The notes beneath the pieces are model-generated. The model had not been told where the DNA came from, did no database searches, and saw nothing but the letters and a program-made list of their open reading frames with translations. 64,000 nt of DNA, from contig NZ_DF968181.1 in assembly GCF_001192795.1 (NCBI RefSeq), positions 2,098,974 to 2,162,973 on the forward strand, in the 5' to 3' direction. The translations under genes and the position numbers were made by a program. Origin of the DNA: Flexilinea flocculi (lineage in GTDB: Bacteria > Chloroflexota > Anaerolineae > Anaerolineales > Anaerolineaceae). This document shows positions 1-64,000 of the stretch, in pieces. The stretch's first letter is position 1; each line of letters opens with the position of its first letter.

Positions 1-686
1 AGGCTGCCTTTGATCTATTAAATATCCATTACAGCGGATCCAGTTTTCCGGGCTGCGTGTTGGCTATGGATAAAAATCTGACAAAACAGATCTTATACGC
101 CAATGGTTTACCTACTTCTCCCTGGGTTCACATTCAAGATGTTCATCGTCCAAATTTTGAAAAAATCAGTAAAATCGGTCTTCCTTGCGTGATTAAACCT
201 GTGAACGGGGGATCCAGCATTGGCGTCAGCATTGCCACAACAATTGATGAACTAAAAGAAGGCATTCAAAAAGCTGCCAATTGTGACAAAGAAATTATCA
301 TCGAAAAGTATTTGGATGGTCGGGAATTTTGCGTCGGAATCCTCGATCAAAAAGCGCTGCCGGTCATTGAAATCATCCCTAAAGACGGCTGGTTTGATTA
401 TGAAAAAAAATACCAGCCCGGCTTAACTGCTGAAATCTGTCCGGCTGATATTTCCGAGAAACTGTCAGATGCCATGCAGCAGGCAGCCATAAAAATTCAC
501 AATGTGCTGAAACTCGGATTCTATTCACGGATCGATTTTAAAACAGACTCCAGCGGCGATTTTTACTGTCTGGAAGCCAATACACTTCCAGGTATGACAC
601 CCAACAGCTTGCTTCCCAAAGAAGCTGCTGCAGATCACATCCTTTATGCTGATTTATGCAATCATATAATTAATCACTGCAATTGA
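1..686 (+). CDS. ddl: D-alanine--D-alanine ligase, 5' truncated by window edge
   Basis: ATP-grasp ligase that joins two D-alanines for the peptidoglycan stem peptide in the cytoplasm. The reading frame is open from base 3 and reads through a typical Ddl segment (YSGSSFPGCVLAMDK), so the GTG at 57 is not the true start and the N-terminal part lies outside the window. Visible motifs are the ATP-grasp lysine/glycine stretch KPVNGGSSIGV, EKYLDGREF, and the C-terminal metal and substrate loop RIDF...LEANTLPGMTPNSLLP. It ends with TGA at 684-686. The next gene follows after 23 bp on the same strand. Substrate (D-Ala versus D-lactate) cannot be settled because the specificity region is only partly present. 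Confidence 0.93.
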   Translation, partial: AAFDLLNIHYSGSSFPGCVLAMDKNLTKQILYANGLPTSPWVHIQDVHRPNFEKISKIGLPCVIKPVNGGSSIGVSIATTIDELKEGIQKAANCDKEIIIEKYLDGREFCVGILDQKALPVIEIIPKDGWFDYEKKYQPGLTAEICPADISEKLSDAMQQAAIKIHNVLKLGFYSRIDFKTDSSGDFYCLEANTLPGMTPNSLLPKEAAADHILYADLCNHIINHCN

Positions 687-709
687 GATAATTAGAAAGG
701 ACGCTCACT

Positions 710-1051
710 ATGATCGATTTCGATAATCGCCCTTGGGGTCGCTGGGAAGAATACCTTTTTGAACCTGGTTATCGCGTAAAACGCATTATGGTTTTTCCGC
801 ACAAACGGTTATCACTGCAATACCACCGCATGCGCTCAGAAGTCTGGGTCATTGTTGAAGGTGCAGGTAAAATGACACTGGGAGAAAAAACATTTCCGAT
901 TAAAGCCGGAGATGTCATTCAAATTGAAAAAGAACAACCCCATCGCGTCGAAAATGATTCAGATACAATGCTTGTCCTCATCGAAACACAAATCGGAATC
1001 TGCCCGGAGGATGACATCGTCCGTATTGAAGATGACTTTGGCCGGAAATAA
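710..1051 (+). CDS. Small cupin, type II mannose-6-phosphate isomerase-like
   Basis: A 113-residue single-domain cupin matching the C-terminal isomerase domain of bifunctional ManC/PMI type II proteins: starts with DNRPWGRWEEY, then RVKRIMVFPHKRLSLQYHRMRSE (metal-binding His and Glu), VIVEGAGKMTLGE, and PHRVEN for the last histidine. Family knowledge suggests fructose-6-P/mannose-6-P isomerisation or another small sugar-phosphate reaction; stand-alone versions are poorly characterised. A good Shine-Dalgarno (aaagga, 695-700) precedes the ATG, and it probably shares a transcript with ddl. A terminator follows at once. Family call is firm, exact substrate is not. Confidence 0.85.
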   Translation: MIDFDNRPWGRWEEYLFEPGYRVKRIMVFPHKRLSLQYHRMRSEVWVIVEGAGKMTLGEKTFPIKAGDVIQIEKEQPHRVENDSDTMLVLIETQIGICPEDDIVRIEDDFGRK

Positions 1052-1057
1052 AAGATT

Positions 1058-1085
1058 AAAAAACTCCGAAAAATCGGAGTTTTTT
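1058..1085. terminator. Bidirectional Rho-independent terminator
   Basis: The stem AAACTCCGA / TCGGAGTTT around a short A-rich loop has a T-run on the plus side and an A-run on the other, so it can end both the ddl-cupin transcript and the convergent ABC-permease transcript. Bases 1086-1232 contain no gene or repeat that I recognise. Confidence 0.8.
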
Positions 1086-1232
1086 AATACAGTCTATAAT
1101 GTAAAATTTTGAAAAGGCTTCTATTAAAAACGAGAAAGCTCGCTGATGTGTTGTTTTTGCGATCTGTGAAAACTCCCCATCATGAAGTAATTCCACTCAT
1201 ACTTGAATCGCTGTTGTCACGCAAAGATTTAT

Positions 1233-2498
1233 TTATTCTTTTTCATAAGGAGTACCGCTGGCAGCCGGACCTGAGCTGCTGCCAACTACACCTGCTAATA
1301 CGACAATCGTCACCAGATATGGCAGCATATTGATGAATTGGCCAGGAATGGAAGATCCGAGGATCGATACAGATGAGGACAATGAATCGGCAAAACCAAA
1401 CAGTATCCCAGCCAACATCGTGCGGAAGGGGATCCAGTTGCCAAAGATCATAGCAGCAAGGCCGATGAACCCTTTGCCGGAAGTCATTCCCTCATCAAAG
1501 CGGCCGACTGATCCAAGTGAAAAATAAGCCCCGGCAAAACCTGCCAGCAACCCGCCCAGGATAACAGCCATATAACGCGTCTTAAACACGTTAATTCCCA
1601 AGGTGTCTGCTGCCTTAGGATGTTCTCCTACTGCACGCAGACGCAAACCCCAGCGAGTCTTAAACAAACCAAATTGCAGCAGGATCAAAAGAAGAAACAT
1701 GCCGTAGACAAACAGACTGTTATCGAAGATGATCGGCCCGATAAATGGAATATCCGCAAGTCCTGGAATGGCAACACTCGGAAAACGTGGTGTTTTATTC
1801 AGATTTGGAAAATTCTGCAGGTACATGGAAGAAATATAACTGGTCATTCCGGTAGAAAATATATTGATAACTGTACCGGATACAATCTGGTTAATTTTAT
1901 ATTTAATCGAAAGCCAGGCATGAACCAACGCCAAAATACCGCCGCCTAACATAGCTGCTGCCAGACCGAGCCAAATATTCTTCGTCGTGGAACCCACAAC
2001 CGATCCCAGCATCGCACCCATCAGCATCATTCCTTCAATGGCAATATTGACAACTCCAGCCCGCTCACACAGAATTCCACAGAATCCGCCAAGAATAATC
2101 GGTACTGCCATCGATAAAGCAGATGCCAGCAGTCCCGCTAAATTCAGCATTTTATTGGCTGCAACATAGACGGTAAAGGCGAAGACAAAAATCAGAGACA
2201 CCAATATCAAAATCAAATTCGAGCGGCGCCCAAATCCAAACACAAATTGATAAGCCCCGATCAAAAAAAGCAGAATGCCACAGATCCAAAGTGTACGATT
2301 TGTCTGGATCAGCCAATCCGACATCATACCGCGGGTAATGCCACCGGGAGTCATTGCAAAAGTAGTAACCGTATCTGCAGAAAAATGTCTATTAAAGACC
2401 AACAAAACAAAGAGACCCAACAGAAGAAAAACAAATCCCATGATACGATCCCGCGGACTGACTTCATGTTTCAGATAAACAGGTTTCGCCTTTATCAT
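1233..2498 (-). CDS. BMP-type nucleoside/sugar ABC transporter permease (second)
   Basis: Inner-membrane permease of the BPD_transp_2 (PF02653) family, which partners with BMP binding proteins to import nucleosides or related sugars. The protein is almost all hydrophobic, with about ten membrane segments, and has the family signature RLRAVGEHPKAADTLGIN in the cytoplasmic loop (roughly residue 290-310). The start at 2498 (MIKAKP) was chosen because it has GGGAGG seven bases upstream and forms a TAATG junction with the preceding permease gene; an in-frame ATG at 2513 would have no such site. It is the last gene of the operon and faces the terminator at 1058-1085. Confidence 0.92.
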   Translation of the reverse strand: MIKAKPVYLKHEVSPRDRIMGFVFLLLGLFVLLVFNRHFSADTVTTFAMTPGGITRGMMSDWLIQTNRTLWICGILLFLIGAYQFVFGFGRRSNLILILVSLIFVFAFTVYVAANKMLNLAGLLASALSMAVPIILGGFCGILCERAGVVNIAIEGMMLMGAMLGSVVGSTTKNIWLGLAAAMLGGGILALVHAWLSIKYKINQIVSGTVINIFSTGMTSYISSMYLQNFPNLNKTPRFPSVAIPGLADIPFIGPIIFDNSLFVYGMFLLLILLQFGLFKTRWGLRLRAVGEHPKAADTLGINVFKTRYMAVILGGLLAGFAGAYFSLGSVGRFDEGMTSGKGFIGLAAMIFGNWIPFRTMLAGILFGFADSLSSSVSILGSSIPGQFINMLPYLVTIVVLAGVVGSSSGPAASGTPYEKE

Positions 2499-3796
2499 TA
2501 TTTCCCTCCCCAACCAGAGACATTAACCGCTGCCGGCGCTTGAGTTTTCTTCGCACGCAGATGATAAACCGTTCGGATAATTGCCGGAGCTGCAATGAAC
2601 ATCAGAATAAATGCCTGGACGATGGAAACGATATCCAAGGGAATACCTGTGTTCGACATCATATTTCGCGATCCTGTTCTTAAAAGACCGAATAACAGTG
2701 CTGACAGAATGCAGCCCAGCGGATTATTATTCGCCAGCAAAGCCAGTGCAATGGAATCGAAGCCATATCCGGCAGAAACACCCAAACCCATCGTATAGGT
2801 CACTCCTAACACCTGATTAGCACCGCATAAACCGTTCAATGCTCCGGAAATCGTCATGCCAAGAACAGTCCATATTCCGATATTTAATCCGGCATATTTT
2901 GCAGCATGCTTATTCGCTCCGGCCATTTGTAAATTGAAACCCCATTTGGTTTTGAAAAGGAAGAACCAGATCAGTACTGCCATCAACAGCGCAAACAGAA
3001 AGCCCCAATGCAACGTCAGAGGCTTTTTGAAAATCAGCGGGATTTTCGCAGATTCCTGCACAGAATTGGAAATCGGCATTCCGCCGCTGCCGGCTTTTGT
3101 CATCGGTCCGGTCAGCAAAAATTCTACCAGACGCAGCGCTATATAATTCAGCATGATGGTGTTAATCACCTCATGAGAACCCGTTTTTGCTTTCAACCAG
3201 CCTGGAATAAAACCCCAGATACCTCCGGCGATAATTCCCACCAGCACCGATAACGGCAAATGAATGGCTCTCGGTAAATCGGCAAAAGCAAATCCGACAA
3301 AGGCCGCTGCAGTCCCACCCACATAAATCTGCCCTTCACCGCCAACATTAAAAACAACGGCACGAAAACCAAGTGCCAAAGCCAGACCGGACAGAAGATA
3401 CGGAGTGGTTTCAACCAGGCTCTGGCTAATCGGTTTGAACACACGGTCAATTTTTTCACCGGTCCGCAAAGCCTCCATGATTTTTGACGGGCTGCCGAAA
3501 GCACCTGCAAATAAGGCACCATATGCATTCCCCACAACGGAAAAAACCGCTTTTAATCCTGTCCCCAGTCCTTTACTAAAAGCTTCGTAAACGTCCGGCG
3601 ATGTAAAGACAATAATCAGCGCTCCTAAAAATAAACCGGAAAATATTGCCAGAAAAGGGATCTGGATCGCAGACCATAGCTTCGAAAAGAAGCTGCTGTC
3701 GTTAGAAGGTTTTCGTGATAATTCCTGCAAAAAGATTTCACCGGCTTGTTTCGCTTCATTTTTTTTCTGTTCAGAATCTTTTTCTAATGCGCTCAT
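2498..3796 (-). CDS. BMP-type nucleoside/sugar ABC transporter permease (first)
   Basis: Second membrane subunit of the same importer, also PF02653-like, with a long hydrophilic N-terminus (about 45 residues) before the first membrane segment. The loop FNLQMAGANKHAAKYAGLNI corresponds to the EAA-like loop of this family. An ATG at 3802 overlaps the ATPase stop as ATGA, but the ATG at 3796 lies seven bases after GGGAG and fits the ribosome-binding geometry better. Tight overlap with genes on both sides indicates translational coupling. Together with its neighbour it would form the heterodimeric channel. Confidence 0.92.
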   Translation of the reverse strand: MSALEKDSEQKKNEAKQAGEIFLQELSRKPSNDSSFFSKLWSAIQIPFLAIFSGLFLGALIIVFTSPDVYEAFSKGLGTGLKAVFSVVGNAYGALFAGAFGSPSKIMEALRTGEKIDRVFKPISQSLVETTPYLLSGLALALGFRAVVFNVGGEGQIYVGGTAAAFVGFAFADLPRAIHLPLSVLVGIIAGGIWGFIPGWLKAKTGSHEVINTIMLNYIALRLVEFLLTGPMTKAGSGGMPISNSVQESAKIPLIFKKPLTLHWGFLFALLMAVLIWFFLFKTKWGFNLQMAGANKHAAKYAGLNIGIWTVLGMTISGALNGLCGANQVLGVTYTMGLGVSAGYGFDSIALALLANNNPLGCILSALLFGLLRTGSRNMMSNTGIPLDIVSIVQAFILMFIAAPAIIRTVYHLRAKKTQAPAAVNVSGWGGK

Positions 3797-3798
3797 AT

Positions 3799-5361
3799 TC
3801 ATTCTCCCGTCGAAGATTTCTCAGCCACGGTTTCAGATCCGGAAACGCTCTGCTGGCTGATGCCCGCCATATAAAGCCCGATTTCAGATTTTGAGACGGC
3901 CTCTGTATCGACTGTCACAATGGCTTCGCCTTTATACATAACAAGAATTCGATCTGACAGTTCCATGATTTCATCCAATTCAGAAGAAATCAACAGAATG
4001 CCGCATCCTTCATCCCGTTTTTTCAACAATTGTCCATGTATATATTCAATCGAACCGACATCCAGACCCCTTGTCGGCTGAGACGCTACAATCAGACGGT
4101 TGTCTCGGCTTAACTCACGGGCAACAATGACTTTCTGCTGATTTCCACCTGATAAAGTTCCAACATCGGTCAGCGGGCTGGGAGTTCGTACATCAAACGC
4201 GGAAATTAGATTTTCAGCATTTTTGCGAATCTCTCTGCGGTCTAAGATGCCATTTTTCGAAAAAGGCGGCTTGTAATAAGTGCATAACATCAGATTATCC
4301 TCAACCGGGAAGCTGAGAATTAATCCATCTCGTTGCCTGTCTTCCGGAACATGAGCCCCACCTGCTTCAACAAATTCACGCGGTTTGATTTTTCGGATCG
4401 ACTTACCAGAAATCTGGATTTCCCCGCTTTCAAACTCACGCATACCGGTTACTGCTTCCTCAAGTTCGGTCTGACCGTTGCCCTGGACTCCGGCAATTCC
4501 GAGGATTTCCCCGCTATGAAGTGTGAAGGATATGCCATGGACAGTAATTTTCTTGGTCGAATCTGCCACAACAAGGTCTTGGACTTGTAAAACGACCTCC
4601 CCCTTTTTTGCCTTGTTCTTCTCCTGATTCAGATTGACTGCCCGTCCAACCATCATTTCCGCTAATTTTTCCTGATCAGCTTTATCAGGTGTAGTTTCCC
4701 CGATGACTCTGCCGCGCCGGATTACCATGATCCGGTCGGAATACTCCAATACTTCGCGCAGTTTATGCGTAATGAAAATGATCGATTTTCCCTTATCCGT
4801 CAAAGAGCGCATAATTTTAAACAGCTCATCCGCTTCCTGCGGGGTTAATACAGCCGTGGGTTCATCAAATATCAGAATATTGGCATCGCGATACAACAAC
4901 TTAATAATTTCAACGCGCTGTTGTACACCGACAGGTAAATCGCCTACCATCGCATTCGGATCCACATTCAGGTTGAACTGCTTGGAGATCTCCATGATCC
5001 TGGCTGCTGCTGTTTTTCGATCAAGGATATCGCCCAAAATAAGAGATTCTTCACCCAGCATCACATTATCTGTCACTGTAAAAACTGGAATCAGCATGAA
5101 ATGCTGATGAACCATTCCAATTCCGGCCTTAATCGCGTCAATCGACGAATGGACATTAATTTGTTGTCCATTAATGAAAATTGTTCCGCCATCCGGCTGA
5201 TATAATCCATACAGAATATTCATCAGTGTGGATTTTCCGGCGCCATTCTCACCCAGGAGCGCTAATATCTCGCCCTTTTCCAGCTTTAAATCAATATGAT
5301 CATTTGCCAGAACCCCCGGAAATTGTTTTGTGATTTCTTTTAATTCAAGTACTGGAGTCAT
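3799..5361 (-). CDS. Double-domain ATPase of BMP-type nucleoside/sugar ABC transporter
   Basis: A 520-residue ATPase with two fused ABC domains, as in RbsA/NupO-like proteins. The first domain has Walker A GENGAGKST, a degenerate signature (LPVGVQQR) and Walker B NILIFDEPTAVL. The second has a degenerate P-loop (GVQGNGQTE), as is usual for this family, but an intact LSGGNQQK signature. The start at 5361 (MTPVLELK) has GAGGAG upstream; the longer frame to 5454 adds about 31 residues with no family similarity. It overlaps the downstream permease by ATGA. It sits 380 bp after the binding-protein gene, separated by a terminator and a palindromic repeat. Confidence 0.94.
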   Translation of the reverse strand: MTPVLELKEITKQFPGVLANDHIDLKLEKGEILALLGENGAGKSTLMNILYGLYQPDGGTIFINGQQINVHSSIDAIKAGIGMVHQHFMLIPVFTVTDNVMLGEESLILGDILDRKTAAARIMEISKQFNLNVDPNAMVGDLPVGVQQRVEIIKLLYRDANILIFDEPTAVLTPQEADELFKIMRSLTDKGKSIIFITHKLREVLEYSDRIMVIRRGRVIGETTPDKADQEKLAEMMVGRAVNLNQEKNKAKKGEVVLQVQDLVVADSTKKITVHGISFTLHSGEILGIAGVQGNGQTELEEAVTGMREFESGEIQISGKSIRKIKPREFVEAGGAHVPEDRQRDGLILSFPVEDNLMLCTYYKPPFSKNGILDRREIRKNAENLISAFDVRTPSPLTDVGTLSGGNQQKVIVARELSRDNRLIVASQPTRGLDVGSIEYIHGQLLKKRDEGCGILLISSELDEIMELSDRILVMYKGEAIVTVDTEAVSKSEIGLYMAGISQQSVSGSETVAEKSSTGE

Positions 5362-5602
5362 CTTCTTCTCCTCTTTTGTGTATTTTTTCTGGAAAAGAAA
5401 CACGGGTGAAGAACTGCAATGCCATATTCTTATGCCCGTTTTTGCGATTCTCAAATAAAAATATGTCAGAAAAAATAAGATTAAATTGAAACGTTCTGCA
5501 TACTCGGCTTATCGTTGCGTGAATCCTATTTTTTCAATAATTTTATCATCATCCCCTAAATGCAACTATGCCACCGATTTAAAATTTAAAAAATAAAAAG
5601 AA

Positions 5603-5651
5603 TTGTTGTTGTGATGTTTATACGCAAAGCGTATAAACATCACAACAACAA
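5603..5651. repeat. Intergenic palindromic repeat, central hairpin copy A
   Basis: A perfect 23-bp inverted repeat around a 3-base AAA loop (left arm 5603-5625, right arm 5629-5651). This is the best-preserved central hairpin of the repeat family in the window; its outer CAGCAATTCGAAATAT-type arms are decayed here. The 5362-5740 gap otherwise holds only the terminator for the binding-protein gene. In an RNA it would be a very stable stem between the bmp gene and the ATPase gene. Confidence 0.85.
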
Positions 5652-5687
5652 CGATTCCCCTCTATATATTGAATTTCTGATCGAATG

Positions 5688-5720
5688 AAAAAGGAGGCGG
5701 TTTTTTTCCGCCTCCTTTTT
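5688..5720 (-). terminator. Rho-independent terminator after the BMP gene
   Basis: GGAGGCGG / CCGCCTCC stem flanked by A-run and T-run, 21 bases beyond the stop of the binding-protein gene. Partial termination here would give more binding protein than membrane subunits, as is common in ABC operons. Confidence 0.85.
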
Positions 5721-5740
5721 ATCTTTGTAAGACTTTCAGG

Positions 5741-6769
5741 CTATTTTACCTGTTTAAATGCCGGATTCAATGCAATTTCACCGCTGATTATCTTCTCCCG
5801 AATTGGATCCAGGTCGGCAATCACATCGGCAGGAACAACAGATTCTAAATCATGGAACGGAGCCAGATCAACGCCCTTGGTTGCAAGCGTACCAACAATC
5901 AAACCGCCTTTAAAGGTCCCGTCAACAACGGATTTAATCACTTCCAACGTGGTTGAATCCATCTTTTTCACAACGGATGTCAAAATCATGTCTGTATTTT
6001 CAGGATAAGCATAATACCAGTCAGAATCGACACCGATCACGTAACCGGATCCGCGATCTTCCATCGCTGCGATCGTGCCACCGCCGACAGGTCCGGCAAC
6101 CGGCATGATGATGTCAGCGCCCTGGTCCATCATGGTGATGGTAACCTGCTTACCTTTTTCCAGATCGTCGAAGGAATCAACACAGGTTCCTTCTTGTTTT
6201 TCAACATCCCAGCCCAGTACTTTCACATTGGTATCATGTGTTTCATTGTAATAAGCAGCTCCGCGGGCATATCCGTCCATGAAAATGGTGACAGTCGGAA
6301 TGCACATACCGCCATAGGTGCCGATTACACCGGTTTTCGTTACAGAGGCTGCAACGTAACCAGCCAGGAAAGCAGCTTCATCAGTCTGGAAAACCTGATC
6401 AACCGTATTCGGTTTCGAAATGCTGGCATCAATGGTGCTGAATTTAAAATCCGGATACGCATCAGAAGCAGCAATTGTTGCGTCAGAAAGCATATATCCA
6501 ACAGTAATAATCAGATCACATTCATCATCGATGAATTGTTCAATATTGGGTGCATAATCTGCATCCGAAGTTGATTCCAGGACAACACCTTCGACACCAA
6601 ACTCTTTTTCTGCCTGCAAAACGCCGTTCCAGGCTGTCTCATTGAAGGATTTATCATCAACGCCGCCCGTATCGGTAACCTGACAAATCTTAATTGGATC
6701 AGCCGCCATCACTGGCATACACAAAACCAATACAACCAATAATGCAAGAATCAAACTGATTTTCTTCAT
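5741..6769 (-). CDS. BMP-family ABC transporter substrate-binding protein
   Basis: Exported binding protein of the BMP/PnrA (Med) family for purine nucleosides or similar ligands. It has a signal peptide (residues about 1-22, MKKISLILALL...VMA before ADP) without a canonical lipobox, then the family opening KICQVTDTGGVDDKSFNETAW and the later motifs ITVGYMLSDA and GVDSDWYY. At 342 residues it is of ordinary family length. A strong Shine-Dalgarno (AAGGAGAG) precedes the ATG. It is the first gene of the transporter operon, followed by its own terminator at 5688-5720. Confidence 0.94.
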   Translation of the reverse strand: MKKISLILALLVVLVLCMPVMAADPIKICQVTDTGGVDDKSFNETAWNGVLQAEKEFGVEGVVLESTSDADYAPNIEQFIDDECDLIITVGYMLSDATIAASDAYPDFKFSTIDASISKPNTVDQVFQTDEAAFLAGYVAASVTKTGVIGTYGGMCIPTVTIFMDGYARGAAYYNETHDTNVKVLGWDVEKQEGTCVDSFDDLEKGKQVTITMMDQGADIIMPVAGPVGGGTIAAMEDRGSGYVIGVDSDWYYAYPENTDMILTSVVKKMDSTTLEVIKSVVDGTFKGGLIVGTLATKGVDLAPFHDLESVVPADVIADLDPIREKIISGEIALNPAFKQVK

Positions 6770-6817
6770 TCTTCTCTCCTTATTTGGGTGAATTTATGTT
6801 TCCATTCTCGTAAATTT

Positions 6818-6846
6818 ATTATACAAGCGAACACAAAAAATATCCA
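6818..6846 (-). promoter_or_regulatory. Probable promoter of the BMP transporter operon
   Basis: On the minus strand, TGGATA (6846-6841) and a perfect TATAAT (6823-6818) are separated by exactly 17 bases. The -35 box matches consensus at 4 of 6 positions. It ends only 20 bp from the IS element at 6867, so the insertion spared it. Confidence 0.6.
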
Positions 6847-6866
6847 GTTTATTTCAGTGATTCGAA

Positions 6867-6928
6867 CGGTGTGTATCAAAAGAAAATGTTACTTTGCGGG
6901 GATCGAAGAATCAAATAAAAATGTTACC
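6867..6928. repeat. IS left end with two tandem transposase-binding-like motifs
   Basis: Motif copies at 6872-6892 and 6908-6928, both ending in ATGTTAC, spaced 36 bp apart. They mirror the two copies at the right end. Confidence 0.75.
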
Positions 6929-7106
6929 CAACAGCCACGAAAAATGTAGAGATGTGTAGGCATCTCTACGATAGTAAATTGGGCACATCCAGTGCTCGAG
7001 TTGCTCCCCAGCAGAGCTCTATCCCCTGGAAGTGCAGGGGCATTTTACCATAAACGATAGGAATTGGCCCAAAGCGAAAAACCCAAACAGCCAATTTTTA
7101 TCGTTA

Positions 7107-8279
7107 CTATGTTTGATAAGAAGAAGTTTCGGCAAGAATACGGAGCAGATCATTGATTTCTGCAAGGATATTGACGGGATTTGATGCAACATACAGGTAT
7201 ACAAGAGAAGCCTTTTTGGGAGAGGATAAGTCGCCAGATTGAAGGATTCGACGGTAAGGTGTTTTAGCAGAATCATATTTTGGAGAAAAGACACCGGCAT
7301 CTTTGTCTGGTCTGGCAATGGTCTTACGTACAGGTTGGAAGAAATTATTGAACACATGGTTCAGCTGATAAATACGTTGAATGAGTGCAAAATGGTCTGG
7401 AGTATAGAAGCGGTTGTATCCAAGCAAACGTCTGACTACGGCCCAGTTCTTTTGTTCAACATGAGCTTGATCGTTCTTCCTGTAGGGCCTTGATCGGGTG
7501 AAGATTATCTTTCTTTCCCGATTATTGCAATAATCAAAAAGGAGATGGTTGATGAACTCGGAGCCATTATCAGAATCAATACCAAGGATGGGATAAGGTA
7601 AAAGGGATTCAAGCAAAGTCATCACTTCCACAACGGCTTCCTTTGATTTGTTCCGGAGAATGAAGTTATCTGTCCAACCGGTGCATACATCGGTAGCTGT
7701 CAATGTGTAAAAGAAAGTTCCTGCTGCTGATTGCCCGCAATGAGCAACAAGGTCTATCTCCAGAAATCCAGGGCGATTATCATCCCAGTCCATCCCCGTT
7801 CGGATCGCAATCTGTTTCTTGAGTAATCCGCCGGGCTTAGTCATGGTTTTGCCTTTTCCTTGATGGTTTTTCTTGTATTCCCTCAGATTTCGATTGATAG
7901 TTGCCGAACTCATCTCAGTTAGCAGACGTTTTTCCTCAGATGTGAAGTACATTTCATTGCATCGCTCCAGTATATCTATCAGCTCGGAAATGTATGGCTG
8001 TAATCGCTGTCCGCAGATATAATTGCTGATCTCGTACAACCGTTCCAACTTTTCGATTATCTCTCGTGGATACTTCTTTTTCCGCCCAGGTCTCTTTTTG
8101 AACGTCTTTGGCCGAAGATCTGAATGCAATAAACGTATCGCCGTCTTCCGGTGGTAACCAGTGCTCTCGACAAATTCATCGAGAATTTTTTCTTTCGCCG
8201 CCTTGTTCGCTTTTAGATATCGGGATTGTATTTGCGTTGCTAATTCCAGCCTGCTCTTCTTACTCATTTTGTTACCCAT
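7107..8279 (-). CDS. IS transposase with integrase (rve) catalytic core
   Basis: A 390-residue transposase. The N-terminal part (about 1-60) is a helix-turn-helix followed by a basic stretch (KTFKKRPGRKKKYPRE). The retroviral-integrase-like core runs from about residue 165, with the three acidic residues visible in LEIDLVAHCG, LGIDSDNGSEF and AHVEQKN. It is full length with no frameshift, so the element may be active. The start at 8279 has GGAGG about nine bases upstream. The protein resembles the integrase-core transposases often left unclassified in Chloroflexota and Thermotogota; I cannot assign an IS family name from sequence alone. Confidence 0.9.
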   Translation of the reverse strand: MGNKMSKKSRLELATQIQSRYLKANKAAKEKILDEFVESTGYHRKTAIRLLHSDLRPKTFKKRPGRKKKYPREIIEKLERLYEISNYICGQRLQPYISELIDILERCNEMYFTSEEKRLLTEMSSATINRNLREYKKNHQGKGKTMTKPGGLLKKQIAIRTGMDWDDNRPGFLEIDLVAHCGQSAAGTFFYTLTATDVCTGWTDNFILRNKSKEAVVEVMTLLESLLPYPILGIDSDNGSEFINHLLFDYCNNRERKIIFTRSRPYRKNDQAHVEQKNWAVVRRLLGYNRFYTPDHFALIQRIYQLNHVFNNFFQPVRKTIARPDKDAGVFSPKYDSAKTPYRRILQSGDLSSPKKASLVYLYVASNPVNILAEINDLLRILAETSSYQT

Positions 8280-8301
8280 CAGCCTTTCCTCCGCAGCTTA
8301 T

Positions 8302-8362
8302 GGTAACAATTTATTTTGATTCACCGATACTTCTTCGGTAACATTAATTATGATTCACGTCG
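8302..8362. repeat. IS right end with two tandem transposase-binding-like motifs
   Basis: Motif copies in inverse orientation at 8302-8323 and 8337-8357, spaced 35 bp apart, followed by the terminal bases to 8362 and the CGAA duplication. Confidence 0.75.
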
Positions 8363-8542
8363 CGAAATATGGATTAACCCTCCAAATTTAAAAACAAGCT
8401 ATAATCGGTTTTATATGCCATGTTGATCTCCCATATAATTTTTGTAACAATAAGAATTCTTCTGACTTACCTCTTATATTCAAGTACTAAATAATTTATA
8501 AAGAATAAATTTACAACAACGATATAATTTTGGAGCTGAATT

Positions 8543-9340
8543 GTGAAAAGATTAAGCTTGCTGGAAAGCCACCCCGCAATCATTTTTTTCGTGTTGACTT
8601 ATAGCTTCTCATGGTTAATCTGGATGCCAATGGTATTTACTAACAAAGAAAGTCGCTTATTTATAATAATAGGGACATTTGGACCAACATCGGTAGCGAT
8701 TTTACTGACTGGTCTAAAATCGGGACGAAATGGTCTGAAGGAACTTCTCAGCCATTTTTTTATCTGGCGATTAAACTTTTTTTGGTATTTGTTCAGTTTT
8801 TTTTCGACGATGTTGGTAGTCATGGCTTCAATCGGTATCCATCTGATTATGGGGGGGAAAGTTCCAAAATTCAATGATCCCAGACAGATTTACCTGGTAA
8901 TACCCGTTTTTGCTTACGTTCTTTTTTTAAGCGTGTTGGGAGAAGAGATAGGATGGCGGGGATATATTTTACCAAGATTAGAACAGAAGCATAGCGCTCT
9001 TTTTGCCAGCTTGATCATTGGATTGCTTTGGGGTTTGTGGCATCTACCGGAGTTTTGGATGAAAAGCAACTTTCATCATCAAATACCTTTTATATTGTTC
9101 CTTTTGCAGGATATTGCATTATCCATAGTTCTAACATGGCTCTACAACAGCACAAAGAAAAGTCTGTTGATCGTAAATCTATTTCATGCTGCAAGTAATA
9201 CAACGCTTGGGGTGTTGCCCATTCTACCAATGGACACAGGTGGCGATTTAAGACCATTGTGGATAGCTGTTTCGCTACTATGGGTTATAGCTGCTATTAT
9301 TGTCATGACGAATAAACCAGCTTGGATAGCCCATAGATAG
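8543..9340 (+). CDS. CPBP-family intramembrane metalloprotease
   Basis: A membrane protein of 265 residues in the CPBP/Abi (Rce1-like) family, which cleaves within or near membranes; bacterial members are linked to bacteriocin self-immunity and protein maturation. The catalytic motifs are clear: GEEIGWRGY (EExxxR, about residue 134), WGLWHLPEF (HxxxP region) and the final NLFHAASN. About seven or eight hydrophobic segments. Translation starts with GTG preceded by GGAG. It lies just beyond the IS element and eleven bases before a second gene of the same family. The 180 bp between the IS and this gene hold only the broken repeat arm. Confidence 0.88.
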   Translation: MKRLSLLESHPAIIFFVLTYSFSWLIWMPMVFTNKESRLFIIIGTFGPTSVAILLTGLKSGRNGLKELLSHFFIWRLNFFWYLFSFFSTMLVVMASIGIHLIMGGKVPKFNDPRQIYLVIPVFAYVLFLSVLGEEIGWRGYILPRLEQKHSALFASLIIGLLWGLWHLPEFWMKSNFHHQIPFILFLLQDIALSIVLTWLYNSTKKSLLIVNLFHAASNTTLGVLPILPMDTGGDLRPLWIAVSLLWVIAAIIVMTNKPAWIAHR

Positions 9341-9351
9341 GTCGTGGATTG

Positions 9352-10215
9352 ATGATCTTTAAAAAATTGCCACCACTACGAATTCAGAATCTATGGCTGT
9401 TCTTTATTTTGACATTTATGTTCTCTTGGCTGTTCTGGATAATTGGATTTCTTTTATACGAAGCAGAGTCCACAATCCCTGTTCTGATTTTTCTTTACAT
9501 AGGTGGAGTTATCCCCCCGATCGTTGCGATACTTCTGATCTATATGCGACATACCCCAGAAGAGCGGCGGGATTACTTCCAACGAGTAATTGGATTCAAA
9601 TGGATAGGCACAAAATGGTATGCTGTTATTTTTCTCACGGCTCCCGTGCTTGCTGGTTTAGGTGCAATCTTGGATGTGATGACCGGAGGTAAAGGCATTG
9701 CATCAGAGACGGCAGCTCATTTTACTACCCATCCTCTCGCCATGTTGCTGTTCGCAGTCTTCATGCTGCTGTTTGGCCCTCTGCCAGAAGAATTAGCCTG
9801 GCGAGGATATGCGCTTGAGCAGCTGCAAAAAAGATGGAATGCTTTAGCAGCGAGTTTGTTCCTGGGAACAGTCTGGACAGTTTGGCATCTTCCGTTGTTC
9901 CTCATTCCGGGGAGTTATCAGCATGGATTGGGATTGGGAACAGAAGCGTTTTGGTTATTTATGGCTGACAAGATTCCTCTATCAGTACTCATGACATGGG
10001 TGTATAACAACAATCGACGGAGCACCTTGTCGGCAGTATTATTTCATTTTTCGGTGAATTTCGTTGGCGAGCTGTTTCAATTAACTACCCAGGCAAAGTT
10101 GTTTTACATAATATTCTATATTCTTGCGGCGATAGTTGTAACGGTTTTCTGGGGACCTCAAAAAATGGTTCGGAAAGGATGGAATATAGAAAAAAGCCAA
10201 TATGGTCCTAACTAA
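9352..10215 (+). CDS. Second CPBP-family intramembrane metalloprotease
   Basis: A 287-residue paralogue of the preceding protein. Motifs: PEELAWRGYALEQL, VWTVWHLPLF and LFHFSVNF. Several hydrophobic segments run through the whole length. The frame also opens at a TTG at 9349, but the ATG at 9352 is the natural start. Only eleven bases separate it from the upstream stop, so the two are co-transcribed and may act together, perhaps as a heteromeric protease or as divergent immunity proteins. No bacteriocin gene is seen nearby. Confidence 0.87.
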   Translation: MIFKKLPPLRIQNLWLFFILTFMFSWLFWIIGFLLYEAESTIPVLIFLYIGGVIPPIVAILLIYMRHTPEERRDYFQRVIGFKWIGTKWYAVIFLTAPVLAGLGAILDVMTGGKGIASETAAHFTTHPLAMLLFAVFMLLFGPLPEELAWRGYALEQLQKRWNALAASLFLGTVWTVWHLPLFLIPGSYQHGLGLGTEAFWLFMADKIPLSVLMTWVYNNNRRSTLSAVLFHFSVNFVGELFQLTTQAKLFYIIFYILAAIVVTVFWGPQKMVRKGWNIEKSQYGPN

Positions 10216-10361
10216 CTTGACGAAAAACTGCCACCATACATATCACTTTTTCAGTGTTAATATAATGACAAAAAAAGATGTGAACTTTCTTTACTGACGA
10301 TTTTTGCTCATCCCGTATCAGGAATAATAACTCATGATCTGCCACTCGCCTATAAATCTAT

Positions 10362-10486
10362 CAGCAATTCGAAATATCGGGTGGATTCTTTGTTGTTGTG
10401 ATGTTTTTGCGCGAAGTGCAAAAACATCACAACAATATATATTCTCTTTCAATCCAAAAAAATTATTCTTATTCCGAACTGCTGGT
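10362..10486. repeat. Intergenic palindromic repeat, copy B (full length, 125 bp)
   Basis: Left arm cagcaattcgaaatatcgg at 10362-10380, central hairpin 10393-10435 (20 bp per arm, GAA loop, one G.U pair) and right arm ending in gaactgctgg near 10486. It fills most of the 368-bp gap before the TPR gene. A TTGACA and a TATAAT at 10501-10525 are only 13 bases apart, so they are not a standard promoter pair. Confidence 0.8.
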
Positions 10487-10583
10487 TAGGCAAGGAAATT
10501 TTGACAAAAGAGAATCGTTTATAATTGGGGAGGTGTTTTGGATATGCTGAAACCAGAGCACTGCATAAAGAATTGAGGAAAAA

Positions 10584-11900
10584 GTGTATCTGAAAGGCTC
10601 AAAATACAGTTATAACAATCGAAGGAGACGATCCAGCCCCTGGCGATTGTTCCTATTAATGGTATTGGCAGCAGCCGGGCTGTATTTCAGTATCGTGATT
10701 GTCCCTGAGACACAGCCTCTTTTTATCCCCACCAGCACACCAACAACTCCTCCGGAATCCTATATTCATGAAGCGGAACAGTTGGAACAGGAAGGCAAAC
10801 TGTCCCGTGCGATTGAGTTGTACCAAAAAGCGATTGATTCAGATCCCAAGAATTCATCCACTTACATCAACGTTGCCAAATTGCAAATCTTCGAATCTGA
10901 TTATGAAGATGCCTTGAAAAACGCAGAAAATGCCATTTTATTGAACAGCAATAATGCAGTTGCCCATGCAATCCGCGGTTGGGCGCTTGGGAAACAGGGA
11001 AATTATTTGGATGCCGAGACCGCTTTTAATCGAGCTTTGGAAATCGATCCGAATAACGCGTTGACGTATGCTTACCAGACTGAAGTCCTGGTTGAACAGA
11101 TCAACAATGGAGAAGACAGCCTGAATACCCTTGAAAAAGCCACAGAATATTCACGGCTGGGCGTCACCAATGGCAATAATTTGATGGAGACACATCGGGC
11201 AAGGGGATTGCTGCTTGAAATCACCGGCAATTATGAAGACGCTATTAATGAATTCCAAATTGCCATATCCATGAATCCCAACATTGCAGATCTATATCTG
11301 GCGCTCGGCAGAAATTTGCGCGCGGCAGGAAAAGATTCGGATGCAATCACAGCATTTGAGCGAGCTCGGTCCCTGAATCCCTATGATCCATGGGCACCTT
11401 ATTATATTTCACGCACATACAGCGGGAACGGGGAATACGCGAAAGCGATTCAACAGGCAGAAGATGCTATTAATTTAGATCCAACAGAAACCACTTTTTA
11501 TTGGAATCTGGCAACGCAATATTATCGTTCCGAGAAATTTGCAGATGCGTTGAAATATTTCAAACTGGCAATTCAAGGAGGCATCACGCCAGATGGAGAG
11601 ATCATCAAAGGCATCCCGCTAAGTTATGATAATCGGATCCCCGAGCTTTATTATATGTACGGTTTGATTCTAGCCCGCTCCGGAATGTGCCAGGAAGCAG
11701 CAGAAATTGTGCGGGCAATAACACAAGGAATCCCGGAAGATGCCATCGCCGTTGAAAATGCAGCTTATATGACCGACGTATGCAAATCCGGAGAATTTGA
11801 TATTGTTTTAACTGCAGAAACGCAAACGACAGCAGAGCCAGATGGAGAAACAAACGAAACCGGCGAAAGCGAGCTTACTGCCGTTTCGCCGGTCGAATAG
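10584..11900 (+). CDS. Membrane-anchored TPR-repeat protein
   Basis: A 438-residue protein with a basic N-terminus (YNNRRRRSSP), one membrane segment (about 21-41), a short Pro/Thr linker (TSTPTTPPE) and then about seven tetratricopeptide repeats up to residue 340. Repeats are typical, for example GNYLDAETAFNRALEIDPNN. The C-terminal tail is Thr/Glu-rich. The arrangement is that of an outward-facing scaffold for protein-protein contacts; no enzymatic domain is visible. GTG start with GAGGA upstream. The neighbours do not reveal a partner. Confidence 0.85.
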   Translation: MYLKGSKYSYNNRRRRSSPWRLFLLMVLAAAGLYFSIVIVPETQPLFIPTSTPTTPPESYIHEAEQLEQEGKLSRAIELYQKAIDSDPKNSSTYINVAKLQIFESDYEDALKNAENAILLNSNNAVAHAIRGWALGKQGNYLDAETAFNRALEIDPNNALTYAYQTEVLVEQINNGEDSLNTLEKATEYSRLGVTNGNNLMETHRARGLLLEITGNYEDAINEFQIAISMNPNIADLYLALGRNLRAAGKDSDAITAFERARSLNPYDPWAPYYISRTYSGNGEYAKAIQQAEDAINLDPTETTFYWNLATQYYRSEKFADALKYFKLAIQGGITPDGEIIKGIPLSYDNRIPELYYMYGLILARSGMCQEAAEIVRAITQGIPEDAIAVENAAYMTDVCKSGEFDIVLTAETQTTAEPDGETNETGESELTAVSPVE

Positions 11901-11958
11901 TTCTCATCCTATTTTCTGGAATATTGCTTTTTTATCTCACTGTTTGAAGAAAAATTTA

Positions 11959-12243
11959 TTAATGCAGTGTTTTGCGCGTGGTTTTGCGGATTGGAAGATC
12001 TCGATCGCTTGTTATTGGTCGTCTCTTCTGTGAAATCTTCCCTGCATTCGGGCTTAGCAAGAGATTGAGCTGCATCAATGAATGAGAATCCCACTCTCTG
12101 CGTCCGCATACATCACAGATCCAGCAGGGAAAATCCGGCACGGTAATCAGCTCATCTTCAATCCAGGTAAAATAGGTAGCAAATCCGAAACGCGGTATCC
12201 CGACCTGACATTCAGGGCAATACTTAATTCGTTCCTGTTCCAT
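11959..12243 (-). CDS. YgiT-type zinc-finger protein
   Basis: A 94-residue protein with two CxxC pairs: CPEC at the N-terminus and CDVCGRREWD about 35 residues later, the layout of the zinc-binding half of MqsA/YgiT antitoxin-like proteins. A C-terminal DNA-binding domain is not evident; the tail is basic (KISQKRRPITSDRD). The start at 12243 has a near-perfect AAGGAGG; the longer frame to 12291 only shadows the lepB end. It overlaps the signal peptidase stop by 20 bp and so is coupled to it. No toxin gene lies beside it, so an antitoxin role is not supported here. Confidence 0.78.
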   Translation of the reverse strand: MEQERIKYCPECQVGIPRFGFATYFTWIEDELITVPDFPCWICDVCGRREWDSHSLMQLNLLLSPNAGKISQKRRPITSDRDLPIRKTTRKTLH

Positions 12244-12880
12244 TCTTTTCCTCCTTGATTGCAGCAATCTCCTCCTCGCCAGGCAGTACAATCTCGTTAT
12301 TGATAATCCGAATGCGGTTCAGCGGCCAATAACGGAAAAATGCATTCCCGACCAGGTTTTCACGGGGTACAAAACCCCAGCTATGAGAATCTGAAGAATG
12401 GTTTCGATTGTCGCCCAGAACAAAGTAAGAATTCTCCGGAACATCCCATGAACCAGTATAGATCATCGGTTCATGAATCCACTCTTCAACAATTTCATTC
12501 CCATTGATAAATAGTTTTCCTTCTTTCACCTCTACATGATCACCTGGAAGCCCAATCATCCGTTTAATATAATCTTCTCCCGGAGCTTTTGGTGCTTCAA
12601 AAATGACAACATCACCGCGTTTTGGTTCGCTGAATTTATAATTCAGTTTGTTAACCATCAGTAATTGACCCTCAGTAAAAGTGGTCTCCATGCTGATATT
12701 TTCAACGCGAACTCGTGCAATACAATAATCAATCGCAAAATACAAGACTGCGGCCATTAATAACGTTTGAACAATTTCCCAAATCATCCCTAATGTCGTT
12801 TTCTTCTTCACCGGCTCCTTCTTTTTCTCAAGCGGCCGTTTGTTTGATGGTTCTTTTTTATAGGGTTGCTGCTTTGCCAT
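12224..12880 (-). CDS. lepB: Signal peptidase I
   Basis: Membrane serine protease that removes Sec and Tat signal peptides. The N-terminus is highly charged (lysine-rich, residues 1-28), followed by one membrane anchor (about 30-50). The catalytic Ser is in VENISMETTF and the catalytic Lys in DYIKRMIGLPGD; the later boxes GDNRNHSSDSHSWGFVP and GNAFFRYWPL are intact. At 218 residues it is of normal length for a single-anchor enzyme. The downstream zinc-finger gene overlaps its stop. Confidence 0.95.
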   Translation of the reverse strand: MAKQQPYKKEPSNKRPLEKKKEPVKKKTTLGMIWEIVQTLLMAAVLYFAIDYCIARVRVENISMETTFTEGQLLMVNKLNYKFSEPKRGDVVIFEAPKAPGEDYIKRMIGLPGDHVEVKEGKLFINGNEIVEEWIHEPMIYTGSWDVPENSYFVLGDNRNHSSDSHSWGFVPRENLVGNAFFRYWPLNRIRIINNEIVLPGEEEIAAIKEEKNGTGTN

Positions 12881-12975
12881 TGTCTGCTGATTTCACTCCA
12901 TTCAAATCAGAAATTCTCAATATTTTAATAATCATACACCTGTTTTCTGAAAGGTCTTAAAAATAATTGATAATT

Positions 12976-13092
12976 CAGCAACGCGAAATATCAAGAGAAT
13001 AAATTGTTGCTGCGTGGTTTTCGCGCAAAGTTTAAAAACCACGCAGCAAATTTTCTCAATTGATTTGAAAGATCTTACAAATTTCGGGTTAC
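12976..13092. repeat. Intergenic palindromic repeat, copy C
   Basis: Left arm cagcaacgcgaaatatc from 12976, hairpin 13007-13049 (14-bp perfect arms built on TTGCTGCGTGG and its complement) and a right arm with gatttgaaag...aaatttcgggtt. The stem sequence differs from copies A and B at matching positions on both arms. The rest of the 12881-13248 gap shows only a weak hairpin (13204-13235) that might end the der transcript. Confidence 0.7.
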
Positions 13093-13248
13093 TTAAGTTC
13101 GATTTATAGGCCAAATTGCCGGATTTAAGCGCGAAGCCTTCCTTTGGAAAACTGAAAAAGTCTGTATTAAATCTTTCTTAAGACTGCATCACTACTTTTC
13201 AGTGCTTTTAATCTTCTTCATGTTGATTAAAAAGCTCGGTATTCTGGA

Positions 13249-14613
13249 TTATCTTCTCGCCTTAAACGCGATTCGTATCGGAGTCCCAATAAAACTGAAA
13301 CGTTCACGGATCTGGTTCTCAATATATCGTTTATAACTGAAATGTGCCAGCGCCGGATCATTGACATAAATAAGAAAAGTTGGCGGGTCGCTGCGAACCT
13401 GGGTGGCATAATACATACTTAAGGATCTGCCGGTTTTCGATGTCGCGTGGTGCTTGTCCTGTGCTTCATGAATCACTTCATTCAAAGCAGATGTTTTTAT
13501 TCTGACCAGTCGTTCTTCCTGAACTTGCAAAGCCATTGGCATGATCTGGTTGACGCGTAATTTCGTCAGAGCAGAAACAAATAGGATTGGAACGTACGGC
13601 ATAAAATTCAACTCATTACGAATTTTTTCCGTATAGGCTTGCATTGTATAGGTGTCTTTTTCAATGGCATCCCATTTATTGACAACAACTACTACACTCT
13701 TCCATTCATCCAATATATAACCGGCAATATGAGCGTCCTGAACAGAGATTCCCTGTGTTGCATCGATTACCAATAATGAAACATCAGCCTGTTCAATCGC
13801 CCGCATGGAACGAATCACGGAATATTTTTCAACGCCAGGTTCGATCTTTCCGCGGCGGCGAATGCCGGCAGTATCAATCAGCGTTACGGGTATATCTCCA
13901 TACATCATTTTCGTATCGATTGCATCTCGGGTTGTGCCGGCAATATCGCTTACAATGACGCGTTCCTCACCAACCAGGCAGTTCAGCAGACTGGATTTAC
14001 CAACATTTGGTTTTCCGACAATTGCGATTTTTACAGAATCATCCTCTGGCTCTTTATCCTGTGCAGGGAATAATTGAATCAATGCATCCAGCATATCACC
14101 GGTCTCTGTCCCATGAATTGCTGAAATCGGGAAAGGCTCGCCCATTCCTAATTCATAAAATTCAGCAACTAAATTCCGTTGTCTGGATGAATCAGCTTTA
14201 TTGACAACCAACAAAACAGGCGGTTTTTCTACGCCGTCAACGATTTTTTGACTTTTACGCAAAATTTCTGCAATTTCACGATCCGCCAACGTAACACCTG
14301 AAATAGCATCCACCAGAAAAAGAACAACGTCTGCTTCTTTTACAGCAATCAACGCTTGCGATCGAATTTCCGATATAAATTCGGATGACCCGATCGATAA
14401 CGGGGTGTTCTGTTTTGAAAAATCCGGATCAATACCACCGGTATCAACAATATCAAATTCGACTCCACACCATTCAGCATGACCGAACAGACGATCGCGC
14501 GTCGTGCCAGGTACGTCATCCACGATCGCATCTTGTGTGCCGGACATGCGATTGAACAATGTACTCTTTCCTACATTAGGGCGCCCAACCAGCGCCACGA
14601 TCGGTTTTTTCAT
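13249..14613 (-). CDS. der: Ribosome-associated GTPase Der (EngA)
   Basis: Essential double-GTPase needed for 50S ribosome assembly. Two tandem G domains are visible: the first with GRPNVGKST, DTGG and NKAD, the second with GKPNVGKSS, DTAG and NKWD, followed by the C-terminal KH-like domain (about 355-454). Length 454 is typical. It is a monocistronic minus-strand gene; the 484 bp upstream contain two repeat copies and no obvious promoter I could define. Confidence 0.96.
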   Translation of the reverse strand: MKKPIVALVGRPNVGKSTLFNRMSGTQDAIVDDVPGTTRDRLFGHAEWCGVEFDIVDTGGIDPDFSKQNTPLSIGSSEFISEIRSQALIAVKEADVVLFLVDAISGVTLADREIAEILRKSQKIVDGVEKPPVLLVVNKADSSRQRNLVAEFYELGMGEPFPISAIHGTETGDMLDALIQLFPAQDKEPEDDSVKIAIVGKPNVGKSSLLNCLVGEERVIVSDIAGTTRDAIDTKMMYGDIPVTLIDTAGIRRRGKIEPGVEKYSVIRSMRAIEQADVSLLVIDATQGISVQDAHIAGYILDEWKSVVVVVNKWDAIEKDTYTMQAYTEKIRNELNFMPYVPILFVSALTKLRVNQIMPMALQVQEERLVRIKTSALNEVIHEAQDKHHATSKTGRSLSMYYATQVRSDPPTFLIYVNDPALAHFSYKRYIENQIRERFSFIGTPIRIAFKARR

Positions 14614-14742
14614 GTTTTTTACCTTCCTTGATCAGCCATCTTTGATATGGAATAGATTTCTATAAAAAATATCCTCTTGATAAACTGACGATCTATGATT
14701 TTACCATTTTACAGAGCGGATGGACAAACTCGGTTATTCAAA

Positions 14743-14818
14743 CCAGTGATTCGAAATATAAATAACAATGATTTCTTAATTTATTCAAAAAGCAAATCCA
14801 TTTTTCGAATTGCTGCTG
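14743..14818. repeat. Palindromic repeat remnant lacking the central hairpin
   Basis: Left arm cagtgattcgaaatat and right arm ttttcgaattgctg lie 76 bp end to end, with no stem between them. It looks like an internal-deletion derivative of the 125-bp element and shows that the outer arms are separable from the hairpin. Confidence 0.6.
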
Positions 14819-14940
14819 CTGAACCGATGACGAAATGATGTTGAAATATCATCTTTTTTTCAATATAATTCAAAATAGATACATGGAATTAGTCCCAACA
14901 AAATGATATCGATGGAATCGATGAAATTTCTTGTTTTTTT

Positions 14941-15062
14941 CCAACGATTCGAAATATGGGAAGGATAATTAGCGATTATATTGTATGAGCGATCTTCTAT
15001 AAGAAAACAAAGCGGCTGATTTATCCTCTTTTTTTTAGGCTTTCAAATTTTGAATTAACAGG
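14941..15062. repeat. Palindromic repeat, decayed copy upstream of the exported-paralogue cluster
   Basis: Left arm aacgattcgaaatatggg and right arm tcaaattttgaattaacagg are 122 bp apart, the usual element length; the centre no longer pairs well. It ends about 35 bp before the first exported paralogue gene. Confidence 0.55.
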
Positions 15063-15097
15063 TTTTTTCCGGATTAGTCAAAAGGACAGGTAGTATT

Positions 15098-15982
15098 ATG
15101 AAAAAGAAGATTTTTTTCCTCATTTTTATTGTCATTCTGATTTCTTTCAGCAATGCCGGAGCCCAATCCGGATTCGTTTTTTCGCAGGATGTTATTAAAC
15201 CTACAGCAGAAGAAACCGAAGTTCCGACGGTTATACCGGTTGAACCGGTCAGAACCGAATCGGCTGGCACACAATCCGGATCAATTTTTGATAAACTGCT
15301 TCCCAAAATACCAGGTACTCCAACGCCTGAGCCGGAAATCATAACAGATGTTCCTGTTGAAAACTCGCAGCTTGCAAACAAAATTGAAAAACTATTTCCC
15401 AAAATCGCATATGATGAAAAAGGGTTGGGCTTATATGGCTGGCAAGATAATCTTGAAGATGGAAAAAAGTATACAACCCGTTTTCGAAAAGGCGTATATC
15501 ACGTAAATTTCAGCGCGTCGGAACCACTGACTGAAGGTGATTCCTATGGAGAGTTTTTCAATTCAGAAATCGGTCCTTTTACCGATTTCGCTCTGCATGT
15601 GGATATCTCGGTTTATGAAGTTTATCCTGAAGATGGTTATGGTGACTGTCTCATTTCTTATACAAATTCAAAATTTGTCGATGAAGGAAAGAGCAATTGG
15701 TTTGATGTGGAATTGGGCTACAACATTGACGCTTACGATTCGGCAAGTCAGAAAAACACTTATTGGTATGATTTGCGTTCGTATTGGGAAATCGGCAAAA
15801 TATACAGTGTCGATATCATCCGCCAAGATGGATTTGCTGATATCTATATCGATGGTGAATATATTGGAGAAGCGGAAGATGGTATCCCCGGAGAAGTTAC
15901 GATATGGTTTGGCACGTACCTTGACAAGGGCAGTCAAGTTGTTGACTGTTCCTATGATAATTTTACAATTCGGACAAAATAG
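15098..15982 (+). CDS. Exported protein with one lectin-like (ConA-fold) module
   Basis: A 294-residue secreted protein of unknown function. It has a Sec signal peptide (about 1-22, cleavage near GAQS), a Thr/Pro/Glu-rich linker containing the motif SGSIFDKLLP (about 60-69), and one module of about 200 residues. The module is beta-rich and carries FTDFALHVDISVYEV, YSVDIIRQDGFADIYIDGEYIGE and a C-terminal CSYDNFTIRT. This pattern is that of concanavalin-like laminin-G/DUF1080 domains that bind carbohydrate. It is the first and shortest of three tandem paralogues. Confidence 0.82.
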   Translation: MKKKIFFLIFIVILISFSNAGAQSGFVFSQDVIKPTAEETEVPTVIPVEPVRTESAGTQSGSIFDKLLPKIPGTPTPEPEIITDVPVENSQLANKIEKLFPKIAYDEKGLGLYGWQDNLEDGKKYTTRFRKGVYHVNFSASEPLTEGDSYGEFFNSEIGPFTDFALHVDISVYEVYPEDGYGDCLISYTNSKFVDEGKSNWFDVELGYNIDAYDSASQKNTYWYDLRSYWEIGKIYSVDIIRQDGFADIYIDGEYIGEAEDGIPGEVTIWFGTYLDKGSQVVDCSYDNFTIRTK

Positions 15983-16034
15983 TCAGCTAACTTAAGGCTT
16001 ACTGTTTTTCAACCGTATTTTAACATCGTAAAGA

Positions 16035-16133
16035 GATTATTTGTGGTTCTGACGTTTTTGTGAAAAACAATAAAAAAAGAGCAGCAAATATTCTCACTTG
16101 ATTCGAAATGTCCATCTAAATTTTGAACTGCCG
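16035..16133. repeat. Palindromic repeat, decayed copy between paralogues
   Basis: The right arm is recognisable (cttgattcgaaatgtcc...tttgaactgcc, 16094-16133). The stem region near 16040-16090 is degenerate. Confidence 0.5.
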
Positions 16134-16194
16134 AATTTCCAATTTGGATGCAACATTTTCATCGAAAAAAAATCGGATCGGATCTATTTTCAAA

Positions 16195-16247
16195 AAAGGT
16201 TTGTGGTTTCTGTAAAAAAGTCGTAATGATCAGCAACACAAACCTTT
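16195..16247. repeat. Inverted repeat AAAGGTTTGTG with long loop
   Basis: Perfect 11-bp arms at 16195-16205 and 16237-16247 around a 31-base loop. It may be another relic of the hairpin family or a separate stem in the leader of the next gene. Confidence 0.5.
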
Positions 16248-16321
16248 TTCGCATCATTCATCAACAAAATCTTTTTTCTTACACAGTCAATCGATAAAAC
16301 CGGAAAAAGAAGGAAAAACTT

Positions 16322-18586
16322 ATGAAGAATCGAATATCCATCCTTGTTTTGTTGCTCATATTTCTTTTCGTTTCAAACGTCGCAGCTCAATCTGATACAT
16401 ATTATATTGGATCAACGATTGAGCGAAATGGAAGGTCTGTAACACTTAATTCAATTGATATTACCCCAAACTTGATTGAATTGAACTTTACAATCCAGAA
16501 TACGGGAATCGAAGATATTAAGATTGATTCTTTTTTGAGTTTTCGAGCTGAAAATAATGGCGGAGTTGCGCTTTCTAATGATTCGTTCAGTTGTAAGAAT
16601 CCTACGATTGACGGCAAACTGATCCCCGGTGACACAAAAACAGGATCAGTCTGTTTTAAAACCAGAGAACCTTCCCCATATAAGGTATTCTATCAACCGG
16701 GATGGGGAGCCTCTCCTGAAGATTTTGTTTGGAATGCAGTTCCAATGCCTGTCCCGCCAACTCCGATTCCAACCGCAACAGCCATCCCTGCTCCGACTGC
16801 AATACCACCAGCAGCTCCAACCGCTGAACCGACTTCAGTTCCACCGGAAATCCCGACAATTGATCCCCAAAAGCAACAATTACTGAATAATCTGGAAATA
16901 ACTTTTCCCCAGATTTTTATAAATGAAGCCAACATGGCGTTGCCTTTGGAAACTCGTGACTTAGGTGACGGGAAAACATACAAGACGGACTACGCCAATG
17001 AAATTTACACAGAAAGAATCAATGCACCCGCTCCGCTTTCAAAAAGTATCACCGCAGGTACCTATATTAACCCGGATCTGGGATCCTATGGAGATTTTGC
17101 ATTTCGATCAGACATAACCATATCCGAAGTACAGCCGGAAGGAAGCAACGGATATTGCTTTTTTGTCTACACGAATCATAACCTCGTGCAAGGAAATGAA
17201 TTTAATGAACTGGTTTTCAAACTCGGCTACGGCATTTATACCTACACATACACAGAAGCAGAAGGCGGAAAGAGCAATACCCTGATCGATCTGAGTGCTT
17301 ACAAAGAATCAGGAAAAAAATACCATCTGGATATAATCCGACAAAATGGTGTGGCGAATGCATTTATTGATGGCAATTTTATCGGCGAAGTCAACGATGG
17401 AATCGATGGAAATGTTTCCGGCTTCATTGGAATGACTTTAGGAACCGGAGGTCAGAATGCCGCATGCAGTTTTGACAATATCGAAATCCGAACTGCTGAA
17501 AAACAGGCATCCCTCAATGAACCGGAAGTCAAACCGACTGAATCAGAAGTGCCAACAGAGAAACCGGCCGATTTCAACCAAATTGTCTCATCCACTTGTC
17601 TCGAGCAAAATATCGACCGTCCCGGATTGGATTATCGCAGTGTCAGTCTGACCAAACCAGATCCCTCAGAATGTTCTGCCGCTTGTGTAGATGATGTCAG
17701 TTGTATTGCATTTACCTATGCTTCACCGGGGATATTGGGAGAGGAAGCAAAATGCTATCTGAAAAATGCAATGCCTGCCCCGAAACCGATGGATGGCGTT
17801 GTTTCGGGATTAAGGGCTAACTGCCTGAGTCAGGATGCGGTTACGCTGAAACAGCAGATGCTGCAAGATGCTGCAGTGAATTTTGGGAAAACAGCTATCA
17901 ATAAAGAGAATTGGGGATTAACGGATACACAAACCGACCTGGGAAATGGAAATACCTTTATAACAAAAAATGAAGAAGGTATGCACCATATCATCTTGAG
18001 CGCACAAGCTCCTTCTGCCAATCGCTGGGGAAACGCTGAACAGATCAGCAAAGATTTAGGAACCTTTACCGATTTTGCCCTTCATATAGATATAAAAGTC
18101 AATGAAGCTCAACCAGTAAAAAATGGCGGTTATTGTTGGATTGCCTATTCCAATAATGGATTAACTGGAACCAAGGATTTTAAAAATTTGTATTTTATTC
18201 CAGGACACAAAGCCTTCTCCTATGCTTTCTCAGAATCAAAAGGTCGGGAATCCCGAGATTTAATAGATTTGCAAAATTATCAGACAATCGGACAGAATTA
18301 CAGCGTCGATATCATTCGAAAAGATGGCATCGCGAATTTCTTCATCGATGGACAATTCATCAGTGAAATCAAAGATGAAATCAATGAAAATGTCTTTATG
18401 TTTCTTGGAACCGATCTCATTGAAGGCAGTCAATATGCAGATTGTGCCTTTGATAATTTCGAAATTCGCACATTCGGAGAACCAGAAATTGTACAGGAGG
18501 AAATAATTGAACCGACAGAAGAAACGAAAGAAGAGCCTGAAAATTCCGGTTCACTTTTTGACAAGATTATCAAAAAACCGAGGTAA
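16322..18586 (+). CDS. Exported protein with DUF4352-like domain, two lectin-like modules and a PAN/apple domain
   Basis: A 754-residue paralogue. In order: signal peptide (1-22); a DUF4352-like beta domain (about 25-140) with paired cysteines; a Pro/Thr/Ala linker (140-180); lectin-like module 1 (about 188-391, ending CSFDNIEIRT); a Cys-rich PAN/apple-like domain (about 425-501, with CSAACVDDVSCIAF); module 2 (about 510-718, ending CAFDNFEIRT); and a tail ending SGSLFDKIIKKPR. These domains suggest adhesion to polysaccharide or protein on the cell surface or in the floc matrix; that is inference. It lies between two repeat copies. Confidence 0.85.
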   Translation: MKNRISILVLLLIFLFVSNVAAQSDTYYIGSTIERNGRSVTLNSIDITPNLIELNFTIQNTGIEDIKIDSFLSFRAENNGGVALSNDSFSCKNPTIDGKLIPGDTKTGSVCFKTREPSPYKVFYQPGWGASPEDFVWNAVPMPVPPTPIPTATAIPAPTAIPPAAPTAEPTSVPPEIPTIDPQKQQLLNNLEITFPQIFINEANMALPLETRDLGDGKTYKTDYANEIYTERINAPAPLSKSITAGTYINPDLGSYGDFAFRSDITISEVQPEGSNGYCFFVYTNHNLVQGNEFNELVFKLGYGIYTYTYTEAEGGKSNTLIDLSAYKESGKKYHLDIIRQNGVANAFIDGNFIGEVNDGIDGNVSGFIGMTLGTGGQNAACSFDNIEIRTAEKQASLNEPEVKPTESEVPTEKPADFNQIVSSTCLEQNIDRPGLDYRSVSLTKPDPSECSAACVDDVSCIAFTYASPGILGEEAKCYLKNAMPAPKPMDGVVSGLRANCLSQDAVTLKQQMLQDAAVNFGKTAINKENWGLTDTQTDLGNGNTFITKNEEGMHHIILSAQAPSANRWGNAEQISKDLGTFTDFALHIDIKVNEAQPVKNGGYCWIAYSNNGLTGTKDFKNLYFIPGHKAFSYAFSESKGRESRDLIDLQNYQTIGQNYSVDIIRKDGIANFFIDGQFISEIKDEINENVFMFLGTDLIEGSQYADCAFDNFEIRTFGEPEIVQEEIIEPTEETKEEPENSGSLFDKIIKKPR

Positions 18587-18605
18587 GTGTTTCAATGTTC
18601 AATCC

Positions 18606-18729
18606 CAGCGATTCGAAATGCGGGAAGAATGACAGATTGTTGTGCTGTTTTTGCGCGTCGCATAAAGACAGCACAACAACAAGATTTCTCGATTGATTCG
18701 AAAAACTGATAATAATTTCGAATTGCTGG
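18606..18729. repeat. Intergenic palindromic repeat, copy E (full length, 124 bp)
   Basis: Left arm cagcgattcgaaatgcggg (18606), stem 18637-18656 with 18660-18679 around a GTC loop (several pairs are G.U, one C-A mismatch), and right arm aatttcgaattgctggt to 18729. It fills the gap before the third paralogue. Confidence 0.8.
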
Positions 18730-18793
18730 TTCGATCTGAAATCGATTCGAATAAAAGCAGAAAGCAGATATCGTTGAGTTTAAGGAGGGATAT

Positions 18794-21520
18794 ATGAAAA
18801 GCTGTCGAAGTATTCGCTTGTTGATCCTGATATTGCTGTTATTCCCCTCCGTTACCGCTGAATCGTTCTGGAGGACTTCGCAAATTGGGGATACGATCAC
18901 CAGGAGTGATCGGAGTACTACACTCCTTACAGCTGTAATCGATGACAGCCGCTTAGAGGTCAATTTTTCAATTCGAAATACGGGTGCTTCCGATATCCAG
19001 ATATCATCATTTCTCAATTTTCGGGCAGAAAACGCTGCCGGAAAAGATCTGATCAATGATTCTTTCAGCTGTAATCATCCAGCCATCAATGGAACAATTC
19101 AGCCTAATTCCGAGCTATCCGGATCTGTCTGTTTTAAAATTCTGGAACCTGCACCTTACAAAGTTTATTACCAGCCTGGTTTGGGACCCTCAACAGATGA
19201 TATGGTTTGGCAAATCGATAACATAGTCGAAGGAGCAGATGTTGAAACTGCATCCGATGAAAATGAAATTACGCTAATCAATCAGAATATATCATTGGTT
19301 GCAGATGAAACTGAAGAAGATAACAGCCAACTGAATGCTTCTGCTATAGATGAACCTGCTTCCGGTTCAATTTTTGATAGATTGATACAGCCAAAACCTA
19401 CTTCCCTCCCGTCTCAAATTGAAGACAGTCAAATCGAAAAATCCGAGACAGAACCGGCGATTTCAAATGTTTTTATCGAGGGTATTGATAAAGGATTATT
19501 GCTGTACCTTGTCCCGACAATATTCCCGAAAGTTGCAATTGACCAAAACAACTGGGGACAAAGCGATTTTCAACAGGATAAAGGCGAAGGGGTTATTTTT
19601 GAAGGGAAAGCGGAGAACGAGTACTATCACCTGGGAATAAGAACGCAATCACCACTGAAAGAAATCACTTATTCAATCCATGATATCAGACCAGATTTAA
19701 GCCCTTTGCATGATTTCTATCTTCATGTGGATATCACCAAAAATGAAATGCTGCCTGCGGATAATCGAGGCAGATGTTATTTATCCTATTCCAATTTAAA
19801 TCCCGACCGGACAAATTTGAATAATTATCAATGGGTCGTTATCGAACCAGGATATTATATTTATACAGGCAACAATGCGAACCCATCCTCTTCAAAATAT
19901 AAGGATTGGTTCAGTGTTCCATCCTATGGGCAAATCGGAACAGAAGATAGTATTGATATCATCCGAGTAAACGGTGTAGCCAATATTTACTTTAATCAGG
20001 TCTTCATCGGTGAAGTGGAAGATAACGCTATCGAAGATGTCACAGTAAAAATTGGCGCCATGTTGAGTGAAGGAGGGCAGTCTGTTGATTGTTTATTCAG
20101 AAATTTTCAGATTCGCACTCTTGACGATATACCAACGCCACCGGAAGATTTCAGTCCGATAAGCCTGATCTCCGAGCCTGGCAATCAAGCCGTTGAGAAT
20201 CAGCCAATACAAGTGGAACAAATTGAATCACTGTTTCCAACCATCATACTGGATAGAAATAATTCGGGACTGCAAAATTTGCAGACAAACCTTGGGGACG
20301 GGAAGAATTACACTACGCTCTTTAAAAATGGAATTTATCATACCATTTTCAGTGCATCAGTCCCTCTGACAGAAGGTTACAGCTATGGAGAGTATTTCCG
20401 GCAAAATACTGCCTCGATCAGTGACTTCGCTTTTCATGCAGACATAACCTTGTCCGAGGTTCTTCCGAATGGAAGCGCTGGTAATTGTGTACTTTCATAT
20501 TCCAATGGCAGGATGATCGGAGATGATCAATATCAATCCGTGAATTTTTATTTTGGTTATGAGTCATTTCTTTATTCGAACAAAAATGGGGGAACCTATC
20601 TGGACGGGATTGATCTGAGCGCTTTCGGCAATATCGGCAAAAATTATCGTGTGGATATAATCCGGCTGAATGGAACAGCGAATCTTTTTATTGATGGTAT
20701 CTACATAGGAAAATTCGATGATGAAATAGACGGTAATATCAACTGGTGGTTCGGTTCATACACTGGAAGCGGAGGTACCTATACCGATTGTGCATTCAAT
20801 AATTTTGAGATTCGAACCACACAAAATGTTCAGACCATCCAGAATCCGACGCAAAATGCTGCGCCGCAGATCAATCCGGAAAAGCAGAATCTGCTGGACC
20901 AGGTTCAAACGCTTTTCCCGAATATTGCTGTTAATCCAAACAATTGGGGGATTTCAGAAAACGATGAAACTGTCAGCGATGGAGTAACTTACCATTCTCG
21001 ATTGGAGAATAATACATACCACACCATACTGGATGCACCGGGAGGTACAATCGAAGATGAAAGTTATGGACATTATTTAAGCACGCGATTAGGATCTTTT
21101 CGCAATTTTGCACTTCACACAGATGTTACTATCACAACAGTACGCCCTGCCGATGGCTATGGCGACTGTTATATTTCGTATACCGACCAGGAAATTGCCG
21201 GAGAAAAACGATATAAATGGTTTGATGTTGAACCGGGATACTCAATCAACACATACACTTATCCGGAAGACGAGTCATATGAATTCTTCGACCTCAGCAA
21301 TTATGGCGAAATCGGCAAAACGTATAGCATTGACATCATTCGAATCGATGGAATCGCCAACGTTTTTATTGATGGAGTCTTCATTGGCGAAGTGGATGAC
21401 GGGATTACCAACAATGTCACCATGTTTCTGGGTACTTACATTGGGGAGAATACGCAATATGTCGATTGCGCTTTCAGCAACTATGAAATCCGTGTCAATA
21501 AATCTGCCGGATCCAATTAA
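18794..21520 (+). CDS. Exported protein with DUF4352-like domain and three lectin-like modules
   Basis: A 908-residue paralogue, the largest. Signal peptide (about 1-22), DUF4352-like domain (about 28-140) with FSCNHPAING and SGSVCFKILEPAPYK closely matching the previous protein, an acidic linker containing SGSIFDRLIQ (about 190-199), then three lectin-like modules (about 229-447, 476-675 and 695-903). Each module ends with a Cys-containing NFEIRT-like strand. A Shine-Dalgarno (aaggagg) precedes the ATG. Copy number rises 1, 2, 3 along the cluster, which suggests growth by tandem duplication. A terminator follows. Confidence 0.84.
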   Translation: MKSCRSIRLLILILLLFPSVTAESFWRTSQIGDTITRSDRSTTLLTAVIDDSRLEVNFSIRNTGASDIQISSFLNFRAENAAGKDLINDSFSCNHPAINGTIQPNSELSGSVCFKILEPAPYKVYYQPGLGPSTDDMVWQIDNIVEGADVETASDENEITLINQNISLVADETEEDNSQLNASAIDEPASGSIFDRLIQPKPTSLPSQIEDSQIEKSETEPAISNVFIEGIDKGLLLYLVPTIFPKVAIDQNNWGQSDFQQDKGEGVIFEGKAENEYYHLGIRTQSPLKEITYSIHDIRPDLSPLHDFYLHVDITKNEMLPADNRGRCYLSYSNLNPDRTNLNNYQWVVIEPGYYIYTGNNANPSSSKYKDWFSVPSYGQIGTEDSIDIIRVNGVANIYFNQVFIGEVEDNAIEDVTVKIGAMLSEGGQSVDCLFRNFQIRTLDDIPTPPEDFSPISLISEPGNQAVENQPIQVEQIESLFPTIILDRNNSGLQNLQTNLGDGKNYTTLFKNGIYHTIFSASVPLTEGYSYGEYFRQNTASISDFAFHADITLSEVLPNGSAGNCVLSYSNGRMIGDDQYQSVNFYFGYESFLYSNKNGGTYLDGIDLSAFGNIGKNYRVDIIRLNGTANLFIDGIYIGKFDDEIDGNINWWFGSYTGSGGTYTDCAFNNFEIRTTQNVQTIQNPTQNAAPQINPEKQNLLDQVQTLFPNIAVNPNNWGISENDETVSDGVTYHSRLENNTYHTILDAPGGTIEDESYGHYLSTRLGSFRNFALHTDVTITTVRPADGYGDCYISYTDQEIAGEKRYKWFDVEPGYSINTYTYPEDESYEFFDLSNYGEIGKTYSIDIIRIDGIANVFIDGVFIGEVDDGITNNVTMFLGTYIGENTQYVDCAFSNYEIRVNKSAGSN

Positions 21521-21561
21521 AATCCTAAAATCATCATTCTGACCAAAATCTTGATATTTTT

Positions 21562-21605
21562 ATCCTGCACTGTTTTTTGTATAAAGAACAATGCAGGATT
21601 TTTTT
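21562..21605 (+). terminator. Rho-independent terminator of the exported-paralogue cluster
   Basis: ATCCTGCA / TGCAGGAT stem extended by TGTT/AACA, followed by a run of T residues, 42 bases after the stop codon. Confidence 0.8.
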
Positions 21606-21656
21606 ACGCTACGGTTGAACAAATTAACTGAATTTCATATTTCGAATTACGTTTCA

Positions 21657-21684
21657 TTGACAAATAGAATAATTGTTCTATAAT
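21657..21684 (+). promoter_or_regulatory. Strong promoter with LexA-box-like operator, start of polymerase cassette
   Basis: TTGACA (21657-21662) and TATAAT (21679-21684) are both perfect and 16 bases apart. The spacer contains GAATAATTGTTC (21667-21678), one base from the Gram-positive LexA consensus GAAC-N4-GTTC and part of a wider TAGAA-N6-TTCTA palindrome. A repressor there would block RNA polymerase. The ATG follows six bases after the -10 box, so the mRNA would have little or no leader. No Shine-Dalgarno is present. Confidence 0.7.
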
Positions 21685-21690
21685 TGAAAT

Positions 21691-22299
21691 ATGGAAACAA
21701 ATATTGAACGTTATTCACTTGATAAAACAGCAGTTGCTATGCAGCAGCCGTTATCCTGCGGTTTCTTCGTTCTGTATGGCCCGCAGGCGGCCACGCCGCA
21801 ATTACTGCAGCTCTGCGCAAAGCTGGCATTGAAAAATGCGGTCAGAATTCTGGACTGCGGCAATCGATCGGATATGCATCTTGTCGCACGTGAATTACGA
21901 GAAATCACACGCGATCCTGCAGCCGCCATGCTGAATATTCGTTTGTCGCGTGCCTTTACCTGTTATCAGACTGAAGCGCTATTGTCAGAAAGCCGGTCTC
22001 TTGAGAATATGCCCATCCTGATACTGGATCTATTAACCACGTTTTTCGATGAAAGTGTTCAGAAAAAGGAAGCGGAGCGGTTGTTTGGAAATGTGTTGGA
22101 TCATATCCAAAAAATAAGCCGTAAAAATCCTGTATTCGTCGGCGTTAAACCCATTCCTGAACTCGCTGCAGATCGAGTCGATCTGATGTATCAGTTAAAA
22201 GAAGCGGCAGATCAGTTTCAGCAGCTTCAGAACACAGCGCAGAACACTGAAAATGAAAAATATCAACAACTGCCATTATTCGACAGCAATCCGAAATAG
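21691..22299 (+). CDS. RecA-like ATPase-fold protein lacking Walker A, with C-terminal clamp-binding-like motif
   Basis: A 202-residue protein not recognised by name. The layout matches a RecA/RadA core: beta strand FFVLYGPQAATP where the P-loop should be (no GKT/S), a segment MLNIRLSRAFTCYQTEALL like the L-region of RadA, and a Walker-B-like strand ILILDLLTTFFDE (about 109-121). It therefore probably does not hydrolyse ATP by the usual route. The C-terminus QQLPLFDSNPK contains QLPLF, a close match to the bacterial beta-clamp-binding motif QL[SD]LF. It resembles ImuA in concept. The last four codons and the stop lie inside a palindromic repeat. Confidence 0.75.
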   Translation: METNIERYSLDKTAVAMQQPLSCGFFVLYGPQAATPQLLQLCAKLALKNAVRILDCGNRSDMHLVARELREITRDPAAAMLNIRLSRAFTCYQTEALLSESRSLENMPILILDLLTTFFDESVQKKEAERLFGNVLDHIQKISRKNPVFVGVKPIPELAADRVDLMYQLKEAADQFQQLQNTAQNTENEKYQQLPLFDSNPK

Positions 22300-22408
22300 A
22301 GGGAGGATTCTTAGTTATTGTGAAGTCTTTGCGCAAAGCGCAAAAACATCACAACGACAAGTTTTTCCTTCGTTATCAGAATAGCAAGTCAATATTTCGA
22401 ATTGCTGA
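22284..22408. repeat. Intergenic palindromic repeat, copy F (125 bp), overlapping a gene end
   Basis: Left arm cagcaatccgaaatagaggg begins at 22284 within the RecA-like gene and supplies its final residues and TAG stop. Stem 22314-22334 pairs with 22338-22358 around AAA; right arm atatttcgaattgctg ends near 22408. The element separates the first and second genes of the cassette. Confidence 0.8.
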
Positions 22409-22437
22409 TAATTTGATAGAAGCAGGGGAGGCTACGT

Positions 22438-22779
22438 ATGGGAAGGACAATTCGTTCCGCCACACAAACCTGGATTGAAGAGGAAAAAGCGCTCTCGCGT
22501 TTTACGCGCGCACTGCGAAAAGACGATCAGCAGTTACTGCAGGAATTAACCAATCTCTCGCGTCTTCATATTGCGGAGGCGTCTTACGCCAGCAATTTGT
22601 ATCCGATGGATATTTATCTGATCAGCATGCTGCTTGAGACGTACAAAAAGCTGAGACGCACGGAAAACAAAGTGGCTCAGCTCTGCAAATTGCAGGGGAT
22701 TGAGCCTCCGCCGGAATCTGAAATCCCCGACCTGCCTAGCTTGACTGAACTGATTGAGCATTTGGACGAGGAGCCATAA
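22438..22779 (+). CDS. Small helical protein of the polymerase cassette
   Basis: A 113-residue protein of unknown function. It is predicted to be mostly alpha-helical and charged (TWIEEEKALSRFTRALRKDDQQLLQEL, then LLETYKKLRRTENKVAQLCK), with an acidic tail ending LIEHLDEEP. No catalytic motif, metal site or membrane segment is visible. A strong GGGGAGG-type ribosome-binding site precedes the ATG. It sits between the RecA-like gene and the polymerase gene on the same strand, so a structural or adaptor role in the same complex is the natural guess. Short helical subunits are often missed by homology searches. Confidence 0.72.
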   Translation: MGRTIRSATQTWIEEEKALSRFTRALRKDDQQLLQELTNLSRLHIAEASYASNLYPMDIYLISMLLETYKKLRRTENKVAQLCKLQGIEPPPESEIPDLPSLTELIEHLDEEP

Positions 22780-22808
22780 ATTTTTTTGCAAATATTCTCG
22801 TAATATGT

Positions 22809-22850
22809 CAGTAATTCGAAATACGCAAAAAATTCTTGTTGTTCAACGTT
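22809..22850. repeat. Palindromic repeat fragment, copy G (left arm only)
   Basis: cagtaattcgaaatacg followed by ttcttgttgttcaac resembles the left arm and the start of the stem; the rest is missing. It lies 35 bp before the polymerase start. Confidence 0.5.
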
Positions 22851-22884
22851 AATCCATCTATGAACAAAGAAAACGCCGTGTCCT

Positions 22885-25098
22885 ATGAAAACATTTCTGA
22901 AAGGATGGATTTTAGATATTTATGAAGATGAAACAGACGGCGTACGAATCTGGTTCATCACCGAAGAAAATCAGCGAATTTGCCTGAAACAGTACCTGCC
23001 TGTCCGCTTTTTTGCGGCGGGTCCTCGGGAACGTCTTCATCAATACTGTCTGGCAATCCAAGGGACGCCGGGACTGCTTCATCTAAGCCGTGAGAATAAA
23101 CGCGATGTTTTTAAACCCGAACCGGTCTGTGTTCTGGAAATTGAAATGGACAATCCAGTTCGCCAGCGTCTCTGCTTTCAGCGTTTAAAAAAAGATTTTC
23201 CTGATCTCATTTATTACAATGCCGACCTTGCTGTCCACATCCACCATGCTGCCCGTTATCATACCTTCCCTCTGGCATTTTGTTCCGTTACATATGACTC
23301 GGAAAACCAGGAAATTCTAAACCTGGAAGTGTTAAACAGCCGCTGGGATGTGGCGCCACTGCATCCGGTACTTCGTATATTGGAAATGGAACCGTCCTGT
23401 GATCCAAATAAGAAAAATCCGGAATCACTAAGGCTCAGTTACAATCATCATACACAGCAAATCAGAATGAGTGATCCAGCAAATGTGCTGAATCATATCA
23501 ACCAGTTGATTGAGAAAATCGATCCAGATCTGATTCAGACAAAATGGGGTGACGATTGGCTTTTTCCGGAACTGCTGGAAATGGAAAGCACCGCCGGAAT
23601 TCCGCTGAAAATGAATCGGGATGAAGAACGAAAGCTATTCTGGAAAAAAGAAATCACCTATTACTCTTATGGCCAGATTGTATTTCGCGGACGAGAGGCA
23701 CATCTGTTCGGACGCTGTCATATTGATACAAAAAATGCGGTAATGTGGAGTGATTATCACCTGGACGGCGCACTGGAATCCGCCCGTGTCACCACGCTGC
23801 CCATAGAACAGGCTGCACGCGTTTCTCCCGGGTCCGGCATTTCCGCCATGCAAATGATCACTGCACTGGAACAAGATGTCCTGGTTCCGGAACAGAAGCA
23901 GCAGATTGAAGCTTCGAAATCCGCATTGGATCTAATCCAATTTGATCGTGGCGGTCTGATATACCAACCGCGTACCGGGCTTCACTGCAATGTGGCAGAA
24001 ATTGATTTTACCTCAATGTATCCGGCTGTTATCATCAATGGGAATATATCACCAGAAGTGCCGCTTCCGGATGGTTTAAAACCTGCCAGCAGTGTTCTCG
24101 GAATAGTCCCGCTGACACTCAAACCGCTTTATGAAAAACGGGTTCTTATTAAAGAAAAACTGCTGCATTTTCCAGATAAAAGCGCCCCGCTTGCAAAAAG
24201 CTATACGGCAAGAGCTTCTGCACTGAAATGGCTGCTGGTTGTTTGCTTCGGTTTTTTGGGGTATAAAAATGCACGATTCGGGCGGATCGAAGCCCATGAA
24301 GCGGTTACGCGCGGAGGAAGGGAAGCGCTGCTGATTGCCAAAGAGACTTCCGAGGAAATGGACTGTGAAGTGCTGCATATGTTTGTCGACGCACTCTGGA
24401 TTCAAAAATCCGGATGCAAAAAAGTGTCCGACTTTCAACCGGTACTGGATGAAATTTCCCGTCGAACCGGAATGATCATTTCCATGGACGGCATTTACCG
24501 ATGGATTGCTTTTTTGCCATCCCGTGCCAACGATGATCAGCCAGTTCCCAATCGTTATTTTGGCGTTTTCGAAGATGGCAGTCTGAAAATTCGCGGTATC
24601 GAGGCAAGACGCAGGGATGTTCCAGTCTGGATCATTGAAACGCAGCTCGAAATGCTGAATTGTCTGGCCAAAGCTGCGGATGCACGAAAACTGCCGGATT
24701 ATTTGCCGAAAGCTTTTCGAATCTTTCATAATGCGCTGGAAGATATCAATGCGGACAGAATACCTCCGGAAAAACTGATCGTTACAAACAGAATCAGCCG
24801 GAAATTGTGTGAGTATAAAGCGCCGACTGCAGCTGTACGGGCTGCACGGCAGTTATTAGAGGCAACTGGTAAGAATACTGCTCCCGGACAAAAAATACGC
24901 TACCTGTATACCGTCGGAACACCGGATGTATTTGCATGGGAAATACCCGAACCGATTCAGCGTGAGCAAATCGATAAATCCAAATATCGGGAACTTTTAG
25001 CCCGGGCTGCCGGCACGATTCTGTATCCATTTGGAATTAATGCAAAACAAATTTCCGACTATGCGCATGGCGGATTGCAACTGAACTTTTTCGACTAA
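22885..25098 (+). CDS. Divergent family-B DNA polymerase with C-terminal clamp-binding-like motif
   Basis: A 737-residue PolB-type protein. Polymerase motif A is DFTSMYP (about 374-380, catalytic Asp kept); motif B is represented by K448 to CFGFLGY; motif C is FVDALW (about 500-505), where the first Asp of DTD is lost but the second, metal-binding Asp (D502) is kept. RGIEARRRD (about 570) matches the conserved thumb-proximal box. The exonuclease region (about 150-235) is degenerate: the DxE of Exo I is replaced, so proofreading is probably absent. The protein ends LQLNFFD, like the clamp-binding end of UmuC (QLNLF). Related bacterial and archaeal groups include proteins thought to be inactivated, so activity here is uncertain. 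Confidence 0.85.
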   Translation: MKTFLKGWILDIYEDETDGVRIWFITEENQRICLKQYLPVRFFAAGPRERLHQYCLAIQGTPGLLHLSRENKRDVFKPEPVCVLEIEMDNPVRQRLCFQRLKKDFPDLIYYNADLAVHIHHAARYHTFPLAFCSVTYDSENQEILNLEVLNSRWDVAPLHPVLRILEMEPSCDPNKKNPESLRLSYNHHTQQIRMSDPANVLNHINQLIEKIDPDLIQTKWGDDWLFPELLEMESTAGIPLKMNRDEERKLFWKKEITYYSYGQIVFRGREAHLFGRCHIDTKNAVMWSDYHLDGALESARVTTLPIEQAARVSPGSGISAMQMITALEQDVLVPEQKQQIEASKSALDLIQFDRGGLIYQPRTGLHCNVAEIDFTSMYPAVIINGNISPEVPLPDGLKPASSVLGIVPLTLKPLYEKRVLIKEKLLHFPDKSAPLAKSYTARASALKWLLVVCFGFLGYKNARFGRIEAHEAVTRGGREALLIAKETSEEMDCEVLHMFVDALWIQKSGCKKVSDFQPVLDEISRRTGMIISMDGIYRWIAFLPSRANDDQPVPNRYFGVFEDGSLKIRGIEARRRDVPVWIIETQLEMLNCLAKAADARKLPDYLPKAFRIFHNALEDINADRIPPEKLIVTNRISRKLCEYKAPTAAVRAARQLLEATGKNTAPGQKIRYLYTVGTPDVFAWEIPEPIQREQIDKSKYRELLARAAGTILYPFGINAKQISDYAHGGLQLNFFD

Positions 25099-25207
25099 AT
25101 TTTCAATGGGAGAGGATACATAATCCAAAATGATCGTCTGGCTACTGTTTGATAAAAAAATGCTTAGATTGTTGTTGTAATCCATAAATTCTAAATATAG
25201 TGAGTAT

Positions 25208-25309
25208 TAAATTAAAATCCATATATTTTTGAGCTTCTCCCAAAAAATATATGGAATTTAATTTTTCTCTTATGATTCGAAAGGTCAGTCCAAATTTCGA
25301 ATTATTCGG
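25208..25309. repeat. Intergenic palindromic repeat, copy H (AT-rich stem)
   Basis: An AT-rich inverted repeat around TCCATATATTTTT / AAAAAATATATGGA (about 25208-25268) is followed by the typical right arm gattcgaaaggtcagtcc...atttcgaatt to about 25309. The stem shares no sequence with the other copies, yet the arm is well conserved. It occupies most of the 25099-25343 gap. Confidence 0.65.
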
Positions 25310-25343
25310 TGAAATCTGAACTGCTCGAAAAATAATCGCTATA

Positions 25344-26504
25344 TTATTGAATCGCTACGCCAGACCAGATAAAGGTTCGACTGTCGCTTCTGGCGCCTGC
25401 CGAGCTGTAAATGGGCGTGCCGTCTTCCTGGCTTCCTGTCTGTCGTACCGTCTGTATATACCACTTAATCGCATGAGGAGCAGGATCACTCGGACGGAAT
25501 GATATGGGAACGATATATTTTGTATCTTTGACATAATCGATCAATTTTCTTCCTGAGCCTTCCGTAATATCCTCAATATTAACTTCATAAGCTTCGTTAT
25601 CCAATAAGGTGCCAACGCCAGCCCATTGAAGTGAAATGGTTTCACCGCTCGTATTATAGGATGCGCCATCAGCAGGCAGTAACAGATTCGGCGCTTCATA
25701 GGGAGGTGGATTGGTCGGTGTCGAAGTTGGTCCTGGAGTAACGCGCTCACACAATGGGATATGAAGGGTTGAACCTGCAACGACAATATCATTGGCAAGA
25801 CCGTTATATTCCCGAATGATATCTGTCGATACACCAAAATTTAAGGCAATTCCAAATAAGGTATCCGTATTCTTAACGACATAATCATAGGATCCACAGG
25901 CTGCAAGCGTCGCTTCAGAACCGGATAATGTGTTTGTCGGGAGCGGCGTAATCGTTGGTGTCGGTTGCGGAAGTTTCAAAACCATCCCAGGATTCAGATA
26001 ACAATCAGAGGATAAATTATTTTCCAGTACGATACTGGGAACGGAAATGCCAAACAAAGCCGCAATCGAAGCACACAAATCACCTTCCTTGACGGTATAT
26101 TCAATCGGTGCGAGCGGTGTCGATGTCATTTCCATCGTTGGAGTATAAGTCGTTGTCGGTGTGAACGTAATGGTCGGTGTAAACGTATTGGTTGCCGTTG
26201 CGGTTGGTTCCACCACTCTGCCGGTACTTTGCAGCATAAAAAAGACAACTGCAGCACCGGCTCCCAGGATTAATATTGCCAGACCAATGGCTATCGGGAG
26301 ACTTAAGGTAATTTCAGGTAATCGAGGTTTCTTCTGAAGAGAATTTTCTCTTTTGGCAGCACCCTTTTTCGGAACTCCGAATTCATCAGGTAATCCGGTA
26401 AAAGTCCGACCGCAGACCAGACAGCGTGTAGCTGTTTCATTCATGCGGGTTCCGCAGGTTGGGCATATTTTTGTTTTCGGTGTATTTGAATTTTCTGGAC
26501 TCAT
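25344..26504 (-). CDS. Zinc-ribbon, membrane-anchored LysM protein
   Basis: A 386-residue protein. The cytoplasmic N-terminus has a zinc ribbon (CPTCGTRM...CLVCGRTF, about 14-35), then one membrane segment (about 70-92), a Thr/Pro-rich stalk and two LysM domains (about 134-178 and 208-250). LysM binds the glycan of peptidoglycan; motifs are YTVKEGDLCASIAALFG and YVVKNTDTLFGIALNFG. The C-terminal region (about 270-386) is a beta-sandwich-like domain of unknown role. Zinc ribbon plus LysM is common in Chloroflexota. It is divergent from hemW. Confidence 0.85.
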   Translation of the reverse strand: MSPENSNTPKTKICPTCGTRMNETATRCLVCGRTFTGLPDEFGVPKKGAAKRENSLQKKPRLPEITLSLPIAIGLAILILGAGAAVVFFMLQSTGRVVEPTATATNTFTPTITFTPTTTYTPTMEMTSTPLAPIEYTVKEGDLCASIAALFGISVPSIVLENNLSSDCYLNPGMVLKLPQPTPTITPLPTNTLSGSEATLAACGSYDYVVKNTDTLFGIALNFGVSTDIIREYNGLANDIVVAGSTLHIPLCERVTPGPTSTPTNPPPYEAPNLLLPADGASYNTSGETISLQWAGVGTLLDNEAYEVNIEDITEGSGRKLIDYVKDTKYIVPISFRPSDPAPHAIKWYIQTVRQTGSQEDGTPIYSSAGARSDSRTFIWSGVAIQ

Positions 26505-26773
26505 GAGACCACGCTATTGATTCATTTAATCTGTTTGTAATTTTTATATTAAAATAAATTTTAACAAAATGAATAATAATTTCTGCAAAATGTATTCCAT
26601 GGCACAAAGCTTCATTCGCAATGGAATGAAGATGAGATTCATTAGCAGGCAGAATTTCGAAGAGAAGTTTTGATCAGCAACAGCAAGCTGCCGTATGTAT
26701 AACTTATTGGAATAGATTTTCTCCTTCAAATAGCTGCCTGAATTTAATAATCGTATTATAACATGGTAATCTT

Positions 26774-27952
26774 ATGAGCATGAATGATCCACTCTCGCTG
26801 TATATCCATATTCCTTTTTGCGTTTCGCGCTGCAGTTACTGTGATTTTACAACATTTGCAGGAAAGAAAGAATTAATTCCTGAATATATTGAAGCGCTGA
26901 AACTCGAAATTGAGATAAATTCTGATTTACTCTGTCTTCAAAACCCTGTGCACAGTATTTATTTTGGTGGCGGAACGCCCTCCATGATCGAAGCGAAAAA
27001 TCTTGCTTCCATCCTTGAAACAATTCAGGAAAACTTTCAGGTTGATGCAGATGCAGAAATCACACTGGAAATGAACCCTGGAGACGCCAATGCTGATTAC
27101 CTGCGCGATCTGAAACAAATCGGAATCAACCGGGTCAGTCTCGGTATGCAGTCAAACAATCCTGATGAACTGGAAATCATGGGAAGACGTCATTCTCCGC
27201 AACAGACAATCGAGGCAGTCAGGCTTCTACGTGAATCGGGCCTGCAAAATTTCAGCGTCGATCTCATCTACGGATTTCCTACGCAAACGATGCAGAGCTG
27301 GCAGGATTCCATTCAATCCGCAATTGAATTGAATCCTGCTCATATCTCACTATATGCGCTTAGCATTGAAGAAGGTACACTCCTCCAAAAAAGGATTTTT
27401 GAAGGGAAACTGCAACCGGTTGATGAAGATATCAGCGCAGATATGTATGATTATGCTGAAGATTTTCTGGAAAAGAGCGGTTATATCCATTATGAGATTG
27501 CAAACTGGGCAAAAAGTCCAAAACTGCAGAGCCGGCATAATATGCAGTACTGGTTGACCCTGCCCTATTTAGGTTTTGGAACCGGAGCGCATGGCAATAT
27601 TGATCACGTACGTACCGTAAATATGTCGACGATCGATGATTATCTTGAAAGCATGAAACTCGCCAGGAAAAATCGTATAATCTTTCCGGCATCCAAGGAG
27701 ATTATTCCGCAGACGGAAATGATGGAAATGCAGGATTTCGTCATGCTCCGATTTCGATTGATCCAGACAGGGGTGGATCCCGCAATTTTTAAACAACGTT
27801 TTGGAATTGAATTAGAGGATATTTTCCATTATGAAATAGAAAGGCTTTTGCAGAAAAAACTTATAGAAGTTGCGTCGGATGGACGGTTATTTTTAAAGAA
27901 AAAATCGATATTGATTGCGAATCAGGTTTTTATGGAATTTGTTTCAGTGTAG
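26774..27952 (+). CDS. hemW: HemW-like radical SAM protein
   Basis: Radical SAM protein of the HemN/HemW family, proposed heme chaperone (often annotated as oxygen-independent coproporphyrinogen oxidase-like). The iron-sulfur motif is CVSRCSYCDF (CxxxCxYC, about 17-24), followed by YFGGGTPS, EMNPGD and SLGMQSNN, all HemW/HemN hallmarks. At 392 residues it is the length of HemW rather than the longer HemN. The 269-bp gap upstream shows only a weak TATAAC 12 bases before the start and nothing else recognised. Confidence 0.9.
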   Translation: MSMNDPLSLYIHIPFCVSRCSYCDFTTFAGKKELIPEYIEALKLEIEINSDLLCLQNPVHSIYFGGGTPSMIEAKNLASILETIQENFQVDADAEITLEMNPGDANADYLRDLKQIGINRVSLGMQSNNPDELEIMGRRHSPQQTIEAVRLLRESGLQNFSVDLIYGFPTQTMQSWQDSIQSAIELNPAHISLYALSIEEGTLLQKRIFEGKLQPVDEDISADMYDYAEDFLEKSGYIHYEIANWAKSPKLQSRHNMQYWLTLPYLGFGTGAHGNIDHVRTVNMSTIDDYLESMKLARKNRIIFPASKEIIPQTEMMEMQDFVMLRFRLIQTGVDPAIFKQRFGIELEDIFHYEIERLLQKKLIEVASDGRLFLKKKSILIANQVFMEFVSV

Positions 27953-27960
27953 GGCATAAA

Positions 27961-28004
27961 ATCCAGGATCAATAATCTTTAAAACATTATTATTTCTGGT
28001 TTAT
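27961..28004. terminator. Possible bidirectional terminator between convergent genes
   Basis: CCAG...ATCAATAAT pairs with ATTATTATTTCTGG between the stop codons of hemW and the transpeptidase gene. Mismatches and a weak T-run keep confidence low. Confidence 0.45.
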
Positions 28005-28032
28005 TTTCTTTGATCATGGATGAATCGCCATT

Positions 28033-29103
28033 CTATGAGACAATCACCGTTGTTCCATAACCGATGGTCTCCAACTTAAACTCGGTTGCAGCCGGTAAAG
28101 CCCAACGATATAGCCATTTCGCCTTATCATTTGGCATGTTGACACATCCATGGCTCATTGTCATTCCGTAATTGGTATGCCAATAGGTACCATGTGTCGC
28201 CACTCCATTTTTTGGTTCAAAGAAACAAACCCAAGGGACACCCGGCAGTTCATATGCTTCTAAATCATCCGTCATCTGCCCATCTCCCATATGTTTAGAA
28301 GGCATTTTGTTTTGGATATTAAAAGTCCCGGTCGGTGTTGAAGTTGGAATCTTTCCTTCAACTTTAGCGCTTGGAATCCCAGTGGACACTTTGGTTTTTA
28401 AAACGACTTTATTGTATTCATAAGCCGTCAATTCCTGCATTGCTATCGATACTTCAATTCGTTTTTCAATCCAGGGGACTTCGGGAGAAATCGGCAGTAA
28501 TTCTGATTCTGAAATGATTCGGATATGCTCAGCTGGTACATAGTAATCCAACCGATCGACATCGAAGATTTCATCTTTGATTCTGTACCATGGCCTGCCA
28601 TCCGGTCCATCTATCAACCCGACTACCCAATGAACGGATTCATAGTACAAACGAAAAACATCGCGCCACGACCCATCTGAATTATGCAGCCGTGCCTGTG
28701 TAAACGGAACTGTCACTTCTGCCAATTTTCCGGGAAGATTAGCGCCAATGACAGAATAATCCACTTCGTTCAACCGTGTTTCAACCAATTGCAGATGTCC
28801 GGAGTGAATATAACCGCCCCAAACACGATACCAGATTGGATTGTATCCCGGGCCATATTCTGACTTAACCTGATAATAAACATTCACCAATTCATCCCGA
28901 TATTTTTGATATTGGATCTGGCTTTCATCCCAGGGTTCTTTATAGACACTGACATTGGCAATCGCAACACGGGCAGTTTTTCCACCTTTTGTTAATAAAT
29001 CATTTTCACTAAAGAAAGGCTGAAAAGCAAACGCTCCAGCTCCTGCCCCAACCATTTTTAGGAAATCGCGCCGGTCAGGTTTTCGATAAACTGGATTACT
29101 CAT
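28033..29103 (-). CDS. L,D-transpeptidase (YkuD family), Tat-exported
   Basis: Exported enzyme that would form 3-3 crosslinks or attach proteins in peptidoglycan. The N-terminus has a twin-arginine signal (RRDFLKMVGAGAGAFAF). The catalytic YkuD domain is C-terminal, with HGTYWH and the active-site SHGCVNM (about 320-326); the usual Arg after Cys-Val is Asn here, a variant seen in some members. The start at 29103 follows the upstream stop by one base; the frame to 29124 overlaps that gene without a ribosome site. Co-transcribed with the YbeD-like gene. Confidence 0.9.
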   Translation of the reverse strand: MSNPVYRKPDRRDFLKMVGAGAGAFAFQPFFSENDLLTKGGKTARVAIANVSVYKEPWDESQIQYQKYRDELVNVYYQVKSEYGPGYNPIWYRVWGGYIHSGHLQLVETRLNEVDYSVIGANLPGKLAEVTVPFTQARLHNSDGSWRDVFRLYYESVHWVVGLIDGPDGRPWYRIKDEIFDVDRLDYYVPAEHIRIISESELLPISPEVPWIEKRIEVSIAMQELTAYEYNKVVLKTKVSTGIPSAKVEGKIPTSTPTGTFNIQNKMPSKHMGDGQMTDDLEAYELPGVPWVCFFEPKNGVATHGTYWHTNYGMTMSHGCVNMPNDKAKWLYRWALPAATEFKLETIGYGTTVIVS

Positions 29104-29104
29104 T

Positions 29105-29395
29105 TTATAACACCCACTTGACATATTGATTTGAGGTTAATTCCCGATATAGATCATCAACCTGTTCACGATTTTCAGCAAAAAAATGGAAAGACATGGA
29201 TCGGTATGTTTCATTTCGGCTTAATATCGATGTCACATCCTCTTTTGCAATACGTAGATCTCTCCGCTCAATGATCTCAAAAATTGTATTTTCAAATTCA
29301 CTGATATTCAGTCCGATTACTTTCATCGGCATATCGCATGGGAATGTCAGCGCTGATTCTGGTTGAATCTCATGAATCTGTTGGTTTTTCTCCAT
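29105..29395 (-). CDS. YbeD/DUF493-like small regulatory protein
   Basis: A 96-residue ACT-like protein of the DUF493 family (E. coli YbeD). The family features are the FPCDMPMKVIGL strand, SRNETYRSMSFHFFAENREQVDDLYREL and a C-terminal VKWVL. In proteobacteria the gene lies beside lipoate ligase; here it is directly upstream of an L,D-transpeptidase gene, so its role is open. Confidence 0.82.
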   Translation of the reverse strand: MEKNQQIHEIQPESALTFPCDMPMKVIGLNISEFENTIFEIIERRDLRIAKEDVTSILSRNETYRSMSFHFFAENREQVDDLYRELTSNQYVKWVL

Positions 29396-29569
29396 AATCG
29401 TACTCTTTCATTTGTAAACAAATAATAAAAACATTCTATTTATTTATAACGTAATTTTTTACAGTTTGAAGCAGATCATGAAACATCTATTCGGAATATG
29501 AGAGGGATTATTCTTTGTTGCTCTTTTTATAAAAGGGGTTTATCAAATTTTAATGTGTTGATGAAACTT

Positions 29570-29869
29570 CGGCAATTCGAAATATCGAATGACTTTCCGA
29601 ATCAATCGATAAAAGAGGAATGTATAAGTATTGTCTAAAAAAAATAAAGGTTTTTACCTTAAAGAAGGATGTTTTGAAAACATGTCAAATGGAATGGGTG
29701 AAACTGTCGTAGATGCAAAGCGATCTCCCGCCATACGCGAGAATAGAGTACTTCATCGGGCTGACGCCCTCCTCGGAATGATCGATTCATCCATGAATGA
29801 ATCATCCGACTCAAAGCGTCAAAATTATCACAACATCATAGTATATTTTGCATAAATCGAATTGCTGCC
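29570..29869. repeat. Enlarged palindromic repeat, copy I, with about 200 bp interior
   Basis: Left arm ggcaattcgaaatatcg...tttccgaatc from 29570 and right arm cataaatcgaattgctg to 29869 are 300 bp apart instead of 125. The interior carries tatcacaacatc, half of a family stem, plus about 200 bp with hairpins such as GGGC-TGAC-GCCC and GATTCATccatGAATGAATC. A 74-codon frame inside (29631-29855, TTG start) has no family features and is not called as a gene. The rest of the 510-bp gap is AT-rich sequence with no gene. Confidence 0.6.
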
Positions 29870-29892
29870 AATTCAAATTCATCTGCATTGAT

Positions 29893-29898
29893 TATAAT
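29893..29898 (+). promoter_or_regulatory. -10 box directly before the esterase start
   Basis: A perfect TATAAT lies seven bases before the ATG at 29906. No clear -35 box is seen. The spacing matches the two other near-leaderless starts in the window (21684/21691 and 58471/58463). Confidence 0.45.
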
Positions 29899-29905
29899 TA
29901 GTTCG

Positions 29906-30718
29906 ATGAAGAAGGCAGCAAATATTCTTACCCGAAAGATCCAAATCAGTTTCTTTTTTCTATTAATTCTATGTGATTTTATTCCGGGATTCGCATCTTG
30001 TTCCGACATGCCGGTGAAAATTCAAAACGTTCAAATGACATCGCCAGTCATGGCGCATCCTGTCCGTTTTTCCATTTATATTCCCCCCTGTTACGATGAC
30101 AGAATTACCGATGGTTATCCGGTAATTTATTTAATTCACGGGCAGAATATGGACAATTCTGTTTGGCAAAAAATGGGACTGCAAGATAAAATGCAGGATG
30201 GATTTGCGCGTATGATTCTGCCGCATTTTCTTGTGGTCACAATCCAGGAAGATAATTTTCTCGAAGACATTTATCTGTCAAAACTGGATACAGCGATTCT
30301 CGAGACAATCATTCCATGGATTGATGAGAATTACAACACCTGCACAGATCGTACCTGCCGAGCAATTGGCGGGATATCCCGCGGAGCGCTATGGGCAGAA
30401 AAAATGGCTTTCAGCAATCCGGAAGTTTTTGGATCAGTAGGACTCCACAGTATTCCCGGAACTTTTTTTGACGACCAGTCTTTACAGGTACTGATTAAGA
30501 ATCAAATTCAGAACAATTTGATGCTAAGAGTTTATATTGATGTCGGGAGTGAAGATAACTACCGTCATAAAGGCCGGATTTTCAGCGATCAACTGAATTA
30601 TTACGGTTATAGCAATATCCGAATCATAAACACGGGTGGACATGATGAAAATTACTGGAGTTCACAGTTATTAAATTACCTGATTTGGTATTCGGAAAAC
30701 TGGAAAGTCCGTCATTAA
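29906..30718 (+). CDS. Exported esterase D-like alpha/beta hydrolase
   Basis: A 270-residue alpha/beta hydrolase of the putative esterase (PF00756) family. The hydrophobic N-terminus (about 12-32) ends in FASCSDM, which could be a lipobox, so it may be a lipoprotein. The nucleophile elbow is GGISRGA (Ser about residue 155); the catalytic His is in TGGHDENYW near the end. These enzymes cleave acyl or feruloyl esters, or act on formylglutathione; an exported enzyme favours a polysaccharide ester. The ATG at 29906 was chosen over a TTG at 29888. Confidence 0.83.
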   Translation: MKKAANILTRKIQISFFFLLILCDFIPGFASCSDMPVKIQNVQMTSPVMAHPVRFSIYIPPCYDDRITDGYPVIYLIHGQNMDNSVWQKMGLQDKMQDGFARMILPHFLVVTIQEDNFLEDIYLSKLDTAILETIIPWIDENYNTCTDRTCRAIGGISRGALWAEKMAFSNPEVFGSVGLHSIPGTFFDDQSLQVLIKNQIQNNLMLRVYIDVGSEDNYRHKGRIFSDQLNYYGYSNIRIINTGGHDENYWSSQLLNYLIWYSENWKVRH

Positions 30719-30745
30719 ACTGTTGCACCGTTGAACGATCCGCTA

Positions 30746-31672
30746 TCAGCTTAAAATTTCTCTCGCTTCAGCGATATCTTGATGAATCTGATCCACTAAA
30801 TCTTTCGCTGATGGGAATTTCTTTTCAGTCCGTAAATATTCGACGAACTCGATCCTGGCTGTTTTTCCGTATAAATCGTTAAAAGCATTTTCCATTAGGA
30901 AAGACTCAATTACAACTTGCTCTTCATCGTCATGAAACGTTGGACGAGTCCCGACATTTGTTACTGCAGCATAGATGTCATCCTGGATAGTAATTCTTGT
31001 TGCATATACACCCTTTGCTACCATTACTTTCTTTTCCGGATACGCCATATTTATCGTAGGAATTCCGAGTTTCCTGCCTCTGGCTTCTCCATGGATTATT
31101 TCGTTATTGATAAAAAATGAATAACCCAGCAAATGATTAGCTTCTCGTATGTTTCCGGTTGTCAATAATCCACGAATTCTCGTTGAAGAAACGACATCGC
31201 CATCTAAAGTCAATTGAGGAACTTCATACAAGGAAAAATTGAATTCCTGCATCAATCCACGAATGACATCGGTTGTACCGGATCGATTTTTTCCCAGGGA
31301 AAAATTCATTCCAACCCAAATTGATTCCATGTTCAACGCGTGTTTCATTTCAGAAATGAACTCATGCGGAGAAAGATCGGCAAGTTTTTGATCAAATTTC
31401 AGTGTGATTAAATACTGGATTCCCAGAGGGCTCAGTATTGAAGCACGCTCTTCCGGAAGGATGATGTTCTTCTGTATACCATTTCTCTGAAAAAAAACTG
31501 TGGGAAGCGGATCAAATGTCACAACAGCTGTTGGGAGATGAAGACGCTCAGCGTAATCGATAAATGGATCCAACAAAGAACGATGACCGAGATGAATACC
31601 GTCAAAAGCTCCGATTGTGACACAGGTTTTTTCTAAATGCAAAGAAGAAAATGAATGATATTCGGATAGCAT
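30746..31672 (-). CDS. ribF: Bifunctional riboflavin kinase / FAD synthetase
   Basis: Makes FMN from riboflavin and then FAD. The N-terminal nucleotidyltransferase domain has IGAFDGIHLGHRSL, FDPLP and STRIRGLL; the C-terminal kinase domain begins near 180 with GEARGRKLGIPTINM (Thr/Asn metal site) and continues through GVYATRI and NVGTRPTF. Length 308 is standard. Last gene of the nusA-ribF operon, three bases after truB. No good terminator is seen in the 27 bp to the convergent esterase. Confidence 0.95.
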   Translation of the reverse strand: MLSEYHSFSSLHLEKTCVTIGAFDGIHLGHRSLLDPFIDYAERLHLPTAVVTFDPLPTVFFQRNGIQKNIILPEERASILSPLGIQYLITLKFDQKLADLSPHEFISEMKHALNMESIWVGMNFSLGKNRSGTTDVIRGLMQEFNFSLYEVPQLTLDGDVVSSTRIRGLLTTGNIREANHLLGYSFFINNEIIHGEARGRKLGIPTINMAYPEKKVMVAKGVYATRITIQDDIYAAVTNVGTRPTFHDDEEQVVIESFLMENAFNDLYGKTARIEFVEYLRTEKKFPSAKDLVDQIHQDIAEAREILS

Positions 31673-31675
31673 AGT

Positions 31676-32590
31676 TTATGAATATAATACTTTTTTTGGC
31701 TGCCAGGCCATTCCATCAGAAGATTTCTCCAAAATTGCAATTAATTCGCCCTGTTCAGAAACTGCTTTGGCGAGTGCTGCGTCTTCCGGTTTTGCAGGTA
31801 TTTTCTTGCCATATCGAATCGCTGCTTCCAGTTCCATATCCAGCAGTACTTCCTGCATTCCCTCCAACGAATCGGCAGCGGGGATGAGATGCTGATACCA
31901 GGTTCCTTCTTCAAAACATGTCTGCAGATCAGGTATCGTTATGGCATCTCTGAGAGAAAAATGTCCGCTGACTGTTCGACGTAATCCGTTGAGATATGCC
32001 CCACAGCCTAATTTTTTTCCAAGATCGTGGGCAATGGAACGAATATACGTTCCAGAGGAACAGTATATATCAACAGAAATTTCCGGTAGGTTGAACTCAA
32101 CGAGATCAAACGAAAATACATTCACTTTACGGCTTGGAATTTGGACAGGTTTTCCTTGTCTTGCCAACTCATATGCTTTTTTCCCTTGTAATTTAATTGC
32201 TGAATATGCTGGCGGGATTTGATCAAATTCACCGGTAAATTCTTTCATGGCTTCCAAGATTTGATCTTCTGTCAAACGAACTTCAACACCTGTCGATTGA
32301 ATCACACCATCCCCATCATAGGTATCGGAAACAGCACCGAGTCGAATTGTAGCTTCATAGCGCTTGCGATCAGTCAGCAAGTATTCACTCAATCGCACAG
32401 CCGGTCCGATCAAAATGACTAAAACACCGGAGGCACGAGGGTCCAAAGTTCCAGTATGTCCGATTCTTCGTAAACCGGTCCCTTTTCGAATAATCTGTAC
32501 TACATCATGAGAAGTCTTGCCAACAGGTTTGTCAACGACGATGACACCTGAAATTGCGCTTTTTAATTTTCTGCTATCTTCATCACGCAT
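31676..32590 (-). CDS. truB: tRNA pseudouridine-55 synthase
   Basis: Isomerises U55 in the T-loop of tRNAs. Motifs: GVIVVDKPVGKTSHDVV, GHTGTLDPRASGVLVI (catalytic Asp) and GTYIRSIAHDLG. The start at 32590 has AGGA six bases upstream; the frame extends to a TTG at 32614 without support. A C-terminal PUA-like tail follows. Part of the nusA-ribF translation operon. Confidence 0.95.
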   Translation of the reverse strand: MRDEDSRKLKSAISGVIVVDKPVGKTSHDVVQIIRKGTGLRRIGHTGTLDPRASGVLVILIGPAVRLSEYLLTDRKRYEATIRLGAVSDTYDGDGVIQSTGVEVRLTEDQILEAMKEFTGEFDQIPPAYSAIKLQGKKAYELARQGKPVQIPSRKVNVFSFDLVEFNLPEISVDIYCSSGTYIRSIAHDLGKKLGCGAYLNGLRRTVSGHFSLRDAITIPDLQTCFEEGTWYQHLIPAADSLEGMQEVLLDMELEAAIRYGKKIPAKPEDAALAKAVSEQGELIAILEKSSDGMAWQPKKVLYS

Positions 32591-32679
32591 TTTTTTCCTG
32601 CTATCGTTCCACAAATATCGGAGATATGCGAATCAAAAAACACATCTCCCCATTCAATGATAAGTATTTTTATCCTTGA

Positions 32680-33657
32680 TTATGCAATCGCTTTTTTTGT
32701 TTCGTTAAGAACTTCCTGAAAAATGCTCTCGAACGATTGATTGATTGTTGCGCCGGCAGCTAAAACGTGACCGCCACCGCCGAATTTTTTCGCGATTGAA
32801 GCGACATCTACTCCCGGCCTGCCACGCCAGGAAATTTTCACACTTTGAGGCGATTGTTCAACAAATAATAAGGCAATTTGAATAGCCTCAGTCGTCGAGA
32901 GGTAATTGATCAAATTGGCATCATCGTTTCCAGGATATCCGGATTTTTCTTTATCCTCGGATTTTAATACACTCCACAACAGTTTTCCGTCCCGCTGCAT
33001 TTTTGCCAATCCAAAGCTCCAATATTTTCCGGCTTCAAAGGAATGTGCCATCATCACGCTTTGTGTAATCTCATAAAGATCGGCGCCATGTTGTATCATT
33101 TCGGATGCAATCTGGAGTGTTTCTGAATCGGTATTTCGTGTTGTGAAACCTTGTGTATCCGTTAATATTCCAGACAGCAAGGCAGAGGCTGTTTTCTTGT
33201 TAAAAGATAATCCGAGCAGCGGAATGAGCTTTGCGATGATAACAGCAGTGGCAGCTTTTTCTGAATCAATCCAATTGATCCGCGCAATTCCGATGTTGGA
33301 GGAATGATGATCAATACAAATATCCGGGATGCAGGTTTCATTTTTCGAAAAATAATCTCCTGCCCGTTGAATATCGCTGATATCCAGTAAAATGGAACAA
33401 TCAAATAATCCAGGAGTTTTTTGAAAAGGTGAAGTGTCAACATAGTCTTCAAACCGCAACCGATCCTGAGAGGGAATATCATCCTGCGAAATGAATTGAA
33501 CTTCTTTTCCAGCAGCCTGCAGAGCCCATCCAAATCCCAAGACAGAACCTATTGTATCGCCATCCGGACGTATGTGGCAAAATAATGCTATTCTGTCTGA
33601 ATTCTGAATACACTGATGAATCGCCGATATTGTTTTGTCATGAATCTCGTAATTCAT
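32680..33657 (-). CDS. nrnA: DHH-family oligoribonuclease / pAp phosphatase
   Basis: Degrades very short RNA oligonucleotides and 3'-phosphoadenosine 5'-phosphate. DHH domain motifs: CHIRPDGDTIGS, DISDIQRAGD, IDHHSSNIG; DHHA1 domain motif GGGGHVLAAGATI near the C-terminus. Length 325 is normal. It lies between rbfA and truB, the usual place in Firmicutes-like operons. The 223 bp between rbfA and this gene hold a decayed hairpin copy (about 33760-33800) and a terminator-like stem. Confidence 0.93.
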   Translation of the reverse strand: MNYEIHDKTISAIHQCIQNSDRIALFCHIRPDGDTIGSVLGFGWALQAAGKEVQFISQDDIPSQDRLRFEDYVDTSPFQKTPGLFDCSILLDISDIQRAGDYFSKNETCIPDICIDHHSSNIGIARINWIDSEKAATAVIIAKLIPLLGLSFNKKTASALLSGILTDTQGFTTRNTDSETLQIASEMIQHGADLYEITQSVMMAHSFEAGKYWSFGLAKMQRDGKLLWSVLKSEDKEKSGYPGNDDANLINYLSTTEAIQIALLFVEQSPQSVKISWRGRPGVDVASIAKKFGGGGHVLAAGATINQSFESIFQEVLNETKKAIA

Positions 33658-33839
33658 CTGATTTTCTTTCTAAAAAAGGAGAAATGATCATAAAGTTTAA
33701 TTTCGTAAATACAAACAATGATCGTCAGCTATTAGTTATTTAATAAATGCCTTATAAAATGGCTGGTTCTGGCGCTTCTCACAAAGCATAAGAACAACAA
33801 TGAATTCTTTTCATTTTTCAAATAACTGTTCATAGTGTA

Positions 33840-33878
33840 AAAGTGAGAAATTCATATCTTGAATTCCTCACTTTCGTG
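33840..33878 (-). terminator. Terminator-like hairpin after rbfA
   Basis: On the minus strand AAAGTGAGGAATTC pairs with GAATTTCTCACTTT directly after the rbfA stop. It may lower expression of nrnA-truB-ribF compared with nusA-infB. Confidence 0.6.
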
Positions 33879-33880
33879 TT

Positions 33881-34282
33881 TCATTGTTCTTCGGTATCTT
33901 CAGCGGGTTTTGGAACTTCTCCCTCTTGTTCCCCGCGTTCCTTTTGAATTTGTTTCAACAAGAACTCGACACGATCTGCATTTTCCGGAGTTGGATCCCA
34001 AAAAAATCTCAACTTTGGAAAAGTCCTTAGCTCAATCGTTTGCGAAAGTGACCGTCGCAGAAAACTGTTTGCACTTTCCAGACCGGCAAGAATTTCACTG
34101 CTCCGTTCTTTCCCTTCAACCGCAGAGACATAAATATTAGCATAATATAATTCCCGATCAACTTTTACATCGGTTACCATAACTCCGCTTAGACGAGGAT
34201 CATCCACCTGAAAAATCAGTAGCTCTGAAAGGTCTTCGCGAATTCTGTCAGCAATCTTCTGCAGACGTATTGGTGATGGCAT
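33881..34282 (-). CDS. rbfA: Ribosome-binding factor A
   Basis: Late 30S maturation and cold-shock factor. Starts MPSPIRLQKIADRIREDLSELL, with the KH-fold strands VMVTDVKVDRELYYANIYVS and the ending KLRFFWDP. 133 residues, with a charged tail rich in Glu. The ATG is twelve bases after the infB stop. Confidence 0.95.
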   Translation of the reverse strand: MPSPIRLQKIADRIREDLSELLIFQVDDPRLSGVMVTDVKVDRELYYANIYVSAVEGKERSSEILAGLESANSFLRRSLSQTIELRTFPKLRFFWDPTPENADRVEFLLKQIQKERGEQEGEVPKPAEDTEEQ

Positions 34283-34294
34283 CTTTTACTCCTT

Positions 34295-36079
34295 TCAGGA
34301 ACCAGATCGCTCTAAAGTGAAGGCTTCCAAGATATCTCCAACTTCAAAAGCGTCAAAACCTTTAATAGATACGCCGCATTCCAAGCCATTTTTGACTTCT
34401 TTAACATCATCTTTTTCATGTTTCAAAGAAGAAATTTCACCAGTATAAATAATCTCACCTTTTCGAACCACACGAATTTTTGAATTCTTGCGTAACTCGC
34501 CTTCACGAACACGGCTTCCTGCAATGGAACCAAGTTTGGAGATTTTAAATACCGCCAGAACTTCAGCTTTTCCAGTTGTCACTTCTTTATATTCCGGTTC
34601 CAGCATACCCTTCAGCGCTTTTTCAATATCTTCAGTCAAGCGGTAAATGATGTCATATATTCGGATTGAGACGCCTTCATTTTCAGCTTTTTTCCTGGCA
34701 ACAGGATCAGCCTGAACATTAAAGCCGATCACAACGCCATGAGATGCAGCCGCAAGCATCACATCGTTCTCGCTGATGTTTCCTGCCTCTGCATGAAGTA
34801 TGTTTACCTTAATTTCGCCTTCTTTACTTAATTCATTCAAAGAATTAATAATCGGTTCAAGAGATCCATTAACATCGGTTTTGATGATCAGACATAGTTC
34901 TTTCGTTTCACCAGCTTTAAATTTGGCAAATAATTCTTCCAGTGTTGCTTTCGGAAGATTTCGATTTAAAGCAGCATCCGCTTTCGCTGCACTGACGACA
35001 GCTCGGGCCTCTTTTTCCGAAAAATAGACCTGGAAAATATCGCCTGCAGTCGGGACATCGGTCAATCCCATGATCTGTACTGGCGTCGAAGGTCCGGCTT
35101 TTTGAATCTTCTTGCCGCGAAAATCAAACATCGCACGGATTTTTCCATAAGAATTCCCAGCCAAAACGACATCTCCCATTTTTAACGTACCATTTTGGAC
35201 AAGCAATGTCGCCATAACGCCTTTTTTTGTATCAACAGAAGCTTCAACAACCGTTCCGAAAACTTTTCCTTTCGGATTTGCCATAATTTTCATTTCTTCA
35301 GCGGTCATTAAAATTGCTTCCATCAAATCTTCGATGCCGATTTTTTGTTTTGCGGAAACTGGTACAACCATCGTGTTCCCACCCCAGGTATCCGCCATCA
35401 ATCCCTGTTCTGATAATTGTTTTTTTACAAGGTCCTGATTTGCATCCGACCTGTCAATTTTATTTAACGCCACAATAATAGGGACGCGAGCCGCTTTTGC
35501 ATGTGAAATCGCCTCTTTCGTTTGAGGCATCACGCCATCATTGGCTGCAACAACCAGAATGACAATATCCGCACCCTGAGCTCCGCGAGCACGCATCGCG
35601 CTGAATGCAGCATGTCCCGGCGTATCCAAAAATGTAATCGCTTTCCCATGGCTTTCTATTTGATAGGCGCCGATATGTTGTGTAATTCCTCCAGCCTCAC
35701 CGGCGGTTACATTGGTATGCCGAATGGCATCCAATAATGACGTTTTTCCATGGTCGACATGACCTAAAATCGTTACAACTGGAGGCCGCGGAATCAAATT
35801 CTTCTGGTCTTCACGTTCAATGATTTGGCGCCATAAAGGAACTTCTCCCAAATCTTTTTCAATTTCTACTTCATTCTCTGATTCCGGTACCGCTTCAAAG
35901 CCAATTTCATTTGCAACAATGGCAGCAGTGTCATAATCAATCATTTGATTAATATTTGCCATAACGCCATTCGCCATTAAAACTTTGATGACCTGGATGC
36001 TGTTGCTTTGTAACAGTTTCGCTAAATCACGAACTGTAATTGCGTAAGGGATTTCAATTTTCTTTACATTCTCACCCAT
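34295..36079 (-). CDS. infB: Translation initiation factor IF-2, short form
   Basis: GTPase that brings initiator tRNA to the 30S subunit. A short N-terminal domain (about 1-95) precedes the G domain with GHVDHGKTS, DTPGHAAF and NKIDRSD, followed by domains II, III and the tRNA-binding C2 domain. At 594 residues it lacks the long variable N-terminal region of enteric IF-2, as is common in Chloroflexota. ATG start with AGCAGG just upstream. Confidence 0.97.
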   Translation of the reverse strand: MGENVKKIEIPYAITVRDLAKLLQSNSIQVIKVLMANGVMANINQMIDYDTAAIVANEIGFEAVPESENEVEIEKDLGEVPLWRQIIEREDQKNLIPRPPVVTILGHVDHGKTSLLDAIRHTNVTAGEAGGITQHIGAYQIESHGKAITFLDTPGHAAFSAMRARGAQGADIVILVVAANDGVMPQTKEAISHAKAARVPIIVALNKIDRSDANQDLVKKQLSEQGLMADTWGGNTMVVPVSAKQKIGIEDLMEAILMTAEEMKIMANPKGKVFGTVVEASVDTKKGVMATLLVQNGTLKMGDVVLAGNSYGKIRAMFDFRGKKIQKAGPSTPVQIMGLTDVPTAGDIFQVYFSEKEARAVVSAAKADAALNRNLPKATLEELFAKFKAGETKELCLIIKTDVNGSLEPIINSLNELSKEGEIKVNILHAEAGNISENDVMLAAASHGVVIGFNVQADPVARKKAENEGVSIRIYDIIYRLTEDIEKALKGMLEPEYKEVTTGKAEVLAVFKISKLGSIAGSRVREGELRKNSKIRVVRKGEIIYTGEISSLKHEKDDVKEVKNGLECGVSIKGFDAFEVGDILEAFTLERSGS

Positions 36080-36115
36080 AACCTGCTCACTTTCCGAAAA
36101 CGGGGGGGTTCCTGT

Positions 36116-36421
36116 TTATGACGAAGAATCGATCAAATCAGGAAATTCTTCCATCCACTTTCTCATATTTTCGATATCCAACGCGCTTAGCTCTGTCTTC
36201 AGACTCTTAGCTAATAATCCTCTGGAGAGCGCCTTTTCCCAACATTCCCGTTTATTATGCAGATAAGCGCCTCTGCCGGGAATCTTTCCGGTTGTATCGA
36301 TCATCAATCCATCTGCGGTCTTCACCAACCGAATTAATAATCGTTTCCCCAATATTTCCCGACAACCAATGCATGTACGTTGAGGAACATGCTTTGAACG
36401 CTTAAAAGTATTTTTTGCCAC
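36116..36421 (-). CDS. rnpM: YlxR/RnpM RNA-binding protein
   Basis: Small basic RNA-binding protein, reported elsewhere to modulate RNase P. The signature is QRTCIGCREILGKRLLIRLV and later GKIPGRGAYLHNKRECW. A GTG start at 36421 directly after the nusA stop (TAAAGTG) with GGGG upstream gives 101 residues; an in-frame ATG at 36445 would overlap nusA and lacks a ribosome site. It keeps the standard nusA-rnpM-infB order. Confidence 0.9.
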   Translation of the reverse strand: MAKNTFKRSKHVPQRTCIGCREILGKRLLIRLVKTADGLMIDTTGKIPGRGAYLHNKRECWEKALSRGLLAKSLKTELSALDIENMRKWMEEFPDLIDSSS

Positions 36422-36422
36422 T

Positions 36423-38402
36423 TTACCAGCCCCAATCCTCATCATCGGTACGTTTATGTTTCTTATGAACTAAAGTAACATCGCTTTCCGGATCATACTC
36501 GACCTGGACATTTTTCTTCTTTTTCTTCTTTTTATCTTTCTTCGTATTGCCATCAATACGATCTTCATCCTCATCGTCTATATAATCGACATGAGAAATT
36601 GCATCAGTTCGTATTGTATTAAATAGCTCATCAAAAGAAATATCTTCTGTTTCCTCTTGCTCAACGGGCTTTTCCGGTATACTTTCTGTCATTTCTGATT
36701 CAGTTTGAACTTGCGGTATTATCACCGTTTCTGCAATAAGTTTTTCGGGTTCTGTTTCCGCTTGATTTTCAACTTCCGCTGGTACTTCCAATGCAGTACT
36801 CTCAGAAGCTATTCCTGAATCCGAATTCATCTCAGTCGGAACTGTTTGCATATTCGGTTCGACGCTGGTGCTGATGCCAATAAATTTGACCAGTGATGCG
36901 ATTTCGTTCATAGATTTTGTTGAAATACCCTGAAGTTTAAAGATCTCATCCGGATCTTTTTTCATCCGTTCATATAAATCACCAAATGTGAATAATCCAG
37001 CATTTTGCAGAATTGCAGCCACATGCTTTGGCAGACCACTTTCGTTGATATGTTTCTTTGAAATATCTTCTTTTAACAGTTGACTGTTCATGAGAGTTCG
37101 AATGACCTCAGAAACATTGCTCTCATTAAAACCGGCTACTTTTCGTTTTTCGATTCGATCAACAAACCGATTCAATGTTTCAATCTCATCAACGGAAAGA
37201 TTGCGCCCTTCATTCCTCTTGGAAAGAATCACACGAATTGAATCAATACTTTTCTCTTCGCCATCGAACAATTCTTTATGTGTGATGATCGTTGTTCTTT
37301 CACCAGTTTCATCGTTATGCTCAATCAGATCTCGTTTTGATTCGAAGATACCGATAATATCGGAAGCAGCTTCGGTAACGCTCTTAATGTCAATCCGCCA
37401 GCTCGTCAACTTTGCAGCAAGACGCGCATTTTGTCCATCACGGCCAATTGCCAGCGAAAGTTGATCTTCTGGTACAACAACGGTTGCCGTCTTCCCATTT
37501 CCCAGGTACACGCCAACTACTTTCGCAGGGCTGATCGCTTTGGAAATAAATATAGCCGGATCCGGATTCCATTCGATAACATCGATCTTTTCGTCATGTA
37601 ATTCTTTGACAATTGGCTGGATGCGTTTCCCCTGAATGCCGACACACGCACCCACCGGATCAATCCCTTGCTGGGTCGCAGATACTGCAATTTTTGCGCG
37701 TGCACCTGGTTCACGCGCAATCGAACGAACTTCAACGATTCCGTGGAATATTTCAGGAACATCGATCTCAAGAAGCCGGAACAAAAATTTGCGATCCGTT
37801 CTTGAGAGCAATATCTGAGGATTTCTTGCAGTGTCCTTTACTTCGACGATCAAAGCGCGGACATGTTCATGGAGTCGAAAACGTTCTCCTTTAATAACGT
37901 CCTTACGCAAAAGGGTTCCTTCCGCTTTTTTGTCCAGGCCAATAGTATATCCATCATTACTGATCGACTGCACTACTCCACTGACAATTTCACCAACCTT
38001 CTTTTCATAGAACTCAATTTGATCCATTCGTTCCGCATCACGGAGACGCTGCTGAATCACCTGACGAGCAGTCTGTGCTGCTACACGGCCAAAATCTTTC
38101 GGTGTACTTTCAACAATCGCCATATCACCGATTTCTGCATCCGGCATCACTTTTCTTGCGTCAGCTAATAATACTTCGGTACGTTCATCGACGACTTCAT
38201 CGACGACTTCTTTTTCTGCATAAATCAGAAAATTTCCGGTTTCCGGATCGAGTTTTGCCTCAATGTGCTGCGCAGCTGAAGCCACAACAGCTTTTCGATA
38301 AGCTGAAACCATCGCTGATTCCAAAGCCTTGATAACGGTATCACGAGGCAATTGTTTCTCGTCCAACATTTCATTAAAAGCCAGGACAAATTCGTTCTTC
38401 AT
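36423..38402 (-). CDS. nusA: Transcription factor NusA with long C-terminal extension
   Basis: Transcription elongation, pausing and termination factor. N-terminal RNAP-binding domain (about 1-130), S1 domain (about 135-200), two KH domains (about 200-345, with [16 protein letters not shown]). Then a helix-hairpin-helix-like segment (about 450-500) and a variable tail rich in Glu, ending in a Lys-rich [11 protein letters not shown] cluster and an Asp/Glu stretch. At 659 residues it is far longer than Bacillus NusA (about 370). The gene usually found upstream, rimP, is not present; a promoter and leader hairpin are there instead. Confidence 0.95.
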
Positions 38403-38438
38403 CCTTGATCACATCTCCCACATTTTTCCTTATAAACA

Positions 38439-38464
38439 GAAAAGTGGGGAAATCCCCACTTTTC
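38439..38464 (-). promoter_or_regulatory. Leader hairpin of nusA
   Basis: AAAAGTGGGG and CCCCACTTTT form a perfect stem with a short loop in the 5' leader, about 37 bases before the nusA ATG. There is no T-run, so it is not a simple terminator; it may serve pausing or NusA autoregulation. Confidence 0.55.
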
Positions 38465-38492
38465 GTTGTTGCTACAACTTCTGTGTGTATAT

Positions 38493-38521
38493 ATTCTAAC
38501 ATAATTTAAAATCAGATGCAA
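38493..38521 (-). promoter_or_regulatory. Promoter of the nusA-ribF operon
   Basis: Minus strand TTGCAT (38521-38516) and TAGAAT (38498-38493) with 17-base spacing, both close to consensus. The transcript would start near 38486 and carry the leader hairpin. Confidence 0.65.
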
Positions 38522-38536
38522 GCTGTTTTCAATCAG

Positions 38537-38642
38537 CCTATGATTCGAAATATTTGTATGAATCGGTTAGTGTCGTGTCGTTTTTATTCAAAAAAAATAA
38601 TTCCCCCCTTTTTTTTAAATTTTCCAAATTTCAAATCGCTGA
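38537..38642. repeat. Palindromic repeat, decayed copy between divergent operons
   Basis: Left arm atgattcgaaatatt and right arm aatttcaaatcgctg lie 106 bp apart, between the nusA and mraZ promoters. The centre is an AT-rich stretch with C- and T-runs but no stem. Confidence 0.5.
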
Positions 38643-38658
38643 TAAAAAGAATTAGCTC

Positions 38659-38687
38659 TTGCAATTTTTAAGCCAACTTGCTATAAT
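38659..38687 (+). promoter_or_regulatory. Promoter of the dcw cluster
   Basis: TTGCAA (38659-38664) and TATAAT (38682-38687) with an ideal 17-base spacer, followed by the MraZ-box-like repeats. Confidence 0.75.
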
Positions 38688-38697
38688 AAAGTCATTG

Positions 38698-38725
38698 AAG
38701 TGGTAAAGATTCCCATAAAGTGGTA
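38698..38725 (+). promoter_or_regulatory. MraZ-box-like operator
   Basis: TGGTA (38701-38705), TCCCA (38711-38715) and TGGTA (38721-38725) recur every ten bases with five-base spacers. MraZ proteins bind TGGGN-type repeats with this period upstream of mraZ and autoregulate the cluster. Here the middle unit is inverted. A small palindrome (gactggccagccagtc, about 38726-38741) follows. Confidence 0.6.
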
Positions 38726-38772
38726 GACTGGCCAGCCAGTCTTCTGTTTTTTTAAAGGACAAAATAGAATAT

Positions 38773-39213
38773 ATGTTCACAGGTATATACGAACATACAA
38801 TCGACAAAAAAGGCAGAACATCGCTTCCGGCTCGCTTTCGCAGTTTACTGATAGAAGGCGCCTATATTTCGGTTGGCCTTGATAAAAACCTGGTCATTTA
38901 TTCTATACCATTCTTCGAAAAAATGGCAAATGACGTATCTGATTTCAGCCTTGCTGATCCGGTAGCCCGAAAATATCGGCGCCGCATGTTTAACAAAGCA
39001 GAGTTAATCGAATTTGATGCCAACGGTCGATTCCTGCTTCCGACCTACCTTCGTGATGAATTCAACTTCCAGGATGGCGACAAAATCATTTTTGCAGGTT
39101 CTTCTGACTATATCGAAATTTGGACGGAAGAAGAATGGAAAAAAGCAGAAATTGAAGCTTTCCACGACGAGAAAATCTCCGAAGATTTTGCGAATCTTTT
39201 GAACAACCGCTAA
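38773..39213 (+). CDS. mraZ: Transcriptional regulator MraZ
   Basis: AbrB-like DNA-binding regulator that controls the dcw cluster. Two tandem MraZ domains are visible: YEHTIDKKGRTSLPARFR near the N-terminus and LIEFDANGRFLLPTYLRDE (about 76-94). 146 residues, as usual. Ribosome site aaagga about twelve bases upstream. Its stop overlaps the rsmH start (TAATG), so the two are coupled. First gene of the cluster. Confidence 0.95.
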   Translation: MFTGIYEHTIDKKGRTSLPARFRSLLIEGAYISVGLDKNLVIYSIPFFEKMANDVSDFSLADPVARKYRRRMFNKAELIEFDANGRFLLPTYLRDEFNFQDGDKIIFAGSSDYIEIWTEEEWKKAEIEAFHDEKISEDFANLLNNR

Positions 39214-40157
39214 TGATAACCGACGAGATTCCTCATTATTCAGTGATGCGACAAGTTGTGATGGATGCCTTATTGCCCGGTCCAGGCAAAACCTATGTCG
39301 ATGGAACCTTAGGCGCGGGAGGGCATACAGAGTCGATATTATCAGCATCTTCACCGGACGGAAAAGTAATTGCCTTCGAATTAGATCCACAAGCGATCCA
39401 AATTGCCACTGAAAGATTAAAATCTTTCAGTGATCGTTTAAAAATCATACATGATTCGTATAGTTCAATGTCCTCCTATTTGGATCAGAATAAACCAGTG
39501 GACGGTATACTGTTGGATCTTGGCGTTTCATCCATGCAAATCGACAATCCCGAAAGAGGCTTTTCATTTCAAAAAGAGGGTCCTCTGGATATGCGATTCA
39601 ATCCGGATCAATCCATATCGGCATACCAGATTATTAATCAATATCCGGAAGAAGAACTGGCACGTATTTTATTCGTTTATGGAGAAGAACGTAAAAGCCG
39701 CCAAATCGCAGCCAGAATTTGTTCCATCCGAAAAAACAAACCGATTCAGACCACGACAGAATTGGCTGCTATCATAGCAGATGCCATGAAACAACCACGT
39801 CAAAAGATCCACCCTGCCACGAAAAGTTTTCAGGCGATTCGAATTGCCGTCAACGGCGAGCTCGATGCAATTGAAAAAGTTTTACCGATGGCGGTCAGTT
39901 ATTTAAAGCCCGGAGGAAGGCTGGCAATCATATCATTTCACTCATTGGAAGATCGGATAATTAAACATTTTTTCCAATTCGAAAGCCGAAATTGTATCTG
40001 CCCGCCCAACCAGCCGATCTGCACCTGCAATCACACAGCTTCGATAAAAATCATTACACAACATCCGCAGATTGCAAACAGTGCTGAAATCGATACGAAT
40101 ATTCGTTCCAGAAGTGCAAAACTTCGAGTTGCAGAAAAAATTGGAGAAATACGATGA
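39213..40157 (+). CDS. rsmH: 16S rRNA (cytosine-1402-N4) methyltransferase
   Basis: SAM-dependent methyltransferase acting on the ribosomal P site. Motifs: HYSVMRQVVMDAL, YVDGTLGAGGHTESIL, DGILLDLGVSSMQID and ISFHSLEDRIIKHFF. Length 314 is standard. It shares one base with mraZ and four with ftsL. Confidence 0.96.
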   Translation: MITDEIPHYSVMRQVVMDALLPGPGKTYVDGTLGAGGHTESILSASSPDGKVIAFELDPQAIQIATERLKSFSDRLKIIHDSYSSMSSYLDQNKPVDGILLDLGVSSMQIDNPERGFSFQKEGPLDMRFNPDQSISAYQIINQYPEEELARILFVYGEERKSRQIAARICSIRKNKPIQTTTELAAIIADAMKQPRQKIHPATKSFQAIRIAVNGELDAIEKVLPMAVSYLKPGGRLAIISFHSLEDRIIKHFFQFESRNCICPPNQPICTCNHTASIKIITQHPQIANSAEIDTNIRSRSAKLRVAEKIGEIR

Positions 40158-40618
40158 AAACCATTCAAAGCGCTTATCGATTAGCTCCATGGCGGAAACA
40201 AGTTCAAAACATTCTAAATGTAATCATTGTGTTGGTATTCATTGCATCCGTAACGATGATCTACCTGTATAGTTCAGCTCAAATGACAAAAATGAAACTG
40301 GAAATACAGAAGTTACATGAAGAGAGAAGCAATTTAACCAGAATGATTGCAGATTATTTGACACGTGAAGGACAAATAACATCTTTCGACGAAATGGAAA
40401 AAAGATCCCAGCAGGCTGGTTATATTCCTATCGATATGAATGATGAAGAAACATACACCTATCTTCCAATTGCAGGATTTCGAGAGGACAATTACAGCGG
40501 TTTAGATAATGTTCCTCGGAATCTTTCAATACCGGTATCGATTGTAAAACCAGAATATACAGAAAGTCTTCAACGATGGTTAAAAGAACACGTATCGATT
40601 AAAAAGCGTGGTGAATAA
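40154..40618 (+). CDS. ftsL: FtsL-like cell-division protein
   Basis: Bitopic divisome protein that would link FtsQ/DivIB to the FtsW-FtsI synthase. A short cytoplasmic part is followed by one membrane segment (about 18-40, ILNVIIVLVFIASVTMIYLY), then a coiled-coil stretch (QMTKMKLEIQKLHEERSNL) and an extended extracytoplasmic tail. 154 residues. FtsL proteins diverge greatly; the call rests on topology, coiled coil and position between rsmH and ftsI. Confidence 0.82.
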   Translation: MKTIQSAYRLAPWRKQVQNILNVIIVLVFIASVTMIYLYSSAQMTKMKLEIQKLHEERSNLTRMIADYLTREGQITSFDEMEKRSQQAGYIPIDMNDEETYTYLPIAGFREDNYSGLDNVPRNLSIPVSIVKPEYTESLQRWLKEHVSIKKRGE

Positions 40619-42444
40619 TGGACCGTATTGATTTCCGTCTCAAATTACTGGTGATTGGTTTAAGCGTCTTTTTCGGGGTAGTATTCCTCCGAATTCTCTA
40701 TCTCCAGACGAATGCTTCTGCAATTGCGCTGAAAGAAACCATTGGACAGGCTTTTGAATATCGAACATTGGAGATAAATTCGGAACGCGGAAATATCTAT
40801 GACCGTCAGGGATATCTCTTAGCAGGAAATTCAGTATCCTACACAGTATCACTGAAATTACAAGCATCCAATTCTCATGGAGAATTTATTGCGAATTATC
40901 TCGCTCCGATTTTAAACATGGATCATGATGTAATAAAGAAATCAGCAGAGATAAAGTTCGATGAAAAAAAAGCGGTTGAAATGCCATTAACCAATTTTGC
41001 GACCAAAGAACAAATCGAAAAAATTGATCAGGTAAAATCCTTCCTTAGTCAAAGGGAAGTGTCAAAAATCGAAAGCAAGTCAAAAGCTATGGAAGATTTG
41101 GACTCCGTTGTCTATTATCCAAATATCCACCGCTATTATCCTAATAAAGATCTGGCATCCAATGTCATTGGATTCTTTCCTTTTCTGAATCCATCAGCAG
41201 GAGCATCCTATGGAATTGAGCAAGAATATGATGACATTTTATCTGGCCACTCCATTGAACATCTTTTTTCGCTGGATCCCAATATACCGGATACAATACC
41301 GGACATGCCCAAAGGGGCTTCCATTGTTTTAACGATCGATCGAAAAGTGCAAAGCATCGTCGAAGAATCAATCAAAGAAGCAGTGGTCAATAACAAAGCG
41401 AAGAGTGGAACAATTATCATTTCGAATCCAAAAACCGGTGAAATTATGGCGATGGCTACTTATCCAAGAATTGATCCGAATGAATATTGGAAATCTTCAG
41501 AAGTGTTCACAAAAGACAATCGCTTTAATCCGGCTGTGATGCAGCCGTATGAAGTCGGTTCAGTATTTAAAGTAATAACATTGGCAGCTGGAATCGATGC
41601 CGGAGTGATTAAACCCGAGACGATTTTCAATGACACCGGAACCTATAATATCATGGGAGTCAGTATCTATAATTGGGATCGTGGCGCCTGGGGACCGCAA
41701 ACAATGATTGGCTGCATGCAGCATTCATTGAACACCTGTTTATCCTGGATTTCGGAACAAATCGGTGTGGAAAGGTTTTACAAATATCTCGATGCATTTG
41801 GATTGAATCAACCGACAGGAATTGAGCTGGCGCATGAAGAGTATTACCCGATTTCCAAACCCGGCGATAAATATTGGACACCTATCAACCTGCCAACGAA
41901 CTCTTTCGGACAAGGAATCATGTCCACACCGATTCAGATGATTACAGCAGTAAATGCGCTTGCCAACGGCGGGAAAATGATGAAGCCTCATATCGTAAAA
42001 GCCATCTATTTTGATGATCATACGGAAATTACACAACCTGAGGTGATTGGACAACCCATTAGCGCTGAAACAGCAAAGACTGTTACAGAAATGCTTGCCA
42101 CTTCTCTGGAAGTGGAAGCATCAGATTCACTGATGGAATATACTCGAATCGCAGGGAAAACAGGAACTGGAGAAATTGCGAAAGAGGGTGTTGGTTATGT
42201 TCTAAGCGTGACGAATGCATCTTTCGTTGGATGGGGACCTGTCGATGACCCGCAATTTGTAACCTATGTATGGCTTCAGGAACCGTTGGTAAACATATGG
42301 GGATCTGAAGTCTCAGCGCCATTATTCAGCGAGGTTATGACAAAAGTTTATCCTTATTTGCATCTTCCGACAGATCGTCAGTTGGCATGCATCTATACGG
42401 AGAAATGTCCTTCAAAAGATTCCGATGAATATTATTATTGGTAG
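40618..42444 (+). CDS. ftsI: Division-specific penicillin-binding protein (FtsI/PBP2b-type)
   Basis: Septal peptidoglycan transpeptidase. One N-terminal membrane anchor (about 8-28), a PBP dimerisation domain starting with SERGNIYDRQGYLLA, then the transpeptidase domain with active-site SVFK (in YEVGSVFKVITLA), SLN (in QHSLNTCLSW) and KTGTGE. No C-terminal PASTA domain. Length 608 is typical. TAATG overlap with ftsL. murE, which often follows ftsI, is absent; murF comes next after 53 bp. Confidence 0.95.
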   Translation: MDRIDFRLKLLVIGLSVFFGVVFLRILYLQTNASAIALKETIGQAFEYRTLEINSERGNIYDRQGYLLAGNSVSYTVSLKLQASNSHGEFIANYLAPILNMDHDVIKKSAEIKFDEKKAVEMPLTNFATKEQIEKIDQVKSFLSQREVSKIESKSKAMEDLDSVVYYPNIHRYYPNKDLASNVIGFFPFLNPSAGASYGIEQEYDDILSGHSIEHLFSLDPNIPDTIPDMPKGASIVLTIDRKVQSIVEESIKEAVVNNKAKSGTIIISNPKTGEIMAMATYPRIDPNEYWKSSEVFTKDNRFNPAVMQPYEVGSVFKVITLAAGIDAGVIKPETIFNDTGTYNIMGVSIYNWDRGAWGPQTMIGCMQHSLNTCLSWISEQIGVERFYKYLDAFGLNQPTGIELAHEEYYPISKPGDKYWTPINLPTNSFGQGIMSTPIQMITAVNALANGGKMMKPHIVKAIYFDDHTEITQPEVIGQPISAETAKTVTEMLATSLEVEASDSLMEYTRIAGKTGTGEIAKEGVGYVLSVTNASFVGWGPVDDPQFVTYVWLQEPLVNIWGSEVSAPLFSEVMTKVYPYLHLPTDRQLACIYTEKCPSKDSDEYYYW

Positions 42445-42497
42445 TTTTCATGTAGGAACCTTTTCGCACAGTAGAAATATGAAAGAAAGGAAATGCC

Positions 42498-43922
42498 GTG
42501 TTCACATTAAATGAAGTCCTCCGGGCGATAACCGGTAAACCAATCAACACACAGGATCGCTTTTTCAGCGAAGCGACTGTAGACAGCCGTCAAGCAATTC
42601 GTGGCGCCATGTTTGTTGCAATGGAAGGGGAAAATACGGACGGCCATCAGTTTATTCCACAGGCATTTAAAAAAGGAGCTCTGATAGCCCTTGTACAAAA
42701 AGACTGTGCGGAACAATTTACATCGATTGATTTACGAAAAGAAGCTGTTGATGCTTTTCAGCCGGATCAAATACCCTCATTTCCGTTTTGCATCCGCGTA
42801 GATAACACACTGAAAGCACTACAGGACATCGCAGCTTACCATCGGAATCAGATTGATCTGAAAGTAATCGGCATCACAGGTACAGTAGGCAAATCGACAA
42901 CAAAAGAATTGGTTGCAGAAGTCCTCAGCCAACGATATCACACATTAAAGAATACAGGAAATTTAAATAACGAAATTGGATTACCGCTTACTTTACTGCG
43001 TGCAGGAAAAGGGCATCAACGTGCTGTTCTGGAAATGGGATTCTATGTACCTGGAGAAATTGATTTGCTATGTCAAATTGCTAAGCCAGAAATCGGCGTC
43101 ATCACCAACATCGGCACCGTTCATGCAGAAAGAGCCGGATCGATTGATGTTATTGCAAAAGGGAAAAGTGAACTGATACGGTCATTGCCGCCAAATGGAT
43201 ATGCAATTCTGAATTATGATGATCCGCTTGTTAAACCGATGGCTGAGCTGACCGAAGCAAAATCCTTTTATTATGGTTTAAATCCGGATGCAACGATATG
43301 GGCTGACCAGATCGAATCATTTGGTTTGGAAGGAATTCGTTTCTGTCTTCATTACAAAAATGAAAGTTATTATTTGCGGATTCCGCTGATTGGACGTCAT
43401 TCCGTTCACACCGCTCTGCGTGCTGCAGCGGTTGGTAGAGTTGAGGGATTAAACTGGAGTGAAATTTTTAAGGGATTAAATCATGCGCAATCGCAGCTTC
43501 GCATGGCAGTCATTCACTCAGAAGATGGCGCTCTGATCATTGATGACACCTACAATGCATCACCTGATTCAACCATGGCTGCTTTAAACCTGCTGCATGA
43601 AATGAGCGGATATAAACTGGCAATTTTAGGAGAGATGCGTGAACTCGGACAATACGAAATACATGGACACACTATTGTTGGAGCCCGTGCAGCAGAAGTC
43701 TGCGATGAACTGATTACAGTGGGTATAAAGGCAAGAATCTTAGCAGAAAGCGCTTATAAAACCGGATTGGCATCATCAAAAATTCACTGGTTTGAAACGG
43801 TTCCGGAAGTCATTGATTTCCTGAAAATTCGAAAACTAAAAGAAGGTGAAGTAGTCTTGATCAAAGGATCCAGAGGACTGCAAATGGAACGAATCGTTGA
43901 TGTAATGGAGACAAAACAATGA
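42498..43922 (+). CDS. murF: UDP-MurNAc-tripeptide--D-Ala-D-Ala ligase
   Basis: Adds D-Ala-D-Ala, the product of Ddl at the start of this window, to the UDP-MurNAc tripeptide. P-loop GITGTVGKSTTKEL, then KNTGNLNNEIGLPLTLL and TYNASPDS, all MurF signatures. 474 residues. GTG start with AAAGG seven bases upstream. Overlaps mraY by ATGA. Confidence 0.95.
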   Translation: MFTLNEVLRAITGKPINTQDRFFSEATVDSRQAIRGAMFVAMEGENTDGHQFIPQAFKKGALIALVQKDCAEQFTSIDLRKEAVDAFQPDQIPSFPFCIRVDNTLKALQDIAAYHRNQIDLKVIGITGTVGKSTTKELVAEVLSQRYHTLKNTGNLNNEIGLPLTLLRAGKGHQRAVLEMGFYVPGEIDLLCQIAKPEIGVITNIGTVHAERAGSIDVIAKGKSELIRSLPPNGYAILNYDDPLVKPMAELTEAKSFYYGLNPDATIWADQIESFGLEGIRFCLHYKNESYYLRIPLIGRHSVHTALRAAAVGRVEGLNWSEIFKGLNHAQSQLRMAVIHSEDGALIIDDTYNASPDSTMAALNLLHEMSGYKLAILGEMRELGQYEIHGHTIVGARAAEVCDELITVGIKARILAESAYKTGLASSKIHWFETVPEVIDFLKIRKLKEGEVVLIKGSRGLQMERIVDVMETKQ

Positions 43923-44911
43923 AAGAGACTCCCCTGACCCTTGCCTTATCCATTTTAGGATTCATGATGACTGTTATTTGGGGCGGTCCCTTTATACGGT
44001 TGCTCCATGTCCTAAAAATCGGAAAGATGATCCGCATTGATGGACCGGACACACATATGTTAAAGATGGGGACTCCGACAATGGGCGGTATTATGTTCAT
44101 CATCCCCACTTTATTAGTCAATGCTATGTTGAATGCAGCATCGTTGTTGGGAGTAAATATCATGGGGCAGACCTTTGTCCTTCCAATGATTACTCTGATT
44201 CTGTATGCCTTGCTCGGATCGATCGATGACTGGGAAGGAATTCGCGGACCGCGGCGCGGATTGGGTATGCGAGCGAAAACGAAATTTTTACTTCAAATCA
44301 TCATCGCCATCTTTCTTGCCTGGATCATGAAACATTATCTGAACGTTTCCTATATTTACTGGCCAAATTATCAATTTCCAATCGATTTAGGCAATTGGTT
44401 CATTCCAATCGCCGTCTTTTTTATCGTCGGCATGTCAAATGCTATCAATTTAACGGATGGACTGGATGGATTAGCCGGCTTGATATCTGCTACTGCTTTT
44501 GCCGGTTATGGAGCCATCGCACTCATGGTAGGTCAAACCTATGTCGGCAGATTCTGTTTCATTTTAGTTGGTGCTTTATTTGGCTTTCTTTGGTTTAATG
44601 TCAATCCGGCAGAACTCTTTATGGGGGATTGCGGATCCCTCGCATTAGGCGCGACATTAGCAGTTGTCGCATTGCTGACCGGTCATATTTTAGTCCTTCC
44701 CATCATTGCCATCATTCCAGTCAGTGAAGCCTTATCAGATATCCTCCAAGTAGGGTATTTCAAATATACACATGGCAAGCGCCTCTTTCGAATGGCACCG
44801 CTTCATCACCACTTTGAATTACTGGGATGGAGCGAAGTTCAGGTAGTTCAACGGTTTTGGCTGGTCAGTTTATTGTTCTTGATGTTGGGATTTGCAATTG
44901 CGATGCTGTAG
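43919..44911 (+). CDS. mraY: Phospho-MurNAc-pentapeptide transferase
   Basis: Integral membrane enzyme that makes lipid I on undecaprenyl phosphate. About ten membrane segments. Catalytic motifs: SIDDWEGIRGPRRGL (DD pair), NAINLTDGLDGLAG and APLHHHFELLGWSE. 330 residues, normal. ATGA overlap with murF. Confidence 0.96.
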   Translation: MKETPLTLALSILGFMMTVIWGGPFIRLLHVLKIGKMIRIDGPDTHMLKMGTPTMGGIMFIIPTLLVNAMLNAASLLGVNIMGQTFVLPMITLILYALLGSIDDWEGIRGPRRGLGMRAKTKFLLQIIIAIFLAWIMKHYLNVSYIYWPNYQFPIDLGNWFIPIAVFFIVGMSNAINLTDGLDGLAGLISATAFAGYGAIALMVGQTYVGRFCFILVGALFGFLWFNVNPAELFMGDCGSLALGATLAVVALLTGHILVLPIIAIIPVSEALSDILQVGYFKYTHGKRLFRMAPLHHHFELLGWSEVQVVQRFWLVSLLFLMLGFAIAML

Positions 44912-44970
44912 GTCCAGAATTCGCAAATTCGGTCTTAAGTTATGATGAATTCTTCGCGAGGAGAGAATCT

Positions 44971-46365
44971 TTGAAAAAATTTGACTGGTACGGGAAAAAA
45001 ATTTTGATGTTGGGAGCAGCTCGTCAGGGACAGGCTATTGCCCGATACATGTCGGAACACGGCGCTGAAGTGATGCTGAGTGATGCAAAACCATTCAACA
45101 AATTATTCCCGGCTTTTGACGCATTAAAAGATCTTCCAATCCATTGGGTCACTGGCGGACACCCTGTCGAATTATTGTCGGATGTCGATTCTGTCTTTGT
45201 AACGGGAGGCGCAGATCTTCAAATCCCGATTATTCGAGAAGCTGTCTTTCGAAACATTCCGATACAAAATGACACGCAGGTTTTCTTAAGCGCCGTTCAG
45301 GCTCCGGTGATTGGAATCACAGGCTCTTCGGGCAAAACGACAACTACCACCCTTACCGGACGAATCGCAGAGGCACAAAAAAAAGAAGAACAGCATATTT
45401 GGGTTGGTGGAAATATTGGTAATCCACTGCTGACATTCGTGGATGATATCAAAAAAGACGATATTGTAATTTTGGAGCTATCAAGTTTTCAATTAGAAAT
45501 CGCAACAATCAGTCCAAGAATTTCAGCAATTCTGAATATTACACCGAATCACCTGGATCGTCATGGAACAATGGAAGCTTACATAGCGGCGAAAAAACAT
45601 ATCATAGATTACCAGAATGAGATGGATATCGCAGTATTAAACCGCGATGATAAGATTTCATGGAATTTAAGAAAAGAAATTCATGGCAGACTGATGAGTT
45701 TTGGGTTTGTAAAACCCGTTGATTGTGATCATGAAGCAGCGATCTTTTTGGAAAATGGGATGATCAAACGCTGCATGAAAGGTATAGAGGAAGATCTTTT
45801 TAGCGCTAATTTAATTCGTCTACGAGGAAGTCATAACATAGCGAATGTTATGGCTGCATGCGCCATTGCCTCAGCTGCCGGATTCTCACCAAAAGCCATG
45901 CGAGAAGGAATAGAAAATTTCTCAGGAGTAGATCATCGTCTTCAATGGGTCAGAGAATTCAATGGCGTCAATTGGTATAACGACTCCATCGCGACAGCAC
46001 CTGAAAGAACGATGGCAGCGTTGAAAAGTTTCGACGAACCGCTGGTTTTACTGTTGGGAGGCCGCGATAAGCATTTACCCTGGGATGAATTAGCTGACCA
46101 AATCCATCACCGTGCTCGCTGTGCAATTCTTTTCGGAGAAGCTGCACCATTGATAAAAACTGCATTGGAAAAGGCACAGACAACAGACAGCAGCCTTGCA
46201 GTTATTGTGTGTCACACATTACAGGAAGCAGTGGCTGCTGCAGCTTCTCAGGCACAGGCTGGTGATGTCATTCTCTTATCGCCAGGTGGAACCAGTTATG
46301 ATGCCTTCAAAGACTTTGAGGAAAGGGGGAAACAATTCATCGAATGGGTACTTCAACTGAAGTAA
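44971..46365 (+). CDS. murD: UDP-MurNAc-L-alanine--D-glutamate ligase
   Basis: Adds D-Glu to UDP-MurNAc-L-Ala. N-terminal Rossmann segment KKILMLGAARQGQAIARYM, P-loop GITGSSGKTTTT, then NITPNHLDRHGTMEAY and WYNDSIATAPERTMAAL. Start is a TTG at 44971 with GAGGAG upstream (464 residues). The frame is open back to 44827 inside mraY, but that extension has no family similarity. Confidence 0.93.
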   Translation: MKKFDWYGKKILMLGAARQGQAIARYMSEHGAEVMLSDAKPFNKLFPAFDALKDLPIHWVTGGHPVELLSDVDSVFVTGGADLQIPIIREAVFRNIPIQNDTQVFLSAVQAPVIGITGSSGKTTTTTLTGRIAEAQKKEEQHIWVGGNIGNPLLTFVDDIKKDDIVILELSSFQLEIATISPRISAILNITPNHLDRHGTMEAYIAAKKHIIDYQNEMDIAVLNRDDKISWNLRKEIHGRLMSFGFVKPVDCDHEAAIFLENGMIKRCMKGIEEDLFSANLIRLRGSHNIANVMAACAIASAAGFSPKAMREGIENFSGVDHRLQWVREFNGVNWYNDSIATAPERTMAALKSFDEPLVLLLGGRDKHLPWDELADQIHHRARCAILFGEAAPLIKTALEKAQTTDSSLAVIVCHTLQEAVAAAASQAQAGDVILLSPGGTSYDAFKDFEERGKQFIEWVLQLK

Positions 46366-47582
46366 CTTTTTTTAAGAGCAAAAAGACACGAGTATCAACA
46401 AAACTGTTAATCGATGTTCCCCTTTTGATTACAGTGATTATCCTCGTCATAATTGGACTGTTGATTCTCTATTCAGCCAGTTGGAACTACGGTTTGCAAA
46501 AATTTGGATCCAGCACCTATATGGTGACAAGACAGGCTGTTTGGATTTTTTTGAGTTCCATTACGGCAATTGTTTTGACGATGATTGATTATCATTTTTT
46601 GAAACATACAGCAACGCTCATTCTGGCAGGGACTTGTGGACTGTTGCTAATAGTTCTCTTTATGCCCTCCAGCATCCAGGGAACTACTCGTACGGTTTTA
46701 ACCGGATCTGTTCAACCGTCCGAACTTGCAAAAATTGCTTTGATCATTTACCTGTCTCATTGGTTAAGTAAAAAACAGGAAAGCCTCTCTACACTTTACT
46801 GGGGTTTTATTCCGGTCATCGTCATTATCGGAATCATCGGCGGGTTAATCCTGGCTCAACCCGATGTCAGTGCGACTATTACAGTCGTTTTTCTCGGTGG
46901 AATCATGTTTTTCATCGCAGGGGGAAACACCAAACATATTGGGGCAATCATTGTGCTGGCAATGATCATGATCTTCTGCGGTTACTTTTTATTCGATAAG
47001 GTCAGTACCCGGATCGATGATTTTATCCATGGTTTAACCGATCCGGCACAAGCATCCTACCATATTCAGCGGTCTATTGAAGCGATTCTTCGAGGTGGCT
47101 GGACCGGTGTCGGAATCGGGAAAGGGGTTGTTAAGCTGACAGGATTACCTGTCGCCTGGACAGACAGTATCTATGCAGTCATCCTGGAAGAAACAGGTTT
47201 GATCGGTGGAACGCTGATCGCTGCCCTTTATCTGATTCTTCTTTGGCGCGGTTTTGCGATTGCAGTCAAGGCTCCGGATAATTTCGGAAAATTGCTGGCA
47301 GCCGGAATCACGCTCTGGATCACCATAGAAGCAGCCGTTAATATCGGAGTGATGCTCAATATCGTCCCGTTTGCGGGGAATGCACTGCCGTTTATCAGTT
47401 TTGGCGGATCCAGCATGATCTGTACGATGGCTGGAATTGGAATTCTGATGAGTATTTCACGTTGTACAGCAATTGATTCTTTGGAAAATGAAAGGACAAC
47501 ACCGGATGCGTTTATTAGTCTGCGCAGGCGGGACTGGGGGTGGCGTATATCCAGCCTTGGCCGTAATTCAAGAAAGAAATAA
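46344..47582 (+). CDS. ftsW: Lipid II-polymerising SEDS glycosyltransferase FtsW
   Basis: SEDS-family septal glycan polymerase paired with FtsI. About ten membrane segments; the family signature spans PSELAKIALI, LAQPDVSATITVV, IEAILRGGWTGVGIGKG and NIVPFAGNALPFISFGGSS. 412 residues. It starts 22 bases inside murD and its tail overlaps murG by 77 bases, an unusually long overlap; the last 30 or so residues (basic, RRRDWGWRISSLGRNSRKK) lie beyond the SEDS fold. Confidence 0.93.
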   Translation: MGTSTEVTFFKSKKTRVSTKLLIDVPLLITVIILVIIGLLILYSASWNYGLQKFGSSTYMVTRQAVWIFLSSITAIVLTMIDYHFLKHTATLILAGTCGLLLIVLFMPSSIQGTTRTVLTGSVQPSELAKIALIIYLSHWLSKKQESLSTLYWGFIPVIVIIGIIGGLILAQPDVSATITVVFLGGIMFFIAGGNTKHIGAIIVLAMIMIFCGYFLFDKVSTRIDDFIHGLTDPAQASYHIQRSIEAILRGGWTGVGIGKGVVKLTGLPVAWTDSIYAVILEETGLIGGTLIAALYLILLWRGFAIAVKAPDNFGKLLAAGITLWITIEAAVNIGVMLNIVPFAGNALPFISFGGSSMICTMAGIGILMSISRCTAIDSLENERTTPDAFISLRRRDWGWRISSLGRNSRKK

Positions 47583-48597
47583 TAATCCGGAAGATGCCGT
47601 TCTGTGGGTTGGGTCTGAAGGCGGGATGGAATCAACCATCATCCAACGGGCTGGGATTGATTATACAGAAATTCCGTCTGCAGGTGTCCATGGGATCAGT
47701 CTCGCAAAATTGCCGGGGAATATTTTTAAGTTGATCAAAGGGTTTTTTGCATCCAGAAGAATCCTGAAGCAATTTAAACCGGATGTCCTTTTTTTCACAG
47801 GCGGATATGTCGGATTTCCAATGTCTCTGGCAGCAATTCGCTATCCACAATTGCTGTTTGTTCCAGACATTGAACCCGGGATTGCTTTGAAAGTCCTGAC
47901 AAGATTTTCTGACACAATTGCTGTAATCTGTGAAGAGAGCAAAAAATTCTTACCAAAAAATAAACGGATCGCCGTGACCGGTTATCCAACAAGAAGAGAT
48001 TTGAAAAGCTGGTCTCCGGCAGAAGCCAGAAAAACGATGAATCTCTCTTCCAGCAAGCCAGTTTTATTTGTATTTGGCGGAAGCAAAGGAGCACGATCCA
48101 TTAATCAGGCAATTACTTCGAATCTCGATAACCTCCTTTCAATTTGTCAGATTATCCATATCACTGGAGAACCTGATTGGATTGAGATGCAAAAAATTCA
48201 TGAATCGATCGATCCAATGTTAAAAGGAGATTATCATATAACGCCTTACTTGAATGAAGAAATGGGAGCTGCATTTTGTTCTGCAGATTTAGTACTTTCC
48301 CGTGCAGGCGCATCGACGATTGGAGAACTGCCGCTGTTCGGTCTGCCAGCAATATTAGTTCCATACCCATATGCGTGGCGCTATCAGAAAGTCAACGCGG
48401 ATTATCTTTCTTCAAAAGGAGCTGCGATTGTAATTCAAGATGAAGAATTGAAGGACAGCGTCGTTTCCGTTATACAGGACCTGATGAAAAACCGGGAAAA
48501 GCTTACATCAATGAGGAAAAAAATGAGTGCTTTGGCAGTTCATGGCGCTGCCAGAAATATCGCCCTGCTGTTAGAAGAATTAAGCCTTCGGAAATAA
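47506..48597 (+). CDS. murG: Lipid II synthase (UDP-GlcNAc transferase) MurG
   Basis: Peripheral membrane GT28 enzyme that turns lipid I into lipid II. The N-terminal glycine loop reads GGTGGGVYPALAV; the His of the usual GGTGGH is Gly here. FTGGYVGFP, FVFGGSKGARSIN and SRAGASTIGELPLFGLPAILVPYP are intact. Start chosen at 47506 (MRLLVCAGG) with AAAGGA nine bases upstream; an ATG at 47473 adds eleven residues inside ftsW. 363 residues. Confidence 0.94.
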   Translation: MRLLVCAGGTGGGVYPALAVIQERNNNPEDAVLWVGSEGGMESTIIQRAGIDYTEIPSAGVHGISLAKLPGNIFKLIKGFFASRRILKQFKPDVLFFTGGYVGFPMSLAAIRYPQLLFVPDIEPGIALKVLTRFSDTIAVICEESKKFLPKNKRIAVTGYPTRRDLKSWSPAEARKTMNLSSSKPVLFVFGGSKGARSINQAITSNLDNLLSICQIIHITGEPDWIEMQKIHESIDPMLKGDYHITPYLNEEMGAAFCSADLVLSRAGASTIGELPLFGLPAILVPYPYAWRYQKVNADYLSSKGAAIVIQDEELKDSVVSVIQDLMKNREKLTSMRKKMSALAVHGAARNIALLLEELSLRK

Positions 48598-48604
48598 TAA
48601 CGAT

Positions 48605-50890
48605 ATGAAAAATTTAAAGGGGAAACATATTCACATCATCGGAATCGGCGGTACTGGTATGTCAGCAATCGCATTGGTTCTGCACGAATTGGGAGTAAAT
48701 GTGACTGGATCGGATCGGTCCAACTCGATTTCTGTAAGCCAATTAGAAAAAAACGGGATTTACGTCAAGATCGGACATTCCGCAGAAAACGTGAAGGATG
48801 CTGATATCGTTGTATATTCCTCTGCTATTGCAGAGGAGAATCCGGAATTGATCGAAGCCCGTCGGATGGGCATTCCTGCACAAAAACGAATGGAGTTTCT
48901 GGACAGCATTCTGTCGGAACGCGAGGTAATTGCGATTTCAGGAACACATGGGAAAACCACAACAACCAGTATGACTGCATGGATCTTAAAATCACTACAA
49001 ATGCAGCCCGGATTCATCATAGGGAGTACTCCAAAAAATATCGGTAAAAATGCCGAAGCAGGCAAAGGAAATTTGTTTGTGATCGAAGCGGATGAATATG
49101 ATCGCATGTTTCTTGGGTTGCATCCAGCGATTGCTGTAGTGACAAAGATTGAACACGATCATCCTGATTGCTATCCAACAGAATCGCAATATTTGAGTGT
49201 TTTTTCTGAATTCCTGGCAAACACACGGGAAAACGGTATTATTTTGCTGAACTCAGATGATCCGAAACAAGCCTCATTGTCGGAAAAAGTAAATTCTCTC
49301 GTTAAAATATATACTTTTGGCATCGAAAAAGCTTCTGATTTTCAGGCAGAGAAATGTGAAATCACAGAAAATGGCTGTTATCGATTTGTTTTTTCAGACA
49401 ATCTTCAAAAGAAACAAACCATTATTCAGCTTTCGATTGCAGGCAAGCATAATGTCTATAACGCACTGGCAGCATTGAGCATTTGCTCTTTGAAAGGACT
49501 GAATCTGGATGATGCAGCAGATGCATTGAAAAATTTTCAGGGAATTGAACGAAGATTCGAAACCATCGCCGAATGGAACGGGATTAAAGTCATTGATGAT
49601 TATGCTCATCACCCGACTGAAATCAAAGCGACTCTGACTGCGGCGCGGGATGCTTTCCCGCATAGACGGATCTGGGCTCTTTGGCAACCGCATACATACA
49701 GTCGAACAAAATCGCTTCTAAACGAGTTTTGTGATTCTTTTAATCTTGCGGACGTGCTTTTCGTAACCAATATTTATGCATCCAGAGAAAAACAGACTGA
49801 CTTCGGTTTTGAGGATTTAAAAACAGCTCTCAAACAAAAATATCCGAAGGCGTTCTTTGCGGATACCAACGAAATGGCAGTTGAATTGTTAAGACAGCAG
49901 CTTCGTCCCGATGATGTTGTCGTCACCCTCTCTGCCGGTGATGCCAATCAGTTCGGACCGGCTGCCATCCATCGCATGATCGATGATATGAAAACGGATT
50001 TCAACGTTAAATACAGCAATACGATTCAACACAATATGCCATTATCGCAATTTTCGCGTGCGCTCTGTGGCGGCCCTGCCAAAGAAATCATCACAGCAAA
50101 TTCAATAGAAGAATTGATAGAAATCATAAAGTTCTATCAAATCAATCACGATCCGTATAAAGTATTCGGTGGGCTTACCAATGTCCTTTTCAGCGATAAC
50201 GGATTTGATGGAACCGTAATTTTGAATCATTCTGCAAAAATTGCCATCTATCCCCAAGGTGATTCCGCGGTAGTTATTGCCGATTCCGGTTTACCGTTGA
50301 TTTCGGTTGTCAAAACATGCGCCGAAACAGGATTGGAAGGATTTGAATGGGCATATGGAATTCCTGGAACGTTGGGAGGGGCTGTTTACGGTAACGCAGG
50401 CGCTTTTGGCCATGAAACCAAAGAACTTGTAAAAACAATCACATTATTAAAAGAAGATACTGAAGTAATTGAAATTCCCAATGAAAAAATGGGATTCGGT
50501 TATCGATCCAGCATCTTAAAAGACAAATTGATGAGGGGTACCGTTCTACGAGTTGCAATGGAGCTGAATTATGGCGATCCGCTCGTCATTAAAGAAAAAA
50601 TGGATCAGATCATCGCGAAACGACGCGTTGTTCATCCGGAAGGTAAAGGTAGTTTAGGATCAGTATTCAAGAATCCAGCTGGATTTTATGCTGGAAAACT
50701 GATCGAAGAATGCGGATTAAAAGGAAAAACTATCGGAAGGGTTCACATTAGTGAGGCACATGGAAATACGATTATTACGGAACCCGGTGCGAAAAGCGCT
50801 GATTATGTGGCTTTAATGCAATTGATGCAAAAAGAAGTCAAAGAGCGTTTCGGGATTGATCTGATCCCTGAAATTGAAGTTCTACCCTGA
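48605..50890 (+). CDS. murC/murB: MurC-MurB fusion (UDP-MurNAc--L-Ala ligase / UDP-MurNAc dehydrogenase)
   Basis: A 761-residue fusion of two consecutive steps. MurC (about 1-461): GIGGTGMSAIALVL, P-loop SGTHGKTTTTSM, DDYAHHPTEIKATL and WQPHTYSRTKSL. MurB (about 463-761), an FAD enzyme that reduces enolpyruvyl-UDP-GlcNAc to UDP-MurNAc: FGGLTNVLFSD, YGIPGTLGGAVYGNAGAFG, FGYRSSILKD, LGSVFKNPAGFYAGKLIEECGLKG. The catalytic Ser and Glu regions are kept. A methionine at the junction (ATG at 49988) could in principle start a separate MurB, but no stop separates the halves. The product of MurB is the substrate of MurC, so the fusion fits the pathway. Confidence 0.95.
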   Translation: MKNLKGKHIHIIGIGGTGMSAIALVLHELGVNVTGSDRSNSISVSQLEKNGIYVKIGHSAENVKDADIVVYSSAIAEENPELIEARRMGIPAQKRMEFLDSILSEREVIAISGTHGKTTTTSMTAWILKSLQMQPGFIIGSTPKNIGKNAEAGKGNLFVIEADEYDRMFLGLHPAIAVVTKIEHDHPDCYPTESQYLSVFSEFLANTRENGIILLNSDDPKQASLSEKVNSLVKIYTFGIEKASDFQAEKCEITENGCYRFVFSDNLQKKQTIIQLSIAGKHNVYNALAALSICSLKGLNLDDAADALKNFQGIERRFETIAEWNGIKVIDDYAHHPTEIKATLTAARDAFPHRRIWALWQPHTYSRTKSLLNEFCDSFNLADVLFVTNIYASREKQTDFGFEDLKTALKQKYPKAFFADTNEMAVELLRQQLRPDDVVVTLSAGDANQFGPAAIHRMIDDMKTDFNVKYSNTIQHNMPLSQFSRALCGGPAKEIITANSIEELIEIIKFYQINHDPYKVFGGLTNVLFSDNGFDGTVILNHSAKIAIYPQGDSAVVIADSGLPLISVVKTCAETGLEGFEWAYGIPGTLGGAVYGNAGAFGHETKELVKTITLLKEDTEVIEIPNEKMGFGYRSSILKDKLMRGTVLRVAMELNYGDPLVIKEKMDQIIAKRRVVHPEGKGSLGSVFKNPAGFYAGKLIEECGLKGKTIGRVHISEAHGNTIITEPGAKSADYVALMQLMQKEVKERFGIDLIPEIEVLP

Positions 50891-50913
50891 CACAACCTGC
50901 AAAGAGGAATCCT

Positions 50914-51771
50914 ATGATAAATCGGAACAGACGAAACAGCACAACTAATCGTACTCAGCAAAAAACTGCTGAACCTGTTCGCCTGCAAAAACGAATTTAT
51001 CACGATCCACTTTCTAATCAAGAAACGCATTCGGGTGGTCATAGACAAGCGAAAAACCGATCGGTCAGTTCAAGAGCCGTTTCCGGGATTCTTAGTATTT
51101 TTCTTGGACTTGCAGCAGCAGCTTTTACTTATCTGCCAACTTTTCGAATTCATAAGCCAGTCATTCATGGATATTCTGTGATTAATGTTGAGGAAATTGC
51201 GTATTATACAGGTCTGAATAATTTACCTTTCTATCAAGCTGATCCTAAATTCATCCGAGAAACCTTATTAAAAAGATATCCGGAAATCAGAGATGTCAAA
51301 ATCAATCTAAGTTTCCCATCCTCAATTGAAATCCTGATGGAACAAAGAAAGCCGATTATCGAATGGGATTTTGGAGGAAGCAAGTTTTGGATTGACGAAG
51401 AAGGAACTGTAATTAAAGAGAATTCTTCGGATGAAGAATTAATTTATGTTCTTGCCAACAGCTTTCCAGGAGCAAAAAGTCGTTCTGATCGGAAAATACC
51501 CTCCTCCTTCAGTAAGAATGTTCTGCAAAGCATCATTCGAATAAATGAAAAGTGTCCGAAAGGGAAAACCCTTTTTTATACCTATGACAATGGTTTTGGA
51601 TGGGACACACAGTCAGGTTATCGTTTATGGCTTGGGAAAAATAGTAACGCGCTGGATGAAAAGCTGAAAATGGCGGAAAGTATTCAGGAATATTTTAAAA
51701 AAGAAGAAATTGAGCCTGATATGTTAAGTCTCGAATTCACGCATGCCCCATATTATCGGTTTTCGGAGTAA
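50914..51771 (+). CDS. ftsQ: Cell-division protein FtsQ/DivIB
   Basis: Bitopic divisome protein. A long, basic cytoplasmic N-terminus (about 1-55), one membrane segment (about 57-75), then a POTRA domain starting FRIHKPVIHGYSVINVEEIAYYTGL, and the FtsQ domain with IEWDFGGSKFWIDEEGTVI. 285 residues. Ribosome site GAGGA before the ATG. Confidence 0.9.
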   Translation: MINRNRRNSTTNRTQQKTAEPVRLQKRIYHDPLSNQETHSGGHRQAKNRSVSSRAVSGILSIFLGLAAAAFTYLPTFRIHKPVIHGYSVINVEEIAYYTGLNNLPFYQADPKFIRETLLKRYPEIRDVKINLSFPSSIEILMEQRKPIIEWDFGGSKFWIDEEGTVIKENSSDEELIYVLANSFPGAKSRSDRKIPSSFSKNVLQSIIRINEKCPKGKTLFYTYDNGFGWDTQSGYRLWLGKNSNALDEKLKMAESIQEYFKKEEIEPDMLSLEFTHAPYYRFSE

Positions 51772-51776
51772 AACGC

Positions 51777-53000
51777 ATGGAAAAAAGGATTGTCGTCGCA
51801 ATTGATGTCGGAACCACAAAAGTGTGCACTTTGATAGCACAAATCGAAAGTGAAAATCATATGCGAATCCTTGGCGTTGGGATTGAACCATCTCAAGGAA
51901 TTCGCAAAGGATCCGTTGTTGATATTCCTCTTGCTGCCAGTTCAATTGCTGAATCCGTTCGAAAGGCAGAACGAACCTCCGGGCTGGAAGTTACAAGCGC
52001 AATCGTGAGTGTAGCCGGATCTCATATTTCTTCGATTAACAATAAAGCAACAGTCGGTATTGTCGGTGGCGTGATTGATCACTATGACGTCAATCGAGTA
52101 TTGGAAGCTGTACGGGCGATTCCTGTCCCTCACAATAAAGTAATTATTCATCCACTCCAAAGAACATTCAGTGTTGACGGCGTCGATGGAATTCGCTCAC
52201 CCATCGGAATGTTCGGATCCAGATTGGATGTAGAAGCTCATATTATTATTGGATCAGAATCCTCGATTGAAAACCTGCGGCAGTGCATTATGACTGCTGA
52301 AGTTGAAGTAAATCAATGGGTGCTCAATCCGTTGGCAGATGGCGAAACAGTCCTGACCGATATCGAAAAGCAAATGGGTGTGATTGTATGTGATATTGGC
52401 GGAGGAACGACAGATCTGGCGCTATATATTGACAGTGATGTCTGGCATACGAACGTGATCCCGGTCGGCGGCAGCCATATTACATCGGATATTGCACAAG
52501 CTTTCCACCTTCCGATTAGCCAGGCGGAAGAGGTCAAAAAGCAGCATGGCCATGCACTGCCGGATTATATTGGTGAAGAAGAATATTTTTACTGTAAAAC
52601 ATTTGGAAAAAATGAGGCTGCCAAATTCAACCGCAAAGAATTATCTCAAATCATCCATATGAGAACTGAAGAAATCTTTCAGTTGGTTCTTCAGGAAATT
52701 AAGCGATCCGGTTATGACAACTTATTGCCAGCCGGAATGGTACTTACAGGCGGAACAGCTCTTCTTCCTGGTATCGATGAATTAGCTTCAAACGTTCTCA
52801 AAATGCCTGTCAGAATTGCCAAACCTGAAAATCTGACCGGAATGATCGACCAGTTGAACAGTCCGGCTTTTTCAACCAGTGTCGGCTTGCTTTATTGGGC
52901 AATGATCATGCAGGAAAGTACAGAAACGCAATCGAAAAAGAAAATCGGTAATGAGTCACTGGATAAAATTAAAACCTTTCTTAGAAATCTGCTTCCTTAA
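51777..53000 (+). CDS. ftsA: Cell-division protein FtsA
   Basis: Actin-like ATPase that tethers FtsZ filaments to the membrane. Phosphate 1 loop AIDVGTTKVCTLIA, phosphate 2 CDIGGGTTDLALY and adenosine loop VLTGGTALLPGI. 407 residues; the C-terminal stretch (LDKIKTFLRNLLP) is the amphipathic membrane-targeting helix. Five bases after ftsQ. Confidence 0.96.
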   Translation: MEKRIVVAIDVGTTKVCTLIAQIESENHMRILGVGIEPSQGIRKGSVVDIPLAASSIAESVRKAERTSGLEVTSAIVSVAGSHISSINNKATVGIVGGVIDHYDVNRVLEAVRAIPVPHNKVIIHPLQRTFSVDGVDGIRSPIGMFGSRLDVEAHIIIGSESSIENLRQCIMTAEVEVNQWVLNPLADGETVLTDIEKQMGVIVCDIGGGTTDLALYIDSDVWHTNVIPVGGSHITSDIAQAFHLPISQAEEVKKQHGHALPDYIGEEEYFYCKTFGKNEAAKFNRKELSQIIHMRTEEIFQLVLQEIKRSGYDNLLPAGMVLTGGTALLPGIDELASNVLKMPVRIAKPENLTGMIDQLNSPAFSTSVGLLYWAMIMQESTETQSKKKIGNESLDKIKTFLRNLLP

Positions 53001-53087
53001 ATCGTACCTGAGGATTTAGACAAAGCAGGAAAAAAAGAATCGTTCAACAATGCAATGGAAAACAAATTAGAGAAAGAAGAGGAACCG

Positions 53088-54260
53088 ATGGAAGCAAATT
53101 ATCAAAATTTTGGTGAAAGCTTCGCAAGAATTAAAGTGATTGGTGTTGGCGGAGCCGGCTGCAATGCAGTCAATCGGATGATTGATGAAGGAATGCAGGG
53201 TTTGGAATTCATCGCAATCAATACTGATTCTCAGGCACTGATTGCATCAAAAGCTGATAAACGTGTCCGAATTGGCGATAAATCGACCCGCGGATTGGGC
53301 GCCGGCGGAAATCCGGAGGTTGGCCGCACAGCTGCTGAAGAAAGCCGTGATGAAATTCGTGAAGCACTGGTTGGCGCCGACATGGTTTTTATCACCGCCG
53401 GCATGGGCGGCGGAACCGGTACGGGCGCAGCTCCCATCGTTGCCGAGATTTGCCGCGAGATGAATGCATTGACAATCGGCGTTGTCACAAAACCTTTTGA
53501 TTTCGAAGGACCGCGTCGTGCAAAATCTGCGGAAGATGGCATAATAAACCTGAAAGATCGTGCGGATACGCTTATCGTAATTCCAAATGACCGATTGCTT
53601 CAGATTGTTGACAAAAAAGTTTCACTGAAGAATGCTTTCTGCCAGGCTGATGATGTTCTCCGTCAGGGTATTCAGGGTATTTCCGAATTAATTACAGTCC
53701 CTGGATTAATCAATCTCGATTTTGCTGATGTCCGAACCATTATGTCGGAAGGCGGAGCAGCATTGATGGCAATTGGAATCGGAAAAGGCGAGGATCGCGC
53801 TCGGGCAGCAGCAGAAATGGCAATTTCAAATCGATTGTTAGATATTACCATCGATGGAGCCCGAGGAATTCTGTTCAACGTAACCGGTGGTGAAGATTTG
53901 ACACTTTATGAAGTCAATGAAGCTGCGGCGATTATCAAAGAAAGCGCACACCCGGATGTAAATTTCATATTTGGTGCGGTCGTCGATCCCAATCTTAAGG
54001 ATGAAATACGGGTTACTGTGGTAGCAACCGGTTACGATCAACCAACGAAAACGACACCGATTATTAATGCAAAACAGTCTTACAACGAGATGGATTCCCG
54101 ATTTAAGGTCATGGGAAGCCGGACACCAATGACACCGGTAAATGACAGAAAAGATATTCTGCCGCAAAATCGTCAGAAAAAACAGAACGAACAATCCGAC
54201 TTTTTATCAAACAGTCAATTAGACGTGCCGCCATTTATGCGGCTGATTGCAAAGGATTAA
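53088..54260 (+). CDS. ftsZ: Cell-division GTPase FtsZ
   Basis: Tubulin homologue forming the division ring. [13 protein letters not shown], the tubulin signature [10 protein letters not shown], and [12 protein letters not shown] are all present. The C-terminal peptide LDVPPFMRL is the binding site for FtsA. The start at 53088 (MEANYQNF) has GAGG five bases upstream; the frame to 53055 adds an acidic leader with weak translation signals. 390 residues. End of the dcw cluster. Confidence 0.97.
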
Positions 54261-54278
54261 AGTATGAATGGCAAATTT

Positions 54279-54316
54279 CATAAACCATTGATGCCTTTTG
54301 GGATCAATGGTTTATG
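54279..54316 (+). terminator. Hairpin after ftsZ
   Basis: CATAAACCATTGAT pairs perfectly with ATCAATGGTTTATG, 19 bases after the ftsZ stop. There is no T-run, so it may protect the 3' end rather than terminate by itself. The rest of the 54261-54777 gap holds the repeat and an ahcY ribosome site. Confidence 0.6.
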
Positions 54317-54476
54317 ATCAAAAATAAAAGATAAAGACAGATGAAACTGAAACGAACAGGCTTTTTTTCCAACCTATTCGACTTATTTTCGTTGTATTTT
54401 CCCATGGACAACGCTGATTTCAGTTAATCCATCTATTTCAATCATTTAAGATTTGAGTTGGATAGCGGTGATGATC

Positions 54477-54709
54477 AGCAATTTGAAATATCGATTGACT
54501 TTTCAAATTGCTGGATGATGATTACCTGTTATCAAATTGAAGTTATAAATGACTGATTGAATACAATATTTCGAATGAGGGGGAAATTTTTTATAGATCT
54601 TATGGTTTTGCGCTTTGGGCAAAACCATAAGATCTATAATTTTTCTTTCCTGTAATCTGAATTATCGCTCATAATTCGAAAAGCTTGTCCTTATTTCGAA
54701 TTTCAGTTG
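54477..54709. repeat. Intergenic palindromic repeat, copy L (233 bp, compound)
   Basis: Begins with a self-contained palindrome CAGCAATTTGAAA ... TTTTCAAATTGCTG (54477-54513). A second arm acaatatttcgaatg follows, then a perfect 21-bp stem (54591-54611 with 54619-54639) whose sequence (TATAGATCTTATGGTTTTGC) is unlike the others, and a double right arm to about 54709. It looks like a copy inserted into, or fused with, another. Confidence 0.75.
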
Positions 54710-54768
54710 GTTGAAATTCAATATGGATACAATCTGTAGTAAAATTTACCTGTTTCTATAATACATAA

Positions 54769-56037
<1,269 letters not shown>

Positions 56038-56052
56038 TCAGGAGACATAAAA

Positions 56053-56694
56053 ATGTCAACGTCTCGGTGGTTCATTATTCTATTAGGGGTATTGATCCTC
56101 TTATTATCGGTTTCTGCCGTTGTTTTTGCAGCGGAAGGTTCAGATTCCTTTGAAGCAGACATCATGAAACTTCAAAAGAATGGCAGTCTCCCTACCAGAA
56201 CCTGGTCCTATTCAAAAATCGATGATTTTGAAGACCATTGGGCTCAAATGTATTGGTATCGCTGGAATTCGTTCAAAGAGGATGTCAAAGATTTTGTCAT
56301 TCGGGCAAAAATCAGTTGGAATTCTGCCAGCGATACTCCGCAATGGGACAGTTCCGGTTGCGGATTCATTTTCCGCGAAAATGACGGCGAACATCTTCGC
56401 GCTTCTCTCTTTCTGGACGGATTTGTTCATCTGAAAGGAATCCAGGGATTTGACGATCTTTCTTATCAAAAAACACCTTATGGGCCTGCAAGTCTGACCG
56501 GTTCAAAAAATGTGGTTCTCTCAGTTTATGAAAATCGCATATCAATGATGGTTGACGGAAAAGTCGTTTTCAAACGCAGTGATCTGGCATTGAAGGATCC
56601 CGGTACACTTGGATTTGTCATCGATTCAGGCACAAATTTGGGTGACGGAATTCAATGCAAGTTTTCTGACGTCGAGTTATATGTCCTGAATTGA
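56053..56694 (+). CDS. Exported single-domain lectin-like protein
   Basis: A 213-residue secreted protein of unknown function. Signal peptide (about 1-26, ending VFAAEG), then one ConA-like/DUF1080-type beta domain: FVIRAKISWNSASD, GCGFIFRENDGEHLRASLFLDGFVHL, ISMMVDGKVVFKRSD and CKFSDVELYVLN at the end. The overall strand order resembles the modules of the 15098-21520 proteins, though sequence identity looks low. It is 15 bp after ahcY and probably co-transcribed. Confidence 0.75.
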   Translation: MSTSRWFIILLGVLILLLSVSAVVFAAEGSDSFEADIMKLQKNGSLPTRTWSYSKIDDFEDHWAQMYWYRWNSFKEDVKDFVIRAKISWNSASDTPQWDSSGCGFIFRENDGEHLRASLFLDGFVHLKGIQGFDDLSYQKTPYGPASLTGSKNVVLSVYENRISMMVDGKVVFKRSDLALKDPGTLGFVIDSGTNLGDGIQCKFSDVELYVLN

Positions 56695-56700
56695 GCTGAC

Positions 56701-56760
56701 TATTCGAAACGTGAATGATTCATCCGATAAGGAAAGAAAACGCATTTCGAATCGTTTGCA
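56701..56760. repeat. Short palindromic repeat remnant without hairpin
   Basis: ctattcgaaacgtgaatgattc and gcatttcgaatcgtttgc are the outer arms only, about 60 bp in all. Similar to the remnant at 14743-14818. Confidence 0.45.
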
Positions 56761-56784
56761 TTAAAGTTCACAAGAAATATGAAG

Positions 56785-56819
56785 AAAAAGGAGCGCATTA
56801 TCGAAAGCGCTCCTTTTTT
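56785..56819. terminator. Bidirectional Rho-independent terminator
   Basis: AAAAAGGAGCG / CGCTCCTTTTTT stem with A- and T-runs on either side, shared by the ahcY transcript and the convergent glycosyltransferase gene. Confidence 0.85.
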
Positions 56820-56840
56820 CATTCCATAAACTCTGTATTT

Positions 56841-58463
56841 CTATTCGTTTCCAGTTTTTCGCAGAACAATTCCAATTTCATCGTCATCAACTTGAATTGA
56901 AAAAATCTTTTCAAATCCAGGGATATTTGCTTCTTCAGGTTTCTTATCATCCCTGCTGAAAAGGATATAATCCGCGTTTTCTTTCTCATAAACCAAATTG
57001 ATACGAGCGCGATCGCTTTCTGCGAGTAATCCTCGATTAATACTTCCTGCTTGTGTGTAAGAATGATCAATGATTATCTGAGGCCTCGAATCATGATCAA
57101 TAATGTACTGTAGAAGATCTCTGGATGCAACTCCCCAATAATCACCAGAAAAATAAACCGAATATTTACTCGCAAAGGGATTGAAGTAGACATATTCATA
57201 GGGATGATTGACCCATATCCAAATAACATTAAAACCGAATGAAAGCACTAGAAAAAATATTAATCCGACTTTTTTTGCAGAGTGCCAAAAAGATGGATTG
57301 TCTGAACCTCGACAGATCCGAACAATCCCAGCTACCGCCAAATATACGATAGCGCTGTAGGCAAAATAACAGTGCCGCCAGCCATTATAAATAATCACAT
57401 CAAAAGCAATAATCACGATTATCGGCAGAAAACCGGAGGAAATCACAAATAGATCCATCAACTCTGAAAAATTTTGAAATTTGATGAATCGATTTTTAAC
57501 TTGTTGCCACAAGACAATAAAAAATCCAATTCCGCTGTAAAAAAGATAAATAAATGGAGTAGTGATTGTGATCCATACAGGAATAAAATACCAGACTTGT
57601 GTTGTATCGACAAGTTTGCCAAGAAATAAGTTTCCGGTTGATCCGTGGTTCGGATGCCGTCTGTTAAAAGCAAAAGTTTCCAAAGCAGTCTGAATCGGGT
57701 GCTCCCAGAAATTTGGCGTGATGATATAGAAAACGCTTGCGCTGACAAGGAACAAAAATAAAACTGAAACGAGTGTCTGTTTTGAAATTCTCTTCTGGTT
57801 GAGAAATTCAAGGAATACAAAGGCAATAATGAGCGGGTAGAATACAATACCATTCAGTCTTGTGTTACAGGTAAATGCCAATATGATACCTGTAAGAGCC
57901 GCATTTTTATAACTTTTGGTGTGAAACCAGCGAAGGATGAATGCCAGACTGATGATATACCATGCAAAAAAAAGGATATCTTTATTATTATAAAAACTCT
58001 CTGCAAAGAACCGCGGAGTCAGAATCACCATCAGTGTTCCCAGCAAAGCCCAGTGAACCGCCTTAAAGCGAAACAGAAGCAGTCGATAGAAACAAATCAT
58101 TGCAATAAAATAATTAAGAAATGTGTAAAAATGACGCAGCGAATAAAATTCAATTGGCTGCATTTGAAAATTAAAGAGGCTTTCAATCACGACAAGCGGA
58201 AAATGAAGCGCTATTCCGTAGTAACGATCGCGGTATTCATGAAGATCCGGCAGATACGCAAGCCATGTCGTGGTCGATTCAGGGACAGGGATTTGAAGGG
58301 TTTCGATGACATATCGAAAATTCACCAGGGATGTTTGACGTTCCATCCCTTCATCCGGACCGCATCCATAATCGTTGAACAAAAATAAACCAATTACGGC
58401 ATAAAGTGCAAAAAACAAATAGGGACCAAAACGTGAAATGATCGAAAATCGTTGCGTTCTCAT
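56841..58463 (-). CDS. Polytopic membrane glycosyltransferase, GT-C/PMT-like
   Basis: A 540-residue membrane protein with about ten to twelve membrane segments. The first extracytoplasmic loop contains GPDEGMERQTS, the acidic DE motif typical of GT-C enzymes (PMT/ArnT-like, GT39), and later FFAESFYNNKDILFF. The C-terminal domain (about 440-540) is soluble and extracytoplasmic. Such enzymes transfer sugars from polyprenyl-phosphate donors to protein or lipid. Start at 58463 (MRTQRF), with TATAAT seven bases upstream and no Shine-Dalgarno; the frame back to 58511 runs into the adjacent repeat. Acceptor unknown. Confidence 0.75.
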   Translation of the reverse strand: MRTQRFSIISRFGPYLFFALYAVIGLFLFNDYGCGPDEGMERQTSLVNFRYVIETLQIPVPESTTTWLAYLPDLHEYRDRYYGIALHFPLVVIESLFNFQMQPIEFYSLRHFYTFLNYFIAMICFYRLLLFRFKAVHWALLGTLMVILTPRFFAESFYNNKDILFFAWYIISLAFILRWFHTKSYKNAALTGIILAFTCNTRLNGIVFYPLIIAFVFLEFLNQKRISKQTLVSVLFLFLVSASVFYIITPNFWEHPIQTALETFAFNRRHPNHGSTGNLFLGKLVDTTQVWYFIPVWITITTPFIYLFYSGIGFFIVLWQQVKNRFIKFQNFSELMDLFVISSGFLPIIVIIAFDVIIYNGWRHCYFAYSAIVYLAVAGIVRICRGSDNPSFWHSAKKVGLIFFLVLSFGFNVIWIWVNHPYEYVYFNPFASKYSVYFSGDYWGVASRDLLQYIIDHDSRPQIIIDHSYTQAGSINRGLLAESDRARINLVYEKENADYILFSRDDKKPEEANIPGFEKIFSIQVDDDEIGIVLRKTGNE

Positions 58464-58470
58464 GCCGTAG

Positions 58471-58476
58471 ATTATA
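58471..58476 (-). promoter_or_regulatory. -10 box close to the glycosyltransferase start
   Basis: Minus-strand TATAAT seven bases before the ATG at 58463, implying a near-leaderless mRNA. No convincing -35 box. Confidence 0.45.
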
Positions 58477-58498
58477 AAACAGATTCTCCCCTCTTTTC

Positions 58499-58622
58499 CA
58501 GCAATTCGCAATATGAGTAGGATTCTATGTTGGTGTGATGGTTTTGTGCTTCACGTAAAACCATCACACCAATAAGTTTTCTCTCTCGATGCGAATAGCA
58601 AGTCGATATTTTGAATCGCAGC
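58499..58622. repeat. Intergenic palindromic repeat, copy M (124 bp)
   Basis: Left arm cagcaattcgcaatatg (58499), stem 58530-58549 with 58553-58572 (TTGGTGTGATGGTTTTG core) and right arm ...gatattttgaatcgcagcc to about 58622. Lies between divergent genes. Confidence 0.8.
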
Positions 58623-58681
58623 CAAATTCTGAAATCGCTTGTTGTATAATTAATCCATTGCTATCGATGACGGGAGAAAAA

Positions 58682-59500
58682 ATGGAAAACGGAAAAATGA
58701 CGTCGAATCCAGTAGTTCAATCGTACGAGAAATACGATGAAGATTTACGCTTATCTGCTGATAACGTACGACGGCTGGAATATATGACCGCAATTGAATA
58801 TATGAATAAGTATCTGAAACCTGGCGACAGTGTTTTGGATGTCGCTGCCGGAACTGGAGCTTACGCGCTGTATTACGCAGCGCGCGGTGTGCAAATGACA
58901 GCGTTAGACATCACTCCTTCCTATATCGATATTCTTCGTCAAAAAGCAACCGATCAGAACATACATTTAAGCACATTCGTTAATGATGCCAGAGACCTTT
59001 CAAAGTTCAGTGATCAATCATTTGACCATGTCTTTTGTATGGGTCCAATTTACCATCTGCCAGACGAGGAAGATCGTGAAAAGGTAATGCGCGAAAGTAT
59101 ACGGGTTCTAAAACCTGGCGGGCTGTTGTTCCTGGCATATATCAATAAATACTTCGTCTTTTCTCATCTTTCATCAGAAAACAAACAGTTCTTACAAGAA
59201 AAATGGTTCCAAAAGATCATCCAAGAAGGCGTGATGCGTTCCTCAGATGAAGACTGTTTCTGGACAGATACCTGGTTCACGACACCAGGCGAAATTGAAA
59301 CGTTGGTAAATAAATTTCATCTGGAAAAAATCCATCATCTTGCGCAAGATGGCATCGGAAGAATCCTTGCAGATCAGGTGAATGCAATGAATTCTGAATA
59401 TTTCAAACGCTGGGCTGAATTTCATATCCGCACCTGCGAGGAACCATCAATCCTTGGAATCAGCAATCATGGTCTCCTGATTGGAAAGAAACGATCCTGA
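58682..59500 (+). CDS. Class I SAM-dependent methyltransferase
   Basis: A 272-residue Rossmann-fold methyltransferase. Motif I VLDVAAGTGAYALYYA, motif II/III ALDITPSYIDILRQKA, then FDHVFCMGPIYHLPDEEDR and LKPGGLLFLAYI. Substrate is not evident. The ATG at 58682 has GGGAG six bases upstream; a TATAAT at 58643-58648 suggests a short leader. An earlier in-frame ATG (58667) lacks a ribosome site. Confidence 0.85.
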   Translation: MENGKMTSNPVVQSYEKYDEDLRLSADNVRRLEYMTAIEYMNKYLKPGDSVLDVAAGTGAYALYYAARGVQMTALDITPSYIDILRQKATDQNIHLSTFVNDARDLSKFSDQSFDHVFCMGPIYHLPDEEDREKVMRESIRVLKPGGLLFLAYINKYFVFSHLSSENKQFLQEKWFQKIIQEGVMRSSDEDCFWTDTWFTTPGEIETLVNKFHLEKIHHLAQDGIGRILADQVNAMNSEYFKRWAEFHIRTCEEPSILGISNHGLLIGKKRS

Positions 59501-59582
59501 TCAATTCTTAGTATCGATGGGAAAAGGATATTCATAATACAAGCAGCAATTCGAAATCATGAAATTATTTTAAAATCCATAA

Positions 59583-59619
59583 AAAAAAGAGGTGTCTCAT
59601 ATTGTGAGACACCTCTTTT
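59583..59619. terminator. Bidirectional Rho-independent terminator
   Basis: Perfect 16-bp stem AAAAAGAGGTGTCTCA / TGAGACACCTCTTTTT between the methyltransferase and the convergent metQ gene. A lone left arm of the palindromic repeat (agcaattcgaaatcatg) lies at about 59545. Confidence 0.88.
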
Positions 59620-59632
59620 TGAATGTTTTTCG

Positions 59633-60487
59633 TTAGAAAACCGGAGCTACTGATCCCTTGTAAGTATCCTCAAGCATTTTTCTGACCGATTCTGAGGTTA
59701 ACGCTTCAGAAAGCGCTTTGAACTGAGGTAATTCTTCTTCGCCTTTCCGGACTGCCACCAGATTTGCATACTTTTGGGCTGCTTCTGATTCAGCGGATTC
59801 AGCAGCAAGCACATCCGCGGTTGTTAATCCGGCTTCTAATGCATAGTTACCATTAATGACAGCAAAATCTACATCGGCTAATGAACGGGCAACTTGTGCT
59901 GCTTCTAATTCAACCACCTGGATTTTTTTCGGATTTTCTACAATGTCTTTCGCCGTTGCTTCCAGTCCTTTCCCTTCGGTGATTTTAATCAAACCGTTTG
60001 CCTGGAGAAGCAGAAGGGCACGAGCCTCATTGGTTGCATCATTTGGAACTGCAATTTTTGCACCTTCTTTAATCTCTGCCAGCGTTTTTGTCTTTCCGCC
60101 GTAAATTGCCATGGGTTCGAAGTGTGTATAAACAAGCGGAACCAATTCAGTCCAGTTTTTGTCTTCCGCAAGTCTTGCTTTATTAAAATCATCCAGATAT
60201 GGGAAATGCTGGAAGAAATTCGCATCAAGACTGCCATCTTCCAACGCGGTATTCGGCTGCACATAATCTGTGAATTCGATAATTTCCAGATTAATTCCCT
60301 TTTCAGCCAGCGTGTCTTTTACAGATTTCAAAATTTCGGCATGGGGAACAGGAGAAGCGCCAATTTTTAAAGTAATCGGGTTATCTTTAGAATATGTCGC
60401 AGTTTCTTCCGGTTTGGGAGAAAATCCGGTTAGAACAAACGCACTGATAAGAACAGCGCAAACAACAAAAATTATGTTTTTCTTCAT
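59633..60487 (-). CDS. metQ: MetQ/NlpA-type substrate-binding protein without lipobox cysteine
   Basis: Binding protein for the methionine importer (NlpA family, D- or L-methionine and derivatives). Motifs: KIGASPVPHAEILKSV, NFFQHFPYLDDFNK, IAVPNDATNEARALLLLQ and FAVINGNYA. Family members are normally lipoproteins with LTGC; here the lipobox reads VLTGFSPK, with Phe (TTT) where Cys is expected, so it would be released or stay anchored by an uncleaved signal. 284 residues. Last gene of the operon, 107 bp after metI. Confidence 0.93.
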   Translation of the reverse strand: MKKNIIFVVCAVLISAFVLTGFSPKPEETATYSKDNPITLKIGASPVPHAEILKSVKDTLAEKGINLEIIEFTDYVQPNTALEDGSLDANFFQHFPYLDDFNKARLAEDKNWTELVPLVYTHFEPMAIYGGKTKTLAEIKEGAKIAVPNDATNEARALLLLQANGLIKITEGKGLEATAKDIVENPKKIQVVELEAAQVARSLADVDFAVINGNYALEAGLTTADVLAAESAESEAAQKYANLVAVRKGEEELPQFKALSEALTSESVRKMLEDTYKGSVAPVF

Positions 60488-60594
60488 AAAATACCTCTTA
60501 CTTTACGTTGATAAAATAATGATGGGATCAGAATTTTTATAATCCCCAACAACTCTGTTTATGAAACAGAGAAAATTCTCATTATGGTAAATCA

Positions 60595-61296
60595 CTAACG
60601 AATATTTCGCTTGTCAATCCGTTTTGCACTATAGTTCCCAATAAGTTGAATCAGTTCAACGATAATCACAAGAAGAATAATCGTTACAATCATGACATCG
60701 GATTGGTACCGATAGTAGCCGTATCGAATTGCCAGATCGCCCAAACCACCTCCGCCAACTGCTCCAGCCATGGCAGAATAACCAATCAAATTGATAATCG
60801 TAATCGAAACACCTCGAATAATCGAAGGGAGACTTTCAGGTAAGAGCACTTTAAAAATAATCTGCCAGGATGTCGCGCCCATTGCCTCACCCATTTCAAT
60901 CAGTCCTGAATCAACCTCAACAAGAGATTGCTCGATAATTCGAGCAACAAAGGGTGTTGCTGCAATCGTCAACGGGACGATTGTCGCGGTTGGACCGATT
61001 GTCGTACCGACAATCCACCGTGTAAAAGGAAGAACTGCAACCAGTAGAATGATGAAAGGAATTGAACGTCCGATATTGATAATTCCGCCTAATATTTCGT
61101 TCACAGTTCGATTTGGAGCTATTGAATTTGGCGCTGTCACAACAACCCAGATGCCCAAAGGGACGCCCAGTAAATAGGCAAGAAATGTCGAAATAAACGT
61201 GATGTATAACGTCTGCCAGGTTGCAATCAGCAACAAATCTTTAAACTCTGCCAGCAAATTAATGATGCCTTGGAAAAATGGGATTGATTCAGTCAT
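60595..61296 (-). CDS. metI: Methionine ABC transporter permease
   Basis: Membrane subunit with about five membrane segments. The EAA loop reads GLIEMGEAMGATSWQIIFKVLLPESLPSI, and SAMAGAVGGGGLGDLAIRYGYYR is the MetI signature. 233 residues. Overlaps metN by eight bases. Confidence 0.95.
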   Translation of the reverse strand: MTESIPFFQGIINLLAEFKDLLLIATWQTLYITFISTFLAYLLGVPLGIWVVVTAPNSIAPNRTVNEILGGIINIGRSIPFIILLVAVLPFTRWIVGTTIGPTATIVPLTIAATPFVARIIEQSLVEVDSGLIEMGEAMGATSWQIIFKVLLPESLPSIIRGVSITIINLIGYSAMAGAVGGGGLGDLAIRYGYYRYQSDVMIVTIILLVIIVELIQLIGNYSAKRIDKRNIR

Positions 61297-62089
61297 GATT
61301 CCCCCTGGTTCCCATTAATAATTGACGCGTAATTTCCATGCAGGGATTTAACAACACTTGACCAATTTCTCCTTGTTCTACAATCTTTGTCTGATCAATA
61401 ACAGCGACCTTGTTGCAAATTTTCTTGACGACGTCGATTTCGTGCGTAATGACCACAATGGTTACGCGCAATTTTTGGTTGATATCCCACAATAAATCCA
61501 AAATCTGGTTCGTAGTCAGCGAATCGAGAGCTGAAGTTGGCTCATCACAAAGAAGTATTTTCGGCGTGTTAGCCAGTGCTCTGGCAATTGAAACACGCTG
61601 TCTTTGACCACCGGATAATTGCGAAGGATAGTTACGGGCTTTCTCTTGAAGATTTACCAGCTCTAATAATTCATTTACCCGCTTCTGAATTTTCTCTTTG
61701 GGAACTCCGGCAACTTCCATCGGAAAACCGATATTCTCCTCAACATTTCGCTGCATCAGCAAATTTGGAGATTGAAAAATCATTCCGATTTCACGCCGCA
61801 GCTCAAGTAAATCCCTGCCAACAAGCCGAATTTTTTCATTCTGAGCGGAATTTTCGGAATTTTCAGAAATCGTATGACGAAAAACACATTGACCAGCAAT
61901 GTGGATTTCGCCAAAAGTAGGTTCTTCCAGCAAATTGATACAGCGTACCAATGTACTCTTACCAGCACCGCTCATACCAATAATGCCGTATATATCTTCC
62001 GATTCTACATGAAGAGAAACATTTTCAAGAGCTGTAAATGGTGAATTTTCTGTTTTAAATACTTTTGTTAAATTTTGGATTCGAATCAT
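61289..62089 (-). CDS. metN: Methionine ABC transporter ATPase
   Basis: Walker A GMSGAGKSTLVR, signature LSGGQRQRVSIARAL, Walker B ILLCDEPTSALD. 266 residues, which is shorter than E. coli MetN (343) because the C-terminal ACT-like C2 regulatory domain is absent; substrate trans-inhibition is therefore not expected. First gene of the operon, behind the leader at 62151-62300. Confidence 0.94.
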   Translation of the reverse strand: MIRIQNLTKVFKTENSPFTALENVSLHVESEDIYGIIGMSGAGKSTLVRCINLLEEPTFGEIHIAGQCVFRHTISENSENSAQNEKIRLVGRDLLELRREIGMIFQSPNLLMQRNVEENIGFPMEVAGVPKEKIQKRVNELLELVNLQEKARNYPSQLSGGQRQRVSIARALANTPKILLCDEPTSALDSLTTNQILDLLWDINQKLRVTIVVITHEIDVVKKICNKVAVIDQTKIVEQGEIGQVLLNPCMEITRQLLMGTRGNHD

Positions 62090-62150
62090 TACGGTTTTCC
62101 TGATTTCACTTACCCGACTGGCTTTGTTTTTCTTTTTGATGGAGTGTTAT

Positions 62151-62185
62151 AAAAAAAAAGCTCTTTTACTTTGAAATAAAAGAGC
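62151..62185 (-). terminator. Leader terminator upstream of metN
   Basis: On the minus strand GCTCTTTTA pairs with TAAAAGAGC and is followed by nine T residues, about 61 bases before the metN ATG. A terminator in this place indicates transcription attenuation, or the end of a transcript coming from araD. Confidence 0.8.
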
Positions 62186-62300
62186 CTCACGATTCGATAC
62201 ATGAACTTCAATAATTTGAATTTGATCAGAGATACGTTAAGCTCCACCGCCCTTCCCGGCGGCTGCACATCAACATTCCGTACCCCATCGTAAACAAATG
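62186..62300 (-). ncRNA. Candidate structured leader / riboswitch-like RNA upstream of metNIQ
   Basis: On the minus strand GGGGTACG (62286-62279) can pair with CGTATCTC (62236-62229), enclosing a G/C-rich inner stem (62263-62258 with 62251-62246) closed by GGGAAG. The stretch is much richer in GC than its surroundings and lies directly before a terminator ahead of a methionine importer. I compared it with SAM-I, SAM-IV, T-box, ZTP and fluoride cores and found no match, so the ligand is unknown. Confidence 0.5.
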
Positions 62301-62437
62301 ATTCATAAAGATTAGTTTAGTATTTTTTCAATTACCGGTCAAGAGAGCCGCATAAACATGTGACAAATAACCAGTCACTCGAAATTTGGAAAAAGCCTTT
62401 AAAAAAAGCAGAATTTTTCAAAACGTTAAGTGTATGT

Positions 62438-62564
62438 CAGTAATTCGAAATATGGAGTGACTTTTCGAATAATGAAAGGAAATTGATTGTTCTTATGGTT
62501 TACGTGAAGCGTTAAACCATAAGAACAACAATGAATTTTTTTCATAGTTCGAAGTACTGATAAT
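62438..62564. repeat. Intergenic palindromic repeat, copy N (inverted orientation)
   Basis: Double arm on the left (cagtaattcgaaatatgg...cttttcgaata), stem 62487-62502 with 62512-62527 (TTGTTCTTATGGTTTA core) and a short right arm gttcgaagtactgat. The double arm is on the left here and on the right in copies B, E and F, so this copy is inverted. Confidence 0.78.
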
Positions 62565-62572
62565 ATTCCGGA

Positions 62573-63289
62573 TTATTTATCCTTTTTTCCCTGTCCATAA
62601 TATGCATTTTTTCCGTGTTTGCGTAAAAAATGCTTGTCAAGAAGTTCTGACTGCATTGGAGGAAGCGCATTTCCCGAAAGAGAAAGATTGTGCCATGCCA
62701 TAAACGCAACTTCTTCCATGACTACTGCATGATGCACAGCCTCCATTGGATCTTTTCCCCATGCAAAAGGTCCATGACTATGAACCAGTACACCTGGTAT
62801 ATCCATCGGATTCATACCCCTGAAACGTTCGATGATGACAGAACCGGTTTCTTGTTCATAGTAACCGGGATCTCCTTCAATCTCATCCCGAGTCATTCGC
62901 CGAGTGCATGGAATTTCGCCGTAAAAATAATCTGCATGCGTAGTTCCGAAAGCCGGTATTCCCCGGCCTGATTGTGCAAAAATTGTCGCCCAGCGGCTAT
63001 GCGTATGAATGATTCCCCCAATTTCTGGGAATGCACGATATAAAGCCAGGTGTGTCGCTGTATCAGTAGAATAGTTCAGAGATCCTTCCACCTTTTTGCC
63101 AGTCTCAAGATCAACTACCACCATATCCTCGGGCTTCATGCTCTCATATTCAACACCGGACGGCTTTATAACCACCAGCGCTTTTTCTCGATCAATACCG
63201 GAAACATTTCCCCAGGTAAAGGTCACCAATTGATATTTCGGAAGCATCAAATTAGCTTCACAAACTGTTTTTTTCAGCGACTCAAGCAT
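62573..63289 (-). CDS. araD: L-ribulose-5-phosphate 4-epimerase
   Basis: Class II aldolase-fold enzyme that converts L-ribulose-5-P into D-xylulose-5-P, the last step of arabinose use. Motifs: [37 protein letters not shown] (zinc His), THADYFYG and [12 protein letters not shown]. 238 residues. Eleven bases after araA and co-transcribed. Confidence 0.95.
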
Positions 63290-63300
63290 AAGCGATCATC

Positions 63301-64000
63301 CTATAGCGACCGAAGTTTCCATGCCAGATCCGCAAGAAACAGTTGGTTCTTTAATGTTTCAACTGTCGTCGTCTCAGAAATATGAACATATTCGATGCCC
63401 ATCATCTCCGCCCAATCCTCCAGCATCTCTGCAGTACCAGCAAATGTCAATACCGTATGATGAGCACCGCCAGCAATAATCCAACAGTGTGCTCCGGTAA
63501 GAAGATCCGGCATGGCTTTCCACATGATTCGGGCAACCGGCAAATTCGGCATCTCATAAATTGGTTTTACGGCTTCCACATCCTGAACGATCAGGCGCAG
63601 TCGGCCACCCATATCAATCAATGAGGCGACAATCGCTTTTCCGCTATGCCCTTCAAAAACAAGACGAGCAGGATCATTTTTCCCGCCGATACCCAATGGA
63701 TGTACTTCAATTCGTGGTTTATCGGCTGCAATGGATGGACAAACCTCCAACATATGAGCGCCTAAAGATAATTCTTTTCCAGGTTCCAGATCATAGGTGT
63801 AGTCTTCCATAAATGTTGTTCCACCAGGAAGTCCTTCAGTCATCTGTTTGACAATATGAGTCATTGCAGAAACCTTCCAGTCACCTTCTCCGCCATATCC
63901 GTAGCCCATTTCCATCAGATGCTGAGATGCCAGACCGGGGAGTTGATCCATTCCACATAAATCTTCAAACGTATTCGAATATGCGCCAGCGCCCTCACGA
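63301..64000 (-). CDS. araA: L-arabinose isomerase, C-terminal part (cut by window edge)
   Basis: Converts L-arabinose into L-ribulose. The frame is open to the window end and reads REGAGAYSNTFEDLCG before MDQLPGLASQHLMEMGYGYGGEGDWK, so the ATG at 63951 is internal and the real start lies beyond 64000. HTVLTFAGTAEMLEDWAEMMGIE near the C-terminus is typical. About 232 of roughly 500 residues are visible. Confidence 0.94.
   Translation of the reverse strand, partial: REGAGAYSNTFEDLCGMDQLPGLASQHLMEMGYGYGGEGDWKVSAMTHIVKQMTEGLPGGTTFMEDYTYDLEPGKELSLGAHMLEVCPSIAADKPRIEVHPLGIGGKNDPARLVFEGHSGKAIVASLIDMGGRLRLIVQDVEAVKPIYEMPNLPVARIMWKAMPDLLTGAHCWIIAGGAHHTVLTFAGTAEMLEDWAEMMGIEYVHISETTTVETLKNQLFLADLAWKLRSL

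Follow-up and report, generated by a model that had tools for sequence, protein, structure and literature searches.

Is a DNA polymerase of archaeal type wired into the SOS response of a bacterium? This question is raised by a window of 64,000 nucleotides from Flexilinea flocculi (contig NZ_DF968181.1), in which a first-pass annotation had proposed a damage-related cassette of three same-strand genes built on a family-B polymerase. The three reading frames were confirmed on the + strand at the place described, and the region contains the following features.

21657-21684, + strand: sigma70-type promoter as read from the sequence (TTGACA 21657-21662, 16 bp spacer, TATAAT 21679-21684)
21667-21678, + strand: LexA-type operator GAATAATTGTTC in the -35/-10 spacer (sequence reading, genome and locus comparison)
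21691-22299, + strand: iRadA, 202 aa, RadA-like without Walker A (profile match to PDB RadA, aligned orthologues, archaeal counterparts)
22267-22281, + strand: QLPLF, iRadA residues 193-197, beta-clamp-binding-like, widespread in relatives
22286-22405, no strand: inverted-repeat element of about 120 bp, member of a dispersed genome family
22438-22779, + strand: PPB2, 113 aa, small partner protein with N-terminal MGRT
22885-25098, + strand: PolB2, 737 aa, family-B polymerase with degenerate exonuclease
23281-23289, + strand: lost Exo I, CSV instead of the canonical DxE (alignment)
24382-24390, + strand: motif C, FVD (residues 500-502); of the two Asp of DxD only the second, D502, remains (aligned with P. 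abyssi PolB and with relatives)
25078-25092, + strand: QLNFF near the PolB2 end, residues 732-736, clamp-like, not conserved as a pentapeptide

A further member of the PolB2 mutasome family

From their sequences, the three genes are iRadA, PPB2 and PolB2 of the PolB2 mutasome (PolB2-iRadA-PPB2) published in 2025 by Timinskas et al. (PMC11791011). The trio was placed in the PolB2 group because of its gene order and the MGRT start of PPB2, and this is the related group of archaeal-type B polymerases which the first-pass annotation had mentioned. Its description of that group as apparently inactivated is corrected here, an archaeal PolB2 being reported as active. Further features of the family found here are the common strand, an iRadA without ATPase motif, an exonuclease that has lost its catalytic residues, an altered DxD and a clamp motif. 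According to the literature the PolB2 family is of archaeal origin, and iRadA-PPB2-PolB2 is the sole gene order that the authors observed in bacteria (PMC11791011). As the complex was published in 2025, the window operon counts as a further member and not as a new kind; the addition made here is a conserved SOS-type switch ahead of the operon.

Joint conservation in relatives, which had been suggested as a check, was observed: all three genes lie on the same strand in 83 of 93 loci, adjacency not always being kept. The other ten comprise five cut by contig ends, one with a truncated PolB2, three without a detected partner (L100, L105 and L106, where PolB2 stands alone and a search of about 7 kb upstream found none) and one (L128) in which no PPB2 was found at the locus. 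The same trio is carried by two of four haloarchaeal plasmid loci examined, and the order in Halalkalicoccus jeotgali and Haladaptatus sp. YSMS36 is Cdc6, iRadA, PPB2, PolB2.

The window iRadA contains no GxxxxGK[ST] and has no Pfam or NCBIfam match at E 1. A profile of 38 orthologues picks up archaeal RadA over profile positions 50-159, with a best E of 9.2e-6; bacterial RecA is not among its matches. The absence of Walker A, as first described, is thus retained, while the 'RecA-like protein' is corrected to one whose profile resembles archaeal RadA. In two alignments (A2, A4) the iRadA rows of L008 and L012 were shortened before their stops. For PPB2, no Pfam or NCBIfam match was obtained above cut-off. 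It starts with MGRT in 26 of 26 aligned sequences, rows that were selected for this start, and also in two archaeal PPB2, and the PPB2 frame is without MGRT in five of the 83 trio loci. In the published model, the complex is a heteropentamer PolB2-iRadA-PPB2(3), and its three PPB2 copies form a trimer from which an MGRT arm extends in the direction of the active site (PMC11791011).

The genes of this presumed operon are separated by 138 bp (iRadA-PPB2) and 105 bp (PPB2-PolB2), the former compared with a median of 10 bp in the loci measured. Most of this gap is filled by the inverted-repeat element, the left end of which overlaps the last iRadA codons. The palindromic ATATTTCGAATTRC and its complement, abundant near all three genes, were considered as an operator and rejected: with 580 near-matches on both genome strands (some sites counted twice) versus 30 for the control, and copies that frequently form inverted pairs spaced by about 105 bp, ATATTTCGAATTRC is a dispersed repeat and was therefore dropped as a regulatory site of the operon.

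A predicted LexA-type operator in the operon promoter

A predicted LexA-type operator is located between the -35 and -10 hexamers of the operon promoter; the region marked by the first-pass annotation starts at 21657, the first base of the TTGACA hexamer. The box GAATAATTGTTC has one mismatch to GAACN4GTTC and differs by one base from GAACAATTGTTC of this genome's lexA promoter. The genome has a LexA gene, and LexA-type boxes are likewise placed at its lexA, recA and iRadA promoters.

Of 84 loci, 46 (the window among them) show this layout of -35, box and -10 no more than 800 bp ahead of iRadA, and elsewhere in the same loci it was detected only once. A search of about 300 bp upstream alone gave the layout in 34 of 79 loci and 13 occurrences elsewhere; because ten of these sit 452-651 bp upstream of iRadA, nine of them with a LuxR-family frame between, the upstream region was widened to 800 bp. 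The exact GAACN4GTTC is present in 23 of 79 iRadA upstreams versus 1.8% of random stretches; allowing one mismatch raises these figures to 46 of 79 and 11%. No layout was seen in 38 of the 84 loci, 25 of which have at least 800 bp upstream, including the near relatives L053, L054, L056, L057 and L058. Across the genome, 27 sites differ from GAACAATTGTTC by at most one base (the control pattern gives 3). Twenty of them are inside ORFs of at least 150 aa, including lexA's own box, which falls there through an overlong frame. A genome-wide SOS gene list by near-match to GAACAATTGTTC thus consisted mostly of intra-ORF sites. By the automatic layout test, the stretches of the Y-family gene and of both dnaN genes lack the layout; the test also failed to detect the lexA promoter of this genome, owing to a -10 of TATAGT, and the box there was read by eye.

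A LexA-like frame was sought in all 93 loci and none was found; lexA has been reported as enriched near bacterial polB2 (PMC11791011). The terms 'SOS box' and 'promoter' are absent from the main text of that paper, and a LexA-type layout ahead of iRadA was not found in the literature searched. The operator supports the SOS reading of the locus.

A polymerase probably without proofreading

The divergent PolB of the first-pass annotation was borne out by a match to PF00136 above cut-off (E 2.4e-22); the match to NF004416 has an E of 8.2e-114, yet lies below the curated cut-off. The suspected loss of Exo I was also recovered. Residues 133-135 read CSV in the alignment, where we take DxE to be canonical, and Leu226 occupies the presumed site of the catalytic Asp of Exo II. 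The PolB2 alignments show no variation at Asp374, Lys448 and Asp502, and replacement of the first Asp of DxD is common to most PolB2 members (PMC11791011). Asp281 is invariant as well, followed here by Thr; it may be the counterpart of 253-DK-254 in Sulfolobus islandicus, a D(K/R) loop motif of PolB2 that contacts PPB2 (PMC11791011).

In one alignment the window PolB2 is 42-48% identical to L005, L101 and L107 and 28-29% identical to three haloarchaeal PolB2. L107 is Leptolinea sp. HRD-7, a carrier with the promoter layout; Longilinea arvoryzae KOME-1 (L101) and Levilinea saccharolytica KIBI-1 (L115) are carriers without it. PolB2 of S. islandicus (Dpo2) is reported to be a damage-inducible, active extender polymerase without exonuclease that is responsible for targeted mutagenesis. 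Our literature search found no experiments on any bacterial PolB2.

Probable contact with the beta clamp

Clamp-binding-like pentapeptides had been claimed at the ends of iRadA and PolB2. Both are present, but close to the C-termini and not strictly at them, as iRadA continues with DSNPK and PolB2 with D. Their conservation among orthologues, on which the claim had been staked, is seen for iRadA (46 of 63 non-redundant loci versus 3.3 expected in shuffles) but not for PolB2, which is not above chance (5 of 63 versus 6.3). The PolB2 core Q[LMIF]x[LMIF] alone exceeds expectation (29 of 63 versus 10.0). The 63 loci result from a 90% identity filter, which excluded L051 for its 93% identity to the window, and include L059 with a false end, its PolB2 frame being interrupted by N. 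These counts were made with regular expressions and not with the published Pol II-derived profile, by which a clamp motif is almost never present in both iRadA and PolB2 (PMC11791011). Two different DnaN clamps are encoded in the genome. As to a second clamp reserved for PolB2, at least two DnaN C-terminal-domain matches above cut-off occur in 4 of 13 PolB2-bearing versus 1 of 18 PolB2-lacking genomes, a sample too small to support the idea, in which the 18 are a chosen subset of 186 without a PolB2 match. The C-terminus of iRadA thus carries a conserved clamp-like motif, through which the complex would most likely be tethered to the beta clamp.

Alternative explanations

The operon could instead be constitutive or under another regulator and serve routine repair rather than the SOS response. 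The 38 of 84 loci without the layout would agree with this, as would a tmRNA gene that closely precedes iRadA in L053, L054 and L058, which are near relatives. Another candidate regulator is the LuxR-family gene that stands first in the operon in 34 of the 84 loci, though not in the window; such a leader was not found in the literature searched. However, the boxes at this genome's lexA and recA are likewise placed, the layout that 46 of the 84 loci show ahead of iRadA recurs only once elsewhere, and archaeal PolB2 operons are reported to be damage-induced. We regard an operon outside SOS control as unlikely.

The polymerase itself might be catalytically dead and serve as a scaffold, comparable to ImuB in relation to DnaE2, given that the first Asp of DxD is lost (FVD). 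Dpo2 of S. islandicus has IID at the same site and yet is reported to be robustly active; with Asp374, Lys448 and Asp502 invariant in addition, a dead PolB2 seems very improbable. Chance could have produced the C-terminal pentapeptides, with no clamp contact by either protein. For PolB2 the count of 5 of 63 against 6.3 in shuffles is what chance would give, and 17 of 63 iRadA frames miss the motif, whereas the 46 of 63 iRadA frames that have it exceed the 3.3 expected by far, and in the published models such motifs sit on the clamp in the way known from solved structures (PMC11791011). There is accordingly little to recommend chance for both proteins. The preferred reading is that of an SOS-controlled, clamp-bound and active PolB2.

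Comparison with known systems

The first-pass annotation had drawn on ImuA-ImuB-DnaE2, which serves as a working parallel in its RecA-family partner, clamp contact and error-prone polymerase. DnaE2 belongs to the C family and ImuB is a dead Y-family protein, whereas the window polymerase is of family B. With the published PolB2 mutasome (PMC11791011) the operon shares gene order, the MGRT-bearing PPB2, a RadA-like partner without ATPase motif, an inactivated exonuclease, an altered DxD and a bacterial clamp motif; it differs by clamp-like pentapeptides near both C-termini, the LexA-type operator in the promoter, and wide intergenic spacing that includes a repeat element. The S. islandicus Dpo2 operon likewise combines PolB2 with RadA-like and small partners and lacks proofreading, but is archaeal, has Orc1/Cdc6-linked control (PMC11791011) and uses PCNA as clamp. 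The comparison published for the PolB2 mutasome is E. coli Pol V (UmuD'2C-RecA), similar in RecA-family partner, small oligomeric subunit, SOS control and clamp contact (PMC11791011); Pol V, however, is a Y-family polymerase with active RecA. E. coli Pol II is also family B, damage-induced and clamp-binding, but is a single subunit with active exonuclease (PMC11791011).

Proposed mechanism and relevance

We consider it highly probable that the window holds an SOS-controlled PolB2 mutasome operon, whose product would be an extender polymerase without proofreading, clamp-tethered via iRadA. Very likely the three genes encode a damage-induced, mutation-prone repair polymerase with two partners. 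The mutasome-like, damage-inducible family-B cassette proposed at the outset is thus supported by our evidence and the literature, with the predicted LexA-type operator arguing for SOS control. LexA would keep the operon repressed, and DNA damage would lift this repression through activated RecA and loss of LexA. PolB2 would then join iRadA and the PPB2 trimer, whose MGRT arm points toward the active site in the published model, and iRadA, here possibly together with PolB2, would tether the complex to the beta clamp. The polymerase may elongate primers whose ends are mispaired or contain a lesion, with mutations as the price.

More speculatively, and with considerable doubt, the PolB2 mutasome of these Chloroflexota might have become a LexA-controlled mutagenic polymerase, headed in many lineages by a LuxR-family regulator as fourth gene of the operon, with the clamp held at two points (QLPLF of iRadA and QLNFF of PolB2) in the Flexilinea-like lineage, perhaps on both protomers of a single clamp or on the genome's two different DnaN clamps. 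Such wiring was not described for other PolB2 complexes in the literature examined. So far as our literature search shows, bacterial PolB2 complexes are known from computation alone; the LexA-type operator, in the same position as at lexA and recA of this genome, makes it possible to ask directly whether the bacterial SOS response has acquired a polymerase of archaeal type.

Identity of the operon

All three reading frames proposed in the first-pass annotation were found in the ORF list of the window:

21691-22299 (+), iRadA
22438-22779 (+), PPB2
22885-25098 (+), PolB2

Domain searches and alignment bear out the assignment of the third protein to the family-B polymerases. Using a profile of ten sequences, it aligns with Pyrococcus abyssi PolB across the polymerase part, with motif A (DFTSMYP) and Lys448 retained, as well as D502, the second Asp of motif C; the first Asp of the DxD in motif C is replaced (FVD). 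The suspected loss of the Exo I residues holds as well, the site reading CSV, and in Exo II a Leu stands at the expected catalytic Asp position, both judged against the canonical exonuclease residues. The first protein had been described as RecA-like without Walker A. Walker A is indeed absent, but a 38-sequence iRadA profile matched archaeal RadA best in the PDB sequence set (E 9.2e-6), followed by Rad51 and Dmc1, with bacterial RecA absent among the matches; the other weak matches look like chance. PPB2 begins with MGRTIRSATQTW; searching the PDB set with its profile gave no convincing match (lowest E 0.13).

In passages of PMC11791011, the trio of iRadA, PPB2 and PolB2 is named the PolB2 mutasome and is characterized by a conserved MGRT start in PPB2, by a PolB2 with inactivated exonuclease in which the first Asp of DxD is mostly absent, and by a bacterial gene order that is always iRadA-PPB2-PolB2. 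Bacterial G2/PolB2 also appears as a known group in a section of a 2026 survey (PMC12926913). Whether the polymerase belongs to a group of inactivated archaeal-type B enzymes had been left open; by its sequence, the window trio is a member of the PolB2 mutasome and falls into the PolB2 group of PMC11791011. The first-pass annotation had picked out a real case, well reasoned from sequence alone. In the literature searched, with supplementary files and most subscription papers outside, PMC11791011 was the only paper found on PolB2 with PPB2 or iRadA.

Haloarchaeal plasmids of Halalkalicoccus jeotgali B3 and Haladaptatus sp. YSMS36 resemble this arrangement: a gene for Cdc6 is followed there by those for an iRadA-like protein, a small protein with MGRT, and PolB2, as in the window trio. 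For pNRC200 and Haladaptatus salinisoli, the gene table, which is incomplete, has no such genes annotated just upstream of PolB2. These four loci were picked out of 111 matching plasmid records.

Conservation among relatives

Of 199 genomes in the class, 13 gave a PolB2 match at E 1e-10, the window's genome among them. The 93 surveyed loci comprise the window, 12 others and 80 named loci (mostly titled Anaerolineaceae, Anaerolineae or Chloroflexi); out of 540 stretches that were confirmed, these are the best 80, i.e. the nearest relatives and not all. In this nearest-relative set, the neighbourhood survey suggested earlier found all three genes on one strand in 83 of the 93 loci. Among the remaining ten, L011, L078, L082, L110 and L123 end at contig edges, L015 has a truncated PolB2, L100, L105 and L106 have PolB2 with no iRadA or PPB2 detected within about 7 kb upstream, and in L128 PPB2 was not found. 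The closest named relative of the window PolB2 among the best 80 of 540 is that of a Flexilinea sp. MAG (L051, 93%).

The gap between iRadA and PPB2, with a median of 10 bp over the loci, measures 138 bp in the window and 222 bp in L051. An inverted-repeat element that belongs to a dispersed family lies in the window's gap; the left end of this element reaches into the final codons of iRadA, behind the pentapeptide QLPLF. The repeat ends, ATATTTCGAATTRC, often form inverted pairs about 105 bp apart and have 580 near-matches on both genome strands versus 30 for a reversed-pattern control; among the survey loci, exact ends are confined to the window (3) and L051 (1). The family resembles MITE or REP elements.

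Dispersed repeat in the window
10364
14746-14813
21637-21650
22286-22405
22811-22824
29572
54478-54704
58501-58619
62440-62557

In Longilinea arvoryzae (L101, 5006-6729), 1.7 kb lie between iRadA and PPB2, giving an interspersed PolB2 operon. Upstream of the window trio, the ORF list contains adjacent large ORFs (16322-18586 and 18794-21520) with a shared repeated domain, e.g. ISDFAFHADITLSEV and FRNFALHTDVTITTV.

Clamp-like motifs

Clamp-like pentapeptides had been noted near the ends of both iRadA (QLPLF) and PolB2 (QLNFF). We scanned the last 25 residues of iRadA and the last 70 of PolB2 for Q[LMIVFPAGST]x[LMIF][FLWY] in 63 loci, which remained of the 81 of 93 loci with both C-termini closed after removing PolB2 of at least 90% identity. 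Conservation among orthologues was confirmed for iRadA (46 of 63 loci, 3.3 expected from shuffles) but not for PolB2 (5 loci, 6.3 expected), and four loci have the motif in both. The putative clamp-binding tail of iRadA is conserved. When the stricter pattern Q[LMI]x[LMIF][FLWY] is required, the window PolB2 alone matches among the 63 (2.0 expected by shuffling), and L051 lacks the pentapeptide, reading QTEFSY at this position. Since PolB2 tails often read GG[LIV]Q[LF]x[LF] or alike, and show enrichment of the four-residue core (29 of 63 versus 10.0 expected), QLNFF probably elaborates a hydrophobic tail in a lineage-specific way. Both clamp motifs together are almost never found according to a passage of PMC11791011; the window differs in having both, as judged by our regular expression and not by that paper's profile. 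Two full-length DnaN-like ORFs are present in the genome, L001 (G000:C2:221224) and L002 (G000:C3:1060253), whose open frames are 415 and 396 aa long.

Probable LexA-type control

The window's genome encodes a LexA and a RecA, and boxes lie between the promoter hexamers as follows:

lexA, GAACAATTGTTC between TTGACT and TATAGT
recA, GAACAAATGTAC between TTGACG and TATAAT
iRadA, GAATAATTGTTC between TTGACA and TATAAT

Among 79 iRadA upstream regions (taken from those of the 93 loci that have an iRadA frame and 200 or more bases), 23 contain an exact GAACN4GTTC versus 1.8% of random stretches from the same loci, and 46 contain it with at most one mismatch versus 11%. Exact boxes number 26 in the 726 upstream regions of ORFs longer than 180 aa in the surveyed loci, those of the trio included. 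Across 2,180,396 bases of the loci (both strands counted), the full TTGAC-box-TATAAT layout was found 47 times: 46 cases are at most 800 bp upstream of iRadA, 36 of them no farther than 340 bp, and the remaining one is downstream of PolB2 in L108. An SOS reading, already the best explanation, is strengthened by this extended layout count, and by its sequence the window operon carries a LexA-type promoter layout. Of 84 loci with an iRadA frame, 46 have it; it is absent from 25 with at least 800 bp of upstream sequence and from 13 with less, and the near relatives L053, L054, L056, L057 and L058 lack it. The term 'SOS box' is absent from the main text of PMC11791011, supplementary files being outside the search, and no paper on LexA or the SOS box in Chloroflexi or Anaerolineae was found in the literature searched, with most subscription papers outside; two matches for LexA and the SOS box in Chloroflexi deal with different topics, judging by their titles and the opening of their abstracts.

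In L053 (5308-5711), L054 (5277-5676) and L058 (4951-5354), iRadA is preceded by a tmRNA gene whose end is at most a few hundred bases away.

The PolB2 operon may include a fourth gene, for a LuxR-family protein: in 34 of 84 loci such a frame ends shortly before iRadA (a first pass from a single frame also gave 34); GerE (PF00196) scored above cut-off in all five frames scanned. In ten loci the layout lies 452-651 bp from iRadA, with the LuxR-family gene between box and iRadA in nine.

LuxR-family (GerE) genes directly upstream of iRadA
L089, 2912-3365
L103, 2606-3392
L109, 5602-6058
L128, 5711-6221
30 other loci

No such gene was found before iRadA in the window or in L051-L088, and the best matches to one LuxR-family leader in the window's genome are weak, going no lower than E 2.6e-6, and lie at other places. 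The main text of PMC11791011 does not contain the words LuxR, GerE, HTH or promoter, and no operon of PolB2 with LuxR was found in the literature searched, with supplementary files and most subscription papers outside.

Passages of PMC7390963 and PMC8764526 describe Dpo2, the PolB2 of S. islandicus, as damage-inducible and responsible for targeted mutagenesis, being an active polymerase without exonuclease and an efficient extender of mismatched ends. The window operon would do as Dpo2 does, controlled by LexA and working on the beta clamp. The system itself is known; its regulatory feature is new and testable.
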